Positions 1-64,000 of a stretch of 64,000 nt of DNA are shown one piece after another. The position numbers and the translations under genes are program-made. Source of the stretch: Flavobacterium soli DSM 19725 (GTDB taxonomy: Bacteria; Bacteroidota; Bacteroidia; Flavobacteriales; Flavobacteriaceae); assembly GCF_000422705.1 (NCBI RefSeq), contig NZ_AUGO01000006.1:1-64000 (forward strand). Direction: 5' to 3'. The notes beneath the pieces were generated by a model that did no database searches, had not been told where the DNA came from, and saw only the letters and a list, made by a program, of their open reading frames with translations. Positions within the stretch are counted from its first letter, which is position 1, and each line of letters begins with the position of its first letter.

Positions 1-405
1 CCTATGGGACCACAGGGTCCAGCCGGTGTGGCGGGTCCGCAAGGTCCTGCAGGGGCTCCGGCAACGTTGGCATACAGTTTTATGTCAAGGACATCCGATT
101 ATACCATCACGGCAATGGATGCGACAAACAACCTGATCGTGAAAAATAGCAGTAACTCGGTGGTTACGTTTACATTGCCAAGTGCCAGCGCAGCTGGAGT
201 GGGCAAGATGATTTATATAACGTCGACCTCGACTTCTTCACCGCAATCGATCAATGTGCTGACGGACGGTAGCGATCTGCTCTTCGGGTTCTACACGACG
301 CCTTCCGGAACAACTGATATTTCTGCAACTACATTGTCAAACATCAGTTGGGTACAGTTGATCAGCGATGGGTCAAGTTGGAATATCTTAGGAATGTATT
401 GGTAG
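1..405 (+). CDS. Collagen-like repeat protein, C-terminal part (5' end outside window)
   Basis: The frame is open from base 1 and stops at 403-405, so only the last 134 residues are present. The visible part opens with Gly-X-Y triplets (GPQGPAGVAGPQGPAG), the signature of a collagen-like triple helix. About 110 residues rich in Ser, Thr and Asn follow and end in GMYW; they resemble the beta-rich C-terminal domains of bacterial collagen-like surface proteins or tail fibres. An ATG at 4 exists but lies inside the repeat, so it is unlikely to be the true start. The role is probably cell-surface or fibre structure; nothing visible gives a binding partner. A strong hairpin terminator follows at about 434-458. 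Confidence 0.75.
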   Translation, partial: PMGPQGPAGVAGPQGPAGAPATLAYSFMSRTSDYTITAMDATNNLIVKNSSNSVVTFTLPSASAAGVGKMIYITSTSTSSPQSINVLTDGSDLLFGFYTTPSGTTDISATTLSNISWVQLISDGSSWNILGMYW

Positions 406-433
406 TAGCCCCAATTTCTGCCATGATAGGCAA

Positions 434-458
434 GGCCCCGACAGTAATGTCGGGGCTT
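434..458 (+). terminator. Rho-independent terminator of the collagen-like gene
   Basis: GGCCCCGACA-GTAA-TGTCGGGGC forms a perfect G+C-rich stem, followed by a short T stretch (TTTG). It lies about 30 bp after the stop codon at 405. Confidence 0.7.
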
Positions 459-723
459 TGTCGTTCTATCCCGATCCGTAGAAGCTGTCCCCCACGGAGA
501 TGTGTGCAGGAAATGCGACATTTTGCGGCTCCAGTGGTAAGGGGCAGCTTGAGGGATAGGGTAGCGGAAGTAGCCGCATGGGGAGCGACGGTGTTCTTTG
601 CCGGCCGGATCTGGCCCGCTGTCGGAATGGTGGAAGGGGCAGTGGTTGGGGAAGCTGTATCACGCCGCTTTTCGGTTGCGGAGCGCGATGGTGCCGGTAC
701 TTGTCGCTCTTGGGGGACGCGGT

Positions 724-2406
724 CTAGCTTTCCTCGTTTTCCATCCCCGCTTCCGCTTCCCTCAGCTGCTGGATAAAGGCAATCGGCGCCATCCCGATCC
801 TCTTCTTGAAGCTCAGCGTGAAGATCTGTGTGGAGCCGAAGCCCGCCTCCTCGGCCAGGGCATTGTGCGTGTAGTTCCGGTACTTGTGGTGCTCGATCAG
901 CAGCGCCACGATATGGTCCGCCTTCAGGTCGTTCAGGTAGGCCGTGACCTTCTTCCCCCTGTGGTGCGCAATGAGCAGCGAGACATATTTGGTGTTGGTG
1001 TTGAACAGTGCCGCAAGCTTGGCAAGGTTCACGTCCCTCTCAAGGTATTTCTGCTGCGATTCGAATCGCTCAAGCCGCTTGAGCAGTTTCTGCGAAAGCT
1101 CGGGTGACAGCTCCGCAGGTGGGCTTTTCACCTTTTGCAGGGGCATTTTTTCCTTTTCGGCAAACTCTGCCAGCACTTGGCGGAACCGCCGCTTCTCCCT
1201 TCTCTTGGTATGCAGGTGCCAGGCGGTCACCGCCATCAGGGTGGCGCCCAGCGTGCCCACCACCGCAAGATAGGTATGCCAGTCAGTGGCCAGTTTCCGC
1301 TCGATGGCCTGCTCCCTCTCCAGCAGTGCCCTCGTGTCATATTCCTTGTGCACCTTGTAGGACAGGTGCTTGAACTCCCTGGTGTTGTGCTGGTCAAACG
1401 CCAGCAGCTCGCGGATAAAGAAGAGCTGTTGCTCCGGATTTCCAAGCTCGGTATAGTGGGCAATCAGCCTTTCATAGTTCTCCCGCAGGTCGGGTCGCGT
1501 GTAGTGGTGCCGGCGGATGCCCTCATGCACCCTCAGGCCATATTCCAGTCCCTTCTGGGGCGCTTCCAGTTCCCAGTAGCATTTCGCAAGGTAGGCCCAG
1601 GTCGTGATCTGGTTCGCATGGTCCCTCGTTTTGGCCAGCTCCGTTTCGGACGCATGCAGCAGCGGCAGGGCCGTCCTGTACGCCTGCTGCATGCAATGGT
1701 TGATGCCTTCCGAGTTCTTGAAATACGGCACCATCGACGGGATTCCATACGCCGTTGCCAGTTCCATTCCCAGGACATTGTAGTACGAGGAAAGGTCATG
1801 CCGTCCCGTCTGCGTATGGCAGAGCCCGATGGCGTGGAGCGTCTTGAGGTAGGCCATGTCGTTCTCCTCCCTGAAATACGCAAGGCACTGCGTCAGCAGG
1901 GCAATCGCCTCATCATTGTACCCCAGGAAATACTTCGTCAGGGCAATCGTGTACTTTACCTTGTGGATCAGGTAGGCGTCGTTCGTGGCGGCGACGTGCT
2001 GGTTGGCGGTAAGGTACGCATGCAGCGCTTTCGTGTAGGACTTGTTGTCATAGTGGGCGGCGCCGATCGTGAGGTAGGCACTGCCTATCGTGGCATCGTC
2101 ACGGCTGGCGTTCGCCTTTTCCAGCAGGCTGTCGGCATAGATCATCCGGAACCTGCCTTCCGCCAGGTGCATCATCGCCCTGTACGCATTCGCCTCCTCC
2201 TTGGGCTGCCGTTCCCTGGACGCCTTGCTGAGCCAGTACTGGGCAATATGGCGTGCCTTGACGGTATCGCGGCGGTATTCGATCACCATCCGGTTGAGTT
2301 CAGGGTAATCCATCGTGGCGAGGCTGTCCGCTTCGGGTGGGTGCCGGGCATAGGCAATTGTTAAGGGGAATAGGGCAAGGTGGGCGGTGAGGAGTAGGCG
2401 TTTCAT
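724..2406 (-). CDS. TPR-containing membrane regulator with AraC-type HTH
   Basis: The 560-residue protein has an N-terminal signal-like segment (1-20), then helical TPR-like repeats over roughly 30-340. A charged linker leads to a transmembrane helix at about 377-398 (TYLAVVGTLGATLMAV), with KRREKRR just after it marking the cytoplasmic side. The end (about 435-550) is an AraC-type DNA-binding domain, with the second helix-turn-helix around EEAGFGSTQIFTLSFKKRIG. The topology suggests a periplasmic TPR sensor wired to a cytoplasmic DNA-binding domain. Such one-protein regulators are common in Bacteroidota, where the signals are mostly unknown. Its target cannot be read from the window. The ATG at 2406 is followed at once by a basic, hydrophobic leader, which supports this start. 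Confidence 0.85.
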   Translation of the reverse strand: MKRLLLTAHLALFPLTIAYARHPPEADSLATMDYPELNRMVIEYRRDTVKARHIAQYWLSKASRERQPKEEANAYRAMMHLAEGRFRMIYADSLLEKANASRDDATIGSAYLTIGAAHYDNKSYTKALHAYLTANQHVAATNDAYLIHKVKYTIALTKYFLGYNDEAIALLTQCLAYFREENDMAYLKTLHAIGLCHTQTGRHDLSSYYNVLGMELATAYGIPSMVPYFKNSEGINHCMQQAYRTALPLLHASETELAKTRDHANQITTWAYLAKCYWELEAPQKGLEYGLRVHEGIRRHHYTRPDLRENYERLIAHYTELGNPEQQLFFIRELLAFDQHNTREFKHLSYKVHKEYDTRALLEREQAIERKLATDWHTYLAVVGTLGATLMAVTAWHLHTKRREKRRFRQVLAEFAEKEKMPLQKVKSPPAELSPELSQKLLKRLERFESQQKYLERDVNLAKLAALFNTNTKYVSLLIAHHRGKKVTAYLNDLKADHIVALLIEHHKYRNYTHNALAEEAGFGSTQIFTLSFKKRIGMAPIAFIQQLREAEAGMENEES

Positions 2407-2850
2407 GGTTTCGGTTGGGTTTAGGTATTCATTTTGGCAGAGGAAAGGGAGGCTGATGTAAAAAAAGTGTAGTAAAAATATTAAATTTTCTGATGTGCGG
2501 CTATAAAATTCTTAACAATTTGATAACCTGTTACGGCAGGAAAGGCTTTTTCTGCCCTCAGGCTGTTGCGTCGCGGATGCCTCGGGAATGCAGCTTGTAT
2601 TTTTTCATTTGGTGAGCCCTAAGGGCTGTATTTTATGGGCTTCGGCCCTTTTTTTTATGCTGCTGGATTCTGGAATCCGGCAGTGGATTTGGAGAATACC
2701 AGCAGCGGTGGCGTTGCGGGGTTGCCCCGGTGCAGGTAGTTTTGTCCCGAATTCAACCGGCCTTGCCTCGGCACGGCCACACCACACTGTTCAGATTGCC
2801 CGGGCCAGATGGACTGATCATTTAATCAGTAACCCATAAAACTAATCCAG
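2407..2850. other. Intergenic region between divergent genes, with an orphan hairpin
   Basis: These 444 bp separate the minus-strand TPR-AraC gene from the plus-strand lipoprotein gene. An A+T-rich stretch at about 2455-2530 is likely promoter DNA for the regulator. A terminator-like hairpin lies at 2637-2656. I see no convincing coding sequence. Confidence 0.5.
2637..2656 (+). terminator. Terminator-like hairpin with no gene immediately upstream
   Basis: GGGC-TTCG-GCCC is a stable tetraloop hairpin followed by eight T. A second short palindrome (GCCCTAAGGGC) sits just before it, at about 2615-2625. The nearest plus-strand gene upstream ends at 405, so it may terminate a leader or small RNA, or be a relic. 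Confidence 0.5.
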
Positions 2851-3591
2851 ATGAAAAAAGATGTTTTTAAGAGAGAAGTACTTGTCGTACTATGTTCCCT
2901 GGTGCTTGTGTCCTGTGAGACAGGCGAACCGTCCGAAACACCGGAGCGTGGCGGGACGCCTGCCGGAGTTGTACCAAAGTCAGCCAATGCGGCACGGGGC
3001 GATAGTGCCAGCGCCTTCGACCATGCCGGCAGCATGCATACCGAGCTGCTGCTGGGCTATTATGCCGACACGCTGTTGCCCGCCACGGCGGACGGCTGCA
3101 TCGCCCGGCTGGACGCCGTGGCGGCCGTGCATCCCTATTTTGCAGGCTTTTCGCCGGCCGACTATGGTCTCGTGCCGGAAGGCAGGATCCTCGCCATTGC
3201 AGATAATGGCCCTGCCGAGCTGGCCGTACTGATGGACGAACTGCCACTGTCCCTGCAGGCATGGGAAGACTTTTACCTCTTTGTCACGGAGGTACTCGAA
3301 AGGGAAGTGCAGGGGGAAGCGGAGGCAGAACTCCATGCCTTTATGGTCGGCTATGAAGGCAATGTGCTGTCCTCGAACACCTATACCGATACCGAAAAGG
3401 AATACCTGCTCACCGTGGCCTCCATTTTCCGCCATTCCATACAGGCAAAGCGCAAGCGGCCGAAGAAGAACACCGATATAGATTGGGACTGGCTCACGGC
3501 CAATGTGGCCGGTGCGGCCCTGGGTGCCCAGTATGGGCCACGGCAGGCAATCCTCACCGCCGCAAGGGCGGGGATCCTCGAGAACCGTTGA
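2851..3591 (+). CDS. Unknown lipoprotein
   Basis: The 246-residue protein begins with a basic leader, a hydrophobic segment and the lipobox LVLVSC (Cys22), so it should be lipid-anchored after export. The mature N-terminus is low in complexity (TGEPSETPERGG), a likely linker. The remainder is rich in Ala, Leu and Glu, probably helical, with an alanine-rich segment near the end (ANVAGAALGAQYG). I recognise no family. It stands alone between a divergent regulator and a convergent RteC-like gene, with which it shares a bidirectional terminator. Confidence 0.65.
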   Translation: MKKDVFKREVLVVLCSLVLVSCETGEPSETPERGGTPAGVVPKSANAARGDSASAFDHAGSMHTELLLGYYADTLLPATADGCIARLDAVAAVHPYFAGFSPADYGLVPEGRILAIADNGPAELAVLMDELPLSLQAWEDFYLFVTEVLEREVQGEAEAELHAFMVGYEGNVLSSNTYTDTEKEYLLTVASIFRHSIQAKRKRPKKNTDIDWDWLTANVAGAALGAQYGPRQAILTAARAGILENR

Positions 3592-3651
3592 GGGTTTGGA
3601 TGGCCCCACATGGGGGTGTGGGGCAACGGGGCGCCGCTTCGGCGCCAAAGG

Positions 3652-3678
3652 AAAGGCTACCCTTCGGGGTGGCCTTTT
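3652..3678. terminator. Bidirectional terminator between lipoprotein and RteC-like genes
   Basis: AAAGGCTACCC-TTCG-GGGTGGCCTTTT is a long stem with a TTCG tetraloop and T or A runs at either edge, so it can end transcription from both convergent genes. The minus-strand stop codon (3677-3679) overlaps its edge. Confidence 0.7.
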
Positions 3679-4498
3679 AGGTTGCATCTGCCTCCTCCAT
3701 CCGACGCAGCAGGTGCTCCTGCAGGGCCATCAGGAACTTCGTCCGGTCGGTCTTGCGGTTGCAGATCTCATGGAACGTCCGGTGGAACTGCCCGACCTCC
3801 ACCCCGAATGCCCTGCCAAGGAACGCCACGATTTCGCCGATGTCGGTCGCACCGTGCCGGAACACCCCTTCGGTGTGCAGGGCATAGGCCAGCTCGATAA
3901 GCCCCACCTTCGGTCCCGTCCACTGCAGCTGCGGCACCACATGGGAGGCCTGCGCCTTTCCTTCCAGCTTGCCGGCAAGGTAGTCCTGCAGCCGGGCATA
4001 GGCCGCAAACTGTGCCACCTTGTAGTCATGGGAGGTCGCAAAGAGCGGATCCAGCTGGAAATGGAAGCTTTCGCCATCCGCCGTGCACTCCTGCCGCCGC
4101 AGGAAGAACCGCCCGTCAAGGTAGGTGTCGCCCCTGCGGCAGTAGCGGTGGAACGCCGCATGCCGCTCAAAGAACCGCTCCTTCTTGCGCAGGGCCTGGC
4201 GGTAGTAGTGGCGCACGGTCTTCTCGGATCCCAGCGGCCGGTGGTCCTCCAGCCGGTACAGTTCCTGGAAATAGAGCAGGCGGCCGCTCAGCAGCGGCTT
4301 GCCGTGCCGGAAGAATTCGATCTCCTCTGCCTGGCTGGGCTCTTGCTTCAGGAAGGCGGTCCGGAGCTGGCCAAGGGCGTCAAGGCAAAGGCGGATCGCC
4401 TGCTCGCAGTGGCGGGGCAGGTCCTCCTCCGGTGAGGGGACAAGTGCCGCAAGCTGCCGCTCAAGCTGTTCCGCAAGGGCTATGCTATAGTCTTTCAT
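3677..4498 (-). CDS. RteC-domain protein
   Basis: The 273-residue soluble protein matches what I know of the RteC family by its overall pattern: a helical N-terminus, the QELYRLEDHRPLGSEK-like region and the C-terminal block FHRTFHEICNRKTDRTKFL with basic residues. RteC was first described as the regulator of tetracycline-induced excision of Bacteroides conjugative transposons. Chromosomal homologues are widespread in Bacteroidota and most are unstudied. I chose the ATG at 4498 (MKDYSIALAEQ) over one ten codons upstream because the upstream residues are low in complexity. No conjugation genes are visible here, so a mobile-element role is only inferred. Confidence 0.75.
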   Translation of the reverse strand: MKDYSIALAEQLERQLAALVPSPEEDLPRHCEQAIRLCLDALGQLRTAFLKQEPSQAEEIEFFRHGKPLLSGRLLYFQELYRLEDHRPLGSEKTVRHYYRQALRKKERFFERHAAFHRYCRRGDTYLDGRFFLRRQECTADGESFHFQLDPLFATSHDYKVAQFAAYARLQDYLAGKLEGKAQASHVVPQLQWTGPKVGLIELAYALHTEGVFRHGATDIGEIVAFLGRAFGVEVGQFHRTFHEICNRKTDRTKFLMALQEHLLRRMEEADAT

Positions 4499-4878
4499 AC
4501 GCGTCGGGGATACGGTTGGTGAAGGCAAAGCTAGGGCATGGGGGCATGTGGGGCAAGTCCGGCTGTGCTGGATTTCGGAATTGTATACTGTTGTAAAAAA
4601 AATGTATAGTAATTTTCATCCCAAAGGAAAACGCACTTTATTTTTTTCAACAAGGCCGGATGCCTTGCCATTGTAGGGTTTTTTAGGCTTTGGATTTCCT
4701 CTTGCCACGGTGTTTGGCAGGAAGGACTGTATAGTTTTTTTCAGGGCATCCGGAGGCCAGCTGGAGTGATGGATTCTGGAATCCAGCACCCAAGTGGTGG
4801 CAAGGGTGATCCGCATTTGATAGGTTTGTGATGGCTTTCTGAAGCTTTTGCAAGCCATAACCTCTAAGATTGAAACGT
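4499..4878. other. Divergent promoter region between RteC-like and PAS-AraC genes
   Basis: About 380 bp without a credible gene. An A+T-rich stretch at about 4575-4650 stands out from the G+C-rich surroundings and probably holds the divergent promoters. No repeat or RNA gene is evident. Confidence 0.4.
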
Positions 4879-5772
4879 ATGGAACAGCCCAGTCACATTT
4901 CCAAGATAAGGATACTCTACAGCCTGCTGTTCGAGCTGCTGGCAGGCCGCAGCCCGGTCTTTCCCCAAGCGGGAGAGGCGGCAGGCCCCTATGATGGGCT
5001 GCTGGCTTCCTTCTCCGGCCTCGCCCGGCAGCTGCAGGAACTCCTCCGGGAGCAGCGACTGCTCCCGCCACTCTACCAGCCGCAGCCGGTCGCCCCCTTC
5101 GTGCTGGTGCTCGATGCCGCCGGCAGGATCACGCTGTGCACCCCCGTCGTCGGACGGCGTCTGGGCTACCCGAAAGCAGAACTGGTCGGCCGTGTGTTTG
5201 CGGAGCTGCTCGTGGACACCTCACCTCGGCAATGGTCGGATATCCTTGCCGGTGCGGGACAGGAGGAGCAGCGGCTCCTGCCCGTGGAGCTGCTGATGCG
5301 GACGGCGTCCGACCTCAGGCTGCCGCTGTCCTGCTGGATCGTGCCGGATCTGGGAGGGGAGCAATATTTTGTAGTGGCCGTTGGGCTCACCCTTCACCTG
5401 GGACCGCCGCTCAGGGGAGGATCCGATGCCCAGGCGAGCCCGCAGGAGGCCGCCGTCAACCTGGCACGGGACCTGCACGGCTATATCATCCGGCACCTCG
5501 ACACCCCGCTGCCCCCCGCAAGGGAACTGGCCCGGCGGTTCGGGACCGACGAGTTCTGCCTCAGGAAGGCCTTCCGCCAATCCTACGGGATGAGCCCCTA
5601 CCAGTGCTACCAGGAGGCAAGGCTCGACAAGGCATTGCAGCTCATCAGGGACACCGGGCTCTCGCTCCAGGAGGTCGCCTTCAGCTGCGGATTCGACCTC
5701 TACGGCAATTTTTACAGGGCCTTCCGGAAAAGGTACGGGTGTCCGCCCAGCAGTGTCAGCAGGGAGGGATGA
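4879..5772 (+). CDS. PAS-domain AraC-family transcriptional regulator
   Basis: The 297-residue cytoplasmic protein has a helical N-terminal region (1-65), a PAS-like sensor fold at about 75-170 (LVLDAAGRITLCTPVVGRRLGY, the usual PAS opening) and a C-terminal AraC/XylS DNA-binding domain at about 195-295. That domain shows LARRFGTDEFCLRKAFRQ and LQEVAFSCGFDLYGNFYRAFRKRYG. I chose the ATG at 4879; a TTG three codons upstream (4870) is also in frame. RteC-like and PAS-AraC genes lie back to back, a pairing that suggests a shared regulatory unit, but the ligand and targets are unknown. A hairpin terminator follows at 5921-5948. Confidence 0.85.
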   Translation: MEQPSHISKIRILYSLLFELLAGRSPVFPQAGEAAGPYDGLLASFSGLARQLQELLREQRLLPPLYQPQPVAPFVLVLDAAGRITLCTPVVGRRLGYPKAELVGRVFAELLVDTSPRQWSDILAGAGQEEQRLLPVELLMRTASDLRLPLSCWIVPDLGGEQYFVVAVGLTLHLGPPLRGGSDAQASPQEAAVNLARDLHGYIIRHLDTPLPPARELARRFGTDEFCLRKAFRQSYGMSPYQCYQEARLDKALQLIRDTGLSLQEVAFSCGFDLYGNFYRAFRKRYGCPPSSVSREG

Positions 5773-6296
5773 TGCAGTTTTTGAATCGCTTGTGGCAGGA
5801 AGTTGTCTGCCGGCCGACGATTCGGGATGGATTACGGGGGAGAAGATCACCGTGACGGGTGGGCTTTACGGGTTGTAAGGAACTATCTTGCATCAGATTT
5901 TGAATGCCCGAAAGGGAAGAAAGCCAGATCGGAAGATTTGGCTTTTTTGGTTTTGGATTGGTGGGGTTACGGCAAAAGCTGAAGCTTCGGAAGTAGGAGG
6001 GTGTGGGCTTGTCATTTTTTGGGCGGTCGGTAGCCAAATGGGCTCTCGTAAAGGTGTTAAAGATGCATTCTTATAATTTACTAAACCTTTTAATTGCAGC
6101 CTCAAAATTATGTTTTGGATGTTCTTCAAAGTCCATCGGGAATTTTAATAATTTTAATCATCTATTTGTAAATATTTTCAATCATAAAAAATGTATATTT
6201 GTTAGTTTAATTCATAAAACATTTGGTTAGTGTAGTATCCAACATATTTTTCTTTTATTATCTAACTGTACTTTATCTTAAATCACAATATTGAAA
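5773..6296. other. Left junction of the A+T-rich defence island
   Basis: Composition falls from G+C-rich to strongly A+T-rich at about 6.06 kb within this gap. A terminator lies at 5921-5948. The segment 6060-6290 probably carries the promoter of the restriction endonuclease. No integrase, tRNA or clear direct repeat marks the edge. Confidence 0.5.
5921..5948 (+). terminator. Rho-independent terminator after the PAS-AraC gene
   Basis: AAGCCAGAT paired with ATTTGGCTT, followed by a T run. It is 150 bp past the stop codon at 5772. Confidence 0.6.
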
Positions 6297-7058
6297 ATGA
6301 ATAAATTAAACCTTGCAGATGTTACTTCCTACGTAGAGCAAAATATAAAGGATTTTCATGATAAGCGATTGGCTAAAGTGAATAGTTTGCGACTTTCAGA
6401 CGTTTTGAAAGCTAAAAATCCTTATCTGTTTAAAGCCAAAAATGTTAATACTGCTAATGAGATTATTGAAGGGATTTTATCTGCATTCTTATCATCAAGC
6501 GAGGAGGGGATTTTTGGAAATTGGTTAGAACGTCTTGCTGTATTCATAAATAATTCTGTATACGGTGGTCAGAAAGCAGTCGTTGATGGAATTGATTTAG
6601 ATTTTATAAAAGATAGTAAGCGTTATCTCGTTGCGATCAAATCCGGACCTAATTGGGGTAATGACAGTCAATATAAGAAGATGGTTGATCATTTTAACAC
6701 TGCGAAGAAAAGGGCAGCAACTTCAGGAGGTAAAGAAGAGATAATTTTTGTAAACGGATGCTGTTATGGTCGTTCGAACGCTAAGAGTGAGTTTAAGAAG
6801 CTGGGATACTATAAGATGTGTGGGCAGAGATTTTGGGAGCTGATATCCAATGAACCTAATTTGTATACAGACATAATTGAGCCTCTCGGTTATAAAGCCG
6901 CAGAGCGTAACCTTGAATTTAAGGAATCTTATGAGAAGGTACAGAATCGAATGGAAAGGGAGTTTCTCATTGATTTTGTTAACGAGGATGGATCCATTAA
7001 CTGGGAAAAGCTGCTTAAGTTCAATTCCTACGTCGAACCAGTAAAACAAAAATCGTAG
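6297..7058 (+). CDS. Type II restriction endonuclease, EcoO109I-like
   Basis: The 253-residue protein resembles the EcoO109I-type restriction endonuclease family. It has a helical N-terminus, the segment NTANEIIEGILSAFL-SSSEEGIFGNWLE and a PD-(D/E)xK-like core at VDGIDLDF (97-103) and AIKSGPNWGN (113-122). The lysine (115) and upstream aspartates (97, 100, 102) are present. The usual acidic residue two before the lysine is Ala113, so metal binding may use another residue. EcoO109I cuts RGGNCCY; the specificity here is not deducible. I took the ATG at 6297 rather than an upstream TTG at 6291. Its stop abuts that of the convergent methyltransferase, which marks a restriction-modification pair. 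Confidence 0.8.
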   Translation: MNKLNLADVTSYVEQNIKDFHDKRLAKVNSLRLSDVLKAKNPYLFKAKNVNTANEIIEGILSAFLSSSEEGIFGNWLERLAVFINNSVYGGQKAVVDGIDLDFIKDSKRYLVAIKSGPNWGNDSQYKKMVDHFNTAKKRAATSGGKEEIIFVNGCCYGRSNAKSEFKKLGYYKMCGQRFWELISNEPNLYTDIIEPLGYKAAERNLEFKESYEKVQNRMEREFLIDFVNEDGSINWEKLLKFNSYVEPVKQKS

Positions 7059-8474
7059 TTAGTCTACCTTACTTTCTGCCTTCTCAACCTGTTTCTGAAA
7101 TTCTTTCAACCAATCTAGATTTGAAGTATTATTGTATCTCGAATATTTGAAATCCCTAATAGGTTCAACAGGCTCATTTCGTAGTGCATCATATATTAAT
7201 TTGCCAACTGCATTTCCTAGGCTTACCGGAACAGCATTTCCAATTTGTCTATAGCGCTCTAAAATTGAGCCTTCAATGCACCAGGTGTCTGGGAATTCTT
7301 GTATTCGCTTGTATTCTTGTACCGATAACGGCCTGTCATGCAATGGATGAGCGAGATCAGTTGCTGGCATGGCAGGATGTGTAACGACAGTCGGTGCTGG
7401 TCGATCCCAAGAAATTCTCCTGAAAAAGCCTGTTTTCCCTCCTCCAAGGAAATAAGACTTCCCCAATGCTTCCTTCTGCTGTTCGATAGGTAGGTTTTTC
7501 CAATTTTGCCCTGCCTTTAAAAGACGATAAAACTTTAATCTCTTTTCAGGAAATTTGATGAAATCGCATGCTTCTTCCAAATTAGTAGTTGCCTGCTTGA
7601 AAGTTTTCCATTTTTTTAAACCGAACTCTCCGTTTTCACTGTGGGTAGGGTTTAAGAAAGGAAGTGGAGTTCCGTCAAGCGTTCCGACAATTATTACCCT
7701 CTCGCGAATTTGAGGGGAACCAAAGTTTGCAGAATTATATAGATTAAAACTTAATGAATATCCGGCTAGTTCAAGCCGTTTCATGATGTAATAAAGAGCA
7801 GAACCAGGAGTATCTTTTAGCTTCTGACTAAAAGATTCAGAAATCTCGTCGTTGGATTCTAATGAGAATTTTGTAGACAGTATTCCGCGAACATTTTCAA
7901 GCACAATGAAGCGGGGCCTTAGTTCCTCAATTATGCTCAGGTATTTTAAGAAAACATTGCCCCGTTCATCTTCAAACCCTTTTCTATTGCCAGCAGTACT
8001 AAATGCTTGGCAGGGAGGGCCACCGGCTATAAGATCTATGGTGTCATTATCAGTAAGTCCAGCAAAACTTAGAATTTGTTCAGAAGTATAATTTCTGATA
8101 TCACCTATTAAACCAATCTTGGGATTGTTGGCGATAATTGTTTTTCTGCTCGATTTGTCTATTTCACATGCCAGCAATGTTTGAAATCCTGACTTTTCCA
8201 ATCCTAGATCAAGCCCCATAGCTCCTGAAAAGAATGAAAGTACTTTTGGAACATTCGTTTTTATTCTCAAAGTATTTCTTCTATCTAATTCAGTATTCTG
8301 CAGCTGATGGTTACTTTTATCAAATGAATCCACATTCTCTTTTGGAATTACCCAAGTCTTGCCTATTTGCATGCCTGGAAGTTTTCCGTCGCGTAGTAAT
8401 TTTCTAACATATTGTGGGGAAAAATCTATTGCCTCCGCGGCATCTTCAACTGAATAAAAATTTTCTTGGCTCAT
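7059..8474 (-). CDS. DNA cytosine-5 methyltransferase with N-terminal HTH
   Basis: The 471-residue protein starts with an excisionase/MerR-like helix-turn-helix (about 6-50: YSVEDAAEAIDFSPQYVRKLL ending in KTWVIP). The C5-methyltransferase domain follows from about 75, with motif I (FFSGAMGLDLGL), motif IV GGPPCQAFS with catalytic Cys155, motif VI LENVRG (Glu193), motif VIII QIRERV and motif X QIGNAVPVSLG. It methylates cytosine at C5, presumably protecting the site cut by the neighbouring endonuclease. The fused HTH may let it repress its own or the nuclease promoter, replacing a separate C protein; this is inference. Genes are tail to tail with zero spacing (stops at 7056-7058 and 7059-7061). 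Confidence 0.93.
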   Translation of the reverse strand: MSQENFYSVEDAAEAIDFSPQYVRKLLRDGKLPGMQIGKTWVIPKENVDSFDKSNHQLQNTELDRRNTLRIKTNVPKVLSFFSGAMGLDLGLEKSGFQTLLACEIDKSSRKTIIANNPKIGLIGDIRNYTSEQILSFAGLTDNDTIDLIAGGPPCQAFSTAGNRKGFEDERGNVFLKYLSIIEELRPRFIVLENVRGILSTKFSLESNDEISESFSQKLKDTPGSALYYIMKRLELAGYSLSFNLYNSANFGSPQIRERVIIVGTLDGTPLPFLNPTHSENGEFGLKKWKTFKQATTNLEEACDFIKFPEKRLKFYRLLKAGQNWKNLPIEQQKEALGKSYFLGGGKTGFFRRISWDRPAPTVVTHPAMPATDLAHPLHDRPLSVQEYKRIQEFPDTWCIEGSILERYRQIGNAVPVSLGNAVGKLIYDALRNEPVEPIRDFKYSRYNNTSNLDWLKEFQKQVEKAESKVD

Positions 8475-8975
8475 TTTCTAATGCGAAACTAAATTTATAT
8501 ACCAAAAGTATAAAAAAATTGGGTATTAGATTGAATAAGGAAGTAAATCTTTTAGCTACAATCGTATGACGTTGAATTATAGCACATCAAATATTTTATA
8601 ATGGTATAATTCTATAGAACTGTTCCCTTTTTTCATATCAGTAAAATAAGAAACTCCTTGATATCTTTGCTTTTGTTCATTACTTATTCGCTCATAATTT
8701 TTCCTTTTCAGAATTTGCAGAAATCTTCTAGCATTTATTTTATTTCTGGAAACTTATAGTTGCAAATATTGTGGATGCACAAAATCAAATGCTCTATATT
8801 GATATAAAAAAGTGTCGAAATTCATTTCTGCCGATTTGATCAAACGTTCAGGCATTACAAACAATAGAAAATAGGCGTTTTGGGGTTGGAGCAATTATGT
8901 TTATGTTGTGAGTTTCAGGAGAGGCTTTGAAGAATGGACTATAAATCCGCACCATCGGGGTTGTTATAACAATAT
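8475..8975. other. 501-bp gap between methyltransferase and MBL2 genes
   Basis: A+T-rich DNA that should contain the methyltransferase promoter (near 8475-8560). A short open stretch on the plus strand at about 8870-8992 ends in stops and resembles no family; it could be a gene remnant. No RNA gene or repeat is apparent. Confidence 0.4.
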
Positions 8976-9860
8976 TTAAATGTATAACGTTCCAAGATAA
9001 GTTCCAATTGAATCATCCTTTATCTTTTCATCCTGTAAAAAGTTTACTGTATAACTAGTACTTGACACAAAGAAATGTACTTTACCTTCGCGTAAATCCA
9101 TGGTTATATCTCTCGCAGAATTTTGAGTAATCGTGTTATAACCACTATAGTAATTAAGATCGTCACTCGAAGCTTCACCGATGATAATAACTTTCGGTTT
9201 AATTTGCTCCAAGAATTTTTTTGGTACTTTTCCTGAGTCCCTACCATGATGAGGTGCAATAAGTATATCAGAGGCAGGCATAACAATATCATCTATTATT
9301 AAATCCATGAATGGTTTTTCTAGATCACCCATCCAAATTACGGAAGCACTATGTTTTAATTCATAACGAAATATAGGTGAAATATTATTGGGGCTAATTC
9401 CATTTTCGGCATCTACTAAAGCCTTTATAAAATGCCTATTAGTAGTAACGGGCCATAAAATATTAATTCCCGATGATCCCCGTACTTCATCACTTTCATT
9501 CATCCATTTTCTAGATACACCCCGACTAATTATAAATGATTTAGATGAGTCCCTTAATTCACGGTATTTTTTAAAATCTTCATTATCCAAATTTTTCAAA
9601 GCATTATTCTTTACAACATAAAAATTTTGAATACCCATCTTCTCATCAAGTTCCTTAAGACCTCTTATATGATCATAGTCGGGAGATGTTGATATAAATC
9701 TTGTAATGTTCTTTCCTTTTGATTCTTTTATAAGCTCATTAATAATTACAATCTTGTCATCTGCCCTCAAATTGCAGTCAATAATCGTAAAATTATCAGA
9801 ATCATGTTTAATGTAAAACATATCACCATGTCCTACAGATATTGATTTAACTATGCTCAT
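8976..9860 (-). CDS. MBL-fold protein 2 of the E2-E1-JAB operon, degenerate metal site
   Basis: The 294-residue protein has the ComEC-like metallo-beta-lactamase layout: an opening strand VGHGDMFYI (9-17), the strand IIDCN (26-30), the loop TSPDYDHIRG (58-67), WMGDLE (Asp179) and APHHG (His204, His205). The canonical HxHxDH reads SPDYDH, so the first two histidines are missing while Asp63 and His64 remain. It may hold one metal or be a binding rather than catalytic domain. It looks like a diverged paralogue of the 389-residue MBL protein in the same operon, sharing the GDM...DCN opening. The ATG at 9858-9860 overlaps the patatin stop by 14 nt, so translation is probably coupled. It is the last gene of the operon. 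Confidence 0.8.
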   Translation of the reverse strand: MSIVKSISVGHGDMFYIKHDSDNFTIIDCNLRADDKIVIINELIKESKGKNITRFISTSPDYDHIRGLKELDEKMGIQNFYVVKNNALKNLDNEDFKKYRELRDSSKSFIISRGVSRKWMNESDEVRGSSGINILWPVTTNRHFIKALVDAENGISPNNISPIFRYELKHSASVIWMGDLEKPFMDLIIDDIVMPASDILIAPHHGRDSGKVPKKFLEQIKPKVIIIGEASSDDLNYYSGYNTITQNSARDITMDLREGKVHFFVSSTSYTVNFLQDEKIKDDSIGTYLGTLYI

Positions 9861-11166
9861 TGGATTTATTTAAAGTTGTACAATATAATTTTATTTGTAA
9901 ATCAGTCAGTATTTCACCATGTTTTGAAAGCAACGCAATTTTCTCTTTTGTCAAAGCAGTTAAGTTTGTTCCTATACGACTAATTTTTTCGATTTGTTGT
10001 TCATTGAGAGCATTTTCGACTATGCTATCAAAATTTATTTTTTTACGAATAAATTCATTTATTTCTGCAAATGGCTTTTCAAGAACTTCTTCTGTAAGTC
10101 CGTGGTGAACTAAAACATGCTCGGGCACTTGATCTTTTTTAGCTGCAGCAACAAACTCTACGACACATCTTGAATATTCCCAATCTAACGAGAAGTAAGC
10201 GATTTCTTTTGACTTTCCGTAGACATCCCTAATAAATTGTAAATTTTTAATTTTGCGCATCATCACATCAATACCACGATAGAGTATAAAAGGCGTATTG
10301 TTTGCAAAGAACTTGTTACTAAATGGTTGAGAACCATCACTCACAATAATGACATCACAAGCATATGAAGAGTTCCTTTGAGTTAACTTATGTAAGCCCT
10401 GATTATCATATAATCCTCCATCTATTAATCTTGGTTTAATCCTTTTAAAGTCGTTAGCATTTTTGAAATAGCTGATTGGAATTTTAACTGGGTCAAATGG
10501 TACGGGTACACTAGAACTACTTGCGACTGCTACAGCAATTGAAAAATCATTACCATTGAATTTAATTGAATCACCACCATCCTTTGGAAATTCATAACTT
10601 GAATCAGACATCTTGTTTTTGGAAAAAGTCCAAAGCGTCCCTGTGGATAAATTGGTTGAATTAATTGCTAAAATAGGGTGATCTGGAAGGTCGGCCAATT
10701 TCTTGTTGCCAAAGAATATTTTACGATAAGCCTTTATTTTTAATGCAGTAAATGAAACAATCCGAAATTGTATTAATACTGGTGAAAGAACAATGGCACA
10801 GATGATTGAGACAACTAGCCATGTTGGAAAGTTAATACTAAAAGGATCATTAAGTAAAAAATAGGCTATTGCTGCAAATATAAATATGGGCAGTAAAAAC
10901 CGATAGCTAAATATAATGCGTCGAATACAGCTTTTTTGTAGATTAGCAGTAAATGATTTTTCAAATTCTTCAAAATTATCTTTATTCAGAACATAGTAAG
11001 CACCTGCAATAGAACCACCAGAAATACATGATATAACATCAATTTTTTCAAGAATATTCAATTTGTTCAATTTACGGAAAACGCCTAAATGAAATGCTGC
11101 AGCCCTATAGCCTCCACCTGACAATGCCAATCCTAACTTAGCTTTTTTTTCTTCTTTATTATTCAT
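9847..11166 (-). CDS. Membrane patatin-like phospholipase
   Basis: The 439-residue protein has the patatin oxyanion loop SGGGYR (residues 16-21), the nucleophile motif GGSIAG (Ser52) and the catalytic aspartate in IDGGLYDN (Asp249), so the Ser-Asp dyad is intact. Between them is an insertion with two hydrophobic helices (about 88-106 and 114-138), predicting anchorage in the inner membrane. Patatin-like enzymes hydrolyse acyl esters of phospholipids; in CBASS (CapV) this is the membrane-destroying effector. The same role is inferred here from its place directly downstream of the E2-E1-JAB gene. ATG 11166 overlaps the upstream stop by 8 nt; a TTG two codons earlier is less likely. Confidence 0.88.
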   Translation of the reverse strand: MNNKEEKKAKLGLALSGGGYRAAAFHLGVFRKLNKLNILEKIDVISCISGGSIAGAYYVLNKDNFEEFEKSFTANLQKSCIRRIIFSYRFLLPIFIFAAIAYFLLNDPFSINFPTWLVVSIICAIVLSPVLIQFRIVSFTALKIKAYRKIFFGNKKLADLPDHPILAINSTNLSTGTLWTFSKNKMSDSSYEFPKDGGDSIKFNGNDFSIAVAVASSSSVPVPFDPVKIPISYFKNANDFKRIKPRLIDGGLYDNQGLHKLTQRNSSYACDVIIVSDGSQPFSNKFFANNTPFILYRGIDVMMRKIKNLQFIRDVYGKSKEIAYFSLDWEYSRCVVEFVAAAKKDQVPEHVLVHHGLTEEVLEKPFAEINEFIRKKINFDSIVENALNEQQIEKISRIGTNLTALTKEKIALLSKHGEILTDLQIKLYCTTLNKSNEHS

Positions 11167-13423
11167 GTACAAAAGGTATTACTTTGTCTGGCGTTACTAT
11201 TACCGCGCAAGTAGGGATAGGTGTTTTTTTATTAATAACCTGAAGTTGTGCAATAGTTTTCATATCCTGACCGCTTAAACTTTCAAGATTCATAGGATGT
11301 GTATGCCATTCGCCAATGTAACCTATGATTTCCCCTGTGTTATATTTAACATCGTTTACATATTCAGGTAGTCCAGTAATTCCCCTCGTAAAGGCAACAG
11401 GAGTACCGGAGCTGCCTTTGGGCTCTGTAACTATTTCAAAAACATATATTACTTTGGTTTTGTAATTGGCAACGCCTATTAGAATACCACCAGTTTCTCT
11501 TTTACCAAATTTTTTGCATTGGTTTAAAAGTTGTTCTGTAATGCCGGGAAATAGCCTAAGTGTCCATTTACTGCCTGCTTGACAAGTCAAAATCTCGAAT
11601 GCATCTATCGCATAATATCTGTTTGAAATTTGAGGAATTCCTGCTGACCTTCTAAAAATATTTAGATATAATAATCCAGAGTCACCTGCCAGTTTTTCTT
11701 TGTCAGCTGACAATATTTGAGAAAAGGCGGCTGCATGAAAACTTATCAAGTCGTCGGGCATTACAGTTGTGATTGAATTACATCCTAATCCTATATTCAA
11801 AACGGTTGGCTCTTTTTCTGCATCATTTCTACGCCAGATATGTAAGTCACTATCTGTATTAGCCAAATAACAAGCTGTATATACTAGATCGTCAATTCTT
11901 GGATTTCGTTGTTTGCCCTCTTTATATAATAGGCCTATCTGCCCATCATCGACCAGTTCACAACGATTATATTCTAAATCAGGAGAAATGTTCCTTAAAG
12001 CAAAATGTTGCATTACCTGTTGACTGGCAGTTGTATCTACAATTGTATCGTACTTTTTAAGCTCATCATCCTGTATGTCTGAAATATTTTGTTCGTATGC
12101 AATTAAACCGGAAGTAATGTCCAGCTCGTAAAATTCTTTAACTTCTTCTATTATTGCTGTGGCTTTGTTTTGACCAATTGAGTTTGAAAATAATATGTGA
12201 CGAGCTAAATTATGTTGTTCGAAATTATCGTCATCAATTGCACCGATATTTGTTTTTCCAATTCTTGCATCGTGCATAAGTATTTTGGAACCCAGTGAGC
12301 CAACACCTACAAATAATGATTTTTGTTGCCTTTCCTCATTACTAAGAATATTTGCAAGAGCAGAAGTATGAGGTTCAGTATGTGATGTAATATAAACCTC
12401 TGTTTCGTCTGACAAAGCTGTAAGACCTCCTTCAGGAAGCATAAGTGTGTAAGTGAAAAACTCGTAATTACCAGTATAACCTATTAATTTTTTTGGACGT
12501 AGTACAGCATGTATAATTGGAATTATACGAGAAAAAATTACATCTGCTTGCTGAACGCTAGCTATCATAGAAACAATATCAATATTTCTTAAATTCAAAA
12601 AAAATTTTAACTCTCCAAAATTGGTCGGTAAGTTAGTATTATACTCGCTTTCAACAGACCCATCAGAATTCCAAACAAGAAGTGAAAACAGTGACATAAC
12701 TTTAGCAGAATCGTTTGCGCTGAAAATAAATCGTAAAGCTTTTTGAACTGTTTTTTTTATATCGTTTAAACCTAAAAGAGGTATTCCAGCTATTGATTTA
12801 TAGGTATAACTTCTTTTTTCATTTAGTTTATAAAGACAACTCAAGATTAGAGCCATTGGAAACTTTGGCACTAGTCTTTCATCATTTTTTACAATTTGCT
12901 CAAACATATCATATTTATATATGTGTTTGCCTCCAGACTTTTTTTCTAATCGTACAGGATCAAATTCATTGTTATCTTCCAAAAGTGTACCTGTACCCGC
13001 TTTAAAAAACCATTGCGAACCAACCAATAAAAAATCGGCAATTGTAATTGTAGCAAACCATTGGTTTAGACTATCCCTAACCAGACATAAAACAGCTGGT
13101 TCGGTGTCTGGAGTATAGTATAAATGTGGTAATCGCCTTTTGGGAAAATCTTTTCTATCAGAAAGTACCGCAGGTGATTCTTCGGGATATCTTGATAAGG
13201 AGATCCGAATGAGAACAGGCTCTTCTTGTTGGATTAGATTATCTTTAGAACCACGACTTGGTAATGAAACAGAATATGAAGCCTTGACAACAATGTATCC
13301 TGGACGCCAAGAGAATACTTTAAGATTGTCGCACCGAAAATATCTCTTGATTTCTAAGATTGCATCATTTACCTCTGAAGATAGACTACCTTCATAGGCA
13401 CTTAAATCATCACTATGCAGCAT
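11159..13423 (-). CDS. E2-E1-JAB fusion: ubiquitin-like conjugation and deconjugation enzyme
   Basis: The 754-residue protein joins three activities. Residues about 20-150 form an E2-like domain with candidate catalytic Cys113 (AVLCLVRDSLNQW). A helical linker follows to about 365. Residues about 366-600 are a ThiF/E1 adenylation domain: VGVGSLGSK nucleotide loop (373-378), the acidic stretch IDDDNFEQHNLAR with Arg408, Lys420 and candidate Cys548 (GLGCNS). Residues about 625-750 are a JAB/JAMM metalloprotease with Glu643, His707, His709, Ser717 and Asp720 (EWHTHP...SGQD), all present. CBASS Cap2 is E2-E1 and Cap3 is a separate JAB; here one chain could attach and remove a target tail. Its start overlaps the upstream MBL stop by 1 nt (TAATG). 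Confidence 0.9.
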   Translation of the reverse strand: MLHSDDLSAYEGSLSSEVNDAILEIKRYFRCDNLKVFSWRPGYIVVKASYSVSLPSRGSKDNLIQQEEPVLIRISLSRYPEESPAVLSDRKDFPKRRLPHLYYTPDTEPAVLCLVRDSLNQWFATITIADFLLVGSQWFFKAGTGTLLEDNNEFDPVRLEKKSGGKHIYKYDMFEQIVKNDERLVPKFPMALILSCLYKLNEKRSYTYKSIAGIPLLGLNDIKKTVQKALRFIFSANDSAKVMSLFSLLVWNSDGSVESEYNTNLPTNFGELKFFLNLRNIDIVSMIASVQQADVIFSRIIPIIHAVLRPKKLIGYTGNYEFFTYTLMLPEGGLTALSDETEVYITSHTEPHTSALANILSNEERQQKSLFVGVGSLGSKILMHDARIGKTNIGAIDDDNFEQHNLARHILFSNSIGQNKATAIIEEVKEFYELDITSGLIAYEQNISDIQDDELKKYDTIVDTTASQQVMQHFALRNISPDLEYNRCELVDDGQIGLLYKEGKQRNPRIDDLVYTACYLANTDSDLHIWRRNDAEKEPTVLNIGLGCNSITTVMPDDLISFHAAAFSQILSADKEKLAGDSGLLYLNIFRRSAGIPQISNRYYAIDAFEILTCQAGSKWTLRLFPGITEQLLNQCKKFGKRETGGILIGVANYKTKVIYVFEIVTEPKGSSGTPVAFTRGITGLPEYVNDVKYNTGEIIGYIGEWHTHPMNLESLSGQDMKTIAQLQVINKKTPIPTCAVIVTPDKVIPFVHE

Positions 13424-14592
13424 TATCCCTGAGAAATTATTGTTCCAGCTGCACCGCTACCACCCGCAGATGTTGCTGCACCGCTTATGCTTTTATTTGA
13501 TGCTCTTGCCGGGCCGTTTGATGTAATATCGAAAATGATCGGTTTCGGCTCTTCTTCACTGGGTTCAATATCAGTGTTTAAGAACTTTTCCTTTGAATCA
13601 ACATATTTTAAGTATTCTTTCTTAGCGTCATAATGTGGCGGATTGTCATCATCATTAACAATTTTTTTGCAGGAAGCTATAATAAAACTGCCGTCTTTCC
13701 CATACTCCAATGCTTCTAAAGATGAGTCAACAATGTCGTCTTTATCTGTATCGTTGAAATATGTCCAGGAGCAATGATGAGGAGCCATAAATAAATCCCA
13801 ATCGAGCGCCCTCTCGCTTTCATCTTTTCCAAATCGTTTTGTTCGCTCAAGTATCTGTTTCCATGTTGTATGATCAGAATCACCACCAAAAATTGCCTGA
13901 CACGAAAAATCTCTACTCCAGCTGTATTCTTTAAATCGTACCTGAAACACAATACTTGCGGAATTTTTATCTTTTTCAGGTGACTCTAAATGAATCTTGA
14001 AGGGAGCATGGATAAAAATAGAGAAGGTATTCTGGTCACGATCATTAAATCTTGAAACTACGTCGCCTGGCTTAGAACGTAAGTGATCTAAGTCCTCATA
14101 TTCGCCATTAATATCATATCCTATAATTCGAATACGGTTTCCCGGTAAATCTTTATCTGCACTCTCGTCACGGTGGAGTTTCAAACGTCTTTCGGCTTCC
14201 TGTTGATGCGCGTCTTCATTTGGGTTTGTAAATTGTTCTGCAATCATTGGGGAAAACCACATTGCATCAATAATAATAAGACCGGCTTCCTTATCTTCTT
14301 TTTTATATTTTTTTGGGTCGCCTTGATAAAAATTGTCTTTAAAACCTAAGCAATGATCTTTATCACCGTGAGTGAGTATAAATACATCCAAATAAGGATT
14401 ATTATCACGAGTTTGAATAGAATCCAAAAGGTCTTTTTTTGCATCATAACGTGATTTATTTGCTTCATCCTGAGATACCACTGTTATGTTACAATCTATT
14501 AAAATTGTAGTTTTATCTGCTAAAGTTATTAGCGACATATCGCCATTTTTTACAGGATAGTACTTGATTTGAGGATTGTTAGCTACTGGCAT
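13423..14592 (-). CDS. MBL-fold protein 1 with flexible Gly-ending tail
   Basis: The 389-residue first gene of the operon is a ComEC-like metallo-beta-lactamase fold. It opens with VKNGDMSLITL (14-24) and IDCN (32-35), then the metal motif THGDKDH (74-80; His75, Asp77, Asp79, His80), FGGDSDH (235-241) and APHHC (270-274; His272, His273). The metal site is better preserved than in its operon paralogue. From about residue 356 the chain becomes a Ser/Ala/Gly-rich disordered tail ending in IISQG. A free C-terminal glycine on a flexible tail is what an E1/E2 enzyme needs, so this protein may be the conjugated substrate, as the CD-NTase is in type II CBASS. That role is inference. Substrate of the hydrolase is unknown. 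Confidence 0.85.
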   Translation of the reverse strand: MPVANNPQIKYYPVKNGDMSLITLADKTTILIDCNITVVSQDEANKSRYDAKKDLLDSIQTRDNNPYLDVFILTHGDKDHCLGFKDNFYQGDPKKYKKEDKEAGLIIIDAMWFSPMIAEQFTNPNEDAHQQEAERRLKLHRDESADKDLPGNRIRIIGYDINGEYEDLDHLRSKPGDVVSRFNDRDQNTFSIFIHAPFKIHLESPEKDKNSASIVFQVRFKEYSWSRDFSCQAIFGGDSDHTTWKQILERTKRFGKDESERALDWDLFMAPHHCSWTYFNDTDKDDIVDSSLEALEYGKDGSFIIASCKKIVNDDDNPPHYDAKKEYLKYVDSKEKFLNTDIEPSEEEPKPIIFDITSNGPARASNKSISGAATSAGGSGAAGTIISQG

Positions 14593-15347
14593 TTAGTGTC
14601 TACCCCCATAGTTATTAAACCATTAAAGGCAATTGATATTGTAATTGTAAAGTTTTGCATAATTTGTTTTATTTTAGGGTTAGATTTAATTTTTTTATAT
14701 CTTTTAGGTATTGCTCTTAAATTTTTTATAAATTATTTGTAACATTTATATTAAAAATTAAATCATAAAATATGCCAAGCTATTATGATGTTTATATTGT
14801 CGTAGAAAAATATGATATAAACTGCGAATTTGACAAAAAAAATGACAGACTGTCAGTTGGTTAAAAATATGAAATGAGTTTCCTGAATCATAATATAACA
14901 ATCTAAAACTGTTATATCAAAGAAATGATGCTCATTCATCTTTCTAAATTTCTTCTATCGCTTGTTATCATCTTTAGTAGATGTATTGAAATAATCATAG
15001 TGAATTAAATCATATCTTAGTTTTTCACATTACTTATAAGTTTAAATTTTCTCAAAGTTAGGTTTTGAGAAACGTTCTATTTTACGGTTTTACGTAATTC
15101 AAAAAAAAAATATTTAATAATAACTAAATTAACTATTAAAAGCGAGGTTCATCTACGTATAAATGAGCGTTTTTTAGTTTTTCATTTAAATAAAAAAAGA
15201 TGCCTCAGCATCTTTCATTTATTTGTATTTTTCCTACTATCAATAAAATGTCTATTCTTGAAAAATTCATATACTTTAATAAACCATAAAACAACTATTC
15301 CTATAATTTCATACTACACCATCAAATCTAATTTATCCACTCCATAA
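14593..15347. other. 755-bp A+T-rich gap upstream of the E2-E1-JAB operon
   Basis: No credible protein gene. The 100 bp next to 14592 should hold the operon promoter; I could not find an exact TAnnTTTG box with confidence. A terminator for the XRE gene lies at 15190-15215. Confidence 0.45.
15190..15215 (-). terminator. Terminator downstream of the XRE regulator
   Basis: AAAGATGC-CTCA-GCATCTTT is a perfect stem. Read on the minus strand it is followed by a run of T, fitting termination of the gene ending at 15348. Confidence 0.65.
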
Positions 15348-15773
15348 CTACTTTTTTATTATTGTTCGATACTTAATAATATTTTTTTTATAATCTTCAA
15401 TTTCTTTTTCTGATAAAGGATTTATAGAAATAATTTTGAATCTCTCTACCGGTTCGCCATTTATTTTAGACTGATTTTCAAGAGTTTTTTTGTCAAAAAA
15501 ATCAATCACTATTCTAACTAGATCGTATTCTGTCACTCCATCTGGATAAATTTCTGAGTACGACTTCACGCTGCAAGCATTCGCAATTCTTGACATTAGT
15601 CTGATATTTAGTTTCGTTGGTTGTTTATGATTTTCAATATTACCAATAAACCCTTCAGAAACTCCAATTTTATGTGCAAGAGCTGTTTGAGATAATCCCG
15701 CTTTTAAACGTACTAAACGTAATTTTTCTATTAGTAAAAAGTCTAAATGCGATATAATAATTTCAATAATCAT
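15348..15773 (-). CDS. XRE-family HTH regulator
   Basis: The 141-residue protein carries a Cro/C1-type helix-turn-helix at about 17-72 (EKLRLVRLKAGLSQTALAHKIGVSEGFIGNIEN). A C-terminal region (75-141), rich in Lys, Glu and Ile, has no recognised motif. It is on the same strand as the four-gene operon, 755 bp upstream and behind its own terminator, so it is a separate unit. XRE regulators often guard defence or mobile loci; control of the operon is possible but not shown. The first Met (MIIEIIISHLDFLL) adds a short hydrophobic lead; a downstream start is possible. Confidence 0.8.
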   Translation of the reverse strand: MIIEIIISHLDFLLIEKLRLVRLKAGLSQTALAHKIGVSEGFIGNIENHKQPTKLNIRLMSRIANACSVKSYSEIYPDGVTEYDLVRIVIDFFDKKTLENQSKINGEPVERFKIISINPLSEKEIEDYKKNIIKYRTIIKK

Positions 15774-15930
15774 CTTTTTTCTTTTTTTGTCAATTACTGA
15801 ATTATTAAAATATTCTACACATACTTATAGGTATGTGAAATTAATTTGTTATGTTTGTGGTATTCATTTATGAATATCTTATTTTTGCGATTCTTCATAT
15901 AAAATATTTGAAGCATTCGCTTTGAATCTC

Positions 15931-16035
15931 GCGTTAGAAAACTGGTAATTTTTGCAACGAGATGATAAGTAGGAGGCTCACGTCCTTTGGCGTGGGCTCA
16001 CTTATTGTTGCTCGGTATACCAGTGCCTCTAACGC
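15931..16035. repeat. Large nested imperfect palindrome at the right edge of the island
   Basis: The outer arms are GCGTTAGAaaACTGGTA (15931-15947) and TACCAGTgccTCTAACGC (16018-16035). Inside them GCAAC (15954-15958) pairs with GTTGC (16007-16011), ATAAGT pairs with ACTTAT, and GCTCACG lies opposite CGTGGGC around a short loop at 15983-15990. Together they form one long bulged stem of about 105 nt. It may be a structured RNA, a REP- or MITE-like element, or a recombination site. No transposase or reverse transcriptase is adjacent. Confidence 0.65.
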
Positions 16036-16346
16036 AATAAGCTGAGTTCCACGCTTTTTTTATTCCTTCAGTTAAGGGCGTTCAGTTTTTTTCAAGGCAA
16101 CTTCTTTTTTTTATTCCGCTTCGCAAACGTTTTCGGCTGTCGGTCGTAGGGTATATACGGTAAATTCGGCTGTAAGGTCTAGGTGATGTAGTGGTTTACG
16201 GTTCGGTAGGGCAGTGCCACAGTAGCAACAGTATGAGAGGAGGGCTGCCTGTTCGGCCACCACTTCGCCGCGGCGAACACCCCTCCAAGCGAAGGGAATC
16301 CTCAGATGGCGGTAAAAAAAATAGGAGAAGGAAATGAAAATAATAG

Positions 16347-16407
16347 ATAATGGCCAATAGCAATAAAGGATAAGAAATAGGAATAAATAATGACCAATAG
16401 CAATAAA
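16347..16407. repeat. Direct repeat of 21 bp spaced 40 bp
   Basis: ATAATGGCCAATAGCAATAA at 16347 recurs as ATAATGACCAATAGCAATAA at 16387, each embedded in A-rich imperfect copies that include AAGAAATAG. One base differs. It may be slippage-derived low-complexity DNA. Confidence 0.55.
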
Positions 16408-16820
16408 AAATAATAATGAAGAATAAGAAATAGCGATGGCGAAGAGACATCCTGCCCTGAATGAAGTTGAGGTTTTAAGATAGTTGAAGTGGGTTAGTTA
16501 ATCAGGAAGAAGGGGCAGGTTTTTTTAAGGTAGGACATGGGCAAATAAAGCGCAAAGGAACGGCAAGTTTACAGTAGCTCTAAGGTAGGTCTAAGGTAGG
16601 TTTTCAGGTAGGCCATACCGTAGATACTGTATGGATACAGCGTGGCTAAAGCGTGGTCACAGCGTTACATAAGTATCGGCATGATACCGCTACTCGCTTC
16701 CAGGGACATCACAGCCAGATGAGTACCCAAAGGCACCTCAAGTACAAGTGCAAATAAAAAATAAACAATAGTAATGATAAATAACGAACGCCAATCAGTA
16801 AGTAAAACGTCCAGCAATAA

Positions 16821-16881
16821 CCCAAAACCCAAAACCCAAAACCCAAAACCCAAAACCCTTAACCCATAACCCAGAACCCAT
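16821..16881. repeat. CCCAAAA telomere-like array
   Basis: Six CCC tracts spaced exactly 7 nt (CCCAAAA units, 16821-16858) pass into degenerate ACCCATA/ACCCAGA units up to about 16881. The minus strand reads GGGTTTT repeats, able in principle to form G-quadruplexes. A related array occurs at 27639-27699. Confidence 0.8.
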
Positions 16882-17044
16882 AAAAAAAGAGCCTATGTAG
16901 TAAACAGTACAAAACCTTAGAGTCGCAATCCCGAGACTTCGGGAGAGAGGCAAGACAAAAAAATGGCCCTCTAACTCTTCTTGGCGGTTGAATAGAGGAC
17001 CGGAGCTAACAAAACACGAATGTTTCATTTAACGGATCAAAATT

Positions 17045-20000
17045 ATGAAAAACAATCTACTGTTCCTATCCTGTATGGGAATAAGTCTGTGTGGCTTCCC
17101 TGCAGCAGCAGGAGAACGTACACACGGCAGGGCAGGGCTGGAGTGCCCCAAAGGGCTCACCGCGCTTCTGGACACCTTTCCCCTGCAAACAATAACCATC
17201 ACCGGAACCGTCCGCGATGCGGCAGGGCCCCTGCCCGGCGTCACCGTAAGGGTAAAGGGCAACAGGACCGTAACCCTCACCGATAGCGAGGGAAGATACG
17301 CCATCATGGCAGAAACGGGCGATGTACTGCTGTTCAGCTACGTCGGCTACAGGGAATACGAAGTGACCGTAACAACGGCCAATATAATCGATGCCATATT
17401 GCAGGAGGATGCAACCTCCCTGCAGGAAGTCACCGTCAATGCGGGCTACTACAGGGTAACGGACAGGGAACGTACGGGAAGCATCGCAAAGATTACGAGC
17501 AAGGAAATCGGGACACAGCCGGTCACCAACGTCCTAGCTACCATGCAGGGACGCATGGCAGGGGTAAACATCACCCAGACAACGGGCGTGCCGGGTGGCA
17601 GCTTTGACATCCAGATCCGCGGACTCAACAGCGTCAGGACGGGAGGCAACAGCCCCCTCTATATCGTCGATGGCGTACCGTATGCCGCCGATGCGATCGG
17701 GACGGGCATCAACTCGGCCGTCCTGCCCTATGCACCCAGCCCCCTGAACAGCCTCAACCCCGAACAGGTGGAAAGCATAGAGGTACTCAAGGATGCCGAC
17801 GCCACCGCCATATACGGATCACGGGGGGCAAATGGGGTGGTTCTGATTACCACCAAGAAGGGGAAGGCAGGTGCTACGAGGTATAATGTGGACGTCTCGA
17901 CAGGGATGGGAAGCATCACCCGCAGGATCGACCTGCTCGATACCGCACAGTACCTCGCCATGAGGGAAGAGGCCTTCCGAAACGATGGCATCGGGGAGTT
18001 TCCCGCACAGGCCTATGATGTGAACGGCACCTGGGACCGCAACCGCAACACCGACTGGCAGCGGGAACTGCTCGGGCAGACCGCCCATATTACGAACGCA
18101 CAGCTGTCGATGTCGGGCGGGACCGCACAGACACAGTTTCTCGTGGGGGGCAGTTTCAACCGGCAGGGTACCGTCTATGACGGCGACTTTGCCTACAGGA
18201 AAAGTAACCTCCACCTGCAGTTGGGGCATGCCTCGGCCGACCAGCGGTTCAAGGCAAGCTTCTCGGCAGGTTATACGTTGCAGGACAACAACCAGCCACG
18301 GGTGGACCTGATGGTCGAGGCCCTGAGGCTGGCGCCAAATGCTCCCGACCTGTATGATGCCGACGGGGAACTGAACTGGGAAGGCAGCACTTGGGAAAAT
18401 CCCCTGCGCCACTATGAGGGGCAGTACGGGGCGACGACAAGGGACCTTATGGCCAATTCCACGCTTAGTTACCTGCTGCTGCCCGGTCTCGAACTGCGTT
18501 CTGGCTTCGGATACACCACGCTTCGCAACGCGGAACGCACCGCCGCACCTTCGACAATGTTCGACCCCGCCTTTGGCGTGACCAGTGCGGCGTCTTCCCT
18601 GATCGTGAGTGCTGCCGACCGCAGCTCGTGGATCGCGGAACCGCAACTGCATTGGAAGGGACGGCTCGGCAAGGCAAGGCTGGAACTGCTGGTAGGAGCC
18701 ACCTTCCAGTCCCAAGGCGGGAGCCAGCTGGCCCAATATGCCGAAGGCTTTTCCAGCAACAGCCTGATCCGGAATATAGGGGCGGCATCCAACCTGTTTA
18801 CGGTGACGAGTGACAACACCGAATACCGCTACCAGGCCTTCTTCGGCCGTGCCAACCTGATTTGGGACGACAGGTACATCCTGAACCTCACGGGAAGGCG
18901 TGACGGCTCAAGCCGCTTCGGCCCCGGCAAGCAGTTTGCCAACTTTGGTGCCGCAGGCGTGGCGTGGCTTTTCTCAAGGGAAGCACTGCTGAAGGACAGT
19001 AACGTGCTGAGCCACGGCAAGCTGAGGGGCAGCTATGGCGTGACGGGCAGTGACCAGATCGGCGACTACCAGTACCTCGATACCTACGCCCCAAGCGGGG
19101 TGCTATATGGGGGCGTCATGGGATTGCGTCCGACCCGCCTGTTCAATCCCGACTTCGGATGGGAAACCAATCGCAAGATGGAGGCCGCACTCGAACTGGG
19201 ATTCCTCAGGGACCGCATCATGCTGACAGCCGGATGGTACCGCAACACCTCGGGCAACCAGCTCGCGGGGATACCGCTGCCGGGCACCACGGGATTCAAC
19301 ATCATTCAGGCCAATCTGGAAGCCACGGTGCAGAACAGGGGCCTCGAGCTGACCCTGCAGGCGGTGAACATGCAGGGCAGGGATTTCAAGTGGACCAGCA
19401 GCCTCAATTTTACGCAGGAACGCAACAAGCTGGTGGAGTTTCCGGGACTCGAGACTTCAACCTACCGCAATACCTACGCCATAGGCCAGCCGCTGAACAT
19501 CCGAAAGATGTACCATTTTACGGGCGTCGATCCGGAAACGGGACTCTACACCTTCGAGGATGTAAACGGCGATGGCCGACTCACCGCGGCGGAAGACAAG
19601 AAACAGGTGGTGGATTTCACGCCTGCTTATTATGGCGGCCTCCACAACGACCTCCGGTACGGCAACTGGCAACTCGGCTTCCTGTTCCAGTTCGTACGGC
19701 AGCAGAATTTCAATTCGGCCGTCAACTTTGGGGCGCCGGGAACATCCAACCAGCCCGTCACGGCACTCGACCGCTGGCAGGAGCCGGGCGACGTGAGCGA
19801 CCACCAGCGGTTTACTTCGGGCAGCAACGGTGCGGCCATGTCGGCCTACAACCGTTACCGTGACAGTGATGCCGCTGTAAGCGATGCCTCCTACGTCCGG
19901 CTAAGGAACCTTTCCATTTCCTATACCTTGCCCGCAACCGCCCTTAAAGGGGTGCAGTGCAGGATGTTTGTGGAAGGGCAGAACCTGCTGACGTTTACGA

Positions 20001-20089
20001 AATTCGAAGGGGCAGACCCCGAATTCAAGGCAGCGGGCTACCTGCCACCGCTGAAAGTCATCAGCGCGGGCATGCAATTTAACTTTTAA
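17045..20089 (+). CDS. SusC/RagA-family TonB-dependent outer-membrane transporter
   Basis: The 1014-residue protein has a signal peptide (about 1-22), a carboxypeptidase-D-like domain (about 50-130: ITGTVRDAAGPLPGVTV to LLFSYVGYREYEV), a TonB plug with the SusC signatures IQIRGLNS and VLKDADATAIYGSRGANGVV, and a long beta-barrel ending in aromatic F (MQFNF). SusC proteins import oligomers across the outer membrane, using TonB energy, under a SusD lid. It leads an operon with a SusD gene (10 bp later) and a secreted S9 peptidase, which points to peptide rather than glycan uptake. Codon use is G+C-rich, unlike the SusC at 38976. No anti-sigma or sigma gene is adjacent. Confidence 0.93.
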   Translation: MKNNLLFLSCMGISLCGFPAAAGERTHGRAGLECPKGLTALLDTFPLQTITITGTVRDAAGPLPGVTVRVKGNRTVTLTDSEGRYAIMAETGDVLLFSYVGYREYEVTVTTANIIDAILQEDATSLQEVTVNAGYYRVTDRERTGSIAKITSKEIGTQPVTNVLATMQGRMAGVNITQTTGVPGGSFDIQIRGLNSVRTGGNSPLYIVDGVPYAADAIGTGINSAVLPYAPSPLNSLNPEQVESIEVLKDADATAIYGSRGANGVVLITTKKGKAGATRYNVDVSTGMGSITRRIDLLDTAQYLAMREEAFRNDGIGEFPAQAYDVNGTWDRNRNTDWQRELLGQTAHITNAQLSMSGGTAQTQFLVGGSFNRQGTVYDGDFAYRKSNLHLQLGHASADQRFKASFSAGYTLQDNNQPRVDLMVEALRLAPNAPDLYDADGELNWEGSTWENPLRHYEGQYGATTRDLMANSTLSYLLLPGLELRSGFGYTTLRNAERTAAPSTMFDPAFGVTSAASSLIVSAADRSSWIAEPQLHWKGRLGKARLELLVGATFQSQGGSQLAQYAEGFSSNSLIRNIGAASNLFTVTSDNTEYRYQAFFGRANLIWDDRYILNLTGRRDGSSRFGPGKQFANFGAAGVAWLFSREALLKDSNVLSHGKLRGSYGVTGSDQIGDYQYLDTYAPSGVLYGGVMGLRPTRLFNPDFGWETNRKMEAALELGFLRDRIMLTAGWYRNTSGNQLAGIPLPGTTGFNIIQANLEATVQNRGLELTLQAVNMQGRDFKWTSSLNFTQERNKLVEFPGLETSTYRNTYAIGQPLNIRKMYHFTGVDPETGLYTFEDVNGDGRLTAAEDKKQVVDFTPAYYGGLHNDLRYGNWQLGFLFQFVRQQNFNSAVNFGAPGTSNQPVTALDRWQEPGDVSDHQRFTSGSNGAAMSAYNRYRDSDAAVSDASYVRLRNLSISYTLPATALKGVQCRMFVEGQNLLTFTKFEGADPEFKAAGYLPPLKVISAGMQFNF

Positions 20090-20099
20090 TACTTATACC

Positions 20100-21485
20100 A
20101 TGAAAAATATGATCCGACGATGGAGCGGCACCCTTGGCGGGCTGTTCCTCTTGCTTTCCGTATCCTGTACGGAGTTTATCGAAGTGCCGCTGCCCGATGG
20201 GCAATTGACGGCCGAAGGAATTTTCGAGGAACCGGCCACGGCACATGCCGCAATGGCTTCGGTCTATGCGCAGTTGCGCGATGGCGGACTCCTGACGGGG
20301 AACCCGCAGGGGCTCTCCTGCCTGTTGGGGACCTATACCGACGAACTGGACTACTACGGCAGCACCCAGGGCGCTCCATGGGCCTTCTACAGCAATGCAT
20401 TGCTGCCCACCAGCAGTGAGGTCGCCGTGTTGTGGAACAGCAGTTACCAGCAAATCTATGCGGCCAACGCCGTGCTGGAAGGGGTCGAAGCTTCGGCATC
20501 CTTGCCCGTAGCCGACCGCCGGCAGCTGACAGGTGAGGCCCTGTTTGTTCGGGCCTTCCTGCATGCCTATCTGGCACAGCTGTATAATGGTGTGCCCTAT
20601 GTCACGACCACGGATTATAGGGAAAATGCGGTGGCACGGAGGCTGGGTGCAACGGAGGTATTGGAGGAGGCCAAGGCCGACCTGCTACTGGCAGCGGAAC
20701 TGCTGCCCGAGGCGTACGTCACGTCGGATCGTGTGCGTCCGAACCGCTATGCCGCACGTGCCGTGCTGGCACGCATCTGCCTTTACCTCGGACAATGGGA
20801 CGGGGCGGGCAACCATGCATCGGCCGTTCTGAACCGTACGGAACTGTACCCGTTTCAGGAAGACCTCGACGGGGAGTTCCTGGCGGACAGCCCTTCCACC
20901 ATCTGGCAGTTCAGCCCCGCATCGGGAGAGGCCAACACCCGGGAAGGCGCAACGTTTATATTCGGCAGTGGCCCGCCCCCGCTGGTGGCCCTGAAGCCTG
21001 AGCTGGTGGCCGCCTTTGGGGACGGCGACCTGCGGAAGGAGAAGTGGATCAGGGCCGTAACGGACGGTACCGACACCTGGTACCATGCCTTTAAATACAG
21101 GCAGCACCAGAATGGTGGTGCACGGGAGCACTCCGTACTGCTCAGGCAGGCGGAAATGTACCTGATCCGGGCAGAGGCAAGGGCCCGTGGAGGCGACCTG
21201 ATCGGGGCAAGGGAAGACCTGGACAGGATACGGAACCGGGCAGGGCTGGGGCCGACAACGGCGCTGACGGCGGAGGAAATGGTAGCCGCGATCTTTGCGG
21301 AACGCCAACTGGAACTGTTTACGGAACTGGGACACCGCTATTTTGACCTCCGCCGATCGGGTACGATCGACACGGTACTGCAGCAGTTGAAGCCGGGATG
21401 GGAGTCCGAGGATGCCCTGTTTCCGATACCGGAAACGGAACTCGGCCTGAACCCCAACCTGGTACCCCAAAATCCGGGCTACTGA
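20100..21485 (+). CDS. SusD/RagB-family substrate-binding lipoprotein
   Basis: The 461-residue protein has a basic leader, hydrophobic stretch and lipobox LLSVSC (Cys23). It is followed by the TPR-like helices of SusD proteins and the conserved C-terminal block RNRAGLGPTT...ERQLELFTELGHRYFDLRR, with PIPETELGLNPNL near the end. SusD proteins cap the SusC barrel on the cell surface and bind the ligand. The gene is 10 bp after susC, and its TGA overlaps the peptidase ATG by one base (TGATG), showing a single transcription unit. Confidence 0.93.
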   Translation: MKNMIRRWSGTLGGLFLLLSVSCTEFIEVPLPDGQLTAEGIFEEPATAHAAMASVYAQLRDGGLLTGNPQGLSCLLGTYTDELDYYGSTQGAPWAFYSNALLPTSSEVAVLWNSSYQQIYAANAVLEGVEASASLPVADRRQLTGEALFVRAFLHAYLAQLYNGVPYVTTTDYRENAVARRLGATEVLEEAKADLLLAAELLPEAYVTSDRVRPNRYAARAVLARICLYLGQWDGAGNHASAVLNRTELYPFQEDLDGEFLADSPSTIWQFSPASGEANTREGATFIFGSGPPPLVALKPELVAAFGDGDLRKEKWIRAVTDGTDTWYHAFKYRQHQNGGAREHSVLLRQAEMYLIRAEARARGGDLIGAREDLDRIRNRAGLGPTTALTAEEMVAAIFAERQLELFTELGHRYFDLRRSGTIDTVLQQLKPGWESEDALFPIPETELGLNPNLVPQNPGY

Positions 21486-24112
21486 TGGGGAGGCTATTTT
21501 CATTTGGGAAGGTGTTCCTGCTTTGGCTGCTCATGGCCTGCCCCCTGATGGGGCAGGTCGACACCTTGGAGGCGGTAACGGAGGAAGACCACGGCTTGTG
21601 GTCCACCCTCGTGCTGGAAGCCGTATCGGACGATGGCCAATGGACGAGCTATTCGGTGCGCTACCCTTCCAAGGAGGATACGCTTTTTGTACAGTCCACC
21701 GCTACAGGGAAACGCTATGCGATGGCAGGTGGCCGTTCGGGCAGCTTTGCGGGGGGTGCCTATTTTGGATACCTTGATCCGTCGGGCTTTGGATTGCTTC
21801 GTATGGAAACGGGGAAGGTGTGGAAGGAAGAAGGGGTAAGCCGCTTTGCCTTTGCAGGAACGGACGCCTTGGCACTCTATGCGCGCCACGGTAACGGAAT
21901 GGGCGAGTTGCTGTTGCGCGATCTGCAGGGCAGGACGGTACGGAACCTGAGTAGCGTGGAGGAGTATGCCGTAAGTGCTGATGGTAAGTCCGTGGCCTAT
22001 GTGCTGGCCGAGGACGGTGCTGCTGCGGTATATGCAATTGCATTCAGTGGAGCGGCGCTGCCGCGGCGGCTCGCCGTGGCAGCCGGTGCTGCATTTCACA
22101 CGCTGGTATGGCAGGAAAACGGCCAGGCTATAGCGTTCGCTTCCCGCAAGTTGGACGCTCCGGTGGCCAGTGCGGATGCCCTTTGGTACTATGACTTCGG
22201 GCAGAAGCGGCTGCTTTCGTATGAACTTAAAGGTGCTGCCTCCTGGCCGCAGGAATTGGTGGCCGCTCCCGTGGATGGGGCCAATATGGTGATGTCCCCC
22301 GATGGGCAGCGGGTCTATGTGTCCGCAAGGGTAAGGCAACAGCCGGAGGTGTTCGGCCCTGCCACGGTGCAGGTCTGGAACACGGCAGACTACCGCCTGC
22401 CAACCTACCGTGAAAAGTACGGCGAGCCGGGTAGGGGATATCTGGCAGAGTGGACACCCCGTACCAATGGAATGGTGGTAGTGGGTGACACCATACAGGC
22501 AGTCGGTCACCTGAACCGTGAAAGGCGTTTCGTACTGCTCTTCGACAGCTCGCCCTACAGGACCGAGCGGAAGAATGTGCCCGACCGGGACTGCTATCGG
22601 CAGGACGTCGCAACGGGCAGGAGGACGTTGGTGGCCGGAGGGCTCACCATGGACAGCCATCACTTGGCAGTACAGGCCAATGGCGAAAGGATCTGCTATT
22701 TCAGGGAGGGGCACTGGTATGCGTATGATACCCGCACCGGGGTAACCCGCTGCATCAGCAAGGGGGCTGGCGTATCGTTTGCGGCGGAAGAACACGACAA
22801 GCCCGAGGCACCAAGGGCGTATGGCAGTGCGGGATGGACGCCTGATGGCAGGACGTTCCTGCTGTACGACAGGTTTGACCTGTGGGCATACCGGCACGGC
22901 GATGGCAAGCTCCAACGGCTGACCCATGGAAGGGAAGCCGGGCTTCGGTTTCGGAGGGCTAAAGTGGGAGGCCAGCGGCACGGTACTTCATGGATGCTGG
23001 AGCACGGTGATAGCGTGGATCTGGAAGGGGGAATAGTACTCGACGCCACTGCGGCAGACCATAGCCAATCCGGCTTGTATGTGCTGAGGCAGGGAAAGCG
23101 GGAGCGCCAGCTGCTCCTGCACCCGAAGCGGATGGTCAGGGTGTTGAAAGCCGGAAGGAAGCCGCTGTATGTCTACCAGGAAGAGGATTTTGCACAGCCG
23201 CCCCGCCTGCATGTCTTGGAGGGGGATGCGGCAAAGGGACGGTTGCTGTACGGCAGCAGTCCGCACCACGATCGGTACCAATGGGGCCGCTCGGAACTGG
23301 TGGCCTATAAAAATTCGAAAGGGCAGCCCTTGAAGGGCGTACTGTTCTATCCCGCAGGCTATGACAGGACGAAAAGCTATCCGATGGTGGTGAGCGTCTA
23401 CGAGCGGCAGAACGGCACCTTGCACACCTTTGTACCGCCATCAATTTACGACCATACGGGATTCAACCGGACGCTCTACACACTAGAGGGCTATTTTGTG
23501 TTCCTTCCCGATATAGTCTATGAAGTGGGGAATCCGGGCTTTTCAGCTGTTGATTGTGTGGTGGCGGGTACGGACGCCGCCGTGGCCGCCGCCAATATTG
23601 ATCCCGATCGGATCGGCCTGTACGGCACCTCGTTTGGCGGGTACCAGGTCAATTTTATCATCACCCAGTCCGACAGGTTCAGGGCGGCAGTGGCAGGGGC
23701 CGCTGTCAATGACTTGGCGAGTGCCTACCTGTCCATGGGCTGGAATTACGGCATTACCGATAGCTGGCGGTTTGAGAGCCAGCAGATGCGGATGGGAAAG
23801 CCGCTGTTTCAGGACTTTGAGGGCTACGCTGACAATTCGCCGATCCGTCACGCGGCGGCGGTACGGACCCCCTTGCTGTCGTTTGCAGGCGGCAAGGATT
23901 ACCAGGTAAACCCGTTCCAGTCGATGGAATTCTTTGTGGCCTTGCGGAGGTTGCAGAAGCCCCATGTGATGCTGCTCTATCCCGAGGAGGAGCACGTGAT
24001 CCATGGCAGGGAGAACCGCAAGGACCTGACAACGAAGATGCTGCAATGGTTTGGCCATTACCTGAAAGGGACCGCCCCTGCTTCATGGATGCGGCACGAT
24101 ACGACGCCCTGA
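21485..24112 (+). CDS. Exported S9 family prolyl-oligopeptidase-like peptidase
   Basis: The start at 21485 gives 875 residues with a signal peptide (LFSFGKVFLLWLLMACPLMGQ, cut after about residue 24); an upstream in-frame ATG at 21398 would be inside susD. The N-terminal two thirds are beta-propeller-like. The C-terminal alpha/beta-hydrolase domain has the nucleophile motif GTSFGG (Ser716), GGKDYQ (Asp805) and HVIHGR (His840), a full triad. S9 enzymes cleave short peptides, often after proline. With SusC/SusD it should trim peptides in the periplasm or at the surface before import. It is somewhat longer than typical 700-residue members because of the propeller region. Confidence 0.9.
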   Translation: MGRLFSFGKVFLLWLLMACPLMGQVDTLEAVTEEDHGLWSTLVLEAVSDDGQWTSYSVRYPSKEDTLFVQSTATGKRYAMAGGRSGSFAGGAYFGYLDPSGFGLLRMETGKVWKEEGVSRFAFAGTDALALYARHGNGMGELLLRDLQGRTVRNLSSVEEYAVSADGKSVAYVLAEDGAAAVYAIAFSGAALPRRLAVAAGAAFHTLVWQENGQAIAFASRKLDAPVASADALWYYDFGQKRLLSYELKGAASWPQELVAAPVDGANMVMSPDGQRVYVSARVRQQPEVFGPATVQVWNTADYRLPTYREKYGEPGRGYLAEWTPRTNGMVVVGDTIQAVGHLNRERRFVLLFDSSPYRTERKNVPDRDCYRQDVATGRRTLVAGGLTMDSHHLAVQANGERICYFREGHWYAYDTRTGVTRCISKGAGVSFAAEEHDKPEAPRAYGSAGWTPDGRTFLLYDRFDLWAYRHGDGKLQRLTHGREAGLRFRRAKVGGQRHGTSWMLEHGDSVDLEGGIVLDATAADHSQSGLYVLRQGKRERQLLLHPKRMVRVLKAGRKPLYVYQEEDFAQPPRLHVLEGDAAKGRLLYGSSPHHDRYQWGRSELVAYKNSKGQPLKGVLFYPAGYDRTKSYPMVVSVYERQNGTLHTFVPPSIYDHTGFNRTLYTLEGYFVFLPDIVYEVGNPGFSAVDCVVAGTDAAVAAANIDPDRIGLYGTSFGGYQVNFIITQSDRFRAAVAGAAVNDLASAYLSMGWNYGITDSWRFESQQMRMGKPLFQDFEGYADNSPIRHAAAVRTPLLSFAGGKDYQVNPFQSMEFFVALRRLQKPHVMLLYPEEEHVIHGRENRKDLTTKMLQWFGHYLKGTAPASWMRHDTTP

Positions 24113-24126
24113 CAGTTAAAAATGAC

Positions 24127-24155
24127 AATGCAGTCCAAAAAGGTTGGACTGCATT
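24127..24155. terminator. Hairpin between the peptidase and DUF6520-like genes
   Basis: AATGCAGTCCA paired with TGGACTGCATT around a short A-rich loop. It sits between convergent genes ending at 24112 and 24179. The T run after it is weak, so strength is uncertain. Confidence 0.6.
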
Positions 24156-24178
24156 GCGTTTACCATGGGGCAGTTCTT

Positions 24179-24448
24179 TTACTGCTCGATATGGTAGAGG
24201 GGTACGGTACAGGTAGTCGCACCCAATGAAGGTTTCCCCCATAGGGTGATGTCACCCGACTTGCACACATCGCCAAATTCCGTCTGGCACATGAACCCCT
24301 GGTCCACACAGGTGCCGGAAATTTGCTGGTAGGCCTGGCGGTTATCCAGCACCTTGTTCCCTGCCATGGACATGGTGGTGAAGGCACCACCGATTCCCAG
24401 TACTGCGACTGCCAAAGGCATCATCAGTTTTTTGAAACGTGTTTTCAT
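24179..24448 (-). CDS. DUF6520-like small exported protein
   Basis: The 89-residue protein has a signal peptide (KLMMPLAVAVLGIGGAF, probably cut near residue 29) and a short Cys-containing mature region (CVDQGFMCQ, DVCKSGD, TTCTVPLYHI). This matches the DUF6520 layout common in Bacteroidota, with no known function. Four cysteines in about 60 residues suggest disulfides in the periplasm. The gene lies 94 bp downstream of a MauE/DoxX-like membrane protein on the same strand. The two are probably co-transcribed, and a redox link is plausible. Confidence 0.75.
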   Translation of the reverse strand: MKTRFKKLMMPLAVAVLGIGGAFTTMSMAGNKVLDNRQAYQQISGTCVDQGFMCQTEFGDVCKSGDITLWGKPSLGATTCTVPLYHIEQ

Positions 24449-24542
24449 AATAGAAGTATGTATTGGTTATGATCTACTTTTTTCTACAGGTGTTCGATCT
24501 TCTTCCTGACACATTGCGCATGTATATCCTCAGTGTTCACTT

Positions 24543-26063
24543 TTATTTTTGGTGTTCGCTTTTCCTTTTTCCCATCAGGTGCTCCATGAGACGGTAGGCT
24601 ACGATTTTGTCATCGATCAGGGCATACACGGTACCATCCGATACGATAAGGCTCCTGAGCCGCTTTCCGTTGATGTGGTAGAGGTAGAAGCTGGCTTCAT
24701 ACCGCTGCCTTCCCATATCATATACATCGATGATGCTGGCGATGCTCCATAGTTCCTTAGGTTCAAGGCGGCCCATCAGTGCCGAATTGACATAGAGGTA
24801 GGGGCCGTCAACGGCACTCCGCCTGTTGACCACCAGCGGGGGCCTTTCATGGGTAGTGATGCCGTGCCGATCGACATGTGTCAGGGCAAGCTGGGCTTGG
24901 CTGATGGTATCGATAGTATTGCCGCGGAACCTTAGCTGCAAGCTGCTGTCGGCCACCGTGTATTGGTTGCGGTAGCGGTAGACATAGGCCATGCTGTTGA
25001 GGCTTGCCGAATAGTGGAGATCGCCGTCGGTATCGAATATCCCATCGATTTGCTTTTCAAGCAGCAGCCTGTTGTACCGGACACCTGTAGTATCGGTGGT
25101 AGCGAAGGCACCCAAAACGTGTTCGCCCTGGGGAGGTTCGAGATACCTTAGGAAAAGGGTGCCGTCTGGGCCGGGTTGCAGCTGTGAGAAATACCGGCCC
25201 AAACGGAGCAGGAGCTTCCCTTTCCAATCATCCGTACTTCCTTTATAGATATAGGGTGCCGTACCTTCATACACATAGAAATCGGTACCGCTTACTTTGA
25301 TTTGGGGCCGCCGGAAAGGCAGGTCGGTCCTGTCAAGCGTAATGCGGAATTGCCCCACTCTTGTAAGCGTTGTGTCGAGTACCGTCATGGTGAGCGGTGC
25401 CGTTACATTGCCCAGATAGATTTTGCTCCCCTGTGCCCCTGCGAAATAGTAGGAGTTGACGCCGAGTTCGGCCTGATGGATCTCTTCCGCCCCATGTCCG
25501 GGAAACCGCCTGATAAACGTATTGCGGTGGTGCACGATGTCTTCCGACCAATTGAAAAGTAGGAGGACGGTGGCACCGCCTGCCGTTAGTGCTGCCAGTA
25601 CCGTCAGCAGGCGCATCTTGAAGCGCCACTGCGGCTTGGTCGTTTCCGAGGGCATGATAAGCAATGCCGCTGCCCCCTGGAGCACGAAGGCCAGGTTGAA
25701 GGTCAGGTGCTGGTGCCAGGTCATCTTTTCGAGGACCCCGCCACACGAGCACGGTACGAAGGGGCTATGGTGGAGGATGATATGGATATAGGCAGAGAAC
25801 ATCGCCATAAGGGTCAGGCTTCCCAATAGGGCTGCGAACCTCCATCTTGTGGAAAGTAATATACCGGCCAGTAGCAGTTCTAGGAGGGGTACCCCTAAGG
25901 CAAGTTCGGCTGCAAAGGCACTCAGCAGGGGCGACTGCCCCAGCTGCACCCTGAAGTTTTCATGATCGATCAGTTTGCTGGTTGCCGCATAGGTAAACAG
26001 TAGGACGTACAGCAGGACAACCACATCTATAAAATAAGGTCTGATTTGGGATAATCGGTTCAT
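24543..26063 (-). CDS. MauE/DoxX-like membrane protein with large C-terminal extension
   Basis: The 506-residue protein begins with four hydrophobic helices (about 10-28, 50-72, 76-98 and 116-135) typical of MauE/DoxX redox-associated membrane proteins. A conserved Cys pair, PCSCGG (Cys105, Cys107), lies between helices 3 and 4. A fifth helix at about 150-168 leads to a roughly 330-residue extracytoplasmic region of beta-rich character (many GTLFLRYLEPP- and YVYRYRNQY-like strands). MauE-type proteins pass reducing equivalents to exported thiol proteins. The long extension resembles the beta-propeller tails sometimes fused in Bacteroidota; its ligand is unknown. Confidence 0.75.
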   Translation of the reverse strand: MNRLSQIRPYFIDVVVLLYVLLFTYAATSKLIDHENFRVQLGQSPLLSAFAAELALGVPLLELLLAGILLSTRWRFAALLGSLTLMAMFSAYIHIILHHSPFVPCSCGGVLEKMTWHQHLTFNLAFVLQGAAALLIMPSETTKPQWRFKMRLLTVLAALTAGGATVLLLFNWSEDIVHHRNTFIRRFPGHGAEEIHQAELGVNSYYFAGAQGSKIYLGNVTAPLTMTVLDTTLTRVGQFRITLDRTDLPFRRPQIKVSGTDFYVYEGTAPYIYKGSTDDWKGKLLLRLGRYFSQLQPGPDGTLFLRYLEPPQGEHVLGAFATTDTTGVRYNRLLLEKQIDGIFDTDGDLHYSASLNSMAYVYRYRNQYTVADSSLQLRFRGNTIDTISQAQLALTHVDRHGITTHERPPLVVNRRSAVDGPYLYVNSALMGRLEPKELWSIASIIDVYDMGRQRYEASFYLYHINGKRLRSLIVSDGTVYALIDDKIVAYRLMEHLMGKRKSEHQK

Positions 26064-26449
26064 AACGTGATAGTTTGATACCGTAAAGTTGCAAAGTTAT
26101 GCGGCAAATCACTGTGCGATTCCTGAAAAGCTGTACGCCAAAACGGCTAATGCCTATGGATGCTGATAGGGGGAAGGGAGTAATGGAGGACATCTGCTGC
26201 ATCCCCACTGCGGCACAGGGCAGGGAACCGTAGGTGGACAGCGGGTGGCTTCCTTTGCAGGACGGGCAGGATCACGCTCCCGGAGAGGGTCGCGGCGGTC
26301 GCAAAAAAAAGGGAGAATGGGAAAAACCGGGAAACGGTATTGCTTTTTTGTGTAATATTGCAGGAGGTAGGCAGAGGACTTCTGGTGCATAGGAAGCCTT
26401 TTGCACGAGGGAAGCCATGCCGTACAGGAAATGAGATACGATTTTTACA
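26064..26449. other. 386-bp gap before the GNAT gene
   Basis: It holds the promoter of the minus-strand MauE-like gene near 26064-26130 and of the GNAT gene near 26330-26449. Nothing else recognised; open frames here are uncharacteristic in composition. Confidence 0.4.
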
Positions 26450-27004
26450 ATGAAGATTAGGACGGAAAGAAGTGAGGACTGCGGTGAGATATTTGACGTT
26501 GTCGGGAGTGCTTACGGGGAAGGAGGGCATGCCAGTCACAAGCAACAGTTGTTGGTTGAGGGATTGAGGGATTCGGAGTCGTTTGTTCGGGAATTATCCT
26601 TGGTGGCTGAAATGGACGGGGAGATTGTGGGCTATATTGTACTGGCAAGGATCAGGATCATAACCAAGGAATTGCAAAAAGGAGCGCTGGCATTGGCTAC
26701 GATAGCCGTAGTGAAGAGATACAGGGGAAAGGGGATTGGGGCGAAGCTGATCCAGAAAGCGCATAGGAGGGCCAAGGCACTGGGCTTTGATGCCGTTATC
26801 GCAGTGGGTGGCGGGGAATATTTTCAGAAATTTGGATACCAGGGCATAAAAAAATACGGAATAGAAGTACCTTTTGACGGACCTGATGAAAGGGGGATGG
26901 TGAAAGAGCTGACGGAAAACGCCTTGGAAGGCATCAAGGGAACGGTAGAATACCCAAGGGAGTTTTACAGAAAGGGCACCGCCACTGGGAAGGTCAAACA
27001 ATAA
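26450..27004 (+). CDS. GNAT-family N-acetyltransferase
   Basis: The 184-residue protein fits the GNAT fold. Motif A is TIAVVKRYRGKGIGAKLIQKA, where the R-G-K-G-I-G loop binds acetyl-CoA pyrophosphate. Then come GFDAVIAVGGGEYFQKFGYQ and a C-terminal extension. The YFQKFGY segment is typical of the YhbS-like subgroup. The substrate is not deducible. It is monocistronic, with a strong terminator at 27147-27177. Confidence 0.85.
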   Translation: MKIRTERSEDCGEIFDVVGSAYGEGGHASHKQQLLVEGLRDSESFVRELSLVAEMDGEIVGYIVLARIRIITKELQKGALALATIAVVKRYRGKGIGAKLIQKAHRRAKALGFDAVIAVGGGEYFQKFGYQGIKKYGIEVPFDGPDERGMVKELTENALEGIKGTVEYPREFYRKGTATGKVKQ

Positions 27005-27335
27005 TGGGGTACACAAGATAGGGATCGCCCAATTTTTTATAGGGGTATAATAAAGGAAACAGGGACGCAATGCGTCACGAAGGGAATCTCCCGCTGTGGA
27101 TGCCCGATTTCGAGGGTAATCGGAAGCGGCATCAGGGTGCATACTCGCCCCAGCTTGGAACAGGCTGGGGCTTTTTTGGATCCTGCTGTACTGGTATTTC
27201 TTTGTGCGGGTCGTGACGTCCGCCATCGGGAGCGGGCCGATTTTGGGATAATACGTCGCTACGACAATTGGCGTGAACAAGGAACGCGGCTAGCGTTGAC
27301 GTCCGATGATTTCAGGAATAGCTGCTGCTACGCCG
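27005..27335. other. 331-bp gap after the GNAT gene
   Basis: Apart from the terminator at 27147-27177 I see nothing supported here. Confidence 0.4.
27147..27177 (+). terminator. Rho-independent terminator downstream of GNAT
   Basis: GCCCCAGC paired with GCTGGGGC around a 9-nt loop, followed by six T. It is 143 bp past the stop codon at 27004. Confidence 0.75.
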
Positions 27336-27533
27336 TCAGTCCAGTACGGCCCAGACTTCCTCCAACGGTATTCCCGTATAGGAGCAGAATTCCGCAACCG
27401 TCACGAACTGCTGTGGCTCCTTGCCATAATGGCCACGGATCTTCATAAGGTACCGGCAGGCAAATTTGTAGCTCTTGCCGGTAATCAGCTGCACGTCCTT
27501 CGGATACAGGCAGAGTCTCTTGTTGCATTTCAT
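27336..27533 (-). CDS. Small conserved Bacteroidota protein, function unknown
   Basis: A 65-residue basic protein. LYPKDVQLITGKSYKFACRYL followed by FVTVAEFCSYTGIPLEEV looks like a compact helix-turn-helix-like fold, and I recall similar short proteins as recurrent orphans in Bacteroidota genomes. A small DNA-binding role is possible but not shown. The start is the ATG at 27533. Confidence 0.55.
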   Translation of the reverse strand: MKCNKRLCLYPKDVQLITGKSYKFACRYLMKIRGHYGKEPQQFVTVAEFCSYTGIPLEEVWAVLD

Positions 27534-27875
27534 ACTTCATGGTGTAGGGCGGTAGATGCCCTGCACCGCAAATTTCAGGCATCCCGCTGTTCCCATTTCA
27601 GAAGCCCATCAGAAGGGGAACCTTTTTTAGGAGATGTCAAACCCAACACCCCAAACCCAACACCCCAAACCCATCACCCAAAACCCAACACCCAAAACTA
27701 GGGACAGATGCGTACAAATGGGTACAAATGCACCCTGTACGGACACAAGTCATTGTTTTTCAGTATTTTAAGTCGGAGGTTTGCACTGTAAATCGATCAG
27801 CGGTGCACCAGTTTGGGATTTACGGCAGGTAGGCGTACAGGGTGTACGTCACCCAAAACTTAAATTTGAAAGACA
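27534..27875. other. 342-bp gap with a second C-rich array
   Basis: Contains the CCCAAAC/CCCAACA array (27639-27699) and, beyond it, short repeats of GTACAAATG at about 27712-27730. The promoter of the 27876 gene should be in the last 100 bp. Confidence 0.45.
27639..27699. repeat. C-rich telomere-like array, second copy
   Basis: Irregular units such as AACCCAACACCCC, AAACCC and CCCAAAA form about nine CCC tracts. The composition matches the array at 16821, and both lie in intergenic G+C-rich DNA on the same strand. Confidence 0.75.
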
Positions 27876-28634
27876 ATGGCTAAACAGAAAGGCATTATCA
27901 AATTGAAGGGTACTATCGGGGATATTACCTTCTACAAGTCAAAGGACGGCTTCATTGCCCGTGAGAAGACTACTATAGACGCAAAGAGGATCGCAACGGA
28001 TCCCGCTTTCCAGCGCACAAGGGAAAATGGTGCCGAGTTTGGGAGGGCCGGCAAGGCCAGCAAGGTACTGCGCAATGCATTCAGGCCCGTTTTCAAGAAC
28101 AGTGCCGACAGCAGGATGACATCGCGGCTGACACAGGCGATGATGAAGGTCGTGCAGGCAGACCTGGTCAGCGTAAGGGGAAAGCGGAACGTGATTGATG
28201 GCGAGGCGGCACTCTTGCAGGGCTTCGAATTCAATGGCGGGGCAAAGCTGGAAACGACACTGTTTGCGCCCTATTTGCCAACGATCGACAGGACTGCGGG
28301 TGAGATCAGCCTGAGGGTGCCGTCCTTTGTTCCGGCAGATATGCTGGCAGCTCCCGCGGGGACGACGCATTTCAGGATCTATTCGGCAGGTGCCGAGATC
28401 GATTTCGAGCAGGAGGCATTCAGGATGGAGTCATCCGAAAGCACCATCATGTCGTGGGATACCACCCAGACGATGGAGGTCGTGCAGGTCAACCAGGTAA
28501 CGGCCGACAGCACATGGCCGCTGTTCCTGGTGGTGGTGGTCGAATTCTACCAGATGGTGAATGCACAGCTCTATCCGCTGAAGAATGGGTCCTATAACCC
28601 ACTTTCATTGGTAAAGGTCGATGGTGGTGCCTAG
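27876..28634 (+). CDS. Conserved Bacteroidota protein, unknown function
   Basis: The 252-residue protein starts MAKQKGIIKLKGTIGDITFYKSKDGFIAREKT, a pattern I have seen in many Bacteroidota hypothetical proteins. It has a basic N-terminal half (many Arg/Lys) and a beta-rich C-terminal half, and no signal peptide. It is the first gene of a compact cassette with a DUF5675-like protein and two or three small membrane proteins, which suggests a phage-derived or injection-related unit; that is inference. No catalytic motif is visible. Confidence 0.7.
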   Translation: MAKQKGIIKLKGTIGDITFYKSKDGFIAREKTTIDAKRIATDPAFQRTRENGAEFGRAGKASKVLRNAFRPVFKNSADSRMTSRLTQAMMKVVQADLVSVRGKRNVIDGEAALLQGFEFNGGAKLETTLFAPYLPTIDRTAGEISLRVPSFVPADMLAAPAGTTHFRIYSAGAEIDFEQEAFRMESSESTIMSWDTTQTMEVVQVNQVTADSTWPLFLVVVVEFYQMVNAQLYPLKNGSYNPLSLVKVDGGA

Positions 28635-28665
28635 TCAGGCCTGCCCAGATAACGATAGTGGGGAA

Positions 28666-29067
28666 ATGGTCCTGTTCTTGACACGGCAGTATTTCCACGG
28701 GGGAACAAATGGGAAGCTCCGCTGTGCGGGCAGGGTCATCTGCTCGACAATCGAGTTGCCGTGGCGGCAGAATCGCAGTGGGATTTCCTGCATTCCCGAA
28801 GGGAAATATGGCATAGCGAGGCGTTACAGTAGGAGGTTCGGCTGGCACTTGGAAGTCGTGGGGGTACCGGACAGGAGCCTGATCCTGATCCACCCGGCAA
28901 ATAATGCACAGCTGGAACTGCGGGGCTGTATCGCTCCGGTGACGGTTATTTCCGGTGCAGGATTGGGCCTGCAATCCCGGAAGGCATGTGCGGCCCTGGC
29001 CGCCCTTGTCTTTGCTGCACTGGAAAGGGAAGAGGAAGTAATGATAGTTGTGGAATCCTTAAACTGA
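28666..29067 (+). CDS. DUF5675-like protein
   Basis: From the ATG at 28666 the protein has 133 residues. It contains TIELPWRQNRSGISCIPEGKYG, RRFGWHLEV and the motif LIHPANNAQLELRGCIAP, all typical of DUF5675, a fold linked to phage tail or lysozyme-like modules. The upstream ATG at 28621 would overlap the preceding gene and adds residues not typical of the family, so I prefer the later start. The function is not established. It is followed 6 bp later by a small membrane protein. Confidence 0.75.
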   Translation: MVLFLTRQYFHGGTNGKLRCAGRVICSTIELPWRQNRSGISCIPEGKYGIARRYSRRFGWHLEVVGVPDRSLILIHPANNAQLELRGCIAPVTVISGAGLGLQSRKACAALAALVFAALEREEEVMIVVESLN

Positions 29068-29073
29068 GAAATT

Positions 29074-29298
29074 ATGGAGATAATCAAGAGGGCAAAGGCC
29101 CCGACACCCGGATTTTTTAAGAGGCTGCGTACGCTCGGGCTCGCACTGGCGGCAGCGGGAGGCGCGATAGTGACGGCTCCCGTCACTTTACCTGCCGCAT
29201 TGGTGGCCGTCGCGGGCTACGTTATCGTTGTCGGTGGCATCATCTCGGCAGTCAGCCAGATTACCGTCGATGACAGTAAATCGCAGGGAAATGTTTGA
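29074..29298 (+). CDS. Small membrane protein of the DUF5675 cassette
   Basis: A 74-residue protein with a basic N-terminus (KRAKAPTPGFFKRLR) and an almost continuous hydrophobic region (LALAAAGG to AVAGYVIVVGGII), enough for two membrane helices, with a charged tail. It resembles holins in size and layout but has no diagnostic motif. Its last 8 nt overlap the next small gene. Confidence 0.6.
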   Translation: MEIIKRAKAPTPGFFKRLRTLGLALAAAGGAIVTAPVTLPAALVAVAGYVIVVGGIISAVSQITVDDSKSQGNV

Positions 29299-29470
29299 GT
29301 CCGACACCACCCTTAGGATCGGCACGGCTTCGGGAACGCTCCTGAGCATCATGCCCAATATCTTCTCAGAAGATATCGCCAGGACCGTCGTGCTGGCCGC
29401 CGTGGGAGCCATGGCAAGCTTTATGGTGACACTTTTCCTGAAATGGATTTTCAGGTCAAGGGACAGGTAG
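29291..29470 (+). CDS. Small membrane protein, overlapping its upstream neighbour
   Basis: A 59-residue protein starting at 29291 (MFESDTTLRIG), with one or two helices (TVVLAAVGAMASFMVTLFLKWIF) and a basic end. The start overlaps the previous stop by 8 nt, pointing to translational coupling. Function unknown; holin- or pore-like roles are possible. Confidence 0.55.
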   Translation: MFESDTTLRIGTASGTLLSIMPNIFSEDIARTVVLAAVGAMASFMVTLFLKWIFRSRDR

Positions 29471-29505
29471 GGAACTGCTGCCTGTTGGCGGAATGCAATC
29501 GGAAT

Positions 29506-29532
29506 GGCCTGCCCCTGAGGGGCAGGCCTTTT
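29506..29532 (+). terminator. Strong terminator of the DUF5675 cassette
   Basis: GGCCTGCCCC paired with GGGGCAGGCC around a TGA loop, then TTTT. It is 36 bp past the stop codon at 29470. Confidence 0.8.
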
Positions 29533-29548
29533 CGATTTGGAAACGGCC

Positions 29549-29689
29549 ATGCCGCTGTCCGTTAGGTACCTACTTTTGGATGACGGGACCAGATTAAGAA
29601 TAGTGCTCGATTTTAATAAGAGGCCTGCAGCTGTGGAATGCTATGGGGTGGTTGCTAGGGAATTGGATACCATCAGGCAGGAATTATAA
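29549..29689 (+). CDS. Possible 46-residue protein after the cassette terminator
   Basis: ATG at 29549 opens a 46-codon frame ending in TAA at 29687-29689 (MPLSVRYLLLDDGTRLRIV and so on, charged C-terminus). It follows a strong terminator and I do not recognise it; chance is not excluded. Confidence 0.3.
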   Translation: MPLSVRYLLLDDGTRLRIVLDFNKRPAAVECYGVVARELDTIRQEL

Positions 29690-29709
29690 GCAAGATTGCT
29701 TCAGGAAAT

Positions 29710-29750
29710 AAAAAAAGGACAACTCGATGTGAATTGTCCTTTTTTTTATT
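29710..29750. terminator. Bidirectional terminator at the composition junction
   Basis: AAAAAAAGGACAA paired with TTGTCCTTTTTTTT. It serves the minus-strand dioxygenase gene ending at 29762 and marks the switch from G+C-rich to A+T-rich DNA. Confidence 0.75.
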
Positions 29751-29761
29751 TGAATATAAAA

Positions 29762-30700
29762 TTAATTGATCTTTACCAGATGGGCTTCAATCTTATCCCT
29801 GCTTGCCTCATATTGTGCAGGTAATTTCAAGTTCTTGCCTAGCTCTTCCAATGGCTCGTCAACAGTAAATCCGGGGTTTTCAGTTGCCAATTCAAAAAGT
29901 ACTCCTCCTGGTTCCCTGAAATAGAGGGAGTGGAAGTATTGCCTGTCGATTTGGGGTGTTATTGACAGACCGTATTGCTCAATCTTGTCACGGAAATACA
30001 TCAGTGAGGCATCGTCTTTTACTCGGAAAGCCACATGATGCACTGATCCGTTGGCTACATGGCCTCTATGTTCCTGTGGTAATTCAACCAAATCAACAAT
30101 AGCGGCATTATCAACAGTATCGGTAGCATAACGGTATCGGTTTACGTCCTGCTCTATCAATTTATAACCAAATAGTTCAGTCAGGATAGCTGCTGTAGGC
30201 TTGATATTGTTCAATGTCAAAGTAATGTTGTGGAATCCTTTTGTGGCAACATCTGCCTTTACTTCATCGGTTTCCCACACTTTTCTGTTGTCGTCTGTTT
30301 TGGACTCGATCAATTCTAATTTCAAACCATCCGGATCTAAAAAGGTAAGGTATTTTTCTCCAAACTTCTCGGCTGGCTTGTTGTAGATAACGTTGTATTT
30401 TTCAAAACGTTCCTGCCAAAAACCGAGACTTCCTTTAGGGACAGAATAGCCAATTTCGGTTGCCATTCCAGATCCTTTTCTGCCTTGCTGTATGCCTTCT
30501 CCCCAAGGGAAAAAAGTCAAGATAGTTCCCGCACTCCCTACTTCGTCTCCAAAATAAAAATGATAGGTTCCTGGATCGTCAAAGTTTACTGTTTTCTTGA
30601 TAAAACGTAATCCCAATACTTTGGAATAGAAATCGAAGTTGCGTTTGGCGTCACCAGCAATCGCTGTAATATGGTGCAAGCCTAATATTTTATTTTCCAT
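29762..30700 (-). CDS. Ring-cleaving dioxygenase of the MhqO/MhqE type
   Basis: The 312-residue protein has two vicinal-oxygen-chelate repeats. The first is marked LHHITAIAGDAKRNFDFY and the second by VHHVAFRVKDDASLMYFRD, with candidate iron ligands in LHHIT, VHHVAF and VLFELAT. MhqO-type enzymes of Bacillus belong to the response to quinones and other electrophiles. It has its own promoter with the box at 30768-30786. A second operon just upstream, with an MhqD-like hydrolase, shares that box, so the two should be co-regulated. Confidence 0.88.
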   Translation of the reverse strand: MENKILGLHHITAIAGDAKRNFDFYSKVLGLRFIKKTVNFDDPGTYHFYFGDEVGSAGTILTFFPWGEGIQQGRKGSGMATEIGYSVPKGSLGFWQERFEKYNVIYNKPAEKFGEKYLTFLDPDGLKLELIESKTDDNRKVWETDEVKADVATKGFHNITLTLNNIKPTAAILTELFGYKLIEQDVNRYRYATDTVDNAAIVDLVELPQEHRGHVANGSVHHVAFRVKDDASLMYFRDKIEQYGLSITPQIDRQYFHSLYFREPGGVLFELATENPGFTVDEPLEELGKNLKLPAQYEASRDKIEAHLVKIN

Positions 30701-30739
30701 GATATTTTTAATTTTTTATGTTGTTATTAATTTCTTATA

Positions 30740-30786
30740 CAAATTTACGTCAGTGTTAAATCGTGTACATTGAACTGGGACAAGAA
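30740..30786 (-). promoter_or_regulatory. Promoter of the dioxygenase gene with 19-bp box
   Basis: Read on the minus strand the -7 element TAAATTTG (30740-30747) fits the Bacteroidota TAnnTTTG consensus. Twenty bases upstream lies a 19-bp box (30768-30786) identical to one at 32302-32320 at the same spacing. A shared activator or repressor site is the simplest reading. Confidence 0.7.
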
Positions 30787-30958
30787 AGAATGACATTGAA
30801 GTTTGCCACCCATTGGACGATTTTGCAGGATGAGATTTCCTTGTCTGATATGGATTTTCGGCTGCTGGCATGTTTTTTACTTTTATATCAGTCAGCTTAT
30901 TGCTAGCCATCTGCTACATCTTCTTGGCAGCTTTTTTGTTGCATGATGAATCAGTTCC

Positions 30959-31309
30959 CTATAATTTTATAAAGATCGATTTTCGAACTTTTGACTCCAG
31001 GTTTTTAGTCCTGTGTCCTTTTCCAGTTGTGTCTTCCACCAATAATATCGAGCCTGTCTTGAAGCTTCTTTTTTCTTCCAAGGAAGTTTCAATTTCTATT
31101 CCACCTTCAAGCAAGACAATATATTGACGGTCGGGAGCATTGTGAAAATCATAATCATACGAAGGAGCAACTTCCCTGAAAACGATGGATTTTGCAGGTT
31201 CGTCATCCGACAAGAAACCGATGTCGCCTTTGTCTTTCAAGGGCACTTCAAAATTTTCAAAGTGACTATCGCCATTTGCATCGCTGTAAATCCGGGTGAT
31301 CTGAATCAT
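30959..31309 (-). CDS. Small cupin-fold protein
   Basis: The 116-residue protein reads as a single cupin: the strands around DYDFHNAPDRQYIVLLEGGIEIET form the first cupin motif and GSILLVEDTTGKGHRTK the second. A His in each motif suggests a metal or small-ligand site. It is the third gene of a tight operon: its ATG overlaps the last base of the hydrolase stop. Cupins are often paired with detoxification enzymes; the substrate is unknown. Confidence 0.75.
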   Translation of the reverse strand: MIQITRIYSDANGDSHFENFEVPLKDKGDIGFLSDDEPAKSIVFREVAPSYDYDFHNAPDRQYIVLLEGGIEIETSLEEKRSFKTGSILLVEDTTGKGHRTKNLESKVRKSIFIKL

Positions 31310-31929
31310 TATTTTGGATTAAAAACAAGTTGGTTGGCAAGATCAATTTCGTCCTGACTGATGGTGTGGCCCATATTGTCATAGATTTTCTTAGTAATCG
31401 AAGCTCCCATTTTGTTTAGGATAGTTTCGGTTTCGTTTACTCTTTCTACAGGAACATGCATATCGGGATCACTTGTTCCGATAAATATTGGTGTATTTTC
31501 AAAAGCACCGGTATAATTTTCTTCTGATAGATGATCACCAATAAGTCCGCCCGTAAACGCTACCACACCGCCATATCTCGATGCATTTCTGCTAACAAAT
31601 TCAAGCGTAAGACAAGCTCCTTGCGAAAAACCCAAAAAGTAGATGTTCTCTTTTTCAATTCCGCTTTCTTGAATTGCTGCCACCACTTCTGCAATCCTAT
31701 CCAACGATCTTGAAAGCGAAGGTTCGTTTTGCGGAATAGGAGCCAGGAAAGAATAGGGATACCAAGTGTGGTGGTCTGCCTGAGGTGCAATCAAAGCAAA
31801 GTCTTTTACTTCAAGATGTCTCGAAAGCGAAAGGATATCGTGTGCACTTGCTCCTCGGCCGTGGATCATGATCAATGCTTTTTTAGCTTCCTTTAAAGGA
31901 ATTCCAGCGGTTATATTTTCTAAATTCAT
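31309..31929 (-). CDS. Carboxylesterase/phospholipase-family alpha/beta hydrolase, MhqD-like
   Basis: The 206-residue protein has MIHGRGASAHDI for the oxyanion site, GFSQGACL as the nucleophile elbow (Ser), an Asp in IGTSDPDMHVP and a His near MGHTIS. This is the canonical triad of small esterases, and MhqD proteins belong to this group. I chose the ATG at 31929 because the upstream in-frame residues are basic and low in complexity. The gene lies 17 bp after the GNAT gene and overlaps the cupin start by 1 nt. It probably acts on small esters or lipids, possibly electrophile adducts. Confidence 0.85.
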   Translation of the reverse strand: MNLENITAGIPLKEAKKALIMIHGRGASAHDILSLSRHLEVKDFALIAPQADHHTWYPYSFLAPIPQNEPSLSRSLDRIAEVVAAIQESGIEKENIYFLGFSQGACLTLEFVSRNASRYGGVVAFTGGLIGDHLSEENYTGAFENTPIFIGTSDPDMHVPVERVNETETILNKMGASITKKIYDNMGHTISQDEIDLANQLVFNPK

Positions 31930-31945
31930 TGTAGTGGTTTTTAAA

Positions 31946-32236
31946 TTATTTTTTCCAGATATCGGCATATTCATCCGGATGCTTTTTAAATTGGGCATGT
32001 ACATAAGGGCAAAGAGGCAAAACCATCATTTTGTTTTCACGAACATAAGCCGTCATTTCTTCCAAGAGTTTTTTTGCAAAACCTTTTCCTTCGGCTTCGG
32101 GTTCTACTCCTGTATGATAAACGGTAAGCAAATTATCCTTGATGCTGACAGTCATTTCGCCGAGCTTTTTTCCTTCGACATAAAGATTAAAAGCCCCGTG
32201 TTTCTTTTGGTCTAATTCTAATTGTATAGTTTCCAT
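31946..32236 (-). CDS. GNAT-like small N-acetyltransferase
   Basis: The 96-residue protein is a short GNAT: LTVYHTGVEPEAEGKGFAKKLLEEM carries the acetyl-CoA loop (E-G-K-G-F-A), and CPYVHAQFKKHPDEYADIW ends the fold. This is the YjdJ/GCN5-like minimal type. It is the first gene of the detoxification operon, with its promoter at 32274-32320. Substrate unknown. Confidence 0.8.
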   Translation of the reverse strand: METIQLELDQKKHGAFNLYVEGKKLGEMTVSIKDNLLTVYHTGVEPEAEGKGFAKKLLEEMTAYVRENKMMVLPLCPYVHAQFKKHPDEYADIWKK

Positions 32237-32273
32237 AGTTGTAAATTTGTTTAGTTATGTTGTATTGATAGGA

Positions 32274-32320
32274 CAAAGTTAGTTTCGTTTTCAAACGTAT
32301 GCATTGAACTGGGACAAGAA
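32274..32320 (-). promoter_or_regulatory. Promoter of the GNAT-hydrolase-cupin operon with 19-bp box
   Basis: On the minus strand TAACTTTG (32274-32281) is a TAnnTTTG -7 element. The 19-bp box at 32302-32320 is identical to that at 30768 and lies exactly 20 bp upstream of the -7 element in both promoters. Confidence 0.7.
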
Positions 32321-32331
32321 CTGATGAGGTA

Positions 32332-32367
32332 TAAAAAAAGGACAATAAAAACGCTATTGAATTGTCC
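32332..32367 (-). terminator. Hairpin with T run on the minus strand
   Basis: GGACAAT and ATTGTCC pair across about 14 nt; a seven-T run follows on the minus strand. It would stop read-through from the tmRNA side into the GNAT operon promoter. Confidence 0.55.
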
Positions 32368-32379
32368 ATTAAATCATTG

Positions 32380-32640
32380 ATGCTTTTGCAGGAAGGAAAT
32401 TTTACCAGAAAGAATGCTTTTATAAGTCAAGCATAGTTGTAAAAATACTTTAGAAGCTGAGCTCAAATTTAATAAACAAAAAATAATAGAAAAGAAAAAA
32501 CTTTTAGAAGATACGTGAGAAAAGATGTTCTCATTAGATGAAAAATGGATTAATAATAAAATTTCTAAAGATACTTACGAAAGATGTGTTCGATAGCAAT
32601 TTATACTATCAAGATAGTATCTATCGAAAACCTACCATGA
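32380..32640 (+). pseudogene. Decayed fragment resembling a serine recombinase C-terminus
   Basis: The stretch from 32450 reads LEAELKFNKQKIIEKKKLLEDT, stop, EKMFSLDEKWINNKISKDTYERC, stop. The amphipathic coiled-coil followed by the xKWINNKISKDTYE pattern is typical of the zinc-ribbon/coiled-coil end of large serine recombinases. At least three stops and a likely frameshift are present. Its position next to the 3' end of the tmRNA gene fits an old integration. Only the coiled-coil region is recognisable, so the identification is tentative. Confidence 0.4.
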
Positions 32641-32694
32641 TGAATGTTTTTCTTATAATCATTTGAAAATGAAAGAAAAAGGATATCGGTTAAA

Positions 32695-32724
32695 TAAAAA
32701 AAGGATGATTTTTCAATCATCCTT
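32695..32724 (-). terminator. Terminator of the tmRNA gene
   Basis: On the minus strand GGATGATT, a 4-nt loop, AATCATCC, then seven T. It starts 10 nt after the tmRNA 3' end. Confidence 0.8.
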
Positions 32725-32733
32725 CCTAGCCTG

Positions 32734-33129
32734 TGGAGTCGGGGAGAGTCGAACTCCCGTCCAAACAAGCAACTAAAAAACTTTCTACACGCTTATTTCC
32801 TGATTAGATTTTCGTCATTTGGCTTGGCCAGAAACAGCCACCAAACACTTATCTTCTTAGTTGTCAAAACAGTCACGAAGCTTAACTGTTTCTAGGTTTA
32901 TTTTTACGGTTCCCCTTTTAAGAACGCCACAAACCAAGGCTTTCAAGGAGAATCTAGCTTTCCTACCTTGTAGGAACTAGGCAAATCGTACTATAATTCG
33001 GATTAAGCAGCTAAAGCGTAATTATTTTCGCCGTGTAAAAGTGTTGAGACCTTTTATTTACGAGAATTGTCCCAGTTCTCGACGTGCTTACTTTTCAATT
33101 CGACTTGCTGTCAAAACCAGTCGACCCCC
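32734..33129 (-). ncRNA. ssrA: Transfer-messenger RNA
   Basis: On the minus strand the 5' end GGGGGTCGACTGGTTTTGAC and the 3' end with GTTCGACTCTCCCC and terminal CCA form the tRNA-like half. The internal frame at 33003-33032 encodes GENNYALAA followed by TAA, the proteolysis tag (an alanine precedes it from the charged tmRNA). Length of about 396 nt is normal. It rescues ribosomes stalled on broken messages. The 3' end of ssrA is a common integration site for islands, and a recombinase-like remnant lies beside it. The tag type points to a flavobacterial host. Confidence 0.97.
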
Positions 33130-33189
33130 AATTAATTTTAGATTTTTAAATTCAGATTAACAAACACTGAAAACTCAAAAACCAAGCCA

Positions 33190-33197
33190 CAAATTTA
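33190..33197 (-). promoter_or_regulatory. Possible -7 element of ssrA
   Basis: TAAATTTG on the minus strand fits TAnnTTTG, about 61 nt upstream of the mature 5' end, allowing a processed leader. No clear -33 element is seen. Confidence 0.3.
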
Positions 33198-33214
33198 GCT
33201 CTTTTATTTTGAAA

Positions 33215-34420
33215 TTAACCTCCAAGATCACTTTTTTCTATCTTCAGTGGATAATCTCCAAATAGTGTTGCCAGATAAAAAGATTTGTAGGTCATGGTCG
33301 TATATTTATTTGCCAAACCTATTATCACTACATTTTCTTTCTTTAATTTGACATACGAAGACGTATTGCCATGCCACCATCCATTATGATAGAATAACTT
33401 TTCATCATCATTCCATTCCAACATTCGGATTCCTAAACCATAATTCCGGGTACCTTTTCTCTCATAGCTGTATCCTTTGTAGATTTCTTCGGATAATTCT
33501 GGAGTCAGATAATCTGTTGAGGAAGTGGCCAAATCAAACTTTAGTAAATCTCTGGGGGTGGAATAAATATTTTTATCACCATACACCTGATCAAGATGGT
33601 TAAGTTCATATCTTTTATAGTTGCCTTTATAGGATTGACTTACCTTCTCAATATCATTTTCAAAATCAATTACAAAAGTATGATCCATTTCGAGAGGTTC
33701 AAAAATAATTTTCTTCATCGCTTCGGAGTAATTCATTCCTGTAATTTTTTCGATAATCAACGCCAGCATTGCATAATTGGTGTTACAATAGGCAAATTTC
33801 TTATCTGTTTTGAAATCCAAACCAGCGTCATATTTGATAAATAAATCCAAGATATCTTGATTCTTTAATAAATTGCTGTGGTTCCATTTTGTTCGATCAT
33901 CAAAATAATAAGCATAGTTGGTGAGTCCGCTTCTATGGTTCAAAAGTGTTCTTACCGTAATTTCTTCGTATGGGAATTGGTGCAAAATGGTATTGACTTT
34001 TTGATCAAGAGTCAGTTTTCCAGCATAAACCAGCTCCAAAACTGCTGCAGCAGTGAGTACTTTGCTAACCGAAGCAAGATGAATGGGAGTATCGTGGTTT
34101 ATAGCTTCTTTCTTTTCATAATTGGCAAATCCAGCATATTTTTCATAGATAATTTTGCCGTTCTTGGCGACTAAAAAACTGCCACTGACTTTATTTCGTT
34201 CCCAATATTTTTTATAGAAGTTTTCAATCGTAGTTTTTTTCTCGGTAATAAAAGAGGTACTAGGATTTTTTAATTTTTGGGTATTTGGCTTAATGTGAGG
34301 AAAAGTGTCGATTTTTTGAACATTTTCAATTTCAGCAAGATCATTTCGATTTTTTTTGCATGAAGAAAAGAGGCCGACAAATGCAATGAAGGCTATATAT
34401 AGTTTGTATTTTGAATTCAT
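33215..34420 (-). CDS. Serine hydrolase of the beta-lactamase/PBP family, lipoprotein
   Basis: The 401-residue protein begins with a lipobox (FVGLFSSC, Cys about 21), then the penicillin-binding-protein fold. The SxxK motif is ASVSKV and the YxN motif is YCNTNY (Tyr). The C-terminal HxG-like region (FYHNGWWHG) is also present. Family members are DD-peptidases, esterases or beta-lactamase-like hydrolases, so the substrate is uncertain. It lies between ssrA and a divergent dehydrogenase gene and stands alone. Confidence 0.88.
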   Translation of the reverse strand: MNSKYKLYIAFIAFVGLFSSCKKNRNDLAEIENVQKIDTFPHIKPNTQKLKNPSTSFITEKKTTIENFYKKYWERNKVSGSFLVAKNGKIIYEKYAGFANYEKKEAINHDTPIHLASVSKVLTAAAVLELVYAGKLTLDQKVNTILHQFPYEEITVRTLLNHRSGLTNYAYYFDDRTKWNHSNLLKNQDILDLFIKYDAGLDFKTDKKFAYCNTNYAMLALIIEKITGMNYSEAMKKIIFEPLEMDHTFVIDFENDIEKVSQSYKGNYKRYELNHLDQVYGDKNIYSTPRDLLKFDLATSSTDYLTPELSEEIYKGYSYERKGTRNYGLGIRMLEWNDDEKLFYHNGWWHGNTSSYVKLKKENVVIIGLANKYTTMTYKSFYLATLFGDYPLKIEKSDLGG

Positions 34421-34714
34421 TTTGGGGATAGTTGTAATTACAAATATATAGAAACAAATAAATCTTGATGACTTCTTTTAATGAAAGCTTAACACCCGCT
34501 AAGCAATATTTTTTTAACTTATTCTGTTTCAGTTACTATATGTTTTGTTTTTTTTAAAATTTTTTCACCATTTTTTTTTGACTTAGAAAAATTAAGTGTT
34601 ACATTTGGAACAATTATTTAACTAGTAGTTAAAATCTATTTTAAATCATCTGTTTTTGTGCAAAATTGATTGTTGTAAAATATTGATTTATAGCTACTAA
34701 AACCCCTACAAACC

Positions 34715-35938
34715 ATGAAATTCGGAATAATAAAAGAAAGAAAAAGTCCTCCAGACAGAAGGGTGGTTTTTTCACCAGAAGAATTGGTGCGTCTAAAAAA
34801 GGAACATCCTGAGGCAGAAATCAAAGTTGAAAGTTCAGATATTAGAATTTTTTCAGATGAACAATATGCTAATTTAGGAATTGATGTCGTAAATGATGTT
34901 ACGGATTGTGATGTGTTATTTGGTGTAAAAGAAGTTCCAATTGATGCATTGATACCTAATAAAAAATATTTTTTCTTTTCTCATACCATTAAGAAACAAA
35001 TTCACAATAGGGCTTTGCTGAAAGCGATTTTGGCTAAGAAAATTGATTTGTATGATCATGAAACAATTGTGGATGAAAATTTCAAACGACTGATAGGTTT
35101 TGGAAGATATGCAGGAATCGTAGGAGCTTATAATGGAATTAGAGCCTTCGGAATCAAATTTGAATTATTCAATCTACCTAAAGCCGAAACGCTTTCAGGA
35201 AAAGAAGCAATGGTAGAAAGGCTCAAGAGGCTGGTTTTACCTCCTATAAAAATTGTTCTGACAGGAAATGGAAAGGTTGGAAATGGTGCAAAGGAAATAT
35301 TGAAAGCCATTAAAATGAAAGAGGTAACTGTCGAAAATTTTCTGACCAAGATTTATTCTGAACCTGTTTTTGTTCAAATAGATGTTTTGGATTATAATAA
35401 AAGAATAGACGGAAAACCTTCTGATAAAAATGATTTTTATACCAATCCTAAAGAATATACTTCAGATTTTGAGCGTTTTACAAAAGTAGCCGATATTTTC
35501 ATGGCAGGTCATTATTATGGCAATGATGCTCCAGTGATCCTTTCCCGCGATATGCTTTGTGCAAATGATTGCAAGATTAGGGTCGTGGCCGATATTTCTT
35601 GTGATGTTGATGGTCCGATAGCTTGTACTATAAAGGCATCAACAATTGCAAATCCAATATTTGGTTATTTGCCAAGTGAGGACAAGGAAGTAGATGTTTT
35701 TCATCCGGCTGCCATTGTGGTAATGTCGATCGACAATTTGCCTTGCGAATTACCAAAAGATGCAAGCGAAGGGTTTGGCGAAATGTTTATGGAACATGTA
35801 ATTCCTGCTTTTTTTAATGGTGATAAGGACGGAATTCTCGCAAGAGCTAAAATTACAGAAAACGGCAAACTTACCGAAAGATTCAAATACCTACAGGATT
35901 ATGCAGGTGATTATAAATTAGAAAGTGTCTCGAATTAA
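34715..35938 (+). CDS. NAD(P)-dependent dehydrogenase of the alanine/saccharopine dehydrogenase family
   Basis: The 407-residue protein starts KFGIIKERKSPPDRRVVFSPEEL, the AlaDH/PNT N-terminal pattern. It has a Rossmann loop VLTGNGKVGNGAKEIL at about 180-195 and a conserved core DISCDVDGPIACT. The family includes alanine dehydrogenase and saccharopine (lysine-forming) dehydrogenase; the sequence is nearer the latter group but the substrate is not certain. Cytosolic enzyme. It is monocistronic, followed directly by the PUL regulator. Confidence 0.82.
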   Translation: MKFGIIKERKSPPDRRVVFSPEELVRLKKEHPEAEIKVESSDIRIFSDEQYANLGIDVVNDVTDCDVLFGVKEVPIDALIPNKKYFFFSHTIKKQIHNRALLKAILAKKIDLYDHETIVDENFKRLIGFGRYAGIVGAYNGIRAFGIKFELFNLPKAETLSGKEAMVERLKRLVLPPIKIVLTGNGKVGNGAKEILKAIKMKEVTVENFLTKIYSEPVFVQIDVLDYNKRIDGKPSDKNDFYTNPKEYTSDFERFTKVADIFMAGHYYGNDAPVILSRDMLCANDCKIRVVADISCDVDGPIACTIKASTIANPIFGYLPSEDKEVDVFHPAAIVVMSIDNLPCELPKDASEGFGEMFMEHVIPAFFNGDKDGILARAKITENGKLTERFKYLQDYAGDYKLESVSN

Positions 35939-36015
35939 TCGGGACATTTTTGTTTATAAAGGTTTCTTGAATAAAAGAAAAATGTCTTTATATTTGAGGA
36001 CCAAACAAGGTTATA

Positions 36016-38757
36016 TTGAGAACATTCGCTTTTAAAATATTTGTCTTTCTCTTCACTTTTCAACTCCATGCTCAGGAATTAATTCCTTTTGTGGAGAACT
36101 TTACTAAATCGGAATATAATGGAGATAATCAAAATTGGAACATTGCACAAGGTGAAGACAATGCAATGTATTTTGCCAACAATCATTATTTTTTGAGGTA
36201 TAATGGAGTGAAGTGGGAAAAATATACCTTGCCCAATAAAACCATTATCAGATCCATATTTATAGAAAAGGATCGAGTTTATTGTGGTTCCTATAAAGAG
36301 TTTGGTTATTGGAAAAGGATTAACGGAAAGATGCAGTATTTTTCCATTTCGACAGATAAGAATTTATTTTCTGGGAACTCAGATAACGAGGAAATTTGGA
36401 AAATCTTCAAATATCAAGGAAAAATTTATTTTCAGTCCTTCAATGAGATTTTTATATACGACGGAAAAAACATTGAAAAAATAAAATTTCCTTTTCAAAT
36501 TTCATATTGTTATTTAGTTGATAATCAAATTTATGTAGCATCGGTTAGAAAAGGTATTTTTTTGATGCAAGGAAAAGAATTCATCAAAAAGAAAAATTGG
36601 TCCATAATCGATGGACATATCGTTCATCATATCGAAAAATACAATGGTAAAGTATATATTTTCACTAAAAACAACGGTGTTTTTGTAGAAGAAAACGATC
36701 AACTAGTTGCTTGGAAAAACCCCTTGAATGAAAAACTTAAAAATGAGGTTATTGTAACCGCAAAATTTATACATCCAAATACCCTAGCTATTGGAACCGG
36801 TCTCAAGGGACTTTATCTTTTAGATCAGAAAACGAATGCGCTACAAAACATAAATCGCAATAATGCCATAAAAAACAACGCTATTCTTTCGATAGCCGTT
36901 GATAAGGAAAACGATTTATGGCTTGGTCTTGATAACGGAATCGCTCATGTAGAGATCAATTCTTCGGTAAATATATTCTCTGATAATTCAGGAATTTTAG
37001 GCTCAGTATATTCCCTTTCAACTACAGATGATGGTTATCTTTTTGTGACCAATCATGGTATTTTTGTTTATAAAGACAATGAATTACAGGCTGTTCCAAA
37101 TTCACAAGGACAGGTTTGGGATATTTATAAGCTTAATAAAGAATTTATAATTGGTCATAATGATGGAACATTTATTTATAAGGACAATCAATTACAAAAG
37201 GTTAATCCAGTAAATGGGGGTTGGAAATTTCTGAAAAGTGAATATGATAATGTATATTTTCAAGCTAATTATTCGGGAATTGTTTGCTATCAAAATGATG
37301 ATTTTACAAAATGGAAAGTATTCGAAAGCCTTACAAAACCCATCAGAAATATTGCCCAAAACCGACCAAGAGAACTTTGGGCAGCTGATAATTACAGAAG
37401 CTTATATCGACTAACGTATGATAAGAACTTTGTTACACAAAAGGTGGAGAATATAACCGATTCAAACGGACTTAAGAGTGATTTTGAAGTGAAAATTTTC
37501 AACTATAAGAACGAGATCCTTTTCCTTATCAATAAAAACTGGTATACCTATAATCCTATTTCAGGAAAACTAGAAAAAAATTCTGTTTTTAATAATTCTT
37601 TTAAGAATATTTCAGATATTATTCCTATAGATGATAATAATTTTATTGTTTTGGATGGTGGGTTGCTGTATGTAATCTCGCAAAAAGATTCAAAATTTAC
37701 TTGGCAACTCATACCCGAAAAATATTATGAAGGGCGGTTGATAATCGAAAACATAAAGGTCTATAAGAAAGGAAATCTAATACTTATAAATTTGGATGAT
37801 GGTTTTTTTTCCTATGATTTGAGTGCCAAAAAGAAAGTTAGCAATAAGATAGAAGTAGAAGGATTCTACAATGAAGAGTTAATAACGATTGACACAAGAG
37901 TGAATTACAATCATCCTGTAGAATTGAATGTGATAACGGAATATTATGGTTTTAATACGCTCGATTTATTCTACAGTCTAAATGATTCCAAAGAGCTGGT
38001 AAGAATAATGAATGGGAATATAGTATTGAATAATTTAAATAGTGGTACTCAAACTATTGATATTTATTATTTTAATGGTAAGACCTACGATAAAAAAGTT
38101 CAGTATTCCTTTAAGGTCAAAAATCCTTGGTATTTTTCAGGCTTGATGATCATAGTTTATGTCTTCGTGATTTTTGGTAGTTTCTACCTTTACTACAAGT
38201 GGAACAAATTGCGATACAATCAAAAGCTCAAATTACAGGAAGAAGAGTTGCGTCATCAGAAAAAAATCCTTGAAATAGAACTAAAAGCCGAAAATGAACT
38301 TAATGTTCAAGAATATCAAAAGCATATTCTAGAGCTTGAAATTCAGACAAAATCTAGTGAGGTGGCTGGAAAATCGTTATCTATTGCAAAGCAAAGCGAA
38401 ATGATTGACGATATTGAAAAAATATTGGAACAGGAAACCGATTTAAATAAACTTAAAAGCGAAATCAAAAAGGCGATTAAAATAAATGCTATCAACAAGC
38501 ATGAGTGGGAGATATTTGAAACCAACTTAAATCAGATTCATAATGAGTTTATATTAAATTTGACACATAAATATCCTAACTTGACTCCTAAGGATATCAA
38601 ACTGTGTGTCTATCTCAAAATGAATTTATCTTCAAAGGAAATTGCCCCATTAATGAACATTACTTTTAGAGGCGTTGAACTTCATCGTTATAGGTTAAGA
38701 AAGAAACTTGGCCTTTCTCAAGACGAAAACCTCAATAAATTCATGCTCGATATTTAA
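36016..38757 (+). CDS. SusR-type PUL regulator: propeller sensor, transmembrane helix and LuxR-like HTH
   Basis: The TTG at 36016 begins a 913-residue protein with a signal sequence (FAFKIFVFLFTFQLHAQ). A large periplasmic beta-propeller-like region (roughly 25-640) is followed by a triple-tyrosine-like domain, a transmembrane helix at about 705-728 (GLMIIVYVFVIFGSFYLYY), a long coiled coil and a C-terminal helix-turn-helix (about 850-913: LTPKDIKLCVYLKMNLSSKEIAPLMNIT). No histidine kinase is present, so it acts directly across the membrane. It sits immediately upstream of the SusC gene and should activate the PUL on sensing a glycan product. A terminator (38839-38876) and a phased repeat (38772-38824) follow. 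Confidence 0.88.
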   Translation: MRTFAFKIFVFLFTFQLHAQELIPFVENFTKSEYNGDNQNWNIAQGEDNAMYFANNHYFLRYNGVKWEKYTLPNKTIIRSIFIEKDRVYCGSYKEFGYWKRINGKMQYFSISTDKNLFSGNSDNEEIWKIFKYQGKIYFQSFNEIFIYDGKNIEKIKFPFQISYCYLVDNQIYVASVRKGIFLMQGKEFIKKKNWSIIDGHIVHHIEKYNGKVYIFTKNNGVFVEENDQLVAWKNPLNEKLKNEVIVTAKFIHPNTLAIGTGLKGLYLLDQKTNALQNINRNNAIKNNAILSIAVDKENDLWLGLDNGIAHVEINSSVNIFSDNSGILGSVYSLSTTDDGYLFVTNHGIFVYKDNELQAVPNSQGQVWDIYKLNKEFIIGHNDGTFIYKDNQLQKVNPVNGGWKFLKSEYDNVYFQANYSGIVCYQNDDFTKWKVFESLTKPIRNIAQNRPRELWAADNYRSLYRLTYDKNFVTQKVENITDSNGLKSDFEVKIFNYKNEILFLINKNWYTYNPISGKLEKNSVFNNSFKNISDIIPIDDNNFIVLDGGLLYVISQKDSKFTWQLIPEKYYEGRLIIENIKVYKKGNLILINLDDGFFSYDLSAKKKVSNKIEVEGFYNEELITIDTRVNYNHPVELNVITEYYGFNTLDLFYSLNDSKELVRIMNGNIVLNNLNSGTQTIDIYYFNGKTYDKKVQYSFKVKNPWYFSGLMIIVYVFVIFGSFYLYYKWNKLRYNQKLKLQEEELRHQKKILEIELKAENELNVQEYQKHILELEIQTKSSEVAGKSLSIAKQSEMIDDIEKILEQETDLNKLKSEIKKAIKINAINKHEWEIFETNLNQIHNEFILNLTHKYPNLTPKDIKLCVYLKMNLSSKEIAPLMNITFRGVELHRYRLRKKLGLSQDENLNKFMLDI

Positions 38758-38771
38758 TTTAAGTAACAAAT

Positions 38772-38824
38772 TACATCACTATTACGTTTTCGAACTACAT
38801 CAATACTACATCACTACTACATCA
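38772..38824. repeat. Four TACATCA repeats, three spaced 11 bp
   Basis: TACATCA occurs at 38772, 38796, 38807 and 38818. The last three are 11 bp apart, one helical turn, in contexts such as ACTACATCAATACTACATCA. This looks like a binding array for the adjacent regulator, but it lies upstream of the regulator's terminator, about 150 bp from the susC start. Confidence 0.6.
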
Positions 38825-38838
38825 AAATTATAGATGTT

Positions 38839-38876
38839 AAGCCCAAACCACCTTTTATTAAAGGTATTTTGGGCTT
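38839..38876 (+). terminator. Terminator of the PUL regulator gene
   Basis: AAGCCCAAA paired with TTTGGGCTT, then TTTTTC, 82 bp past the stop at 38757. Confidence 0.75.
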
Positions 38877-38975
38877 TTTCTTATTGTGATGTATTCACGA
38901 GGTGTTAACGAAATGTTACGATAACGTTGTAATTTTATAATTTGGCTCAACTAACTAAACGAAAAATAGTAACAG

Positions 38976-41939
38976 ATGAAAAGAATAATTTTTAGCTTCT
39001 TATTACTTTTAATCTCGTGTATCACAACAGCACAGGAAATTAAAGGAAAAGTAACCGACGGTACAGGCTTGCCACTGCCAGGAGTAAACATTACTGTATC
39101 AGGTTCCACTACAGGTACTTCAACTGATTTTGACGGAAACTTTACCCTTAACACGACAGAAGGCCAAGACTTAGTATTTTCCATGGTTGGTTTTGAAACA
39201 GTTCAAACTACTGCTACAAATGGAATGACAATTCAAATGAAGGAAGAAACTAATTCACTATCAGAAGTAGTTGTAATTGGATATGGAACAAAAAAAGCAG
39301 GAAGTATTACAGGTTCTGTTGCTCAAGTCAAAGCAGCTGATATAATGAAAACGCCAGCTCAATCTGCAATTCAAGCCATTCAGGGTAGGGCAGCGGGTGT
39401 TAATATCGTAACCAATGATGAACCTGGTGCAAATCCTTCCATAAGGATTAGAGGTTTAGGAACTTTGATTGGTGGTCGAGATCCATTGTATATTATTGAT
39501 GGGGTTGAAGCTTCGAGTTTAAATGGCTTACCGCCAAATGAAATTGAAACTATGGACATTCTAAAAGATGCTTCTTCACTAGCAATTTATGGACAAAAAG
39601 GTTCAAATGGTGTGGTGGTAATTACTACCAAAAAAGGGAAAGGTAAAATGAAGATCACTTTTGATAGTTATTTTGGCCAAAAATTTATTCAAAGGGAAGT
39701 AGATATGGCAGATCCATTCCGTTACAACTACTATAATAATTCGGCTTTGGGATCTTCTTCTTATTTTAATGCCAATCAGCCTTATTCAACCAATTGGTTA
39801 GATGAAATTACAAGAACTGGAGAAGTTTCAAGCAATCATATTGCCGTTTCAGGAAGTTCTGATAATGCAAATTATTATTTTGGCGTAACCAATTATAAAG
39901 AGAAAGGAATTCTGGAAGGAACAAATTTCGATAGGACCAATCTTAGTTCTAGAACCGAATTCAAGTTGCTAAACGACCGATTGAAAATTTCCCAAAATAT
40001 GAATATTTCAATCGTAAATAATACACCTAAACCTTTAAGTGCTTTCACAAATGCTTATAAGCAAGCTCCAATTGTTCCTGTAAAATTTGAGAATGGAAGA
40101 TGGGGAGTTCCTTTAAGAAACCCAGAGACAGGACAAGTAGATATTAATGGTAGTGATCGATTTAACAATGTCGGTAATCCTGCAGCACAATTGTATTTTA
40201 CGAATGAGAAAAATAAAAATTTAGTATTATTTGGTTCTATTGCAGCCGAATTGAAAATTTTGGACGAACTTAAATTCAACTCTAGTTTTGGTGCAACCTA
40301 TGATCAATCAAAAGGGTACACGTTTACTCCAAGTAGAGAAATTTGGTTGTCTCAAAATGCAACTAGTGGAATAGAAGATTACTCTGCACAAGCACCAGTA
40401 AATACGTTGCAACAAAGAAGGGGAGATTCCTACAGATGGAACTGGGATAACTTTTTTACTTTCAATAAAACTTTAGACAAGCATACGTTTTCAGCAACTT
40501 TAGGTATGTCCAGAACCACGTCTGGAATTTCAGAGAATTTATCAGCCACTCGCTGGAATGTTCCAGAACAATCTAATTATTGGTCACTAGATTTATCAAC
40601 TTATAATGAGGAAGTTGCCCCAGGTTCCGTAGTAAGTAATCGACGTGCAACTCCAGTTGTTTCAATTGCCTATTTTACTAGATTGGATTATGATTTTAAT
40701 GATAAATATCTTTTTACGGCTTCTATAAGACGTGAAGGAATTAGTGCCTTTCAAGACGGAAAAAAATGGGCAATGTTTCCTGCTGTTTCTGCTGGATGGG
40801 TAGTTTCTAATGAGGATTTTATGCAAGATGTAAAATTTCTTGAATACCTGAAATTTAGAGGTGGTTATGGAGAAGTTGGCAATGGAAACTCTGTAAACGC
40901 CTTGAATATTGTACTATTTGGAGGTGGAAATAATTATGCTTTCGGTCCAGATGAAACAATTAATGCAGGTAACAATCAGGCCTATCAGGTTGACCCAAAT
41001 TTAACATGGGAAACAATGAGTGAAATCGATTTGGGATTTGATTTTAAAACCTTAAGCGGAAGACTATCAGGCTCTTTTGATATTTACGATCGAAAATCTT
41101 CTGACGTTATTTTGCCAGTAAAACTTCCTTCAGTTTTATCTCCAGGATTGGTTACCGTTAATACAGGTGATGTTAGCAATCAAGGTGCTGAGCTTTCTTT
41201 GAGATGGGCTGATCAAATCAATGATAATTTAAACTACTGGGTTTCCGGTAACTTTTCATATAATAAGAACGAATTGACAAAAGTAGATAACGCTTATTTT
41301 TCAGATTATATAGGAGGAAGTATTGGAAACGGGCAATTCACCAAACAAGTTATTGTAGGTGAAGCTTTGGGAAGTTTTTATGTGTATGATGTAACTGGAT
41401 TTAACAGTGATGGAGGATTCACTTACAGCCAGGATCGAGTAGTAGCTGGATCTTATTTGCCTACTCACACTTATGGTTTTAGCTTTGGTGGGAATTATAA
41501 AAATTTGGACTTCTCGGTAGATACGTATGGTGTTGGTGGTAATAAATTATATAATGGAAAAAAAGCCCAACGGTTTGGTGGAGAGAATGTAGAAGATGCT
41601 GTTTTGGACGGTTTCTGGACACCTTCAACACCAAATGGTCCTAATCCAAAACCTTTCAACGAAGTGCCAATTTCTTCTACGTATTATATCGAAGATGGTT
41701 CTTTCTTCAGAATCAACAATATTACAGTAGGCTATACCTTTCCTGAGTTTTTTGAAAAAATAGACAAAGTAAGATTTTATGTAACAGCAACAAATCCTTT
41801 TGTGTTTACAAAGTTCACAGGATATTCTCCTGAACTGTCAGGAGGAGATAATGCAAATCCATTAGGGAATGCAGGTATTGAATTGGATGCCTATCCAACC
41901 AATAAAACATTCTTATTAGGTTTAAATGTTAGTTTCTAA
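38976..41939 (+). CDS. SusC-family TonB-dependent glycan transporter
   Basis: The 987-residue protein has a signal peptide (about 1-20), a carboxypeptidase-D-like domain (about 24-95: IKGKVTDGTGLPLPGVNITV to VGFETV), a plug domain with EVVVIGYGTKKAGSITG, IRIRGLGT and LKDASSLAIYGQKGSNGVV, and an outer-membrane barrel ending in NVSF. It is the first structural gene of the PUL and should import oligosaccharides with the SusD lid. A+T-rich codon use matches the rest of region 4. Confidence 0.95.
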   Translation: MKRIIFSFLLLLISCITTAQEIKGKVTDGTGLPLPGVNITVSGSTTGTSTDFDGNFTLNTTEGQDLVFSMVGFETVQTTATNGMTIQMKEETNSLSEVVVIGYGTKKAGSITGSVAQVKAADIMKTPAQSAIQAIQGRAAGVNIVTNDEPGANPSIRIRGLGTLIGGRDPLYIIDGVEASSLNGLPPNEIETMDILKDASSLAIYGQKGSNGVVVITTKKGKGKMKITFDSYFGQKFIQREVDMADPFRYNYYNNSALGSSSYFNANQPYSTNWLDEITRTGEVSSNHIAVSGSSDNANYYFGVTNYKEKGILEGTNFDRTNLSSRTEFKLLNDRLKISQNMNISIVNNTPKPLSAFTNAYKQAPIVPVKFENGRWGVPLRNPETGQVDINGSDRFNNVGNPAAQLYFTNEKNKNLVLFGSIAAELKILDELKFNSSFGATYDQSKGYTFTPSREIWLSQNATSGIEDYSAQAPVNTLQQRRGDSYRWNWDNFFTFNKTLDKHTFSATLGMSRTTSGISENLSATRWNVPEQSNYWSLDLSTYNEEVAPGSVVSNRRATPVVSIAYFTRLDYDFNDKYLFTASIRREGISAFQDGKKWAMFPAVSAGWVVSNEDFMQDVKFLEYLKFRGGYGEVGNGNSVNALNIVLFGGGNNYAFGPDETINAGNNQAYQVDPNLTWETMSEIDLGFDFKTLSGRLSGSFDIYDRKSSDVILPVKLPSVLSPGLVTVNTGDVSNQGAELSLRWADQINDNLNYWVSGNFSYNKNELTKVDNAYFSDYIGGSIGNGQFTKQVIVGEALGSFYVYDVTGFNSDGGFTYSQDRVVAGSYLPTHTYGFSFGGNYKNLDFSVDTYGVGGNKLYNGKKAQRFGGENVEDAVLDGFWTPSTPNGPNPKPFNEVPISSTYYIEDGSFFRINNITVGYTFPEFFEKIDKVRFYVTATNPFVFTKFTGYSPELSGGDNANPLGNAGIELDAYPTNKTFLLGLNVSF

Positions 41940-41951
41940 AAAAATAAAGTT

Positions 41952-43409
41952 ATGATCAATTCTATAAAAATAAAAATTACAGCATTATTACTTCTCTCCT
42001 TGGCTTTTTGGTCATGTGAAGATGACCTGAATGTAGATGCAAACAGTGAGCAAAATGAATTGGATTTCCTTAACAATCCTGATAATGCAGTCCGATTGGT
42101 AAATGGCGTTTATAGCAAACAGCTAGATTACAATATGTATTCATTTTCATGGATCGGAATCACAAGTATTACATCTGATGATGCTGATAAAGGTTCGACA
42201 CCAACAGATACTGGAAACGACAAAGCCAAAATGGACAATCTGACCTTCGGTGCTACAGATATTTCTTTTAATGATGTTTGGGAAGGAAGGTATGATGGTA
42301 TCTACAGAGCCAATAATGCCTTGTTTTATTTGGATCAGCTGCAAATTGATGCAACATTAAAAAACAGGTTGATTGGTGAAGTAAAATTTCTAAGAGCTTT
42401 GTTCTATTTTGATTTGGTAAGATGTTTTGGCGGTGTACCCATTGTTATCGAAAAAATCGACATCAACAATACAGAGTTAATCAATGAAGTTGTATTTAAA
42501 AGAAAAACAAAAGAAGAAACCTATGCTCAAATCGAAGCTGATTTATTGGAGGCAATCGAGAAGCTTCCGTTAAAAGGACAATATGCACCCGATAATTTAG
42601 GAAGAGCCACTCAAGGAGCTGCACAAGCACTTTTAGCGAAAGCCTATTTATATCAAGAAAAATGGCAGCAAGCATTTGATATGTCTGGAAATGTAATTAC
42701 GTCAGGTCAATATTCACTTTTGGCTGATTATGCTGAAGTTTGGAGAGAAACAGGAGAAAACAAATCAGAATCGATCTACGAAGTTCAAGCTACTTTGACA
42801 AACGGTTTAAGAGATTACACCAATGTTCAAGGTCCAAGAGGAACACCTGATATGGGGTGGGGTTTCAACACACCTTCTTTGAATCTAGTAAATTCTTATT
42901 TGGCTGGTGATGTTCGAAAAGATGGAACCATATTATTTGTTCCCTCAACACTTTGGGACGGATTTGAAGCGCCAACATCATGGACCAATCCAAGATACAA
43001 TTATAAAGCCTATCAAAGTCAAATCGCCGAATCCTGGAACGATGACAAAGGAAACACGGCCAAAAATTTCAGGATTTTAAAATACAGTGATATTTTATTG
43101 ATTAGAGCCGAAGCTGCTTTCAATCTTGGAAATACAGGCGAAGCCGAAGCAAGAATCAACGAACTAAGAGTAAGAACAGGTTTGGGACCGATAGAAAACC
43201 TAACCATGCAATCACTTTTGAACGAAAGGAGATGGGAAATGGCAATGGAACACGACCGTTGGTTTGATTTGGTGAGAACAGGACAGGCTGCAGCGGCAAT
43301 GACAGCCGATGGAAAAACTTTTATTGTAGGAACACATGAATTGTTTCCTATTCCGCAAAACCAGATTATTGCTAGCGGAGGCAGATTAATGCAGAATAAT
43401 GGATACTAA
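41952..43409 (+). CDS. SusD-family glycan-binding lipoprotein
   Basis: The 485-residue lipoprotein has the lipobox LAFWSC (Cys about 22) followed by acidic EDD, suiting surface export. The SusD fold is shown by the RNRGTPDMGW region, LRVRTGLGPIENLT...NERRWEMAMEHDRWFDLVR and the ending FPIPQNQI. It starts 12 bp after susC. It captures oligosaccharide for import. Confidence 0.95.
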   Translation: MINSIKIKITALLLLSLAFWSCEDDLNVDANSEQNELDFLNNPDNAVRLVNGVYSKQLDYNMYSFSWIGITSITSDDADKGSTPTDTGNDKAKMDNLTFGATDISFNDVWEGRYDGIYRANNALFYLDQLQIDATLKNRLIGEVKFLRALFYFDLVRCFGGVPIVIEKIDINNTELINEVVFKRKTKEETYAQIEADLLEAIEKLPLKGQYAPDNLGRATQGAAQALLAKAYLYQEKWQQAFDMSGNVITSGQYSLLADYAEVWRETGENKSESIYEVQATLTNGLRDYTNVQGPRGTPDMGWGFNTPSLNLVNSYLAGDVRKDGTILFVPSTLWDGFEAPTSWTNPRYNYKAYQSQIAESWNDDKGNTAKNFRILKYSDILLIRAEAAFNLGNTGEAEARINELRVRTGLGPIENLTMQSLLNERRWEMAMEHDRWFDLVRTGQAAAAMTADGKTFIVGTHELFPIPQNQIIASGGRLMQNNGY

Positions 43410-43437
43410 CTTTAACTCTAATTTTAAATATTTTTTT

Positions 43438-44349
43438 ATGAAAACAAACAAGTTTTTGTGCTATTCGATAGCACTAGGTTTAGGTGTAACAATGATTACA
43501 TCTTGTGGTAGTGATGATGGTGGTTCAACTCCACTTCCTCCAATTGGTGGATATAATTCTGCTGATGAAGTAGCAGCTGCAGATTTAGTTGCTTATTGGG
43601 CTCTTGATGGCGATGGTATTGAAGAAATTTCTGGAACTTCACCAAATGGAACAGTTGCAACTTCTTTCGCAGCTGGAGCAAAAGGACAAGCTGCAACATT
43701 TGCTTCTGGTTATATGAAATATCCTTCAATTCCAGCTTTGGCTGCTATGAGCGGTAATATAACAGTAAGTAGTTGGGTTAAAATAACAAATCAAAAAGCT
43801 AATCCTGATGCAGACAGTGCAATTTCTCCAATCTTTACTTTGACAAATCCAAACGAACAAGTAGGTAATTTGGCAATCTTTGGAAACACTCATGGTTTAG
43901 TAAGCAGTGACTCAATCCAGATGAAAGCCGAATTCAAAGTAAAGGATGGTGAAGAAACATTTGGAGGAGATTGCTTAAACATGATCAAGCAAGAAGATTG
44001 GATGGATGCAACTCACACTTGGAATGCTAATAAAATTGGCGGACAATGGGCTCATGTAGTTTATGTTTATGAAGCAACAGATCAAGGAACTTCTAACAGA
44101 TTATATGTTAATGGTATTAAAATTTCAAATTCAGCTTGGGAGAAAAGAAGTGATATGTCTAAGCCATTTGTTCAGTTTACACCTACTTATCCAATTATTG
44201 GAGCATTAAGAACTGTTGCCGAAGGAACTAACACTGATACTTGGAATGCAGCTTTGAAAGGTAGTGTTGATGAGATTCGTGTTTACAAAAAAGCATTGTC
44301 TCAATCTGATATCGGAGCTTTATACGAGCTAGAAAAAGCAGGAAGATAA
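43438..44349 (+). CDS. Surface lipoprotein with LamG-like domain
   Basis: The start at 43438 (MKTNKFLCYSIALGLGVTMIT) gives 303 residues with a lipobox ending SC followed by GSDDGG, a known surface-export type sequence in flavobacteria. The body is concanavalin/LamG-like (VAYWALDGDGIEEISGTSPNGT and SSWVKI). It sits in the position of SusE/SusF surface glycan-binding proteins of other PULs, so glycan capture is the likely role. It is 28 bp after susD and followed by a terminator at 44363-44403. Confidence 0.82.
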   Translation: MKTNKFLCYSIALGLGVTMITSCGSDDGGSTPLPPIGGYNSADEVAAADLVAYWALDGDGIEEISGTSPNGTVATSFAAGAKGQAATFASGYMKYPSIPALAAMSGNITVSSWVKITNQKANPDADSAISPIFTLTNPNEQVGNLAIFGNTHGLVSSDSIQMKAEFKVKDGEETFGGDCLNMIKQEDWMDATHTWNANKIGGQWAHVVYVYEATDQGTSNRLYVNGIKISNSAWEKRSDMSKPFVQFTPTYPIIGALRTVAEGTNTDTWNAALKGSVDEIRVYKKALSQSDIGALYELEKAGR

Positions 44350-44362
44350 TTTCCTAAACTCC

Positions 44363-44403
44363 AAAAAATACCTGGCAGGAATAGCCTGTCGGGTATTTTT
44401 TTA
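44363..44403 (+). terminator. Internal terminator or attenuator in the PUL
   Basis: AAAAATACC-TGGCAGG paired with CCTGTC-GGGTATTTTTTT across a short loop. It separates the SusC/D/LamG genes from the enzyme genes and may set lower expression downstream. Confidence 0.7.
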
Positions 44404-44440
44404 TAGCCTCCACAATTATTAAATCTAAAACCCCACTCAA

Positions 44441-45817
44441 GTGAAATTCTTTAAACTCCTCATATTACTACCTTTCGTATTTTCATGTGCTTGTTCTGAT
44501 TCAACAAAAGAGGAAAATCCTCCTATTGAAGAACCAACAGAACCTATCGTGCAATTACCAGCGGAAGAATTACTTACTCTTGCTCAAAAAGACGCTTTCA
44601 AATATTTTTGGAACTATGCTGAAACGAATTCAAAATTGGCAAGGGAACGCTACCACGTTGATGATGTTTCGAATGATCAAAATTTAGTAACAACTGGTGG
44701 TTCAGGATTTGGGTTAATGACCATCTTGGTTGGAGTAGAAAGAGGTTTTGTGAGCAGAGGTGAAGCCGAAACACGATTAAACACAGCCTTAAATTTCTTG
44801 GAAACTGCAGATCGTTTTCACGGAGCTTGGCCACATTGGATGAATGGAACAAACGGCGATGTCGTGCCTTTCGGAACAATGGACAACGGGGGCGATTTAG
44901 TAGAAACTTCATTCTTATGTCAGGCATTAATTTGCATCAGAGAATATTATAAAAACGGTTCAGCATCCGAACAGGCATTGGCTCAAAAAGCAGATGAACT
45001 TTGGAAAGGTGTAGACTGGAATTGGTACACAAAAGGAGAAAATGCACTTTATTGGCATTGGTCTCCAGAGTATGAATGGCAGATGAATTTCAAACTCGAA
45101 GGTTATAATGAATGTTTGATTACCTATGTCATGGCGGCTGCATCGCCAACACATGCTATTAATGCAGCAGCCTATCACGAAGGTTGGGCTAGAAGTGGCA
45201 ATATTGTTCATGGCGGAAGCCGATATGGAATTCCAGTTATATTCAATTATAACGGTTCAACAGGAAATGTAGGGCCAATGTTTTGGTCACATTATTCCTA
45301 TCTAGGTCTGGATCCAACAGGATTGACCGATCAATATGCTGATTATTGGAGCTTGGTGCAAAACCATGCCAAAATCATGCACCAACATTCCGTTGTAAAT
45401 CCAAATCAATGGAACGGTTACAGCGACAAATGCTGGGGATTAACGGCAAGTTATTCTAGAAATGGAGATGGTTCTACAGGTTATACCGATCATAAACCAA
45501 CAAACGACAGAGGGGTTATTACTCCAACTGCAGCACTTTCATCTTTTCCTTACACGCCAGAAGAATCCATGAAAGCACTTCGCTATTTTTATGAAGATCA
45601 AAAAGCAACGCTAATTGGAGTTGCAGGTCCTTATGATGCTTTTTCGCCACATCACAACTGGGTAACCAGAAGATATTTGGCGATAGACCAAGGTACAATT
45701 GTGCCAATGATTGAAAATTATAGAACAGGATTTCTTTGGAAACTGTTTATGAATGCACCCGAAGTAAAAACCGGTTTACAAAATCTAGGTTTTCAATCTT
45801 CTAAATATAATTTTTAA
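44441..45817 (+). CDS. GH144-like endo-beta-1,2-glucanase, lipoprotein
   Basis: The 458-residue protein starts at a GTG (44441) and has the leader KFFKLLILLPFVFSCAC with a lipobox. The body is an (alpha/alpha)6 barrel of the glucoamylase-like type: DAFKYFWNYAETNSKLARER near the start, then FHGAWPHWMNG, NALYWHWSPEYEW and HNWVTRRYLAIDQG. This matches my memory of GH144, whose characterised members are endo-beta-1,2-glucanases. It should cut beta-1,2-glucan (as made by many proteobacteria) at the surface or in the periplasm. Specificity is family-based inference, not shown. Confidence 0.82.
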   Translation: MKFFKLLILLPFVFSCACSDSTKEENPPIEEPTEPIVQLPAEELLTLAQKDAFKYFWNYAETNSKLARERYHVDDVSNDQNLVTTGGSGFGLMTILVGVERGFVSRGEAETRLNTALNFLETADRFHGAWPHWMNGTNGDVVPFGTMDNGGDLVETSFLCQALICIREYYKNGSASEQALAQKADELWKGVDWNWYTKGENALYWHWSPEYEWQMNFKLEGYNECLITYVMAAASPTHAINAAAYHEGWARSGNIVHGGSRYGIPVIFNYNGSTGNVGPMFWSHYSYLGLDPTGLTDQYADYWSLVQNHAKIMHQHSVVNPNQWNGYSDKCWGLTASYSRNGDGSTGYTDHKPTNDRGVITPTAALSSFPYTPEESMKALRYFYEDQKATLIGVAGPYDAFSPHHNWVTRRYLAIDQGTIVPMIENYRTGFLWKLFMNAPEVKTGLQNLGFQSSKYNF

Positions 45818-45919
45818 AAAAACCTTACGACTTTAGTTGTAATCCAAAATTGAAATTTCGAAATAGTTTTTACTATTCAACAATATATTCCCATTCTACT
45901 ACTGAATAAAGTTTACAAT

Positions 45920-48163
45920 ATGAAAAGTTACCAATCGATACTATTTGCACTGGTATTTGTTTTACCAGTTTGTGCTCAAAAAAAAGCGCCTAGAACAGCA
46001 ATCAAGCCTAAAGCAGAATTTGTTTCTGAACTTATGGCTAAAATGACGGTTGATGAAAAAATCTACCAGACCGTGCAATTTACCTCTGATGGAACGGTAA
46101 CAGGCCCAAAAACAGGTGATAACTTCATTACCAGAATCCAACAAGGAAAGGTAGGTTCTATACTAAATGCCACTGGAGCAAAAGCAACACGCGAAATTCA
46201 ACGTATCAATTTGGAAAGCTCAAGGCTAAAAATTCCAATATTGTTTGGACACGATGTTATTCACGGTTATAAAACTATTTTTCCAATCAATCTAGGGATG
46301 GCTTCTTCATTTGATCCGAAAGCAGTAGAATTGGCAGCCAGAATTGCCGCTACCGAAGCTTCTTCGGGAGGAGTGCATTGGACATTTGCACCAATGGTTG
46401 ATATCGCTCGTGATCCTAGATGGAGCCGAGTTTCTGAAGGTTCTGGTGAAGATACTTATCTTGGCTCACAATTGGCAGTTGCAAATGTAAAAGGTTTCCA
46501 AGGAGATGATTTATCAAAAATCAACACCATATTGGCTTGTACAAAACATTTTGCCGCTTATGGAGCAGCCGAAGCCGGTCGTGATTACAACACTGTTGAC
46601 ATGTCCGAAAGGGTTTTGAGAGACATTTATCTTCCTCCATTCAAAGCTACTGTTGATGCTGGTGTAAAAACCTTCATGGTATCATTTAATGAAATTTCTG
46701 GAGTGCCTTCAACAGCAAGTAAATTCTTGATGCGAGATGTTTTGAAAGGTGAATGGAAATTCGACGGTATGGTCGTTTCAGATTACACAGGTATCAATGA
46801 AATGATTGCCCATGGTTTTGCAAAAGACGAACAAGATGCTGCCCAACTAGCTATGAATGCTGGTTTGGACATGGATATGGTAGGTGCTACTTATATGAAT
46901 ACACTTAAAAAATCTTATGACGAAGGTAAAGTTTCTATTGAAGTGATCAATGACGCTTGCAAGCGAATATTGGAATTAAAATATGATTTAGGTCTATTTG
47001 AAGATCCTTACCGTTATTCGGATGAAAAAAGGGAAAAAGAAACGATTTATAAGCCAGAGTTTTTGCAAGCCGCTGTTGATGTTGCCAATAAATCGATGGT
47101 GTTGTTGAAAAACAATAATACTGTTTTACCACTAAAAAAAGAGCAAAAAATTGCCTTTGTTGGACCATTTGTGAACGACGAATACAATATTATTGGTTCT
47201 TGGGCAGCTTTGGGAGAACGCGATGGTTTTGCAACAAGTATTAAGGAAGGAATCACTAAATTCTTGGGAAATACAGCAAATGTTACGTTTGATGAAGGTG
47301 TAGAAATTCAAAGTACAAAAAGAGATTTGATGCAAAAAGCAATCGATAATGCTAAAAAAGCAGATGTGATTGTGGCGGTTATGGGTGAAAGAGAAAATAT
47401 GACAGGCGAAGCAGCTTCTCAAACCAACATCGATTTGCCGGGTATTCAAAAAGAATTTTTAGCAGAGCTTAAAAAACTCGGAAAACCAATTGTTTTGGTG
47501 CTTTTCAACGGAAGACCTTTGACACTGACTTGGGAAAACGAAAACATGGATGCTATTTTGGAAGCTTGGTTTCCAGGAAGTAGAGGTGGAGATGCAGTAG
47601 CTCAAACCCTTTTCGGACAAAATAATCCAAGCGGAAAATTACCAATCACTTTTCCTAGAAATGTGGGTCAAGTACCAATTTATTACAACCATAAAAATAC
47701 AGGACGTCCTTATTTGGGCCTTTCAGATCCTGAACAAAAATATAAATCTCGTTATACTGATGTTGACAATAGTCCATTGTTTGCTTTCGGATACGGATTG
47801 AGCTATACTACTTTTTCATATTCTAACCTTAGAGTTTCATCTGCAAAAATCAAGTTTAATCAAAAATTGAAAGTTACAGTAGATGTAGCCAATACAGGAA
47901 ATTACGATGGTGCGGAAGTCGTTCAATTGTATATAAAAGATGTTGTAGGTTCTGTAACACGACCTGTTCGTGAACTAAAAGGTTTTGAAAGAGTGGAGCT
48001 AAAAAAAGGCGAGAAAAAGACGGTTACTTTTGAAATTTCATCAGAAGATTTAAAATTTTATAACATTGACATGAATAATGTTGCCGAAGCAGGTGATTTT
48101 GAGGTTTTCATCGGTGGAAGTTCCAATGCAGAGTTAAAGGAGAAATTTGAGTTAGTTGATTAA
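45920..48163 (+). CDS. GH3 beta-glucosidase, BglX-like
   Basis: The 747-residue exported enzyme has a signal peptide (about 1-20), the GH3 N-terminal barrel with the nucleophile motif MVVSDYTGI (Asp), the second domain with acid/base region GERENMTGEAASQ, and a C-terminal fibronectin-like domain (KVTVDVANTGNYDGAEVVQLY). GH3 enzymes release terminal glucose from beta-linked oligosaccharides; some act on sophoro-oligosaccharides. After GH144 endo-cleavage it would finish the job in the periplasm. It starts about 100 bp after the GH144 gene and ends before a terminator (48189-48218). Confidence 0.9.
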   Translation: MKSYQSILFALVFVLPVCAQKKAPRTAIKPKAEFVSELMAKMTVDEKIYQTVQFTSDGTVTGPKTGDNFITRIQQGKVGSILNATGAKATREIQRINLESSRLKIPILFGHDVIHGYKTIFPINLGMASSFDPKAVELAARIAATEASSGGVHWTFAPMVDIARDPRWSRVSEGSGEDTYLGSQLAVANVKGFQGDDLSKINTILACTKHFAAYGAAEAGRDYNTVDMSERVLRDIYLPPFKATVDAGVKTFMVSFNEISGVPSTASKFLMRDVLKGEWKFDGMVVSDYTGINEMIAHGFAKDEQDAAQLAMNAGLDMDMVGATYMNTLKKSYDEGKVSIEVINDACKRILELKYDLGLFEDPYRYSDEKREKETIYKPEFLQAAVDVANKSMVLLKNNNTVLPLKKEQKIAFVGPFVNDEYNIIGSWAALGERDGFATSIKEGITKFLGNTANVTFDEGVEIQSTKRDLMQKAIDNAKKADVIVAVMGERENMTGEAASQTNIDLPGIQKEFLAELKKLGKPIVLVLFNGRPLTLTWENENMDAILEAWFPGSRGGDAVAQTLFGQNNPSGKLPITFPRNVGQVPIYYNHKNTGRPYLGLSDPEQKYKSRYTDVDNSPLFAFGYGLSYTTFSYSNLRVSSAKIKFNQKLKVTVDVANTGNYDGAEVVQLYIKDVVGSVTRPVRELKGFERVELKKGEKKTVTFEISSEDLKFYNIDMNNVAEAGDFEVFIGGSSNAELKEKFELVD

Positions 48164-48188
48164 TTGATTTTCATGTTTATGTGTAAAA

Positions 48189-48218
48189 GCCCTTCAACTT
48201 AAATGTTGAAGGGTTTTT
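48189..48218 (+). terminator. Terminator after the GH3 gene
   Basis: CCCTTCAAC paired with GTTGAAGGG around AAAT-type loop, then TTTTTT. The GH43-like gene follows 30 bp later, so read-through or a further promoter is needed. Confidence 0.75.
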
Positions 48219-48248
48219 TCTAAAACGGATTTCATAATAATAAAGAAA

Positions 48249-50006
48249 ATGAAAAAAATAATAGTACTGTTCGTCGTATTGCTAATTACAAATGTTGGTT
48301 TTGCACAGCAAAAAACGTATTGCAATCCTATCAATATTGATTATGGCTATTGCCTGATTCCTAATTTTGTAACCCAAGGAAAACATCGTGCAACTGCCGA
48401 TCCGGTCATTACTTTTTTCAAGGGCGAATATTATTTATTTTCAACCAACCAATGGGGATATTGGCACAGCAAGGATATGTTGGATTGGAAATTCATACCT
48501 AGAAAATTTCTACGACCAGAACATAAGGTGTATGATGAGTTATGTGCTCCATCGCTTTCTTTTGTGAACGACACGCTATTGGTTGTAGGGTCAACACACG
48601 GAAAAGAGTTTCCAATCTGGATGAGTACCAATCCATCGGTTGATGATTGGAAAGAACTTGTTCACAAGTCGGAAGCTGGAGCTTGGGATCCGCAAATTTT
48701 TTGGGACAAGGAAAAAGATGAAGTGTATGAGTACTATGGTTCGAGCAATTTGTATCCACTTTATGGTGTGAAACTCAACCGAAAAACCTTTCAACCAGAA
48801 GGCGAAGTGATTCCGCTAATTGCATTGAACGATGATGAGCATGGTTGGGAACGATTTGGAGAAAACAACGATAATACTTTTTTGCAACCTTTTATGGAAG
48901 GCGCTTTTGTAACCAAGTATAACAACAAATATTACCTACAATATGGTGGTCCTGGAACAGAATTCAGCGGTTATGGCGATGGGGTTTACATTAGTAATAA
49001 TCCGTTAGGACCTTTTGAATACCAATCGCACAATCCGTTTTCATATAAGCCAGGAGGTTTTGCTAGAGGTGCGGGACATGGAGCAACTTATGAAGATGCA
49101 AATAATGCTTTTTGGCATGTTTCCACCATTTCTATCTGTACCAAAAATAATTTTGAACGTCGTATCGGAATTTGGCCTGCCGGTTTTGACAAGGACGGAA
49201 TATTATATTCCAATACCGCTTATGGTGATTATCCAACCTTTCTGCCATCTGAAAAGAAAAATCATCTGAATGACAATTTCTCAGGCTGGATGTTGCTCAA
49301 CTATAACAAACCTGTTCAAGTATCTTCAAGTTTGGGAGGGTATCAATCCAATTATGCTGTTGACGAAGATATAAAAACCTATTGGGCGGCAAAATCAGGA
49401 GGAAAAGGCGAGTGGCTCATTTCTGATTTGGGAGAAAAAAGCACAATCAATGCCATTCAAATTAATTATGCCGATCAGGATGTTGAATTGATGGGAAAGC
49501 CTGAAACTACAACAGGACACCAATATATTTTATATTACTCGGATAATAATAAGGACTGGAAAATTTTGGTCGATAAAAGCAAGAATTCAAAAGATGTTCC
49601 TCATGATTATATTGAACTTCCAAAACCAGTTCAGGCTCGTTATATCAAAATTGAAAATCTCGGAATGCCAACGGGTAAATTCGCACTTTCTGGATTTCGT
49701 GTTTTTGGAAAAGCAAGTGGAAACAAACCTTCCCTAGTTCAGAGTTTTGTTCCCTTACGAAGTGAACCAAAAAAGAAAGGCGAAAGGCGAAATGTTTGGT
49801 TCAAATGGCAACAGGAACCTTCTGCAGATGGTTATGTGATTTACTTCGGAAAATCACCTGATAAAATGTATGGTTCTATTATGGTATATGGCAAAAACGA
49901 ATATTATTTCAACGGTTTAGATCGTTCGGATGTTTATTATTTCCAAATCGAAGCTTTCAACAACAATGGAATCGGACCAAAATCCGAAATCAAGAAATCC
50001 GAATAA
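48249..50006 (+). CDS. GH43-like exported glycosidase with discoidin-like and Fn3-like domains
   Basis: The 585-residue protein has a signal peptide (about 1-19). A five-bladed-propeller GH43-like domain follows (about 20-320), with likely catalytic residues in RATADPVITF (Asp), GAWDPQIFW (Asp) and MEGAFVTKY (Glu). A discoidin/F5-8-like module (about 345-490: VSSSLGGYQSNYAVDEDIKTYW to IKIENLG) and a short fibronectin-like tail end the chain. Family 43 covers arabinases, xylosidases and galactosidases. Its presence in a putative beta-1,2-glucan locus is unexpected, so the real substrate may carry another sugar. Specificity unknown. Confidence 0.8.
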   Translation: MKKIIVLFVVLLITNVGFAQQKTYCNPINIDYGYCLIPNFVTQGKHRATADPVITFFKGEYYLFSTNQWGYWHSKDMLDWKFIPRKFLRPEHKVYDELCAPSLSFVNDTLLVVGSTHGKEFPIWMSTNPSVDDWKELVHKSEAGAWDPQIFWDKEKDEVYEYYGSSNLYPLYGVKLNRKTFQPEGEVIPLIALNDDEHGWERFGENNDNTFLQPFMEGAFVTKYNNKYYLQYGGPGTEFSGYGDGVYISNNPLGPFEYQSHNPFSYKPGGFARGAGHGATYEDANNAFWHVSTISICTKNNFERRIGIWPAGFDKDGILYSNTAYGDYPTFLPSEKKNHLNDNFSGWMLLNYNKPVQVSSSLGGYQSNYAVDEDIKTYWAAKSGGKGEWLISDLGEKSTINAIQINYADQDVELMGKPETTTGHQYILYYSDNNKDWKILVDKSKNSKDVPHDYIELPKPVQARYIKIENLGMPTGKFALSGFRVFGKASGNKPSLVQSFVPLRSEPKKKGERRNVWFKWQQEPSADGYVIYFGKSPDKMYGSIMVYGKNEYYFNGLDRSDVYYFQIEAFNNNGIGPKSEIKKSE

Positions 50007-50260
50007 AGCTGTTTGAGTTTAATTCGCTTGTCGCAATCGATATTTATTAGGCTAAAATGAATTATTTTACGCAAAGAAATCGTTTTCGTTAATAACTTAT
50101 TTGCTTTTCAGTTGTACGATAATTTTATATAAATGATATTTATGAAATATTTGAAGTCTAATTTTGAAGTATTCTAAATTTTTCGGCAAATATTTTATTA
50201 AATGTGTTTTTTACATTTAAAATATGTTCTTAAAGTAACCTTTTTTAACCAAAAACAAAT

Positions 50261-51697
50261 ATGAGTTCTGAATCTACACAAACAAAATGGGGACAATTTA
50301 TTCCTCTGGTAATTGTCTTCTTCTTTTGGGGATTTGTTGCCGCAAGTAATGACATTTTAATTCCTGTTTTTCAAAAAGCTTTTGATTTATCAAACTTGGA
50401 AAGCCAGTTGGTTTCATTGGCTTTTTATATCGCTTATACCGTTGGATCATTGATTTATTTGCTGATATCCTATCTAACCAAAGGCGATTTGATCAATAGA
50501 ATAGGTTATAAAAATTCATTGGCTCTAGGTTTAGGAATTTCTGCTTTAGGAACTTTATTGTTTTATCCTGCAGCAAACACTGGTTCTTTTCCCTTGATGC
50601 TTTCAGGTTTATTTATTGTGGCTCTTGGTTTTTCTTTGCAACAAACCGTAGCTAATCCATTAGCAATTGCACTTGGACCTATCAAGACGGGTTCACAGCG
50701 ACTTACATTGGCTGGAGGTATCAATAATTTTGGAACAACAATTGGTCCACTAATCGTGAGTTATGCTATTTTCGGTTCGGCAGTGTCTGGAAATACGGAA
50801 ATGAGTATCGAGAGTGTGAAAGTACCTTATTTGATTCTTGGAGCAGCATTTTTGGCAGTAGCCATTTTCTTGAAGTTTTCTTCTTTGCCAGATAAGCCTC
50901 AAGCTATTGTTGAAACGGAGGAAGATAAGATTTCTACAAAAAAATCGGCTATACAATATCCACAATTGGTTTTAGGGATGATTGCCATTTTTTTGTATGT
51001 GGGTGTAGAGGTTTCTACCGCAAGTAATTTGCCTGCCTATATGGAAAAAAGTTTAGGTTTCTTGACAAAAGATATCGCTCCCTACATCTCTTTATATTGG
51101 GCAAGTTTGATGATTGGTCGTTGGACTGGAGCTATCGAAGCATTTACTGATGATATGAATTTACAAAAGATATTACGTTTTCTTGCACCCTATTTGGCGT
51201 TTGGCGTTTTCCTTGCTGTAAATGCAATTGCAAATCATGATTTGACACCTTTTTATGTGTATGCTTTAATCATTTTAGTATTGATTTTTGCCGATATGGC
51301 CAGTAAAGGAAATCCTGCAAGAATGCTTTTGATATTCTCAGGTTTAGGAATTGTCGCTTTGCTAATTGGTATGGGAACTACCGGAATGGTTAGTGTATAT
51401 GCTTTTACAAGTGTGGGGCTTTTTTGTAGTACACTTTGGCCATGTATTTTTACTTTGGCGGTAAGCGGTTTAGGAAAACACACCAGTCAAGGAAGTAGCT
51501 TTTTGATTATGATGATTATGGGTGGAGGATTTATCAGCCTTCTGCAAGGTTATGTTGCCGATGTTACTTCAAGTCAAAAAAGTTATATTGTAGGTGTTTT
51601 ATGTTTTGCTTATCTGGCTTTTTATGCTTGGAAAGTGGGTGGAATACTTAAAAAACAAGGGATTTCTTTTGATAAAAAAATCTCTGGTGGACATTAA
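50261..51697 (+). CDS. FucP-like MFS sugar transporter
   Basis: The 478-residue protein has about 12 transmembrane helices and a FucP/GluP-like N-terminus (WGQFIPLVIVFFFWGFVAASNDIL, with the N-D-I and Q-x-V-x-NP (LQQTVANPLAI) signatures). It should bring monosaccharide, most likely glucose, across the inner membrane with a proton. It is the last gene of the PUL and starts 254 bp after the GH43 gene, so it may have its own promoter. A bidirectional terminator follows. Confidence 0.88.
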   Translation: MSSESTQTKWGQFIPLVIVFFFWGFVAASNDILIPVFQKAFDLSNLESQLVSLAFYIAYTVGSLIYLLISYLTKGDLINRIGYKNSLALGLGISALGTLLFYPAANTGSFPLMLSGLFIVALGFSLQQTVANPLAIALGPIKTGSQRLTLAGGINNFGTTIGPLIVSYAIFGSAVSGNTEMSIESVKVPYLILGAAFLAVAIFLKFSSLPDKPQAIVETEEDKISTKKSAIQYPQLVLGMIAIFLYVGVEVSTASNLPAYMEKSLGFLTKDIAPYISLYWASLMIGRWTGAIEAFTDDMNLQKILRFLAPYLAFGVFLAVNAIANHDLTPFYVYALIILVLIFADMASKGNPARMLLIFSGLGIVALLIGMGTTGMVSVYAFTSVGLFCSTLWPCIFTLAVSGLGKHTSQGSSFLIMMIMGGGFISLLQGYVADVTSSQKSYIVGVLCFAYLAFYAWKVGGILKKQGISFDKKISGGH

Positions 51698-51722
51698 TAG
51701 TGAAGTAGTTTAATAAGGTGAA

Positions 51723-51757
51723 AAGTCTGTACGTTTAGAATGTACAGACTTTTTTTT
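51723..51757. terminator. Bidirectional terminator at the end of the PUL
   Basis: AAGTCTGTAC paired with GTACAGACTT, followed by a long T run. It separates the transporter gene from the convergent protease gene (ends 51772). Confidence 0.8.
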
Positions 51758-51771
51758 ATTTAGCATTTTAA

Positions 51772-52956
51772 TTATTCCAATAAAACTTTGGTAGCAATTT
51801 TGACAGTTTGCTTTTCATTATTTCGAATAAAAGTAATGGAAGCCTCTTTCTTTTTATTCAGAATATTGTTGAATACATAATTACAAGCTTGTTCTTCGCT
51901 TAATTGAGTGAGATCATTTCCATCAATGTCTAAAATTATATCACCCAATTGAAGACCTACTTTTTCAGCATCCGAATTTTGATGAAGAAGGGCAACTGTT
52001 GGTTTGTTATTGATGTAACGAATCGACAGACCAAGAGTTTCAAAACTTTTTTGTGCCTCCGTTTCTTGTGGTAAAAGATAAATGTTCTTTGTTTTCCAAT
52101 TGATGGTAGTTTTGTAATTTCTCAAAAAGCTGTTTCCCATGACAAACGAAGCCATTTCATCAAAATTTACCAACTGATTTTTTAATTTCAAATTGCCAAC
52201 TTTCATAAACGGTATTTTTGCAATTGTGATCGTATCTGATTTTCCAACGCCATAAATTCCGCTTGACGAACTGCCATAACTTTTGGCTTGTTGATATTCT
52301 TTTATGGTCTCTTTAAATTGCGAAAGTCGTAGGTTGATGCCACCATTTGCTCCAGTGTCAAAAGTAAGGTAGGATGATTGGGTGCTGTCAATCTGTACCT
52401 TTACCAACGGCGTTTTTTGAAGCGAATTATCAATAAAGCTCAATTTGGATGCACCTTTCGGTTCTTTAAAATTTGCAAAATCATCTGTGATAGTAATATT
52501 TTTATTAGTATAATCAAATTCCCAAATTGCATTCGACATTTGGTTGGAACCAATCAAGCCGTCAAGACCTATGCATTTGACTTCGAAAGATTGTTTCATG
52601 TCAATCACCACAGCTCCAATGTCATTAAAAGCTAGATTTCCGATTTTGATTTCATCTACCACAATAAATTCCTGTTTGCCATTATTGCCTTGCGAATCTC
52701 CGACAGTTGATTTTTTTACTTTTTCGGGTTTTAAAATAGCTGCAATTTCGGGTGAAACTACTGTTGGAGCTCCTGTATCTACCATAAAATTATAGTCAAC
52801 TCCTTTTATAGTCACTTTAATAATTGGTAATCCTTTGTCAAAATTAAAAGGAATGGTTTCACTAAAACTTTGTTGCTGTATTGTTCCTGTTGGAAGCAAA
52901 TTTCTTCCACAACCGAAAAGTAAAAAGAGCGATAGTAATAAAATTATTTTTTTCAT
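51772..52956 (-). CDS. Retropepsin-like aspartyl protease with PDZ domain, lipoprotein
   Basis: The 394-residue protein has a lipobox (LLFGC, Cys16) and two aspartyl motifs: VDTGAPTVVS and FDTGANGGIN, as in pepsin-like bilobal or retropepsin-like enzymes. A C-terminal PDZ domain (about 305-385: LGLSIRYINNKPTVALL to LQLGDIILDIDGNDL) follows. The target is unknown; PDZ suggests a processing protease of exported proteins. It is not part of the PUL. Confidence 0.85.
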   Translation of the reverse strand: MKKIILLLSLFLLFGCGRNLLPTGTIQQQSFSETIPFNFDKGLPIIKVTIKGVDYNFMVDTGAPTVVSPEIAAILKPEKVKKSTVGDSQGNNGKQEFIVVDEIKIGNLAFNDIGAVVIDMKQSFEVKCIGLDGLIGSNQMSNAIWEFDYTNKNITITDDFANFKEPKGASKLSFIDNSLQKTPLVKVQIDSTQSSYLTFDTGANGGINLRLSQFKETIKEYQQAKSYGSSSSGIYGVGKSDTITIAKIPFMKVGNLKLKNQLVNFDEMASFVMGNSFLRNYKTTINWKTKNIYLLPQETEAQKSFETLGLSIRYINNKPTVALLHQNSDAEKVGLQLGDIILDIDGNDLTQLSEEQACNYVFNNILNKKKEASITFIRNNEKQTVKIATKVLLE

Positions 52957-53104
52957 AAAATGGGGTTTTTTAGAAGTATTTTGTATAAAAGCTAATTTAA
53001 GTTTTTTTTTACAAAGAAATAAAGGGCTTTTTATTTGTGAAGACTACACACAAAAAAAATGACCTTCTTGAAAAAGAAAGTCACTCAGAAATATGATCAA
53101 GAAA

Positions 53105-54106
53105 TTATTTACCACATGATTCTCTAACCAATCGTTTCAAGATGGCCCACTGTTTCAAGGCATCTCGGGCTTCGATTGCGGGATAACCCAACATGGTTTT
53201 TCCTGCAGGAATATCGCAAGTTACACCAGAACCAGCTCCAACAATGGCTCCGTCGCCAATTGTTGTATGATCTTTTATAGAAGCGCTTCCGCCAATAATT
53301 ACTCCGTTGCCCAAAGTTACAGAACCTGCAAGACCACTGTTTCCAGCCATTATACAAAACTTACCCAATCTACTGTTGTGGCCAATTTGAACTAAATTAT
53401 CAATCTTACAGCCATCTCCTAAAACGGTTGAACTGAATTTTCCTCTATCTACACATGAATTAGCACCAATTTCAACACCATTTCCAATGATTACGTTCCC
53501 GATTTGAGGAATTTTTACCAAACCTCTTTCGGCACAAGGTCTGAAACCAAAACCGTCTGCTCCAATAGTTGCATTTGGATGTACAATGCAATCGTTTCCT
53601 ATATGACATCTTTCACGAACCACAGTTCCTGACCAGATAGTGGTTCTATTTCCAATCGTACATTCATCTAAAACAGTAACATTCGGGTAAATTGTAGTAT
53701 TTTCTCCGATGACAACATTCGGGCCAATATAGCATCCTGCACCAATTCTGGAACCATTTCCAATTTTTGCTGTAGCATCGATAACAGCATTTGGGTGAAT
53801 ATCTGTATGGAAAGCTGGTGGAGGTGGAGCAAATAATTCCAACACTTGTGACATGGCTAAATCAGCATTCTTCACTTTTATAAAAGCCCTGTTTTCACCT
53901 GGTTCAATCGAAATATCTTGGTTTACAACAGCTGCACAAGCTTGAGAGGTTTCCCAGAGTTTCTCGTATTTTTTGTTTCCTATAAATGAAATCTCATCAT
54001 TCTTCGCCATTTCCAGTTGTTCGGGCGAATTGATTTTTTGATTCGTGTTCCCAATAAGTTCGCCTTTAAGAAGGTCGTTTATTTCTTGAATTGTGAATGA
54101 TTTCAT
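53105..54106 (-). CDS. lpxD: UDP-3-O-acylglucosamine N-acyltransferase
   Basis: The 333-residue protein has the LpxD N-terminal domain (FTIQEINDLLKGELIGN) and a left-handed parallel beta-helix with hexapeptide repeats from about 100 to 300 (IGNGSRIGAGCYIGPNVVIG, IGHNSRLGKFC and so on). The conserved histidine in QIGHNS is the likely general base. It adds the N-linked hydroxyacyl chain in lipid A synthesis. It stands alone here, not beside lpxC/fabZ as in many bacteria. Second LpxD-like copies are common in Bacteroidota, so a paralogue is possible. Confidence 0.9.
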   Translation of the reverse strand: MKSFTIQEINDLLKGELIGNTNQKINSPEQLEMAKNDEISFIGNKKYEKLWETSQACAAVVNQDISIEPGENRAFIKVKNADLAMSQVLELFAPPPPAFHTDIHPNAVIDATAKIGNGSRIGAGCYIGPNVVIGENTTIYPNVTVLDECTIGNRTTIWSGTVVRERCHIGNDCIVHPNATIGADGFGFRPCAERGLVKIPQIGNVIIGNGVEIGANSCVDRGKFSSTVLGDGCKIDNLVQIGHNSRLGKFCIMAGNSGLAGSVTLGNGVIIGGSASIKDHTTIGDGAIVGAGSGVTCDIPAGKTMLGYPAIEARDALKQWAILKRLVRESCGK

Positions 54107-54269
54107 AATTATGGAAAATGGATTAATTATTTTTTACCAAATAAACCATATTAGTATTGGATTTCCAAATTTATTATTCTTCATTCCAATAAATTAATAC
54201 TTATTTGCAAAATCTTATAAAGAAAATCTTACTTGAAAATAATATTTTTGTAGTAAACTCCAATTTTAT

Positions 54270-55172
54270 ATGAATCTGATAAAAAGAAGCTTCTTGCTGT
54301 TGTTTTTTCCCATGTTAGCAAATGCACAAATTCAGGCATTAATTAACAACAAGACAGAACTTAGAACGATGACCGAAAGATGGGAGTTGGACACCACCTC
54401 AGTTCGTGGTACTTTTTTAGTGACACCTTATAAACCCATTTTTGTATTGCCCTTGAGATGGTCTTCACTTCCCAATGAGCAACCTTATTCTGGAAACGCA
54501 AATCCAGATTATGTGGCTGAACCAGGGACCAATTACAATAACATTGAAGCAAAATTTCAGTTGAGTTTTAAGACAAAAGTATTGCAGAGTGTTTTATGGG
54601 GAAAAGGCGACTTATGGGTAGCTTACACACAAAAATCCCATTGGCAGTTGTATAATAATTCACTTTCTCGCCCTTTTAGGGAAATCAATTATGAACCCGA
54701 AATAATTTTAAATTTTCCAGTAAATTTTAATTTTTTAGGAGTTCAAGCCCGAATGTTTGGAGTAGCTTTCAATCATGAATCAAACGGAAAAAGTCTCCCA
54801 TTTTCAAGAAGTTGGAACCGAATTATCTTTCATGCGGGTTTCGAAAGTGGCGATTGGAGCTTCTATGTTCGACCTTGGCTAAGACTAAGGGCTTCAAAAG
54901 ACGACAATCCTGATATTTCAAAATATATTGGAAGAGGCGATTTGAATATAATTTACACTAAAAACGGAAATGTATTTTCGTTTATAGGAAGCCATAATTT
55001 GCATTTTGATGCCACACTTCGGGGTAGCGGAACTTTTTCTTGGTCGTATCCCATTAAGGGAAATTTAAAAGGATATCTGCAAATATCACATGGTTTTGGC
55101 GAAACGCTAATTGATTACAACAATGTTCAAACGACAATTGGAGTAGGGGTTTCCTTGATAGAATGGTTGTAA
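54270..55172 (+). CDS. Outer-membrane phospholipase A
   Basis: The 300-residue protein has a signal peptide (about 1-19) and the OMPLA signature HESNGKS...SRSWNR, where the His, Ser and Asn correspond to the catalytic residues of the enterobacterial enzyme. The rest is a small barrel with aromatic girdle residues. It hydrolyses phospholipids in the outer membrane when lipid asymmetry is disturbed. Confidence 0.9.
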   Translation: MNLIKRSFLLLFFPMLANAQIQALINNKTELRTMTERWELDTTSVRGTFLVTPYKPIFVLPLRWSSLPNEQPYSGNANPDYVAEPGTNYNNIEAKFQLSFKTKVLQSVLWGKGDLWVAYTQKSHWQLYNNSLSRPFREINYEPEIILNFPVNFNFLGVQARMFGVAFNHESNGKSLPFSRSWNRIIFHAGFESGDWSFYVRPWLRLRASKDDNPDISKYIGRGDLNIIYTKNGNVFSFIGSHNLHFDATLRGSGTFSWSYPIKGNLKGYLQISHGFGETLIDYNNVQTTIGVGVSLIEWL

Positions 55173-55176
55173 TTCT

Positions 55177-56010
55177 CTACTTTTTGAATATAATTTCAGT
55201 ATACACCGGCAAGTGGTCCGAGGGATATTTGCACTCTTTTGAATCGCTCAAAATGGCGTGTTTCAAGACCTGAATATTATTTTTGCTTGTAAAAATAAAA
55301 TCGATTAGTAAGTTTACAGGCTTGTGAAATTCAAAATTATTAAACGTTCCTGATGGACCAAAAGAAGTAGTTTTGCTTATAATTTGAGTATCATTCAATT
55401 GATTTGAAAGGTATTTATAGGCTTCGCTATCTTTTTCACTATTAAAATCTCCCGTTACTATAAATGGAAATTTTTCTTTGTTGATAGCATTTATTTTTTC
55501 AACAATAAGCTTCGCACTGTTGGTTCTTGCTACAACACCAACATGGTCAAAATGAGTATTGAAGATATAAAATTTTTGCTTTGTTTTGATATCTTCAAAA
55601 AGACCATACGTACAAATCCTTTCAAACATGGCATCCCAGCCTTTTGAAACTTTATTTGGAGTTTCAGATAACCAAAAAGTAGCTTCTTTGATAAGTCTTA
55701 ATTTTTTATGATTATAAAAAACAGCACTGAATTCCCCTTGATTTGGAGAATTATCTCTTCCAATTCCAATATAGTTGTAATCAACTAAAATACTGTCTAA
55801 ATACTGCAACTGATGCAACTTTCCTTCCTGTATACCAAAAACATCTGGTGCATAAAATTGTAGCTGTTGGGCTAGAAAATCCTTTCGCAAATCCCATTTG
55901 TTCTCACCATCATTTGGATTATCAAAACGAATATTATAGGAAATCACTTTTACATCCTGAGCATTTGCTTGGATAATAAAGAAGAGCAAAACAAGTTTTA
56001 TAATTTTCAT
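55177..56010 (-). CDS. Exported endonuclease/exonuclease/phosphatase-family protein
   Basis: The 277-residue protein has a signal peptide (LVLLFFIIQANA) and the EEP fold: ISYNIRFDNPNDGENKW, FGIQEGKLHQL (metal Glu), NTHFDHVG, VTGDFNSE and YPSDHLPVY (catalytic His). EEP enzymes are phosphodiesterases of nucleic acids, sphingomyelin or inositol phosphates; the class is certain, the substrate is not. Its 3' end lies 5 bp from the convergent OMPLA gene. Confidence 0.87.
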   Translation of the reverse strand: MKIIKLVLLFFIIQANAQDVKVISYNIRFDNPNDGENKWDLRKDFLAQQLQFYAPDVFGIQEGKLHQLQYLDSILVDYNYIGIGRDNSPNQGEFSAVFYNHKKLRLIKEATFWLSETPNKVSKGWDAMFERICTYGLFEDIKTKQKFYIFNTHFDHVGVVARTNSAKLIVEKINAINKEKFPFIVTGDFNSEKDSEAYKYLSNQLNDTQIISKTTSFGPSGTFNNFEFHKPVNLLIDFIFTSKNNIQVLKHAILSDSKECKYPSDHLPVYTEIIFKK

Positions 56011-56206
56011 AAGATGATTTTATTGGTTTCAAAAATAGTTAAAGCTATGTATTTTAATGCAATTAGCTTTCAGTTTCTAAAAAAGATTTCGACACAAATT
56101 CTCACAAATTCAATTCGTGTAAATTCGTGAAATTCGTGTCTGTCTTTTAAAGCAGGAAAGCAGACTTTTAGTCTGCTTATAAATCTATGGGTATTAGCTA
56201 AAAAGC

Positions 56207-56238
56207 AAAAACCTACAAATCAATGAATTGTAGGTTTT
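56207..56238 (-). terminator. Terminator of prfB
   Basis: AAAACCTACAA paired with TTGTAGGTTTT, next to the prfB stop at 56245. A further short palindrome (GCAGACTTTTAGTCTGC, about 56160) lies beyond it. Confidence 0.65.
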
Positions 56239-56244
56239 AAATAT

Positions 56245-57343
56245 TTATTCTTCCTCTTGTTGCCCCATCATCATCAGATAGGCTTTCAAGAATTCATCAA
56301 TGTCGCCGTCCATAACACCTTCAACATTGCTGGTTTCATATCCGGTTCGAACATCTTTCACCAATTTATACGGATGCATCACATAATTTCGGATTTGCGA
56401 ACCCCATTCGATTTTCATCTTACTGGCTTCGATATCGGCACGTTGAGCCATCTGCTTTTTGAGTTCGATTTCATACAATTGCGAACGTAACATCTGCATG
56501 GCGCGTTGACGGTTATCTTGTTGAGAACGTGTTTCTGAACATTGCACTTGGATCCCTGTTGGCTTGTGAAACAATTGCACCTTGGTTTCCACCTTGTTCA
56601 CATTTTGTCCACCAGCACCACTCGAACGCGAGGTAATGATTTCAATATCAGCTGGATTGATGTCAATTTCAATCGTATCATCCACTAAAGGATAAATGTA
56701 GACAGAAGCAAACGAAGTATGACGTTTACCATTGCTATCAAATGGAGAAATTCGCACTAAACGATGCACTCCATTGTCACCTTTCAAATAACCAAAGGAA
56801 TAATCGCCTTCAAATTCGAGTGTCACGGTTTTGATTCCGGCAACATCGCCTTCTTGAAAGTTCAATTCCTTGATTTTGTAGCCTTTTTTTTCGCCCCACA
56901 TCATATACATTCGCATCAGCATCGAAGCCCAGTCGCAACTTTCGGTTCCGCCAGCTCCAGCCGTGATTTGCAAAACCGCACTCAAGGAATCGCCTTCGTC
57001 CGAAAGCATGTTCTTGAATTCGATGTTCTCGATATGCAAATTGGTGGCATTATATTGTTCATCCAATTCTTCTGCTGTCAATTCGCCTTCACGATAAAAT
57101 TCGTAGGCAATTTGCAACTCATCAGTCATCGAGACCGCTTTGTTGTAATCTTCGACCCATTTCTTTTTGGAACGAAGCACTTTAACGAAAGCTTCGGCCT
57201 CTTTTGGATTGTTCCAAAAATCGGGAGCGAGGGTTTTCTCTTCCTCGTTCGTAATTTCGATTAGCTTTTTATCGACGTCAAAGATACCTCCTCAACGCAC
57301 CAAGGCGCTCCACAATACCTTTAATTTGTTCGGTAGTTGTCAT
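56245..57343 (-). CDS. prfB: Peptide chain release factor 2, with programmed +1 frameshift
   Basis: The gene starts at ATG 57343, runs 21 codons, then meets UGA at 57278-57280. The context is AGGAGG, TAT, CTT, TGA, C, the classic prfB shift site with an internal Shine-Dalgarno-like sequence. Slipping one base at CTT-T gives 365 residues in total. The downstream frame has [12 protein letters not shown], the SPF anticodon-like motif (RISPFDSNG) and GGQ ([12 protein letters not shown]). RF2 ends translation at UGA and UAA. The frameshift gives autoregulation: low RF2 favours the shift. Annotation tools may call only the shorter downstream frame. Confidence 0.97.
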
Positions 57344-57586
57344 AAATTAATGTAATTTTGCGATAGATTTTGTTTAGAAACGGTTTGTCCTAGCCCAGAT
57401 AGTAGCGGAAATCCTTTTGCAGAAAATGGCTATTTTTTGTTAAAGAAAAAAAGCGACCAAAGAAGCTCTTTTTTCTTTTTACAAAAAAAGACATTTTCAA
57501 AAAAGATTGAAGCGAAGAGCTGGATAAAGCTCCTAAAACAATTATATCAAATTTGAACTACAAAAATAAGATATCCTTTTGATATT

Positions 57587-58609
57587 ATGGAAATAAATTT
57601 AGTTAGTGACACCGTTACAAAACCGACACAGGAAATGCTTCGCTATATGTTTCAGGCTCAGGTGGGTGACGATGTTTACAAACAAGATCCAACAGTAAAT
57701 GCACTAGAAAGTATGGTGGCTTCGATTTTTGGAATGGAAGCGGCGATGTTTTTTCCGTCGGGGACAATGGCCAATCAAGCGGCTATAAAACTCCACACAC
57801 AACCTGGCGAACAATTAATTGCCGATAAATGGGCCCATGTTTTTAATTATGAAGGAGGTGGCGTTTCGTTTAACAGTGGCGTTTCCTGCTGTTTGTTGGA
57901 CGGCGATCGCGGAATGATTACAGCAGAACAAGTGGCTGGAGCCATTAATAATCCTGAATTTTACCACAGTCCGCTGACGAGTTTGGTTTGCGTAGAAAAC
58001 ACTACAAATAAAGGAGGAGGAGCTTGTTATGATTTTGAAGAATTTAAACGCATACGTAAAGTTTGTGATGATAATGGTTTGAAATTTCATTTGGATGGTG
58101 CCCGAATTTGGAATGCTTTAGTACATAAAAAAGAAAATCCTAACGAGTATGGAAAAGTTTTCGATACTATTTCTGTTTGCTTGTCAAAAGGTTTGGGAGC
58201 TCCAATTGGTTCAGTTTTAATTTCGGATAAGGCAACAATTGATAGAGCTTTCAGGGTCAGAAAAATATTTGGTGGCGGAATGCGTCAAGCTGGATATTTG
58301 GCGGCAGCCGGAATTTATGCCTTGCAAAATAATATCAACCGACTAGTTGATGATCATAGACGTGCAAAGGAATTGGGTGCCGTTTTGCAAAAGTTGTCAT
58401 GGGTTGATAAAGTAGAACCTGTTGAAACCAACATCCTTATTTTTTCTTTGAAAGCAGGAGTAAGCGAACAACTTTTGATTGAAAAATTAAAGCAAAAAAG
58501 TATCTATATCAGCTCAATGGGACATGGAAAACTGCGAATCGTGACACATCTTGATTATAAAGAAGTGATGCATACTTATGTAATTGAGACTCTACAGAAA
58601 CTTAACTAG
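57587..58609 (+). CDS. Low-specificity threonine aldolase
   Basis: The 340-residue PLP enzyme has DTVTKPTQEMLRYM near the start, FHLDGARIWNA (Asp) and the Schiff-base lysine in VCLSKGLGAPIGS. The RKIFGGGMRQAGYLAAA segment is typical of LtaE. It splits L-threonine or allo-threonine to glycine and acetaldehyde. It is monocistronic and divergent from prfB. Confidence 0.93.
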   Translation: MEINLVSDTVTKPTQEMLRYMFQAQVGDDVYKQDPTVNALESMVASIFGMEAAMFFPSGTMANQAAIKLHTQPGEQLIADKWAHVFNYEGGGVSFNSGVSCCLLDGDRGMITAEQVAGAINNPEFYHSPLTSLVCVENTTNKGGGACYDFEEFKRIRKVCDDNGLKFHLDGARIWNALVHKKENPNEYGKVFDTISVCLSKGLGAPIGSVLISDKATIDRAFRVRKIFGGGMRQAGYLAAAGIYALQNNINRLVDDHRRAKELGAVLQKLSWVDKVEPVETNILIFSLKAGVSEQLLIEKLKQKSIYISSMGHGKLRIVTHLDYKEVMHTYVIETLQKLN

Positions 58610-58735
58610 TAAAATTTTTGATTTGTTATGAAACGAAGCAATAAAGATCTGGTTGTCTGAATAAAAAACAACAATTTAGTAAATTTTATTAAAAATTATC
58701 GGTAATATTGTAGGAAACCTAAAAACCCCTACATT

Positions 58736-59473
58736 ATGATTAAAAAATTACCATTATTGTTGCTAATGGCATCATTTGGCATTCATGCACAAGATCCTCT
58801 CTTTGATGCTTCTACTACGATTACAGCCTATGGATCTGTCTCTTCTCCAAGTGCGGAACAATATTTTAATATCATCGATGGTGATATTGAGACGAAATTT
58901 TTAGATTTCAATTATTTTGACGGACTTGGCTTTACGGTTAATTTGGAAGGTTATCAGACAGTTGTTACAAGTATGGATTTTACAACCGCTAATGATTCTC
59001 CAGAAAGAGATCCAACGGTTTTTGAAATATTTGGTTCCAATGACGGAACTTATTTTACTTCCATTATCGTTGGTGACATTGTTTGTGATCCAGAACGTTT
59101 TTATACGACAAGCTATATTTTTGATAACACAGAAGGTTATAGCTATTACAGATTTGTTTTTTCTGCACAATGCAACACGATTGAAGCCATGATTCAAATT
59201 GCGGAAGTACAATTGTATGGAACTGCTTTAGCAAGAAAAGATTTTGTAAAAACGGAATTGAAATTATTTCCAAACCCAAATAATGGCAATTTTACAATCA
59301 GTCAAAATGAAGCAATAGGAAAAGTTGTTATCACGGATGCTTTAGGAAAGATTGTGAAGCAATTGGATCTTGAAAATTCTTTTTCTCATCAAATTGATAT
59401 GCAAGGAGTGGAAAGTGGTCTCTATTTTGTAAAAACAACTACAGGTTCAACCCAAAAGCTGATTATAAAGTAA
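58736..59473 (+). CDS. Exported protein with discoidin-like domain and T9SS C-terminal signal
   Basis: The 245-residue protein has a signal peptide (about 1-18), a discoidin-like domain (about 25-160: ITAYGSVSSPSAEQYFNIIDGDIETKF, IFGSNDGTYF) and a C-terminal type A T9SS sorting domain (FPNPNNGNFTI to YFVKTTTGSTQKLIIK). It should be exported through the type IX system to the cell surface. Carbohydrate binding is likely from the fold but the ligand is unknown. Confidence 0.88.
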   Translation: MIKKLPLLLLMASFGIHAQDPLFDASTTITAYGSVSSPSAEQYFNIIDGDIETKFLDFNYFDGLGFTVNLEGYQTVVTSMDFTTANDSPERDPTVFEIFGSNDGTYFTSIIVGDIVCDPERFYTTSYIFDNTEGYSYYRFVFSAQCNTIEAMIQIAEVQLYGTALARKDFVKTELKLFPNPNNGNFTISQNEAIGKVVITDALGKIVKQLDLENSFSHQIDMQGVESGLYFVKTTTGSTQKLIIK

Positions 59474-59480
59474 TAGAAAA

Positions 59481-59506
59481 GGGCAGTTAACGCTGCCCTT
59501 TTTTTA
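59481..59506. terminator. Bidirectional terminator
   Basis: GGGCAG paired with CTGCCC around TTAACG, followed by eight T, between convergent genes ending at 59473 and 59504. Confidence 0.8.
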
Positions 59507-59827
59507 TTTAAACATATCCATACCCGGAATATTTGGCATTCCATCTTTTGCAGCAGCAGCCAATTCTGCTTCATTGATCTGACTTGCTTTTTCGATAGCT
59601 TTGTTCATAACTAATATGAAATAGTCTTCTAATTGTTCCTTATCTTCCAATAAACTATCGTCAATCGAGATGGATTTTATTTTTCTATTGGCAGTTAAAG
59701 TAACCTTGAAAAGCCCATCATTGCTTTGTTCGTCGATCAGAACGGTATCTAATCTCAATTTTGTTTCTTCTACTTTTTTCTGAGCTTCTTGTAATTTGCC
59801 CATCATTCCCATTAGGTCTCCAAACAT
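59504..59827 (-). CDS. YbaB/EbfC-family nucleoid-associated protein
   Basis: The 107-residue protein has the YbaB pattern: [22 protein letters not shown], then [18 protein letters not shown] (central sheet) and [10 protein letters not shown]. It forms dimers that bind DNA without strong sequence preference. It is divergent from the S9 peptidase gene (start 59899). Confidence 0.92.
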
Positions 59828-59898
59828 TGTTTATAATTTTAAAATTATTTATACGGCAAATTTATTAAATTGCATTGTTATAAACTATACTTAAATTT

Positions 59899-62034
59899 AT
59901 GAAAAACGTGTTCGTTTTAGGAACTCTTTGTGTTATTTTTGCAACTTCGTGTTCTAAAAAAAAAGAGTCCAAAATGCCAGATAACATTCCTGCACCTGTT
60001 GCAAAAATAGTCCCTAAAACATTAGAAAAACATGGTGACATTCGTATTGACAATTATTATTGGCTAAACGATAGAGAAAATCCTGAAGTAATTGATTATC
60101 TTAACCAAGAGAATGAGTACTATAACAAAATGACCGCTCATACTAAAGAATTTCAGAAAGATTTATACGAAGAAATGAAAGGTAGAATTAAGGAAGATGA
60201 TGAGTCGGTTCCTTATTTATACAATGGTTATTACTACATTACCCGTTTTGAAACTGGTAAAGATTATCCAATTTATTCTAGAAAAAAAGGTAGCCTTTCG
60301 GCAAAAGAAGAAATTTTATTTGACTGTAATGAATTAGCAAAAGGAAAATCTTTTTTTCAATTAGGGGGAATGAGTATCAGTCCGGATAATAAATTTGCAA
60401 TCTATTCTACTGATTTTGTGGGTAGAAGAATCTACACGTTGCAAATTAAAAATTTAGAAACGGGAGAAATCTTGAAAGATGAAATAAAAAATATTGATGG
60501 AAGAGGTGTTTGGGCAAATGATAACAAGACTATTTTTTATACAACACAAGATAAAGTAACGCTTCGATCGGATAAGGTTTTTAGACATAAATTAGGAACA
60601 GATGCTAAAAGTGATGTCCTTATTTATAATGAAAAAGATGATACTTTTAATGTTTCGATCAGTAAAGAAAAATCTAAAAAATATATTGTAATTGAGTCTG
60701 GAAGTACATTGACGAGTGAGTTCAGAACGCTTTTAGCAGACACTCCAGATGGAGAATTCAAGGTTTTTCAGCCAAGAATTAGAGGTTTGGAATATAGCAT
60801 TTCACATTTTGGCGATAGCTTTTATGTTGTGACCAATAAAGATGATGCCACAAATTTCAAGCTGATGAAAACGCCTGAAAATGCAACTACAAAGGAAAAT
60901 TGGAAAGATGTCATAACACATAGAGACGATGTTTTAATCGAAGATATTGATATTTTTAAAGATTATCTGGTAGTTTCAGAACGTAATAATGGCCTGAATA
61001 AAATTCGAATCATGCCGTGGAGTGGAGAAGGGGAATATTATTTGCCTTTTGAAAGTGAAACGTATACAGCCTATACCGCAACAAACGTAGATTTTGATAC
61101 TGATATTTTGCGTTATGGTTATCAATCTTTGAATACACCGTCCTCTACTGTTGATTTCAACATGAAAACAAAGGAGAAGAAGGTTATGAAAGAGCAGCAA
61201 GTTCTTGGTGGAAAATTCAAAAAAGAGAATTATTTAGAAGAACGAGTTTGGGCTACATCAACTGATGGCACTCAAATCCCGATTTCTATTATTTATAAAA
61301 AAGGGATAAAAAGAGACGGTAAAAACCCATTGCTTTTGTATGCTTATGGTTCTTACGGTGCTAGTATGGATGCCTATTTTTCATCAACAAGATTGAGTTT
61401 GCTTGATAGAGGTTTCATTTATGCAATCGCTCATATTCGTGGTGGCGAAGATTTAGGGCGTCAATGGTATGAAGACGGAAAACTTTTGAAGAAAAAAAAT
61501 ACGTTCACTGACTTTATTGATTGTTCCAAATACGTAATTGCTCAAAAATATACTTCTCCAGAACATCTGTATGCCGAAGGTGGTTCTGCAGGAGGATTGT
61601 TGATGGGATCAATCGTCAATATGGCTCCCGAATTATACAATGGAGTCATTGCTCAAGTACCTTTTGTAGATGTTGTAACGACTATGTTGGACGATTCTAT
61701 ACCTTTAACAACTGGAGAATATGACGAATGGGGTAATCCAAACGAAAAAGAATATTATGATTATATGAAGTCGTATTCGCCTTATGATAATGTAAAAGCT
61801 CAAGCCTATCCTAATATGTATGTTTCGACAGGTTTGCATGATTCTCAGGTACAATACTGGGAACCAGCTAAATGGGTAGCTAAATTAAGGGCAGTCAAAA
61901 CTGATAAAAATGTTTTATTTTTAGATACAAATATGGATGCCGGTCATGGAGGGGCTTCAGGAAGGTTTGAAGCACTAAAAGAATTGGCCAAGGAATTTAC
62001 TTTTTTATTAGATTTAGAAGGAATTGAAAAGTAA
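59899..62034 (+). CDS. S9 oligopeptidase B-like exported peptidase, lipoprotein
   Basis: The 711-residue protein has a lipobox (VIFATSC, Cys about 18) and the prolyl-oligopeptidase layout. A seven-bladed propeller (about 80-430) is followed by an alpha/beta hydrolase with YAEGGSAGGLLMG (Ser in the GGSAGG motif), a C-terminal His in DAGHGGASGR and IAHIRGGEDLGRQWY. PtrB-like enzymes cleave after basic residues; the lipoprotein form suggests periplasmic or envelope location. Length is normal for the family. Confidence 0.9.
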   Translation: MKNVFVLGTLCVIFATSCSKKKESKMPDNIPAPVAKIVPKTLEKHGDIRIDNYYWLNDRENPEVIDYLNQENEYYNKMTAHTKEFQKDLYEEMKGRIKEDDESVPYLYNGYYYITRFETGKDYPIYSRKKGSLSAKEEILFDCNELAKGKSFFQLGGMSISPDNKFAIYSTDFVGRRIYTLQIKNLETGEILKDEIKNIDGRGVWANDNKTIFYTTQDKVTLRSDKVFRHKLGTDAKSDVLIYNEKDDTFNVSISKEKSKKYIVIESGSTLTSEFRTLLADTPDGEFKVFQPRIRGLEYSISHFGDSFYVVTNKDDATNFKLMKTPENATTKENWKDVITHRDDVLIEDIDIFKDYLVVSERNNGLNKIRIMPWSGEGEYYLPFESETYTAYTATNVDFDTDILRYGYQSLNTPSSTVDFNMKTKEKKVMKEQQVLGGKFKKENYLEERVWATSTDGTQIPISIIYKKGIKRDGKNPLLLYAYGSYGASMDAYFSSTRLSLLDRGFIYAIAHIRGGEDLGRQWYEDGKLLKKKNTFTDFIDCSKYVIAQKYTSPEHLYAEGGSAGGLLMGSIVNMAPELYNGVIAQVPFVDVVTTMLDDSIPLTTGEYDEWGNPNEKEYYDYMKSYSPYDNVKAQAYPNMYVSTGLHDSQVQYWEPAKWVAKLRAVKTDKNVLFLDTNMDAGHGGASGRFEALKELAKEFTFLLDLEGIEK

Positions 62035-62113
62035 TTAGAATTTTTTTGTTAAATTTGCAAGGATTTGAGGTCAATCAAAAACGCATTGAATAGCCTTGAT
62101 TAACTATTTTTTT

Positions 62114-63151
62114 ATGAAAGAAATAAAAGCTTACAATAATGTCTTGGAATTAATAGGCAACACACCGCTTATTAAAATCAATAAAGTTACCGAAGGTTTA
62201 GAAGGTAATTTCTACGCAAAAGTAGAAGCTTTCAACCCAGGACATTCTACCAAAGACAGGATTGCATTATATATTATTGAAGAAGCCGAAAAAAGAGGAA
62301 TCTTGACTCTTGGCGATACCATAATCGAAACAACTTCTGGTAATACAGGATTTAGTTTGGCAATGGTGAGTATCATCAAAGGTTACAATTGCATCTTGGC
62401 GGTAAGTTCAAAATCATCCAAAGATAAAATCGATATGTTGCGTAGTCTTGGAGCAAAAGTATATGTTTGTCCAGCCCACGTTTCAGCAGATGATGAACGT
62501 TCTTATTATAATGTTGCAAAAAGATTACACGAGGAAACTAAAGGTTCTGTTTATATCAATCAATATTTCAACCAACTGAATATTGATGCACACTACAACA
62601 CAACTGGTCCCGAAATTTGGGAACAAACAGGCGGAAAAATCACACACTTAATCGCTTGTAGCGGAACAGGAGGAACTATTTCTGGAACTGCAAAATTTCT
62701 AAAAGAACAAAATCCAAATATTAGAATTTTAGGAGTTGATGCTTTTGGTTCGGTTTTGAAAAAATACCACGAAACAAAAGAATTCGACAACGACGAAATC
62801 TATCCTTACAGAATTGAAGGTTTGGGAAAAAACCTGATTCCATCGGCTACAGATTTCGACATCATCGATAAATTTACAAAAGTTACCGATGAGGAAAGTG
62901 CTCACGCAACTAGAGAAATCGCCAAGAAAGAAGGTTTATTTGTAGGCTATACTTCTGGTGCAGTTTTGCAAGCCATTAAGCAATATGCCGAAGAGGGTGA
63001 GTTTACAGCAGAAAGCAATGTAATTGCCATTTTCCCAGATCACGGTTCAAGGTATATGAGCAAAGTATTCAGTGATGAATGGATGCACGATCAAGGTTTC
63101 TTTGATAGTGTAAATGCCGAAGAAGTTCAAAAAATTGAATTTATCAAATAG
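62114..63151 (+). CDS. Cysteine synthase-family PLP enzyme
   Basis: From the ATG at 62114 ([22 protein letters not shown]) the protein has 345 residues. The Schiff-base lysine is in [12 protein letters not shown], the substrate loop is [12 protein letters not shown] and the phosphate loop is [11 protein letters not shown]. The type is O-acetylserine sulfhydrylase or cystathionine beta-synthase-like; the C-terminal extension is short and no CBS domain is present. I preferred 62114 to an upstream ATG at 62096 because the extra residues (MINYFF) are not typical. A terminator follows at 63172-63202. Confidence 0.9.
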
Positions 63152-63171
63152 TTTAGACTATTTACATCATA

Positions 63172-63202
63172 AAAAAAACTCCAGAGAAATCTGGAGTTTT
63201 TT
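63172..63202. terminator. Terminator between cysteine synthase-like and LysR genes
   Basis: AACTCCAGA paired with TCTGGAGTT around a 4-nt loop, with A and T runs on both sides, between convergent genes. Confidence 0.75.
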
Positions 63203-63237
63203 GTTTTAAGTTTTTTTCTTTTTTTATTGGATATTGA

Positions 63238-64000
63238 TCACGCCATTTCGTCAATGAATATTTTTTTGATTAAAGCGATTTCATCGGCATAAATTGTTTT
63301 CTTTCTAGTAGCAAAAGACAAAGTGTTTTCTAATGGAGTTTTCCCTTTCCAGATTAATTTAATTTGTTCGGATTCCAGTTCTTTTTTGCATAAGAAATCA
63401 GGAATTACGGCAAGACCATGGCCACTGCTCAAACATCTTACGATAGAATTTAAATTCGGAACAATATAATTCGGACGAAAGTCTGGATATTTATTGAAAT
63501 TCAATTGCCAAAATCTTCTCAAATGTTCCATATCGCCAGTCGTTCCATACCATTTTTGACTTTTCAACCAAGTTTCAATAACTTCTAAATCATTTAATTT
63601 TTCAATGGCTTGGAATTCTTTTTCATCAGTTTGATTTCCTCCAACAATAACGATGGTTTCCGATGAAAAAGGTTGGTATTCAATCGAAGCTTTCGGAACC
63701 ATTTGTGGCGTTATGATGATATCTAAAATTCCTTTTTCGAGATTTTCAACCATCTCTGGGTATTCTCCAAAGCGAATAATTACATTAAAGGGTAAGGAAG
63801 AAATATATTGTTCCAAAGTGATTTGGAAGGTTTCAAAACACATTCCGATGCTTATTGTTGGTGTATGTTTTTCGGTACTTCGCTGGAAATTTTTCTCGGC
63901 TTCTTCTAATTTAGACAAGGCTTCTATAGTAAAATTATACAGTACTTTTCCTCTTTCCGTGGGAACCATCTTTCTTCCTGTTCTGTCAAATAATTTATAG
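63238..64000 (-). CDS. LysR-family transcriptional regulator, 5' end outside window
   Basis: The frame is open to the window end. The visible part begins in the last winged-helix residues (LFDRTGRKMVPTERGKVLYNF), then a linker coiled coil and a periplasmic-binding-like effector domain (about 240 residues, ending FIDEMA). LysR proteins usually activate a neighbouring or divergent gene. The nearest gene, cysteine synthase-like, is convergent, so the target may lie outside the window. Confidence 0.85.
   Translation of the reverse strand, partial: YKLFDRTGRKMVPTERGKVLYNFTIEALSKLEEAEKNFQRSTEKHTPTISIGMCFETFQITLEQYISSLPFNVIIRFGEYPEMVENLEKGILDIIITPQMVPKASIEYQPFSSETIVIVGGNQTDEKEFQAIEKLNDLEVIETWLKSQKWYGTTGDMEHLRRFWQLNFNKYPDFRPNYIVPNLNSIVRCLSSGHGLAVIPDFLCKKELESEQIKLIWKGKTPLENTLSFATRKKTIYADEIALIKKIFIDEMA

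Follow-up and report, generated by a model that had tools for sequence, protein, structure and literature searches.

The window analysed here is a 64,000-nt stretch of the Flavobacterium soli DSM 19725 genome (contig NZ_AUGO01000006.1, positions 1 to 64,000). Its minus strand carries a four-gene operon at positions 8976-14592, in which an MBL-fold protein, a fused E2-E1-JAB enzyme, a patatin-like phospholipase and a second MBL-fold protein follow one another. The features, all on the minus strand, are as follows.

13423..14592, minus: MBL-A, a ComEC-like MBL-fold protein of 389 aa (NF058524, predicted model)
13426..13494, minus: coding stretch for residues 367-389 of MBL-A, a disordered C-terminal tail whose last residues are IISQG (pLDDT, family tail statistics)
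11159..13423, minus: E2-E1-JAB fusion of 754 aa, Cap2 plus Cap3 in one chain (NF058523, predicted fold)
12911..13234, minus: E2 domain, residues 64-171, with Cys113 (PF14457)
12026..12331, minus: E1/ThiF adenylation domain, residues 365-466 (PF00899)
11780..11782, minus: codon of E1 Cys548, beyond the adenylation domain (alignment)
11243..11536, minus: JAB domain, residues 630-727 (PF14464, PADLOC)
9847..11166, minus: patatin-like phospholipase, predicted effector, with two predicted membrane helices (PF01734, hydropathy count)
8976..9860, minus: MBL-B, a second ComEC-like MBL protein, of PDC-M48B type (PADLOC PDLC04673)
15195..15216, minus: terminator-like hairpin between an HTH gene (15348-15773) and the operon (pattern scan)

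The ORF listing gives lengths of 389, 754, 439-441 and 294 aa for the four minus-strand genes, whose coordinates agree with the original prediction. The gene overlaps described there were found again: 1 nt at 13423, 8 nt with the ATG at 11166 as the start of the patatin, and 14 nt at 9847-9860; the overlap between fusion and patatin becomes 14 nt if the patatin starts instead at the listed TTG, 11172. The hairpin would give the operon its own promoter within 14593-15194, which is weak evidence given that the hairpin scan found 5 structures against 4.1 expected in shuffles, and a promoter scan did no better than shuffles. With a G+C content of 27-43% at 6-17 kb and 51-63% on both flanks, the operon lies in an island. 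No exact repeats of at least 12 bases were found between 5600-6400 and 15700-17050, and no tRNA in the 64-kb window. One tmRNA is present in the window.

The core of the operon already has a name. The NCBIfam release of June 2026 includes an 'anti-phage 6A-MBL system', and both of its curated cut-offs are passed here: MBL-A scores 390 bits against the equivalog NF058524 ('6A-MBL_enzyme', cut-off 220), and the fusion 534 bits against the equivalog NF058523 ('6A-MBL_cap2_3', cut-off 320). A new, unnamed system was thus rejected, and with it the earlier view of the core as one without a name. The accompanying statement that E2-E1-JAB fusions beside MBL proteins had been predicted by comparative genomics proved accurate, as the combination appears in row 6a of Table 1 of a 2006 study (Iyer 2006; PMC1779556). 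Our search found no experimental paper on phage protection by 6A-MBL; bioRxiv and most subscription journals were outside it, and one may exist. The operon agrees with 6A-MBL in its gene order, in the domain order E2-E1-JAB and in the 1-nt overlap of two core genes that both exceed their cut-offs. It differs in that row 6a and the matching NCBIfam models describe two components, to which a patatin and MBL-B are added here. Relatives also show other effectors, as well as E2-only and split E1-E2/JAB forms.

The fusion has intact catalytic residues in its E2, E1 and JAB domains. E2 (PF14457, 51 bits) and E1/ThiF (PF00899, 53.9 bits) pass their Pfam gathering scores, and the JAB domain, at 23.9 bits just under the gathering score of 25 for Prok-JAB PF14464, reaches 80.7 bits with the PADLOC JAB model; it fails the NCBIfam Cap3 model (25.8 bits of 200). 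The catalytic residues Cys113, Cys548, Glu643, His707, His709, Ser717 and Asp720, of which E643, H707, H709, S717 and D720 are the JAMM residues, are shared by all 24 of the fusions that were aligned, as are Gly373, 375 and 378 and Asp397 of E1, and a decayed JAB or E1 was accordingly ruled out. The closest PDB structures to the predicted model are Cap2-CdnD complexes (E 2.7e-24).

Both MBL proteins fall below the Pfam MBL gathering scores (13.9 of 22.7; 14.3 of 27), and they were assigned via NCBIfam, PADLOC and fold. The MBL-A model (pLDDT 88.6) is closest in the PDB to the ComEC MBL domain 9ic4 (E 5.5e-12), with a TM-score of 0.53 by query length, and residues H75, D79, H80, D238, H272 and H273 are conserved in 48 of 48 aligned sequences. 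The substrate cannot be read off from a ComEC-like fold.

The patatin scores 60.8 bits against PF01734, above the gathering score, and its Ser52 (numbering from the ATG) sits in GGSIAG. A CapV identity was rejected on its 12.7 bits against the cut-off of 200 for NCBIfam NF041079; PADLOC gave no match for it. MBL-B scores 432 bits against PADLOC PDLC04673 (PDC-M48B), one half of a portable pair of its own: PDC-M48, a PADLOC candidate system composed of a small membrane protein A and an MBL protein B. PDC-M48A is also one of the small membrane proteins that 6A operons elsewhere carry (L055, 231 bits). The arrangement differs in that MBL-B follows a patatin rather than PDC-M48A and stands behind a 6A core; no PDC-M48A was found by PADLOC in the seven proteins scanned (the four of the operon and three neighbours), and the patatin occupies its place. 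Residues 59-64 of MBL-B read SPDYDH, with Ser replacing the first metal-ligand His, and HPDxDH is present in 9 of 9 other members of the subfamily that were read. This lost ligand suggests that catalysis by MBL-B may be weak or absent.

Among the relatives' neighbourhoods (numbered L), those listed by a scan of genome contigs are a sample; L063-L077 (15 of 45 genome-contig loci) were left out as off-target, as only short query stretches matched, and near-duplicates (L094, L101, L113, L078, L043) were removed to give a non-redundant set. The fusion lies directly downstream of MBL-A on the same strand in 44 of 50 non-redundant listed loci, and the constant core is therefore MBL-A plus fusion. 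In the other six the fusion is interrupted by ORFs resembling a transposase (L034) or split (L059), the contig ends (L050), E1-E2 and JAB are separate genes (L081), or an E2-only gene takes its place (L042, L047). The effector slot behind this core is, judging by sequence, swappable: a patatin is found directly 3' of the fusion in 11 of 56 listed MBL-A loci, and 29 of the 56 have small membrane proteins of five families at their core, the match being weak (33-39 bits) in five of these 29. Some of these membrane-protein families also pair with MBL-B outside 6A operons. The exact four-gene order is clear only in L096 and L097, which form one family (f52) with another MBL-B subfamily, and L097 starts inside the fusion, so that any MBL-A would lie out of view. 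In L047, MBL-A and an E2-only gene are followed by a weak match to patatin (13 bits) and by an MBL match (24 bits). The proposal that the four genes form one unit holds for the overlapping operon seen here, but a single fixed set was rejected, since several effectors can take the position of the patatin and MBL-B comes from a separate pair.

The original prediction described a unit resembling type II CBASS without a CD-NTase and with an MBL protein as a different core, and both points were upheld. Pfam detected no CD-NTase domain in the four operon proteins and three neighbours, and its SMODS model (one model only) gave no match in the genome of F. soli DSM 19725 itself. Nor did phmmer with six CD-NTase queries find CD-NTase relatives in the 56 listed MBL-A loci, so that the outcome named beforehand as refuting the prediction, a CD-NTase gene alongside in most relatives, did not occur; only in L037 does a nucleotidyltransferase of the polymerase-beta type lie two genes further along. 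The resemblance to type II CBASS lies in E1, E2 and JAB domains with catalytic residues, in a phospholipase effector, in the Cap2-CdnD complexes as closest structures to the fusion, and in a first protein that ends in Gly or Ala (here MBL-A). It differs in that the MBL-fold protein MBL-A stands in place of the absent CD-NTase, E2, E1 and JAB are one chain, and the patatin falls outside the CapV model. The Bil and Bub defence operons likewise bring together enzymes of the E1, E2 and JAB types; their ubiquitin-like beta-grasp gene was found by neither Pfam, PADLOC nor NCBIfam in the seven proteins, listed ORFs being considered.

Residues 367-389 of the MBL-A model, its C-terminal tail, have pLDDT below 50, and Gly389 is the predicted conjugation site. 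Glycine is the last residue in 65 of the 120 nearest listed MBL-A relatives and in 62 of 120 of a second set that includes distant members (many near-identical). When 295 sequences were clustered at 60% core identity, 14 of 33 clusters ended in G, while the cores contain 4.7% G (binomial 9e-11, which overstates certainty as the clusters are mutually related); tail motif classes were defined after the tails had been inspected. In the HG clade, Pro-4 is kept in 61 of 63 unique tails (partly selected by the pattern) and the G is followed by 0, 1, 2 or 6 freely varying residues. The QG clade stops at G in 68 of 75 members, and the other 7 carry 1-4 varied residues beyond it. PMPHG-AS is one example of a relative's tail that runs on past the glycine. 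Three relatives end in KPAGFA. Terminal G is absent in 55 of the 120 nearest listed relatives, some of which have the G motif plus extra residues, and 39 show [KQ]P[WHF] close to the C-terminus, the neighbourhood being known for L042 only. Among MBL-B-type proteins, taken as a control, G or A is terminal in 2 of 18.

Conservation up to one G with free residues after it, in several clades, resembles ubiquitin precursors and makes it likely that MBL-A is the conjugated protein, standing in for the CD-NTase that type II CBASS has. One CBASS cyclase becomes conjugated via its own C-terminal Gly, and the same source describes a C-terminal Gly or Ala as conserved in cyclases accompanied by Cap2 and Cap3, a conservation that other CBASS architectures do not show (PMC10097602); a second cyclase is conjugated via the Ala of KPGGFA (PMC11153139).

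We favour, with a probability of about 0.6, a 6A-MBL-kind operon in which the fusion attaches MBL-A by its C-terminal glycine to other proteins and so primes it to activate the patatin, by which the phage-infected cell would likely be killed. What we infer is that MBL-A is conjugated, that a signal passes to the patatin and that the operon defends against phage. The mechanism would start from the conserved core of MBL-A and fusion seen in the neighbourhoods. Very probably, going by the tails, it is MBL-A and not a ubiquitin-like protein that is conjugated, with JAB trimming post-glycine residues and removing conjugates. Conjugation would then, with somewhat better than even odds, raise or localise the activity of MBL-A, by analogy with the raised cGAMP output of a CBASS cyclase. 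Because of the ComEC-like fold and the swappable effectors, MBL-A might act as a ComEC-nuclease-type hydrolase whose products, rather than a cyclic nucleotide, trigger the membrane effector, to which we give slightly less than an even chance. More tentatively, MBL-B, drawn from PDC-M48, may set the patatin threshold as a brake or second input; a phosphodiesterase brake was considered for it.

The most serious alternative, though an unlikely one, is that MBL-A itself kills, as a DNase which is joined by E2-E1 to proteins of the phage or the host and so cuts phage DNA where it is attached, the patatin being a second, independent killer. Bil does attach its modifier to phage proteins, and the closest fold to MBL-A is the ComEC MBL domain. 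ComEC-like MBL proteins are, moreover, DNases in Hachiman and AVAST (PMC12799240), and the gated MBL nucleases described there (HamM, Avs1a and LmuA partners) resemble the present case as ComEC-like MBL proteins in a defence operon. They differ in that a conjugation enzyme here replaces the protease: MBL-A lacks a protease partner like those of HamM and Avs1a, no trypsin- or caspase-like protease being found in the seven proteins with Pfam, PADLOC or NCBIfam. In 40 of 56 listed loci, furthermore, the core is accompanied by effectors of unrelated fold (a patatin in 11, small membrane proteins in 29), which fits MBL-A as a controller of the effector better than two unlinked killers.

It is considerably less probable that the tail serves solely to dock MBL-A onto the fusion while a host ThiS/MoaD-like protein acts as modifier. 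The tail could dock on E2-E1 without conjugation, the scanned proteins include no ubiquitin-like one, and the 2006 study suggested either an endogenous ThiS/MoaD or else a ubiquitin-like protein encoded in the operon (Iyer 2006; PMC1779556). However, docking predicts neither conservation up to G with free residues after it nor a fused JAB, and CBASS Cap2 uses its partner's own C-terminus (PMC10097602). Less probable still is a chance fusion of an effectorless 6A core with an MBL-B plus patatin pair in which MBL-B controls the patatin: MBL-B-type proteins are indeed found paired with membrane effectors away from 6A operons, and here the genes for MBL-B and the patatin overlap, yet MBL-B has lost a metal ligand, L033, L049, L094, L095, L098, L100 and L104 have no same-strand gene of at least 120 aa within 130 nt after the patatin, and in L099 the next gene after the patatin encodes a protein of 359 aa for which membrane helices are predicted.

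The conjugation reading can be extended to a broader proposal, whose parts jointly have an even chance of holding. Bacterial ubiquitin-type enzymes would read a short C-terminal tail grafted on unrelated immune enzymes; E1-E2 with JAB would read a terminal glycine or alanine, and E2-only enzymes [KR]PW; both tails would occur on MBL proteins and CD-NTases; and ComEC-like MBL-A, a JAB-trimmed precursor in several clades, would drive swappable membrane effectors without a cyclase, through a hydrolase-derived signal. In E2-CBASS, the cyclase is linked to its E2 via a cysteine near the C-terminus. A [KR]PW tail was found in 8 of 9 E2-only loci, versus 0 of 51 E2-E1-JAB loci; in the E2-only loci it is shared by MBL proteins and CD-NTases as well as by a cyclase annotated as Pycsar. 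L141, where a transposase gene precedes the E2 gene, is outside this count, one of four Ligilactobacillus records was read, and the third gene of L079 was grouped with that of L108 by sight. A YegP-like protein encoded next to an E1-E2 enzyme also carries a Gly/Ala tail.

If the proposal is right, ubiquitin-like conjugation in bacteria is not tied to cyclases or ubiquitin-fold proteins, and any immune enzyme could become a modifier on gaining a short tail. Sequence would then predict which protein is conjugated and by which type of enzyme. Why type II CBASS conjugates its cyclase would become testable, as the same machinery would serve another fold, and a signal between MBL hydrolase and membrane effectors would be indicated.

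In the phylum of the window, Cap2 (PDLC00848) was detected in 2 of 296 genomes, and a second scan of that phylum returned only genomes already known. MBL-B relatives were found on 14 plasmid records, five of which were opened, and, with a single-sequence query, in no viral contigs. The L116 locus gave no match when searched against plasmids, and no MBL-A relatives were found in phage records. MBL-A relatives are carried by 252 of 72,556 plasmid records, half of them from Klebsiella, and viral contigs contain 4 MBL-A loci.

The four operon genes lie on the minus strand with overlaps of 1, 8 and 14 nt, and reading of the ORFs in the window returned the layout of the original prediction as it had been described:

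13423-14592, minus strand, MBL-A, the first MBL-fold protein, 389 aa
11159-13423, minus strand, E2-E1-JAB fusion, 754 aa
9847-11166, minus strand, patatin, 439 aa counted from the ATG at 11166
8976-9860, minus strand, MBL-B, the second MBL-fold protein, 294 aa

The operon is a member of the already named 6A-MBL kind. Both genes of its core, MBL-A and the fusion, pass the NCBIfam 'anti-phage 6A-MBL system' models, with 390 bits (cut-off 220) and 534 bits (cut-off 320), respectively. This operon type was predicted in 2006 (row 6a) as a triple-module E2-E1-JAB protein with a metallo-beta-lactamase gene almost always alongside; the available text of that source guesses that the modifier is endogenous ThiS/MoaD or a ubiquitin-like protein encoded in the operon (PMC1779556). 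No experimental paper on 6A-MBL was found in the literature searched, the coverage of which was partial.

The E2, E1, JAB and MBL residues were directly observed to be intact. Cys113 of the E2, Gly373, Gly375, Gly378, Asp397 and Cys548 of the E1, and Glu643, His707, His709, Ser717 and Asp720 of the JAB domain are identical in 24/24 aligned fusions. In MBL-A, the metal-site residues H75, D79, H80, D238, H272 and H273 are identical in all 48 aligned sequences and D77 in 46 of them. The best structural matches of the fusion model (pLDDT 82.4) are Cap2-CdnD complexes (7to3, E 2.7e-24); its pTM of 0.62 leaves domain packing uncertain, and residues 538-551, including Cys548, have pLDDT below 50. The MBL-A model (pLDDT 88.6, pTM 0.88) best matches the ComEC MBL domain (9ic4, E 5.5e-12), with a TM-score of 0.74 by target length and 0.53 by query length.

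In the model, the C-terminal 23 residues of MBL-A, ending GTIISQG, are disordered. A terminal G is found in 65 of the best 120 of 1611 MBL-A relatives and, in a second set with distant members, in 62 of the 120 listed of 2824, many of which are near-identical. After clustering of 295 sequences at 60% core identity, it was present in 14 of 33 clusters versus 4.7% G in the cores (binomial 9e-11, an approximate value as the clusters are related). Tails that extend beyond the glycine are more telling than these counts: in several clades the residues past the G differ in both number and identity, whereas the motif preceding it stays the same. The motif classes (HG, RAG and QG) were drawn after the data were seen, making their anchor letters identical by construction. 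Pro-4 is retained in 61/63 unique tails of the HG clade (partly chosen by pattern), in which 0, 1, 2 or 6 residues follow the G (AS, SS, TR, K, C, DV, KR and others). Tails stop at G in 40/61 members of the RAG clade, the others running on for 1, 3, 4 or 6 residues, and in 68/75 of the QG clade, which includes MBL-A of the window, with seven running on for 1-4 residues. Ubiquitin and SUMO precursors also carry extra residues past the glycine, as these tails do, and a JAB domain is fused to the conjugation enzyme.

As a control, only 2 of 18 MBL-B-type proteins end in G or A. This contrast between MBL-A and MBL-B mirrors the published one in type II CBASS, for which the available text reports that cyclases accompanied by Cap2 and Cap3 have a C-terminal Gly or Ala, whereas other CBASS architectures lack such conservation (PMC10097602). 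Three MBL-A relatives among the matches listed end in KPAGFA, close to the cyclase tail KPGGFA described, in the text available, as conjugated in B. cereus CBASS (PMC11153139).

We read 56 loci, comprising the window, 30 public genome contigs (a sample from the matches listed), 4 viral contigs, 10 further genomes and 11 plasmids. The fusion lies directly downstream of MBL-A in 44 of the 50 non-redundant MBL-A loci among the matches listed. In the six exceptions it is interrupted by ORFs reading like transposase (L034), split (L059), cut by a contig end (L050), divided into separate E1-E2 and JAB genes (L081), or replaced by an E2-only protein (L042 and L047; PADLOC E2 183 and 143 bits). Searches with six CD-NTases (phmmer) found no relatives in the 56 loci.

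The gene following the core was seen to differ between loci. A patatin comes directly after it in 11/56 loci among the matches listed (the window, L033, L049, L094, L095, L096, L097, L098, L099, L100 and L104), with Pfam confirming those of L096 and L097 at 48 and 49 bits; in L102 a patatin adjoins the fusion, but on the opposite strand. In 29/56 loci among the matches listed, the core is preceded or followed on the same strand by a small membrane protein from one of five profile families, with matches of only 33-39 bits in five of these loci; 28 of the proteins directly adjoin the core and that of L110 sits behind a second MBL. In L100 (4970-7114) the patatin is followed by a membrane protein of the T1 family. 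The product of the third 6A gene in L040 (11468-12088) is similar to the type VI-B CRISPR membrane protein Csx27 (31 bits). On five plasmids (L104, L107, L111, L112, L113) a divergent WYL-domain regulator lies directly upstream of the core. In L037, a polymerase-beta-type nucleotidyltransferase (13189-14055; PF18765, 30 bits), not a CD-NTase by phmmer, follows a membrane protein and a second MBL.

MBL-B of the window matches PDC-M48B, the MBL component of a PADLOC candidate system, at 432 bits. PADLOC places a second MBL of this kind near the core, on the same strand, in the window, L037, L053, L096, L097, L108, L109 and L110; that of L079 was assigned by likeness to L108, and phmmer alone gave L047 (24 bits), L057 (75 bits) and L060 (34 bits, a fragment). 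The window, L096 and L097 clearly show the order core-patatin-MBL, the sequence of L097 starting within the fusion. Nine copies of the MBL-B subfamily were read outside 6A operon runs: on plasmids (L120, L121, L122, L124), in genomes (L125, L126), as the second copy of L097, the opposite-strand copy of L080, and L123. Eight of the nine have a small membrane protein as their closest partner (convergent in L121), and L123 has a JAB fragment. Since most of these partners belong to families that also fill the effector slot of 6A operons (T1 in L080, L097, L120 and L121, 49-155 bits; T2 in L124, 79 bits; PDC-M48A-like in L125 and L126, 114-123 bits; L122 only at E 0.008), MBL and membrane protein form a two-gene unit. 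By analogy, this unit resembles type I CBASS, and MBL-A with its conjugation enzyme and effector resembles type II. The first metal-ligand His, kept in 9/9 non-6A copies, is Ser in MBL-B of the window, so its catalysis may be weak. A Runella plasmid (L135, 2899-8633) carries consecutive genes for an MBL, an E2-only protein, a membrane protein of the T1 family and an MBL-B-like protein; after them come a third MBL gene and, next to it, a long gene for a serine protease.

According to the available text of the CBASS studies, Cap2 conjugates the cyclase through its C-terminus (PMC10097602, PMC11153139), which in E. coli raises cGAMP output (PMC10097602). By the mechanism we propose, MBL-A would be charged at Gly389 and passed via Cys548 and Cys113 to target lysines, a conjugation that JAB would reverse. 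Conjugated MBL-A would turn active or be placed on its target, and its product, which in view of the ComEC-like fold probably derives from nucleic acid, would switch on the patatin. The occurrence of effectors with unrelated folds in the same position favours a common small signal to them, with direct contact as the alternative.

E2-only enzymes are accompanied by a different tail. The first protein of L042 ends KKPWCNTDD, and a plasmid search with its E2 listed 11 records, eight of which were opened. In five of these, a CD-NTase with a DncV-like domain over the Pfam cut-off precedes the E2, with tails VKPWCRS, DPKPWFKQ, PPKPWGDTY, AKPWKNI and TKPWRN. In Runella the place is taken by a different MBL protein (AKPWQRG; Pfam Lactamase_B 29.9 bits; no phmmer match to MBL-A), and in Chryseobacterium by an annotated adenylate/guanylate cyclase (NRPWLKRS; no Pfam match) beside an annotated Pycsar effector. 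A transposase precedes the E2 in Carnobacterium, which was left out of the counts. In 8/9 E2-only loci the first protein has [KR]PW among its C-terminal 12 residues, the ninth (L047) ending GNWCKS; the same motif occurs in 0/51 MBL-A loci with an E2-E1-JAB match (Fisher 3.5e-9, relatedness ignored); the sole match among the 659 ORFs of those loci is L042's own. At the level of sequences only, [KQ]P[WHF] lies near the end in 39 of the best 120 of 1611 MBL-A relatives, two reading QPHRFYG, and two RAG-clade tails (P0325, P0341) hold KPW past the G. If true for all relatives, such a tail code would amount to a general principle of conjugation in bacteria. The literature searched yielded no mention of an MBL protein that is itself conjugated, of precursor-type MBL tails, of patatin and PDC-M48-type partners of 6A, of E2-only and split 6A forms, or of a [KR]PW tail shared by MBL proteins, CD-NTases and Pycsar enzymes.

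The Chryseobacterium plasmid (L137, 2485-4606) carries an annotated Pycsar effector, an annotated nucleotide cyclase and the E2-only protein, an arrangement like that of Pycsar but including a ubiquitin-type E2. In L116 and L127, a YegP-like (DUF1508) protein ending SRFA, similar to the GRFA of the L115 CD-NTase, precedes an E1-E2 enzyme, and no JAB gene was seen at either locus. L127 (1078-6247; ESRFA), where a trypsin-type-like protease and another protein follow, reads as another conjugation operon whose first protein is unrelated.

In the window, G+C is 27-43% at 6-17 kb versus 51-63% in the flanks sampled (1-6 kb and 17-26 kb), and domain search places an EcoO109I-like restriction-modification pair at 6291-8474, adjoining the operon; because of both, this stretch is probably a foreign defence island. 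No exact repeats of at least 12 bases were found between the edges of the 6000-17000 block. A terminator-like hairpin lies between an HTH gene (15348-15773) and the operon, the hairpin count being no better than chance. The type II endonuclease of the pair (PF14511, 268 bits) is convergent with its C5 cytosine methylase, which carries an N-terminal excisionase-type HTH. Elsewhere in the window, a tmRNA gene lies at 32733-33128, with the tag GENNYALAA.
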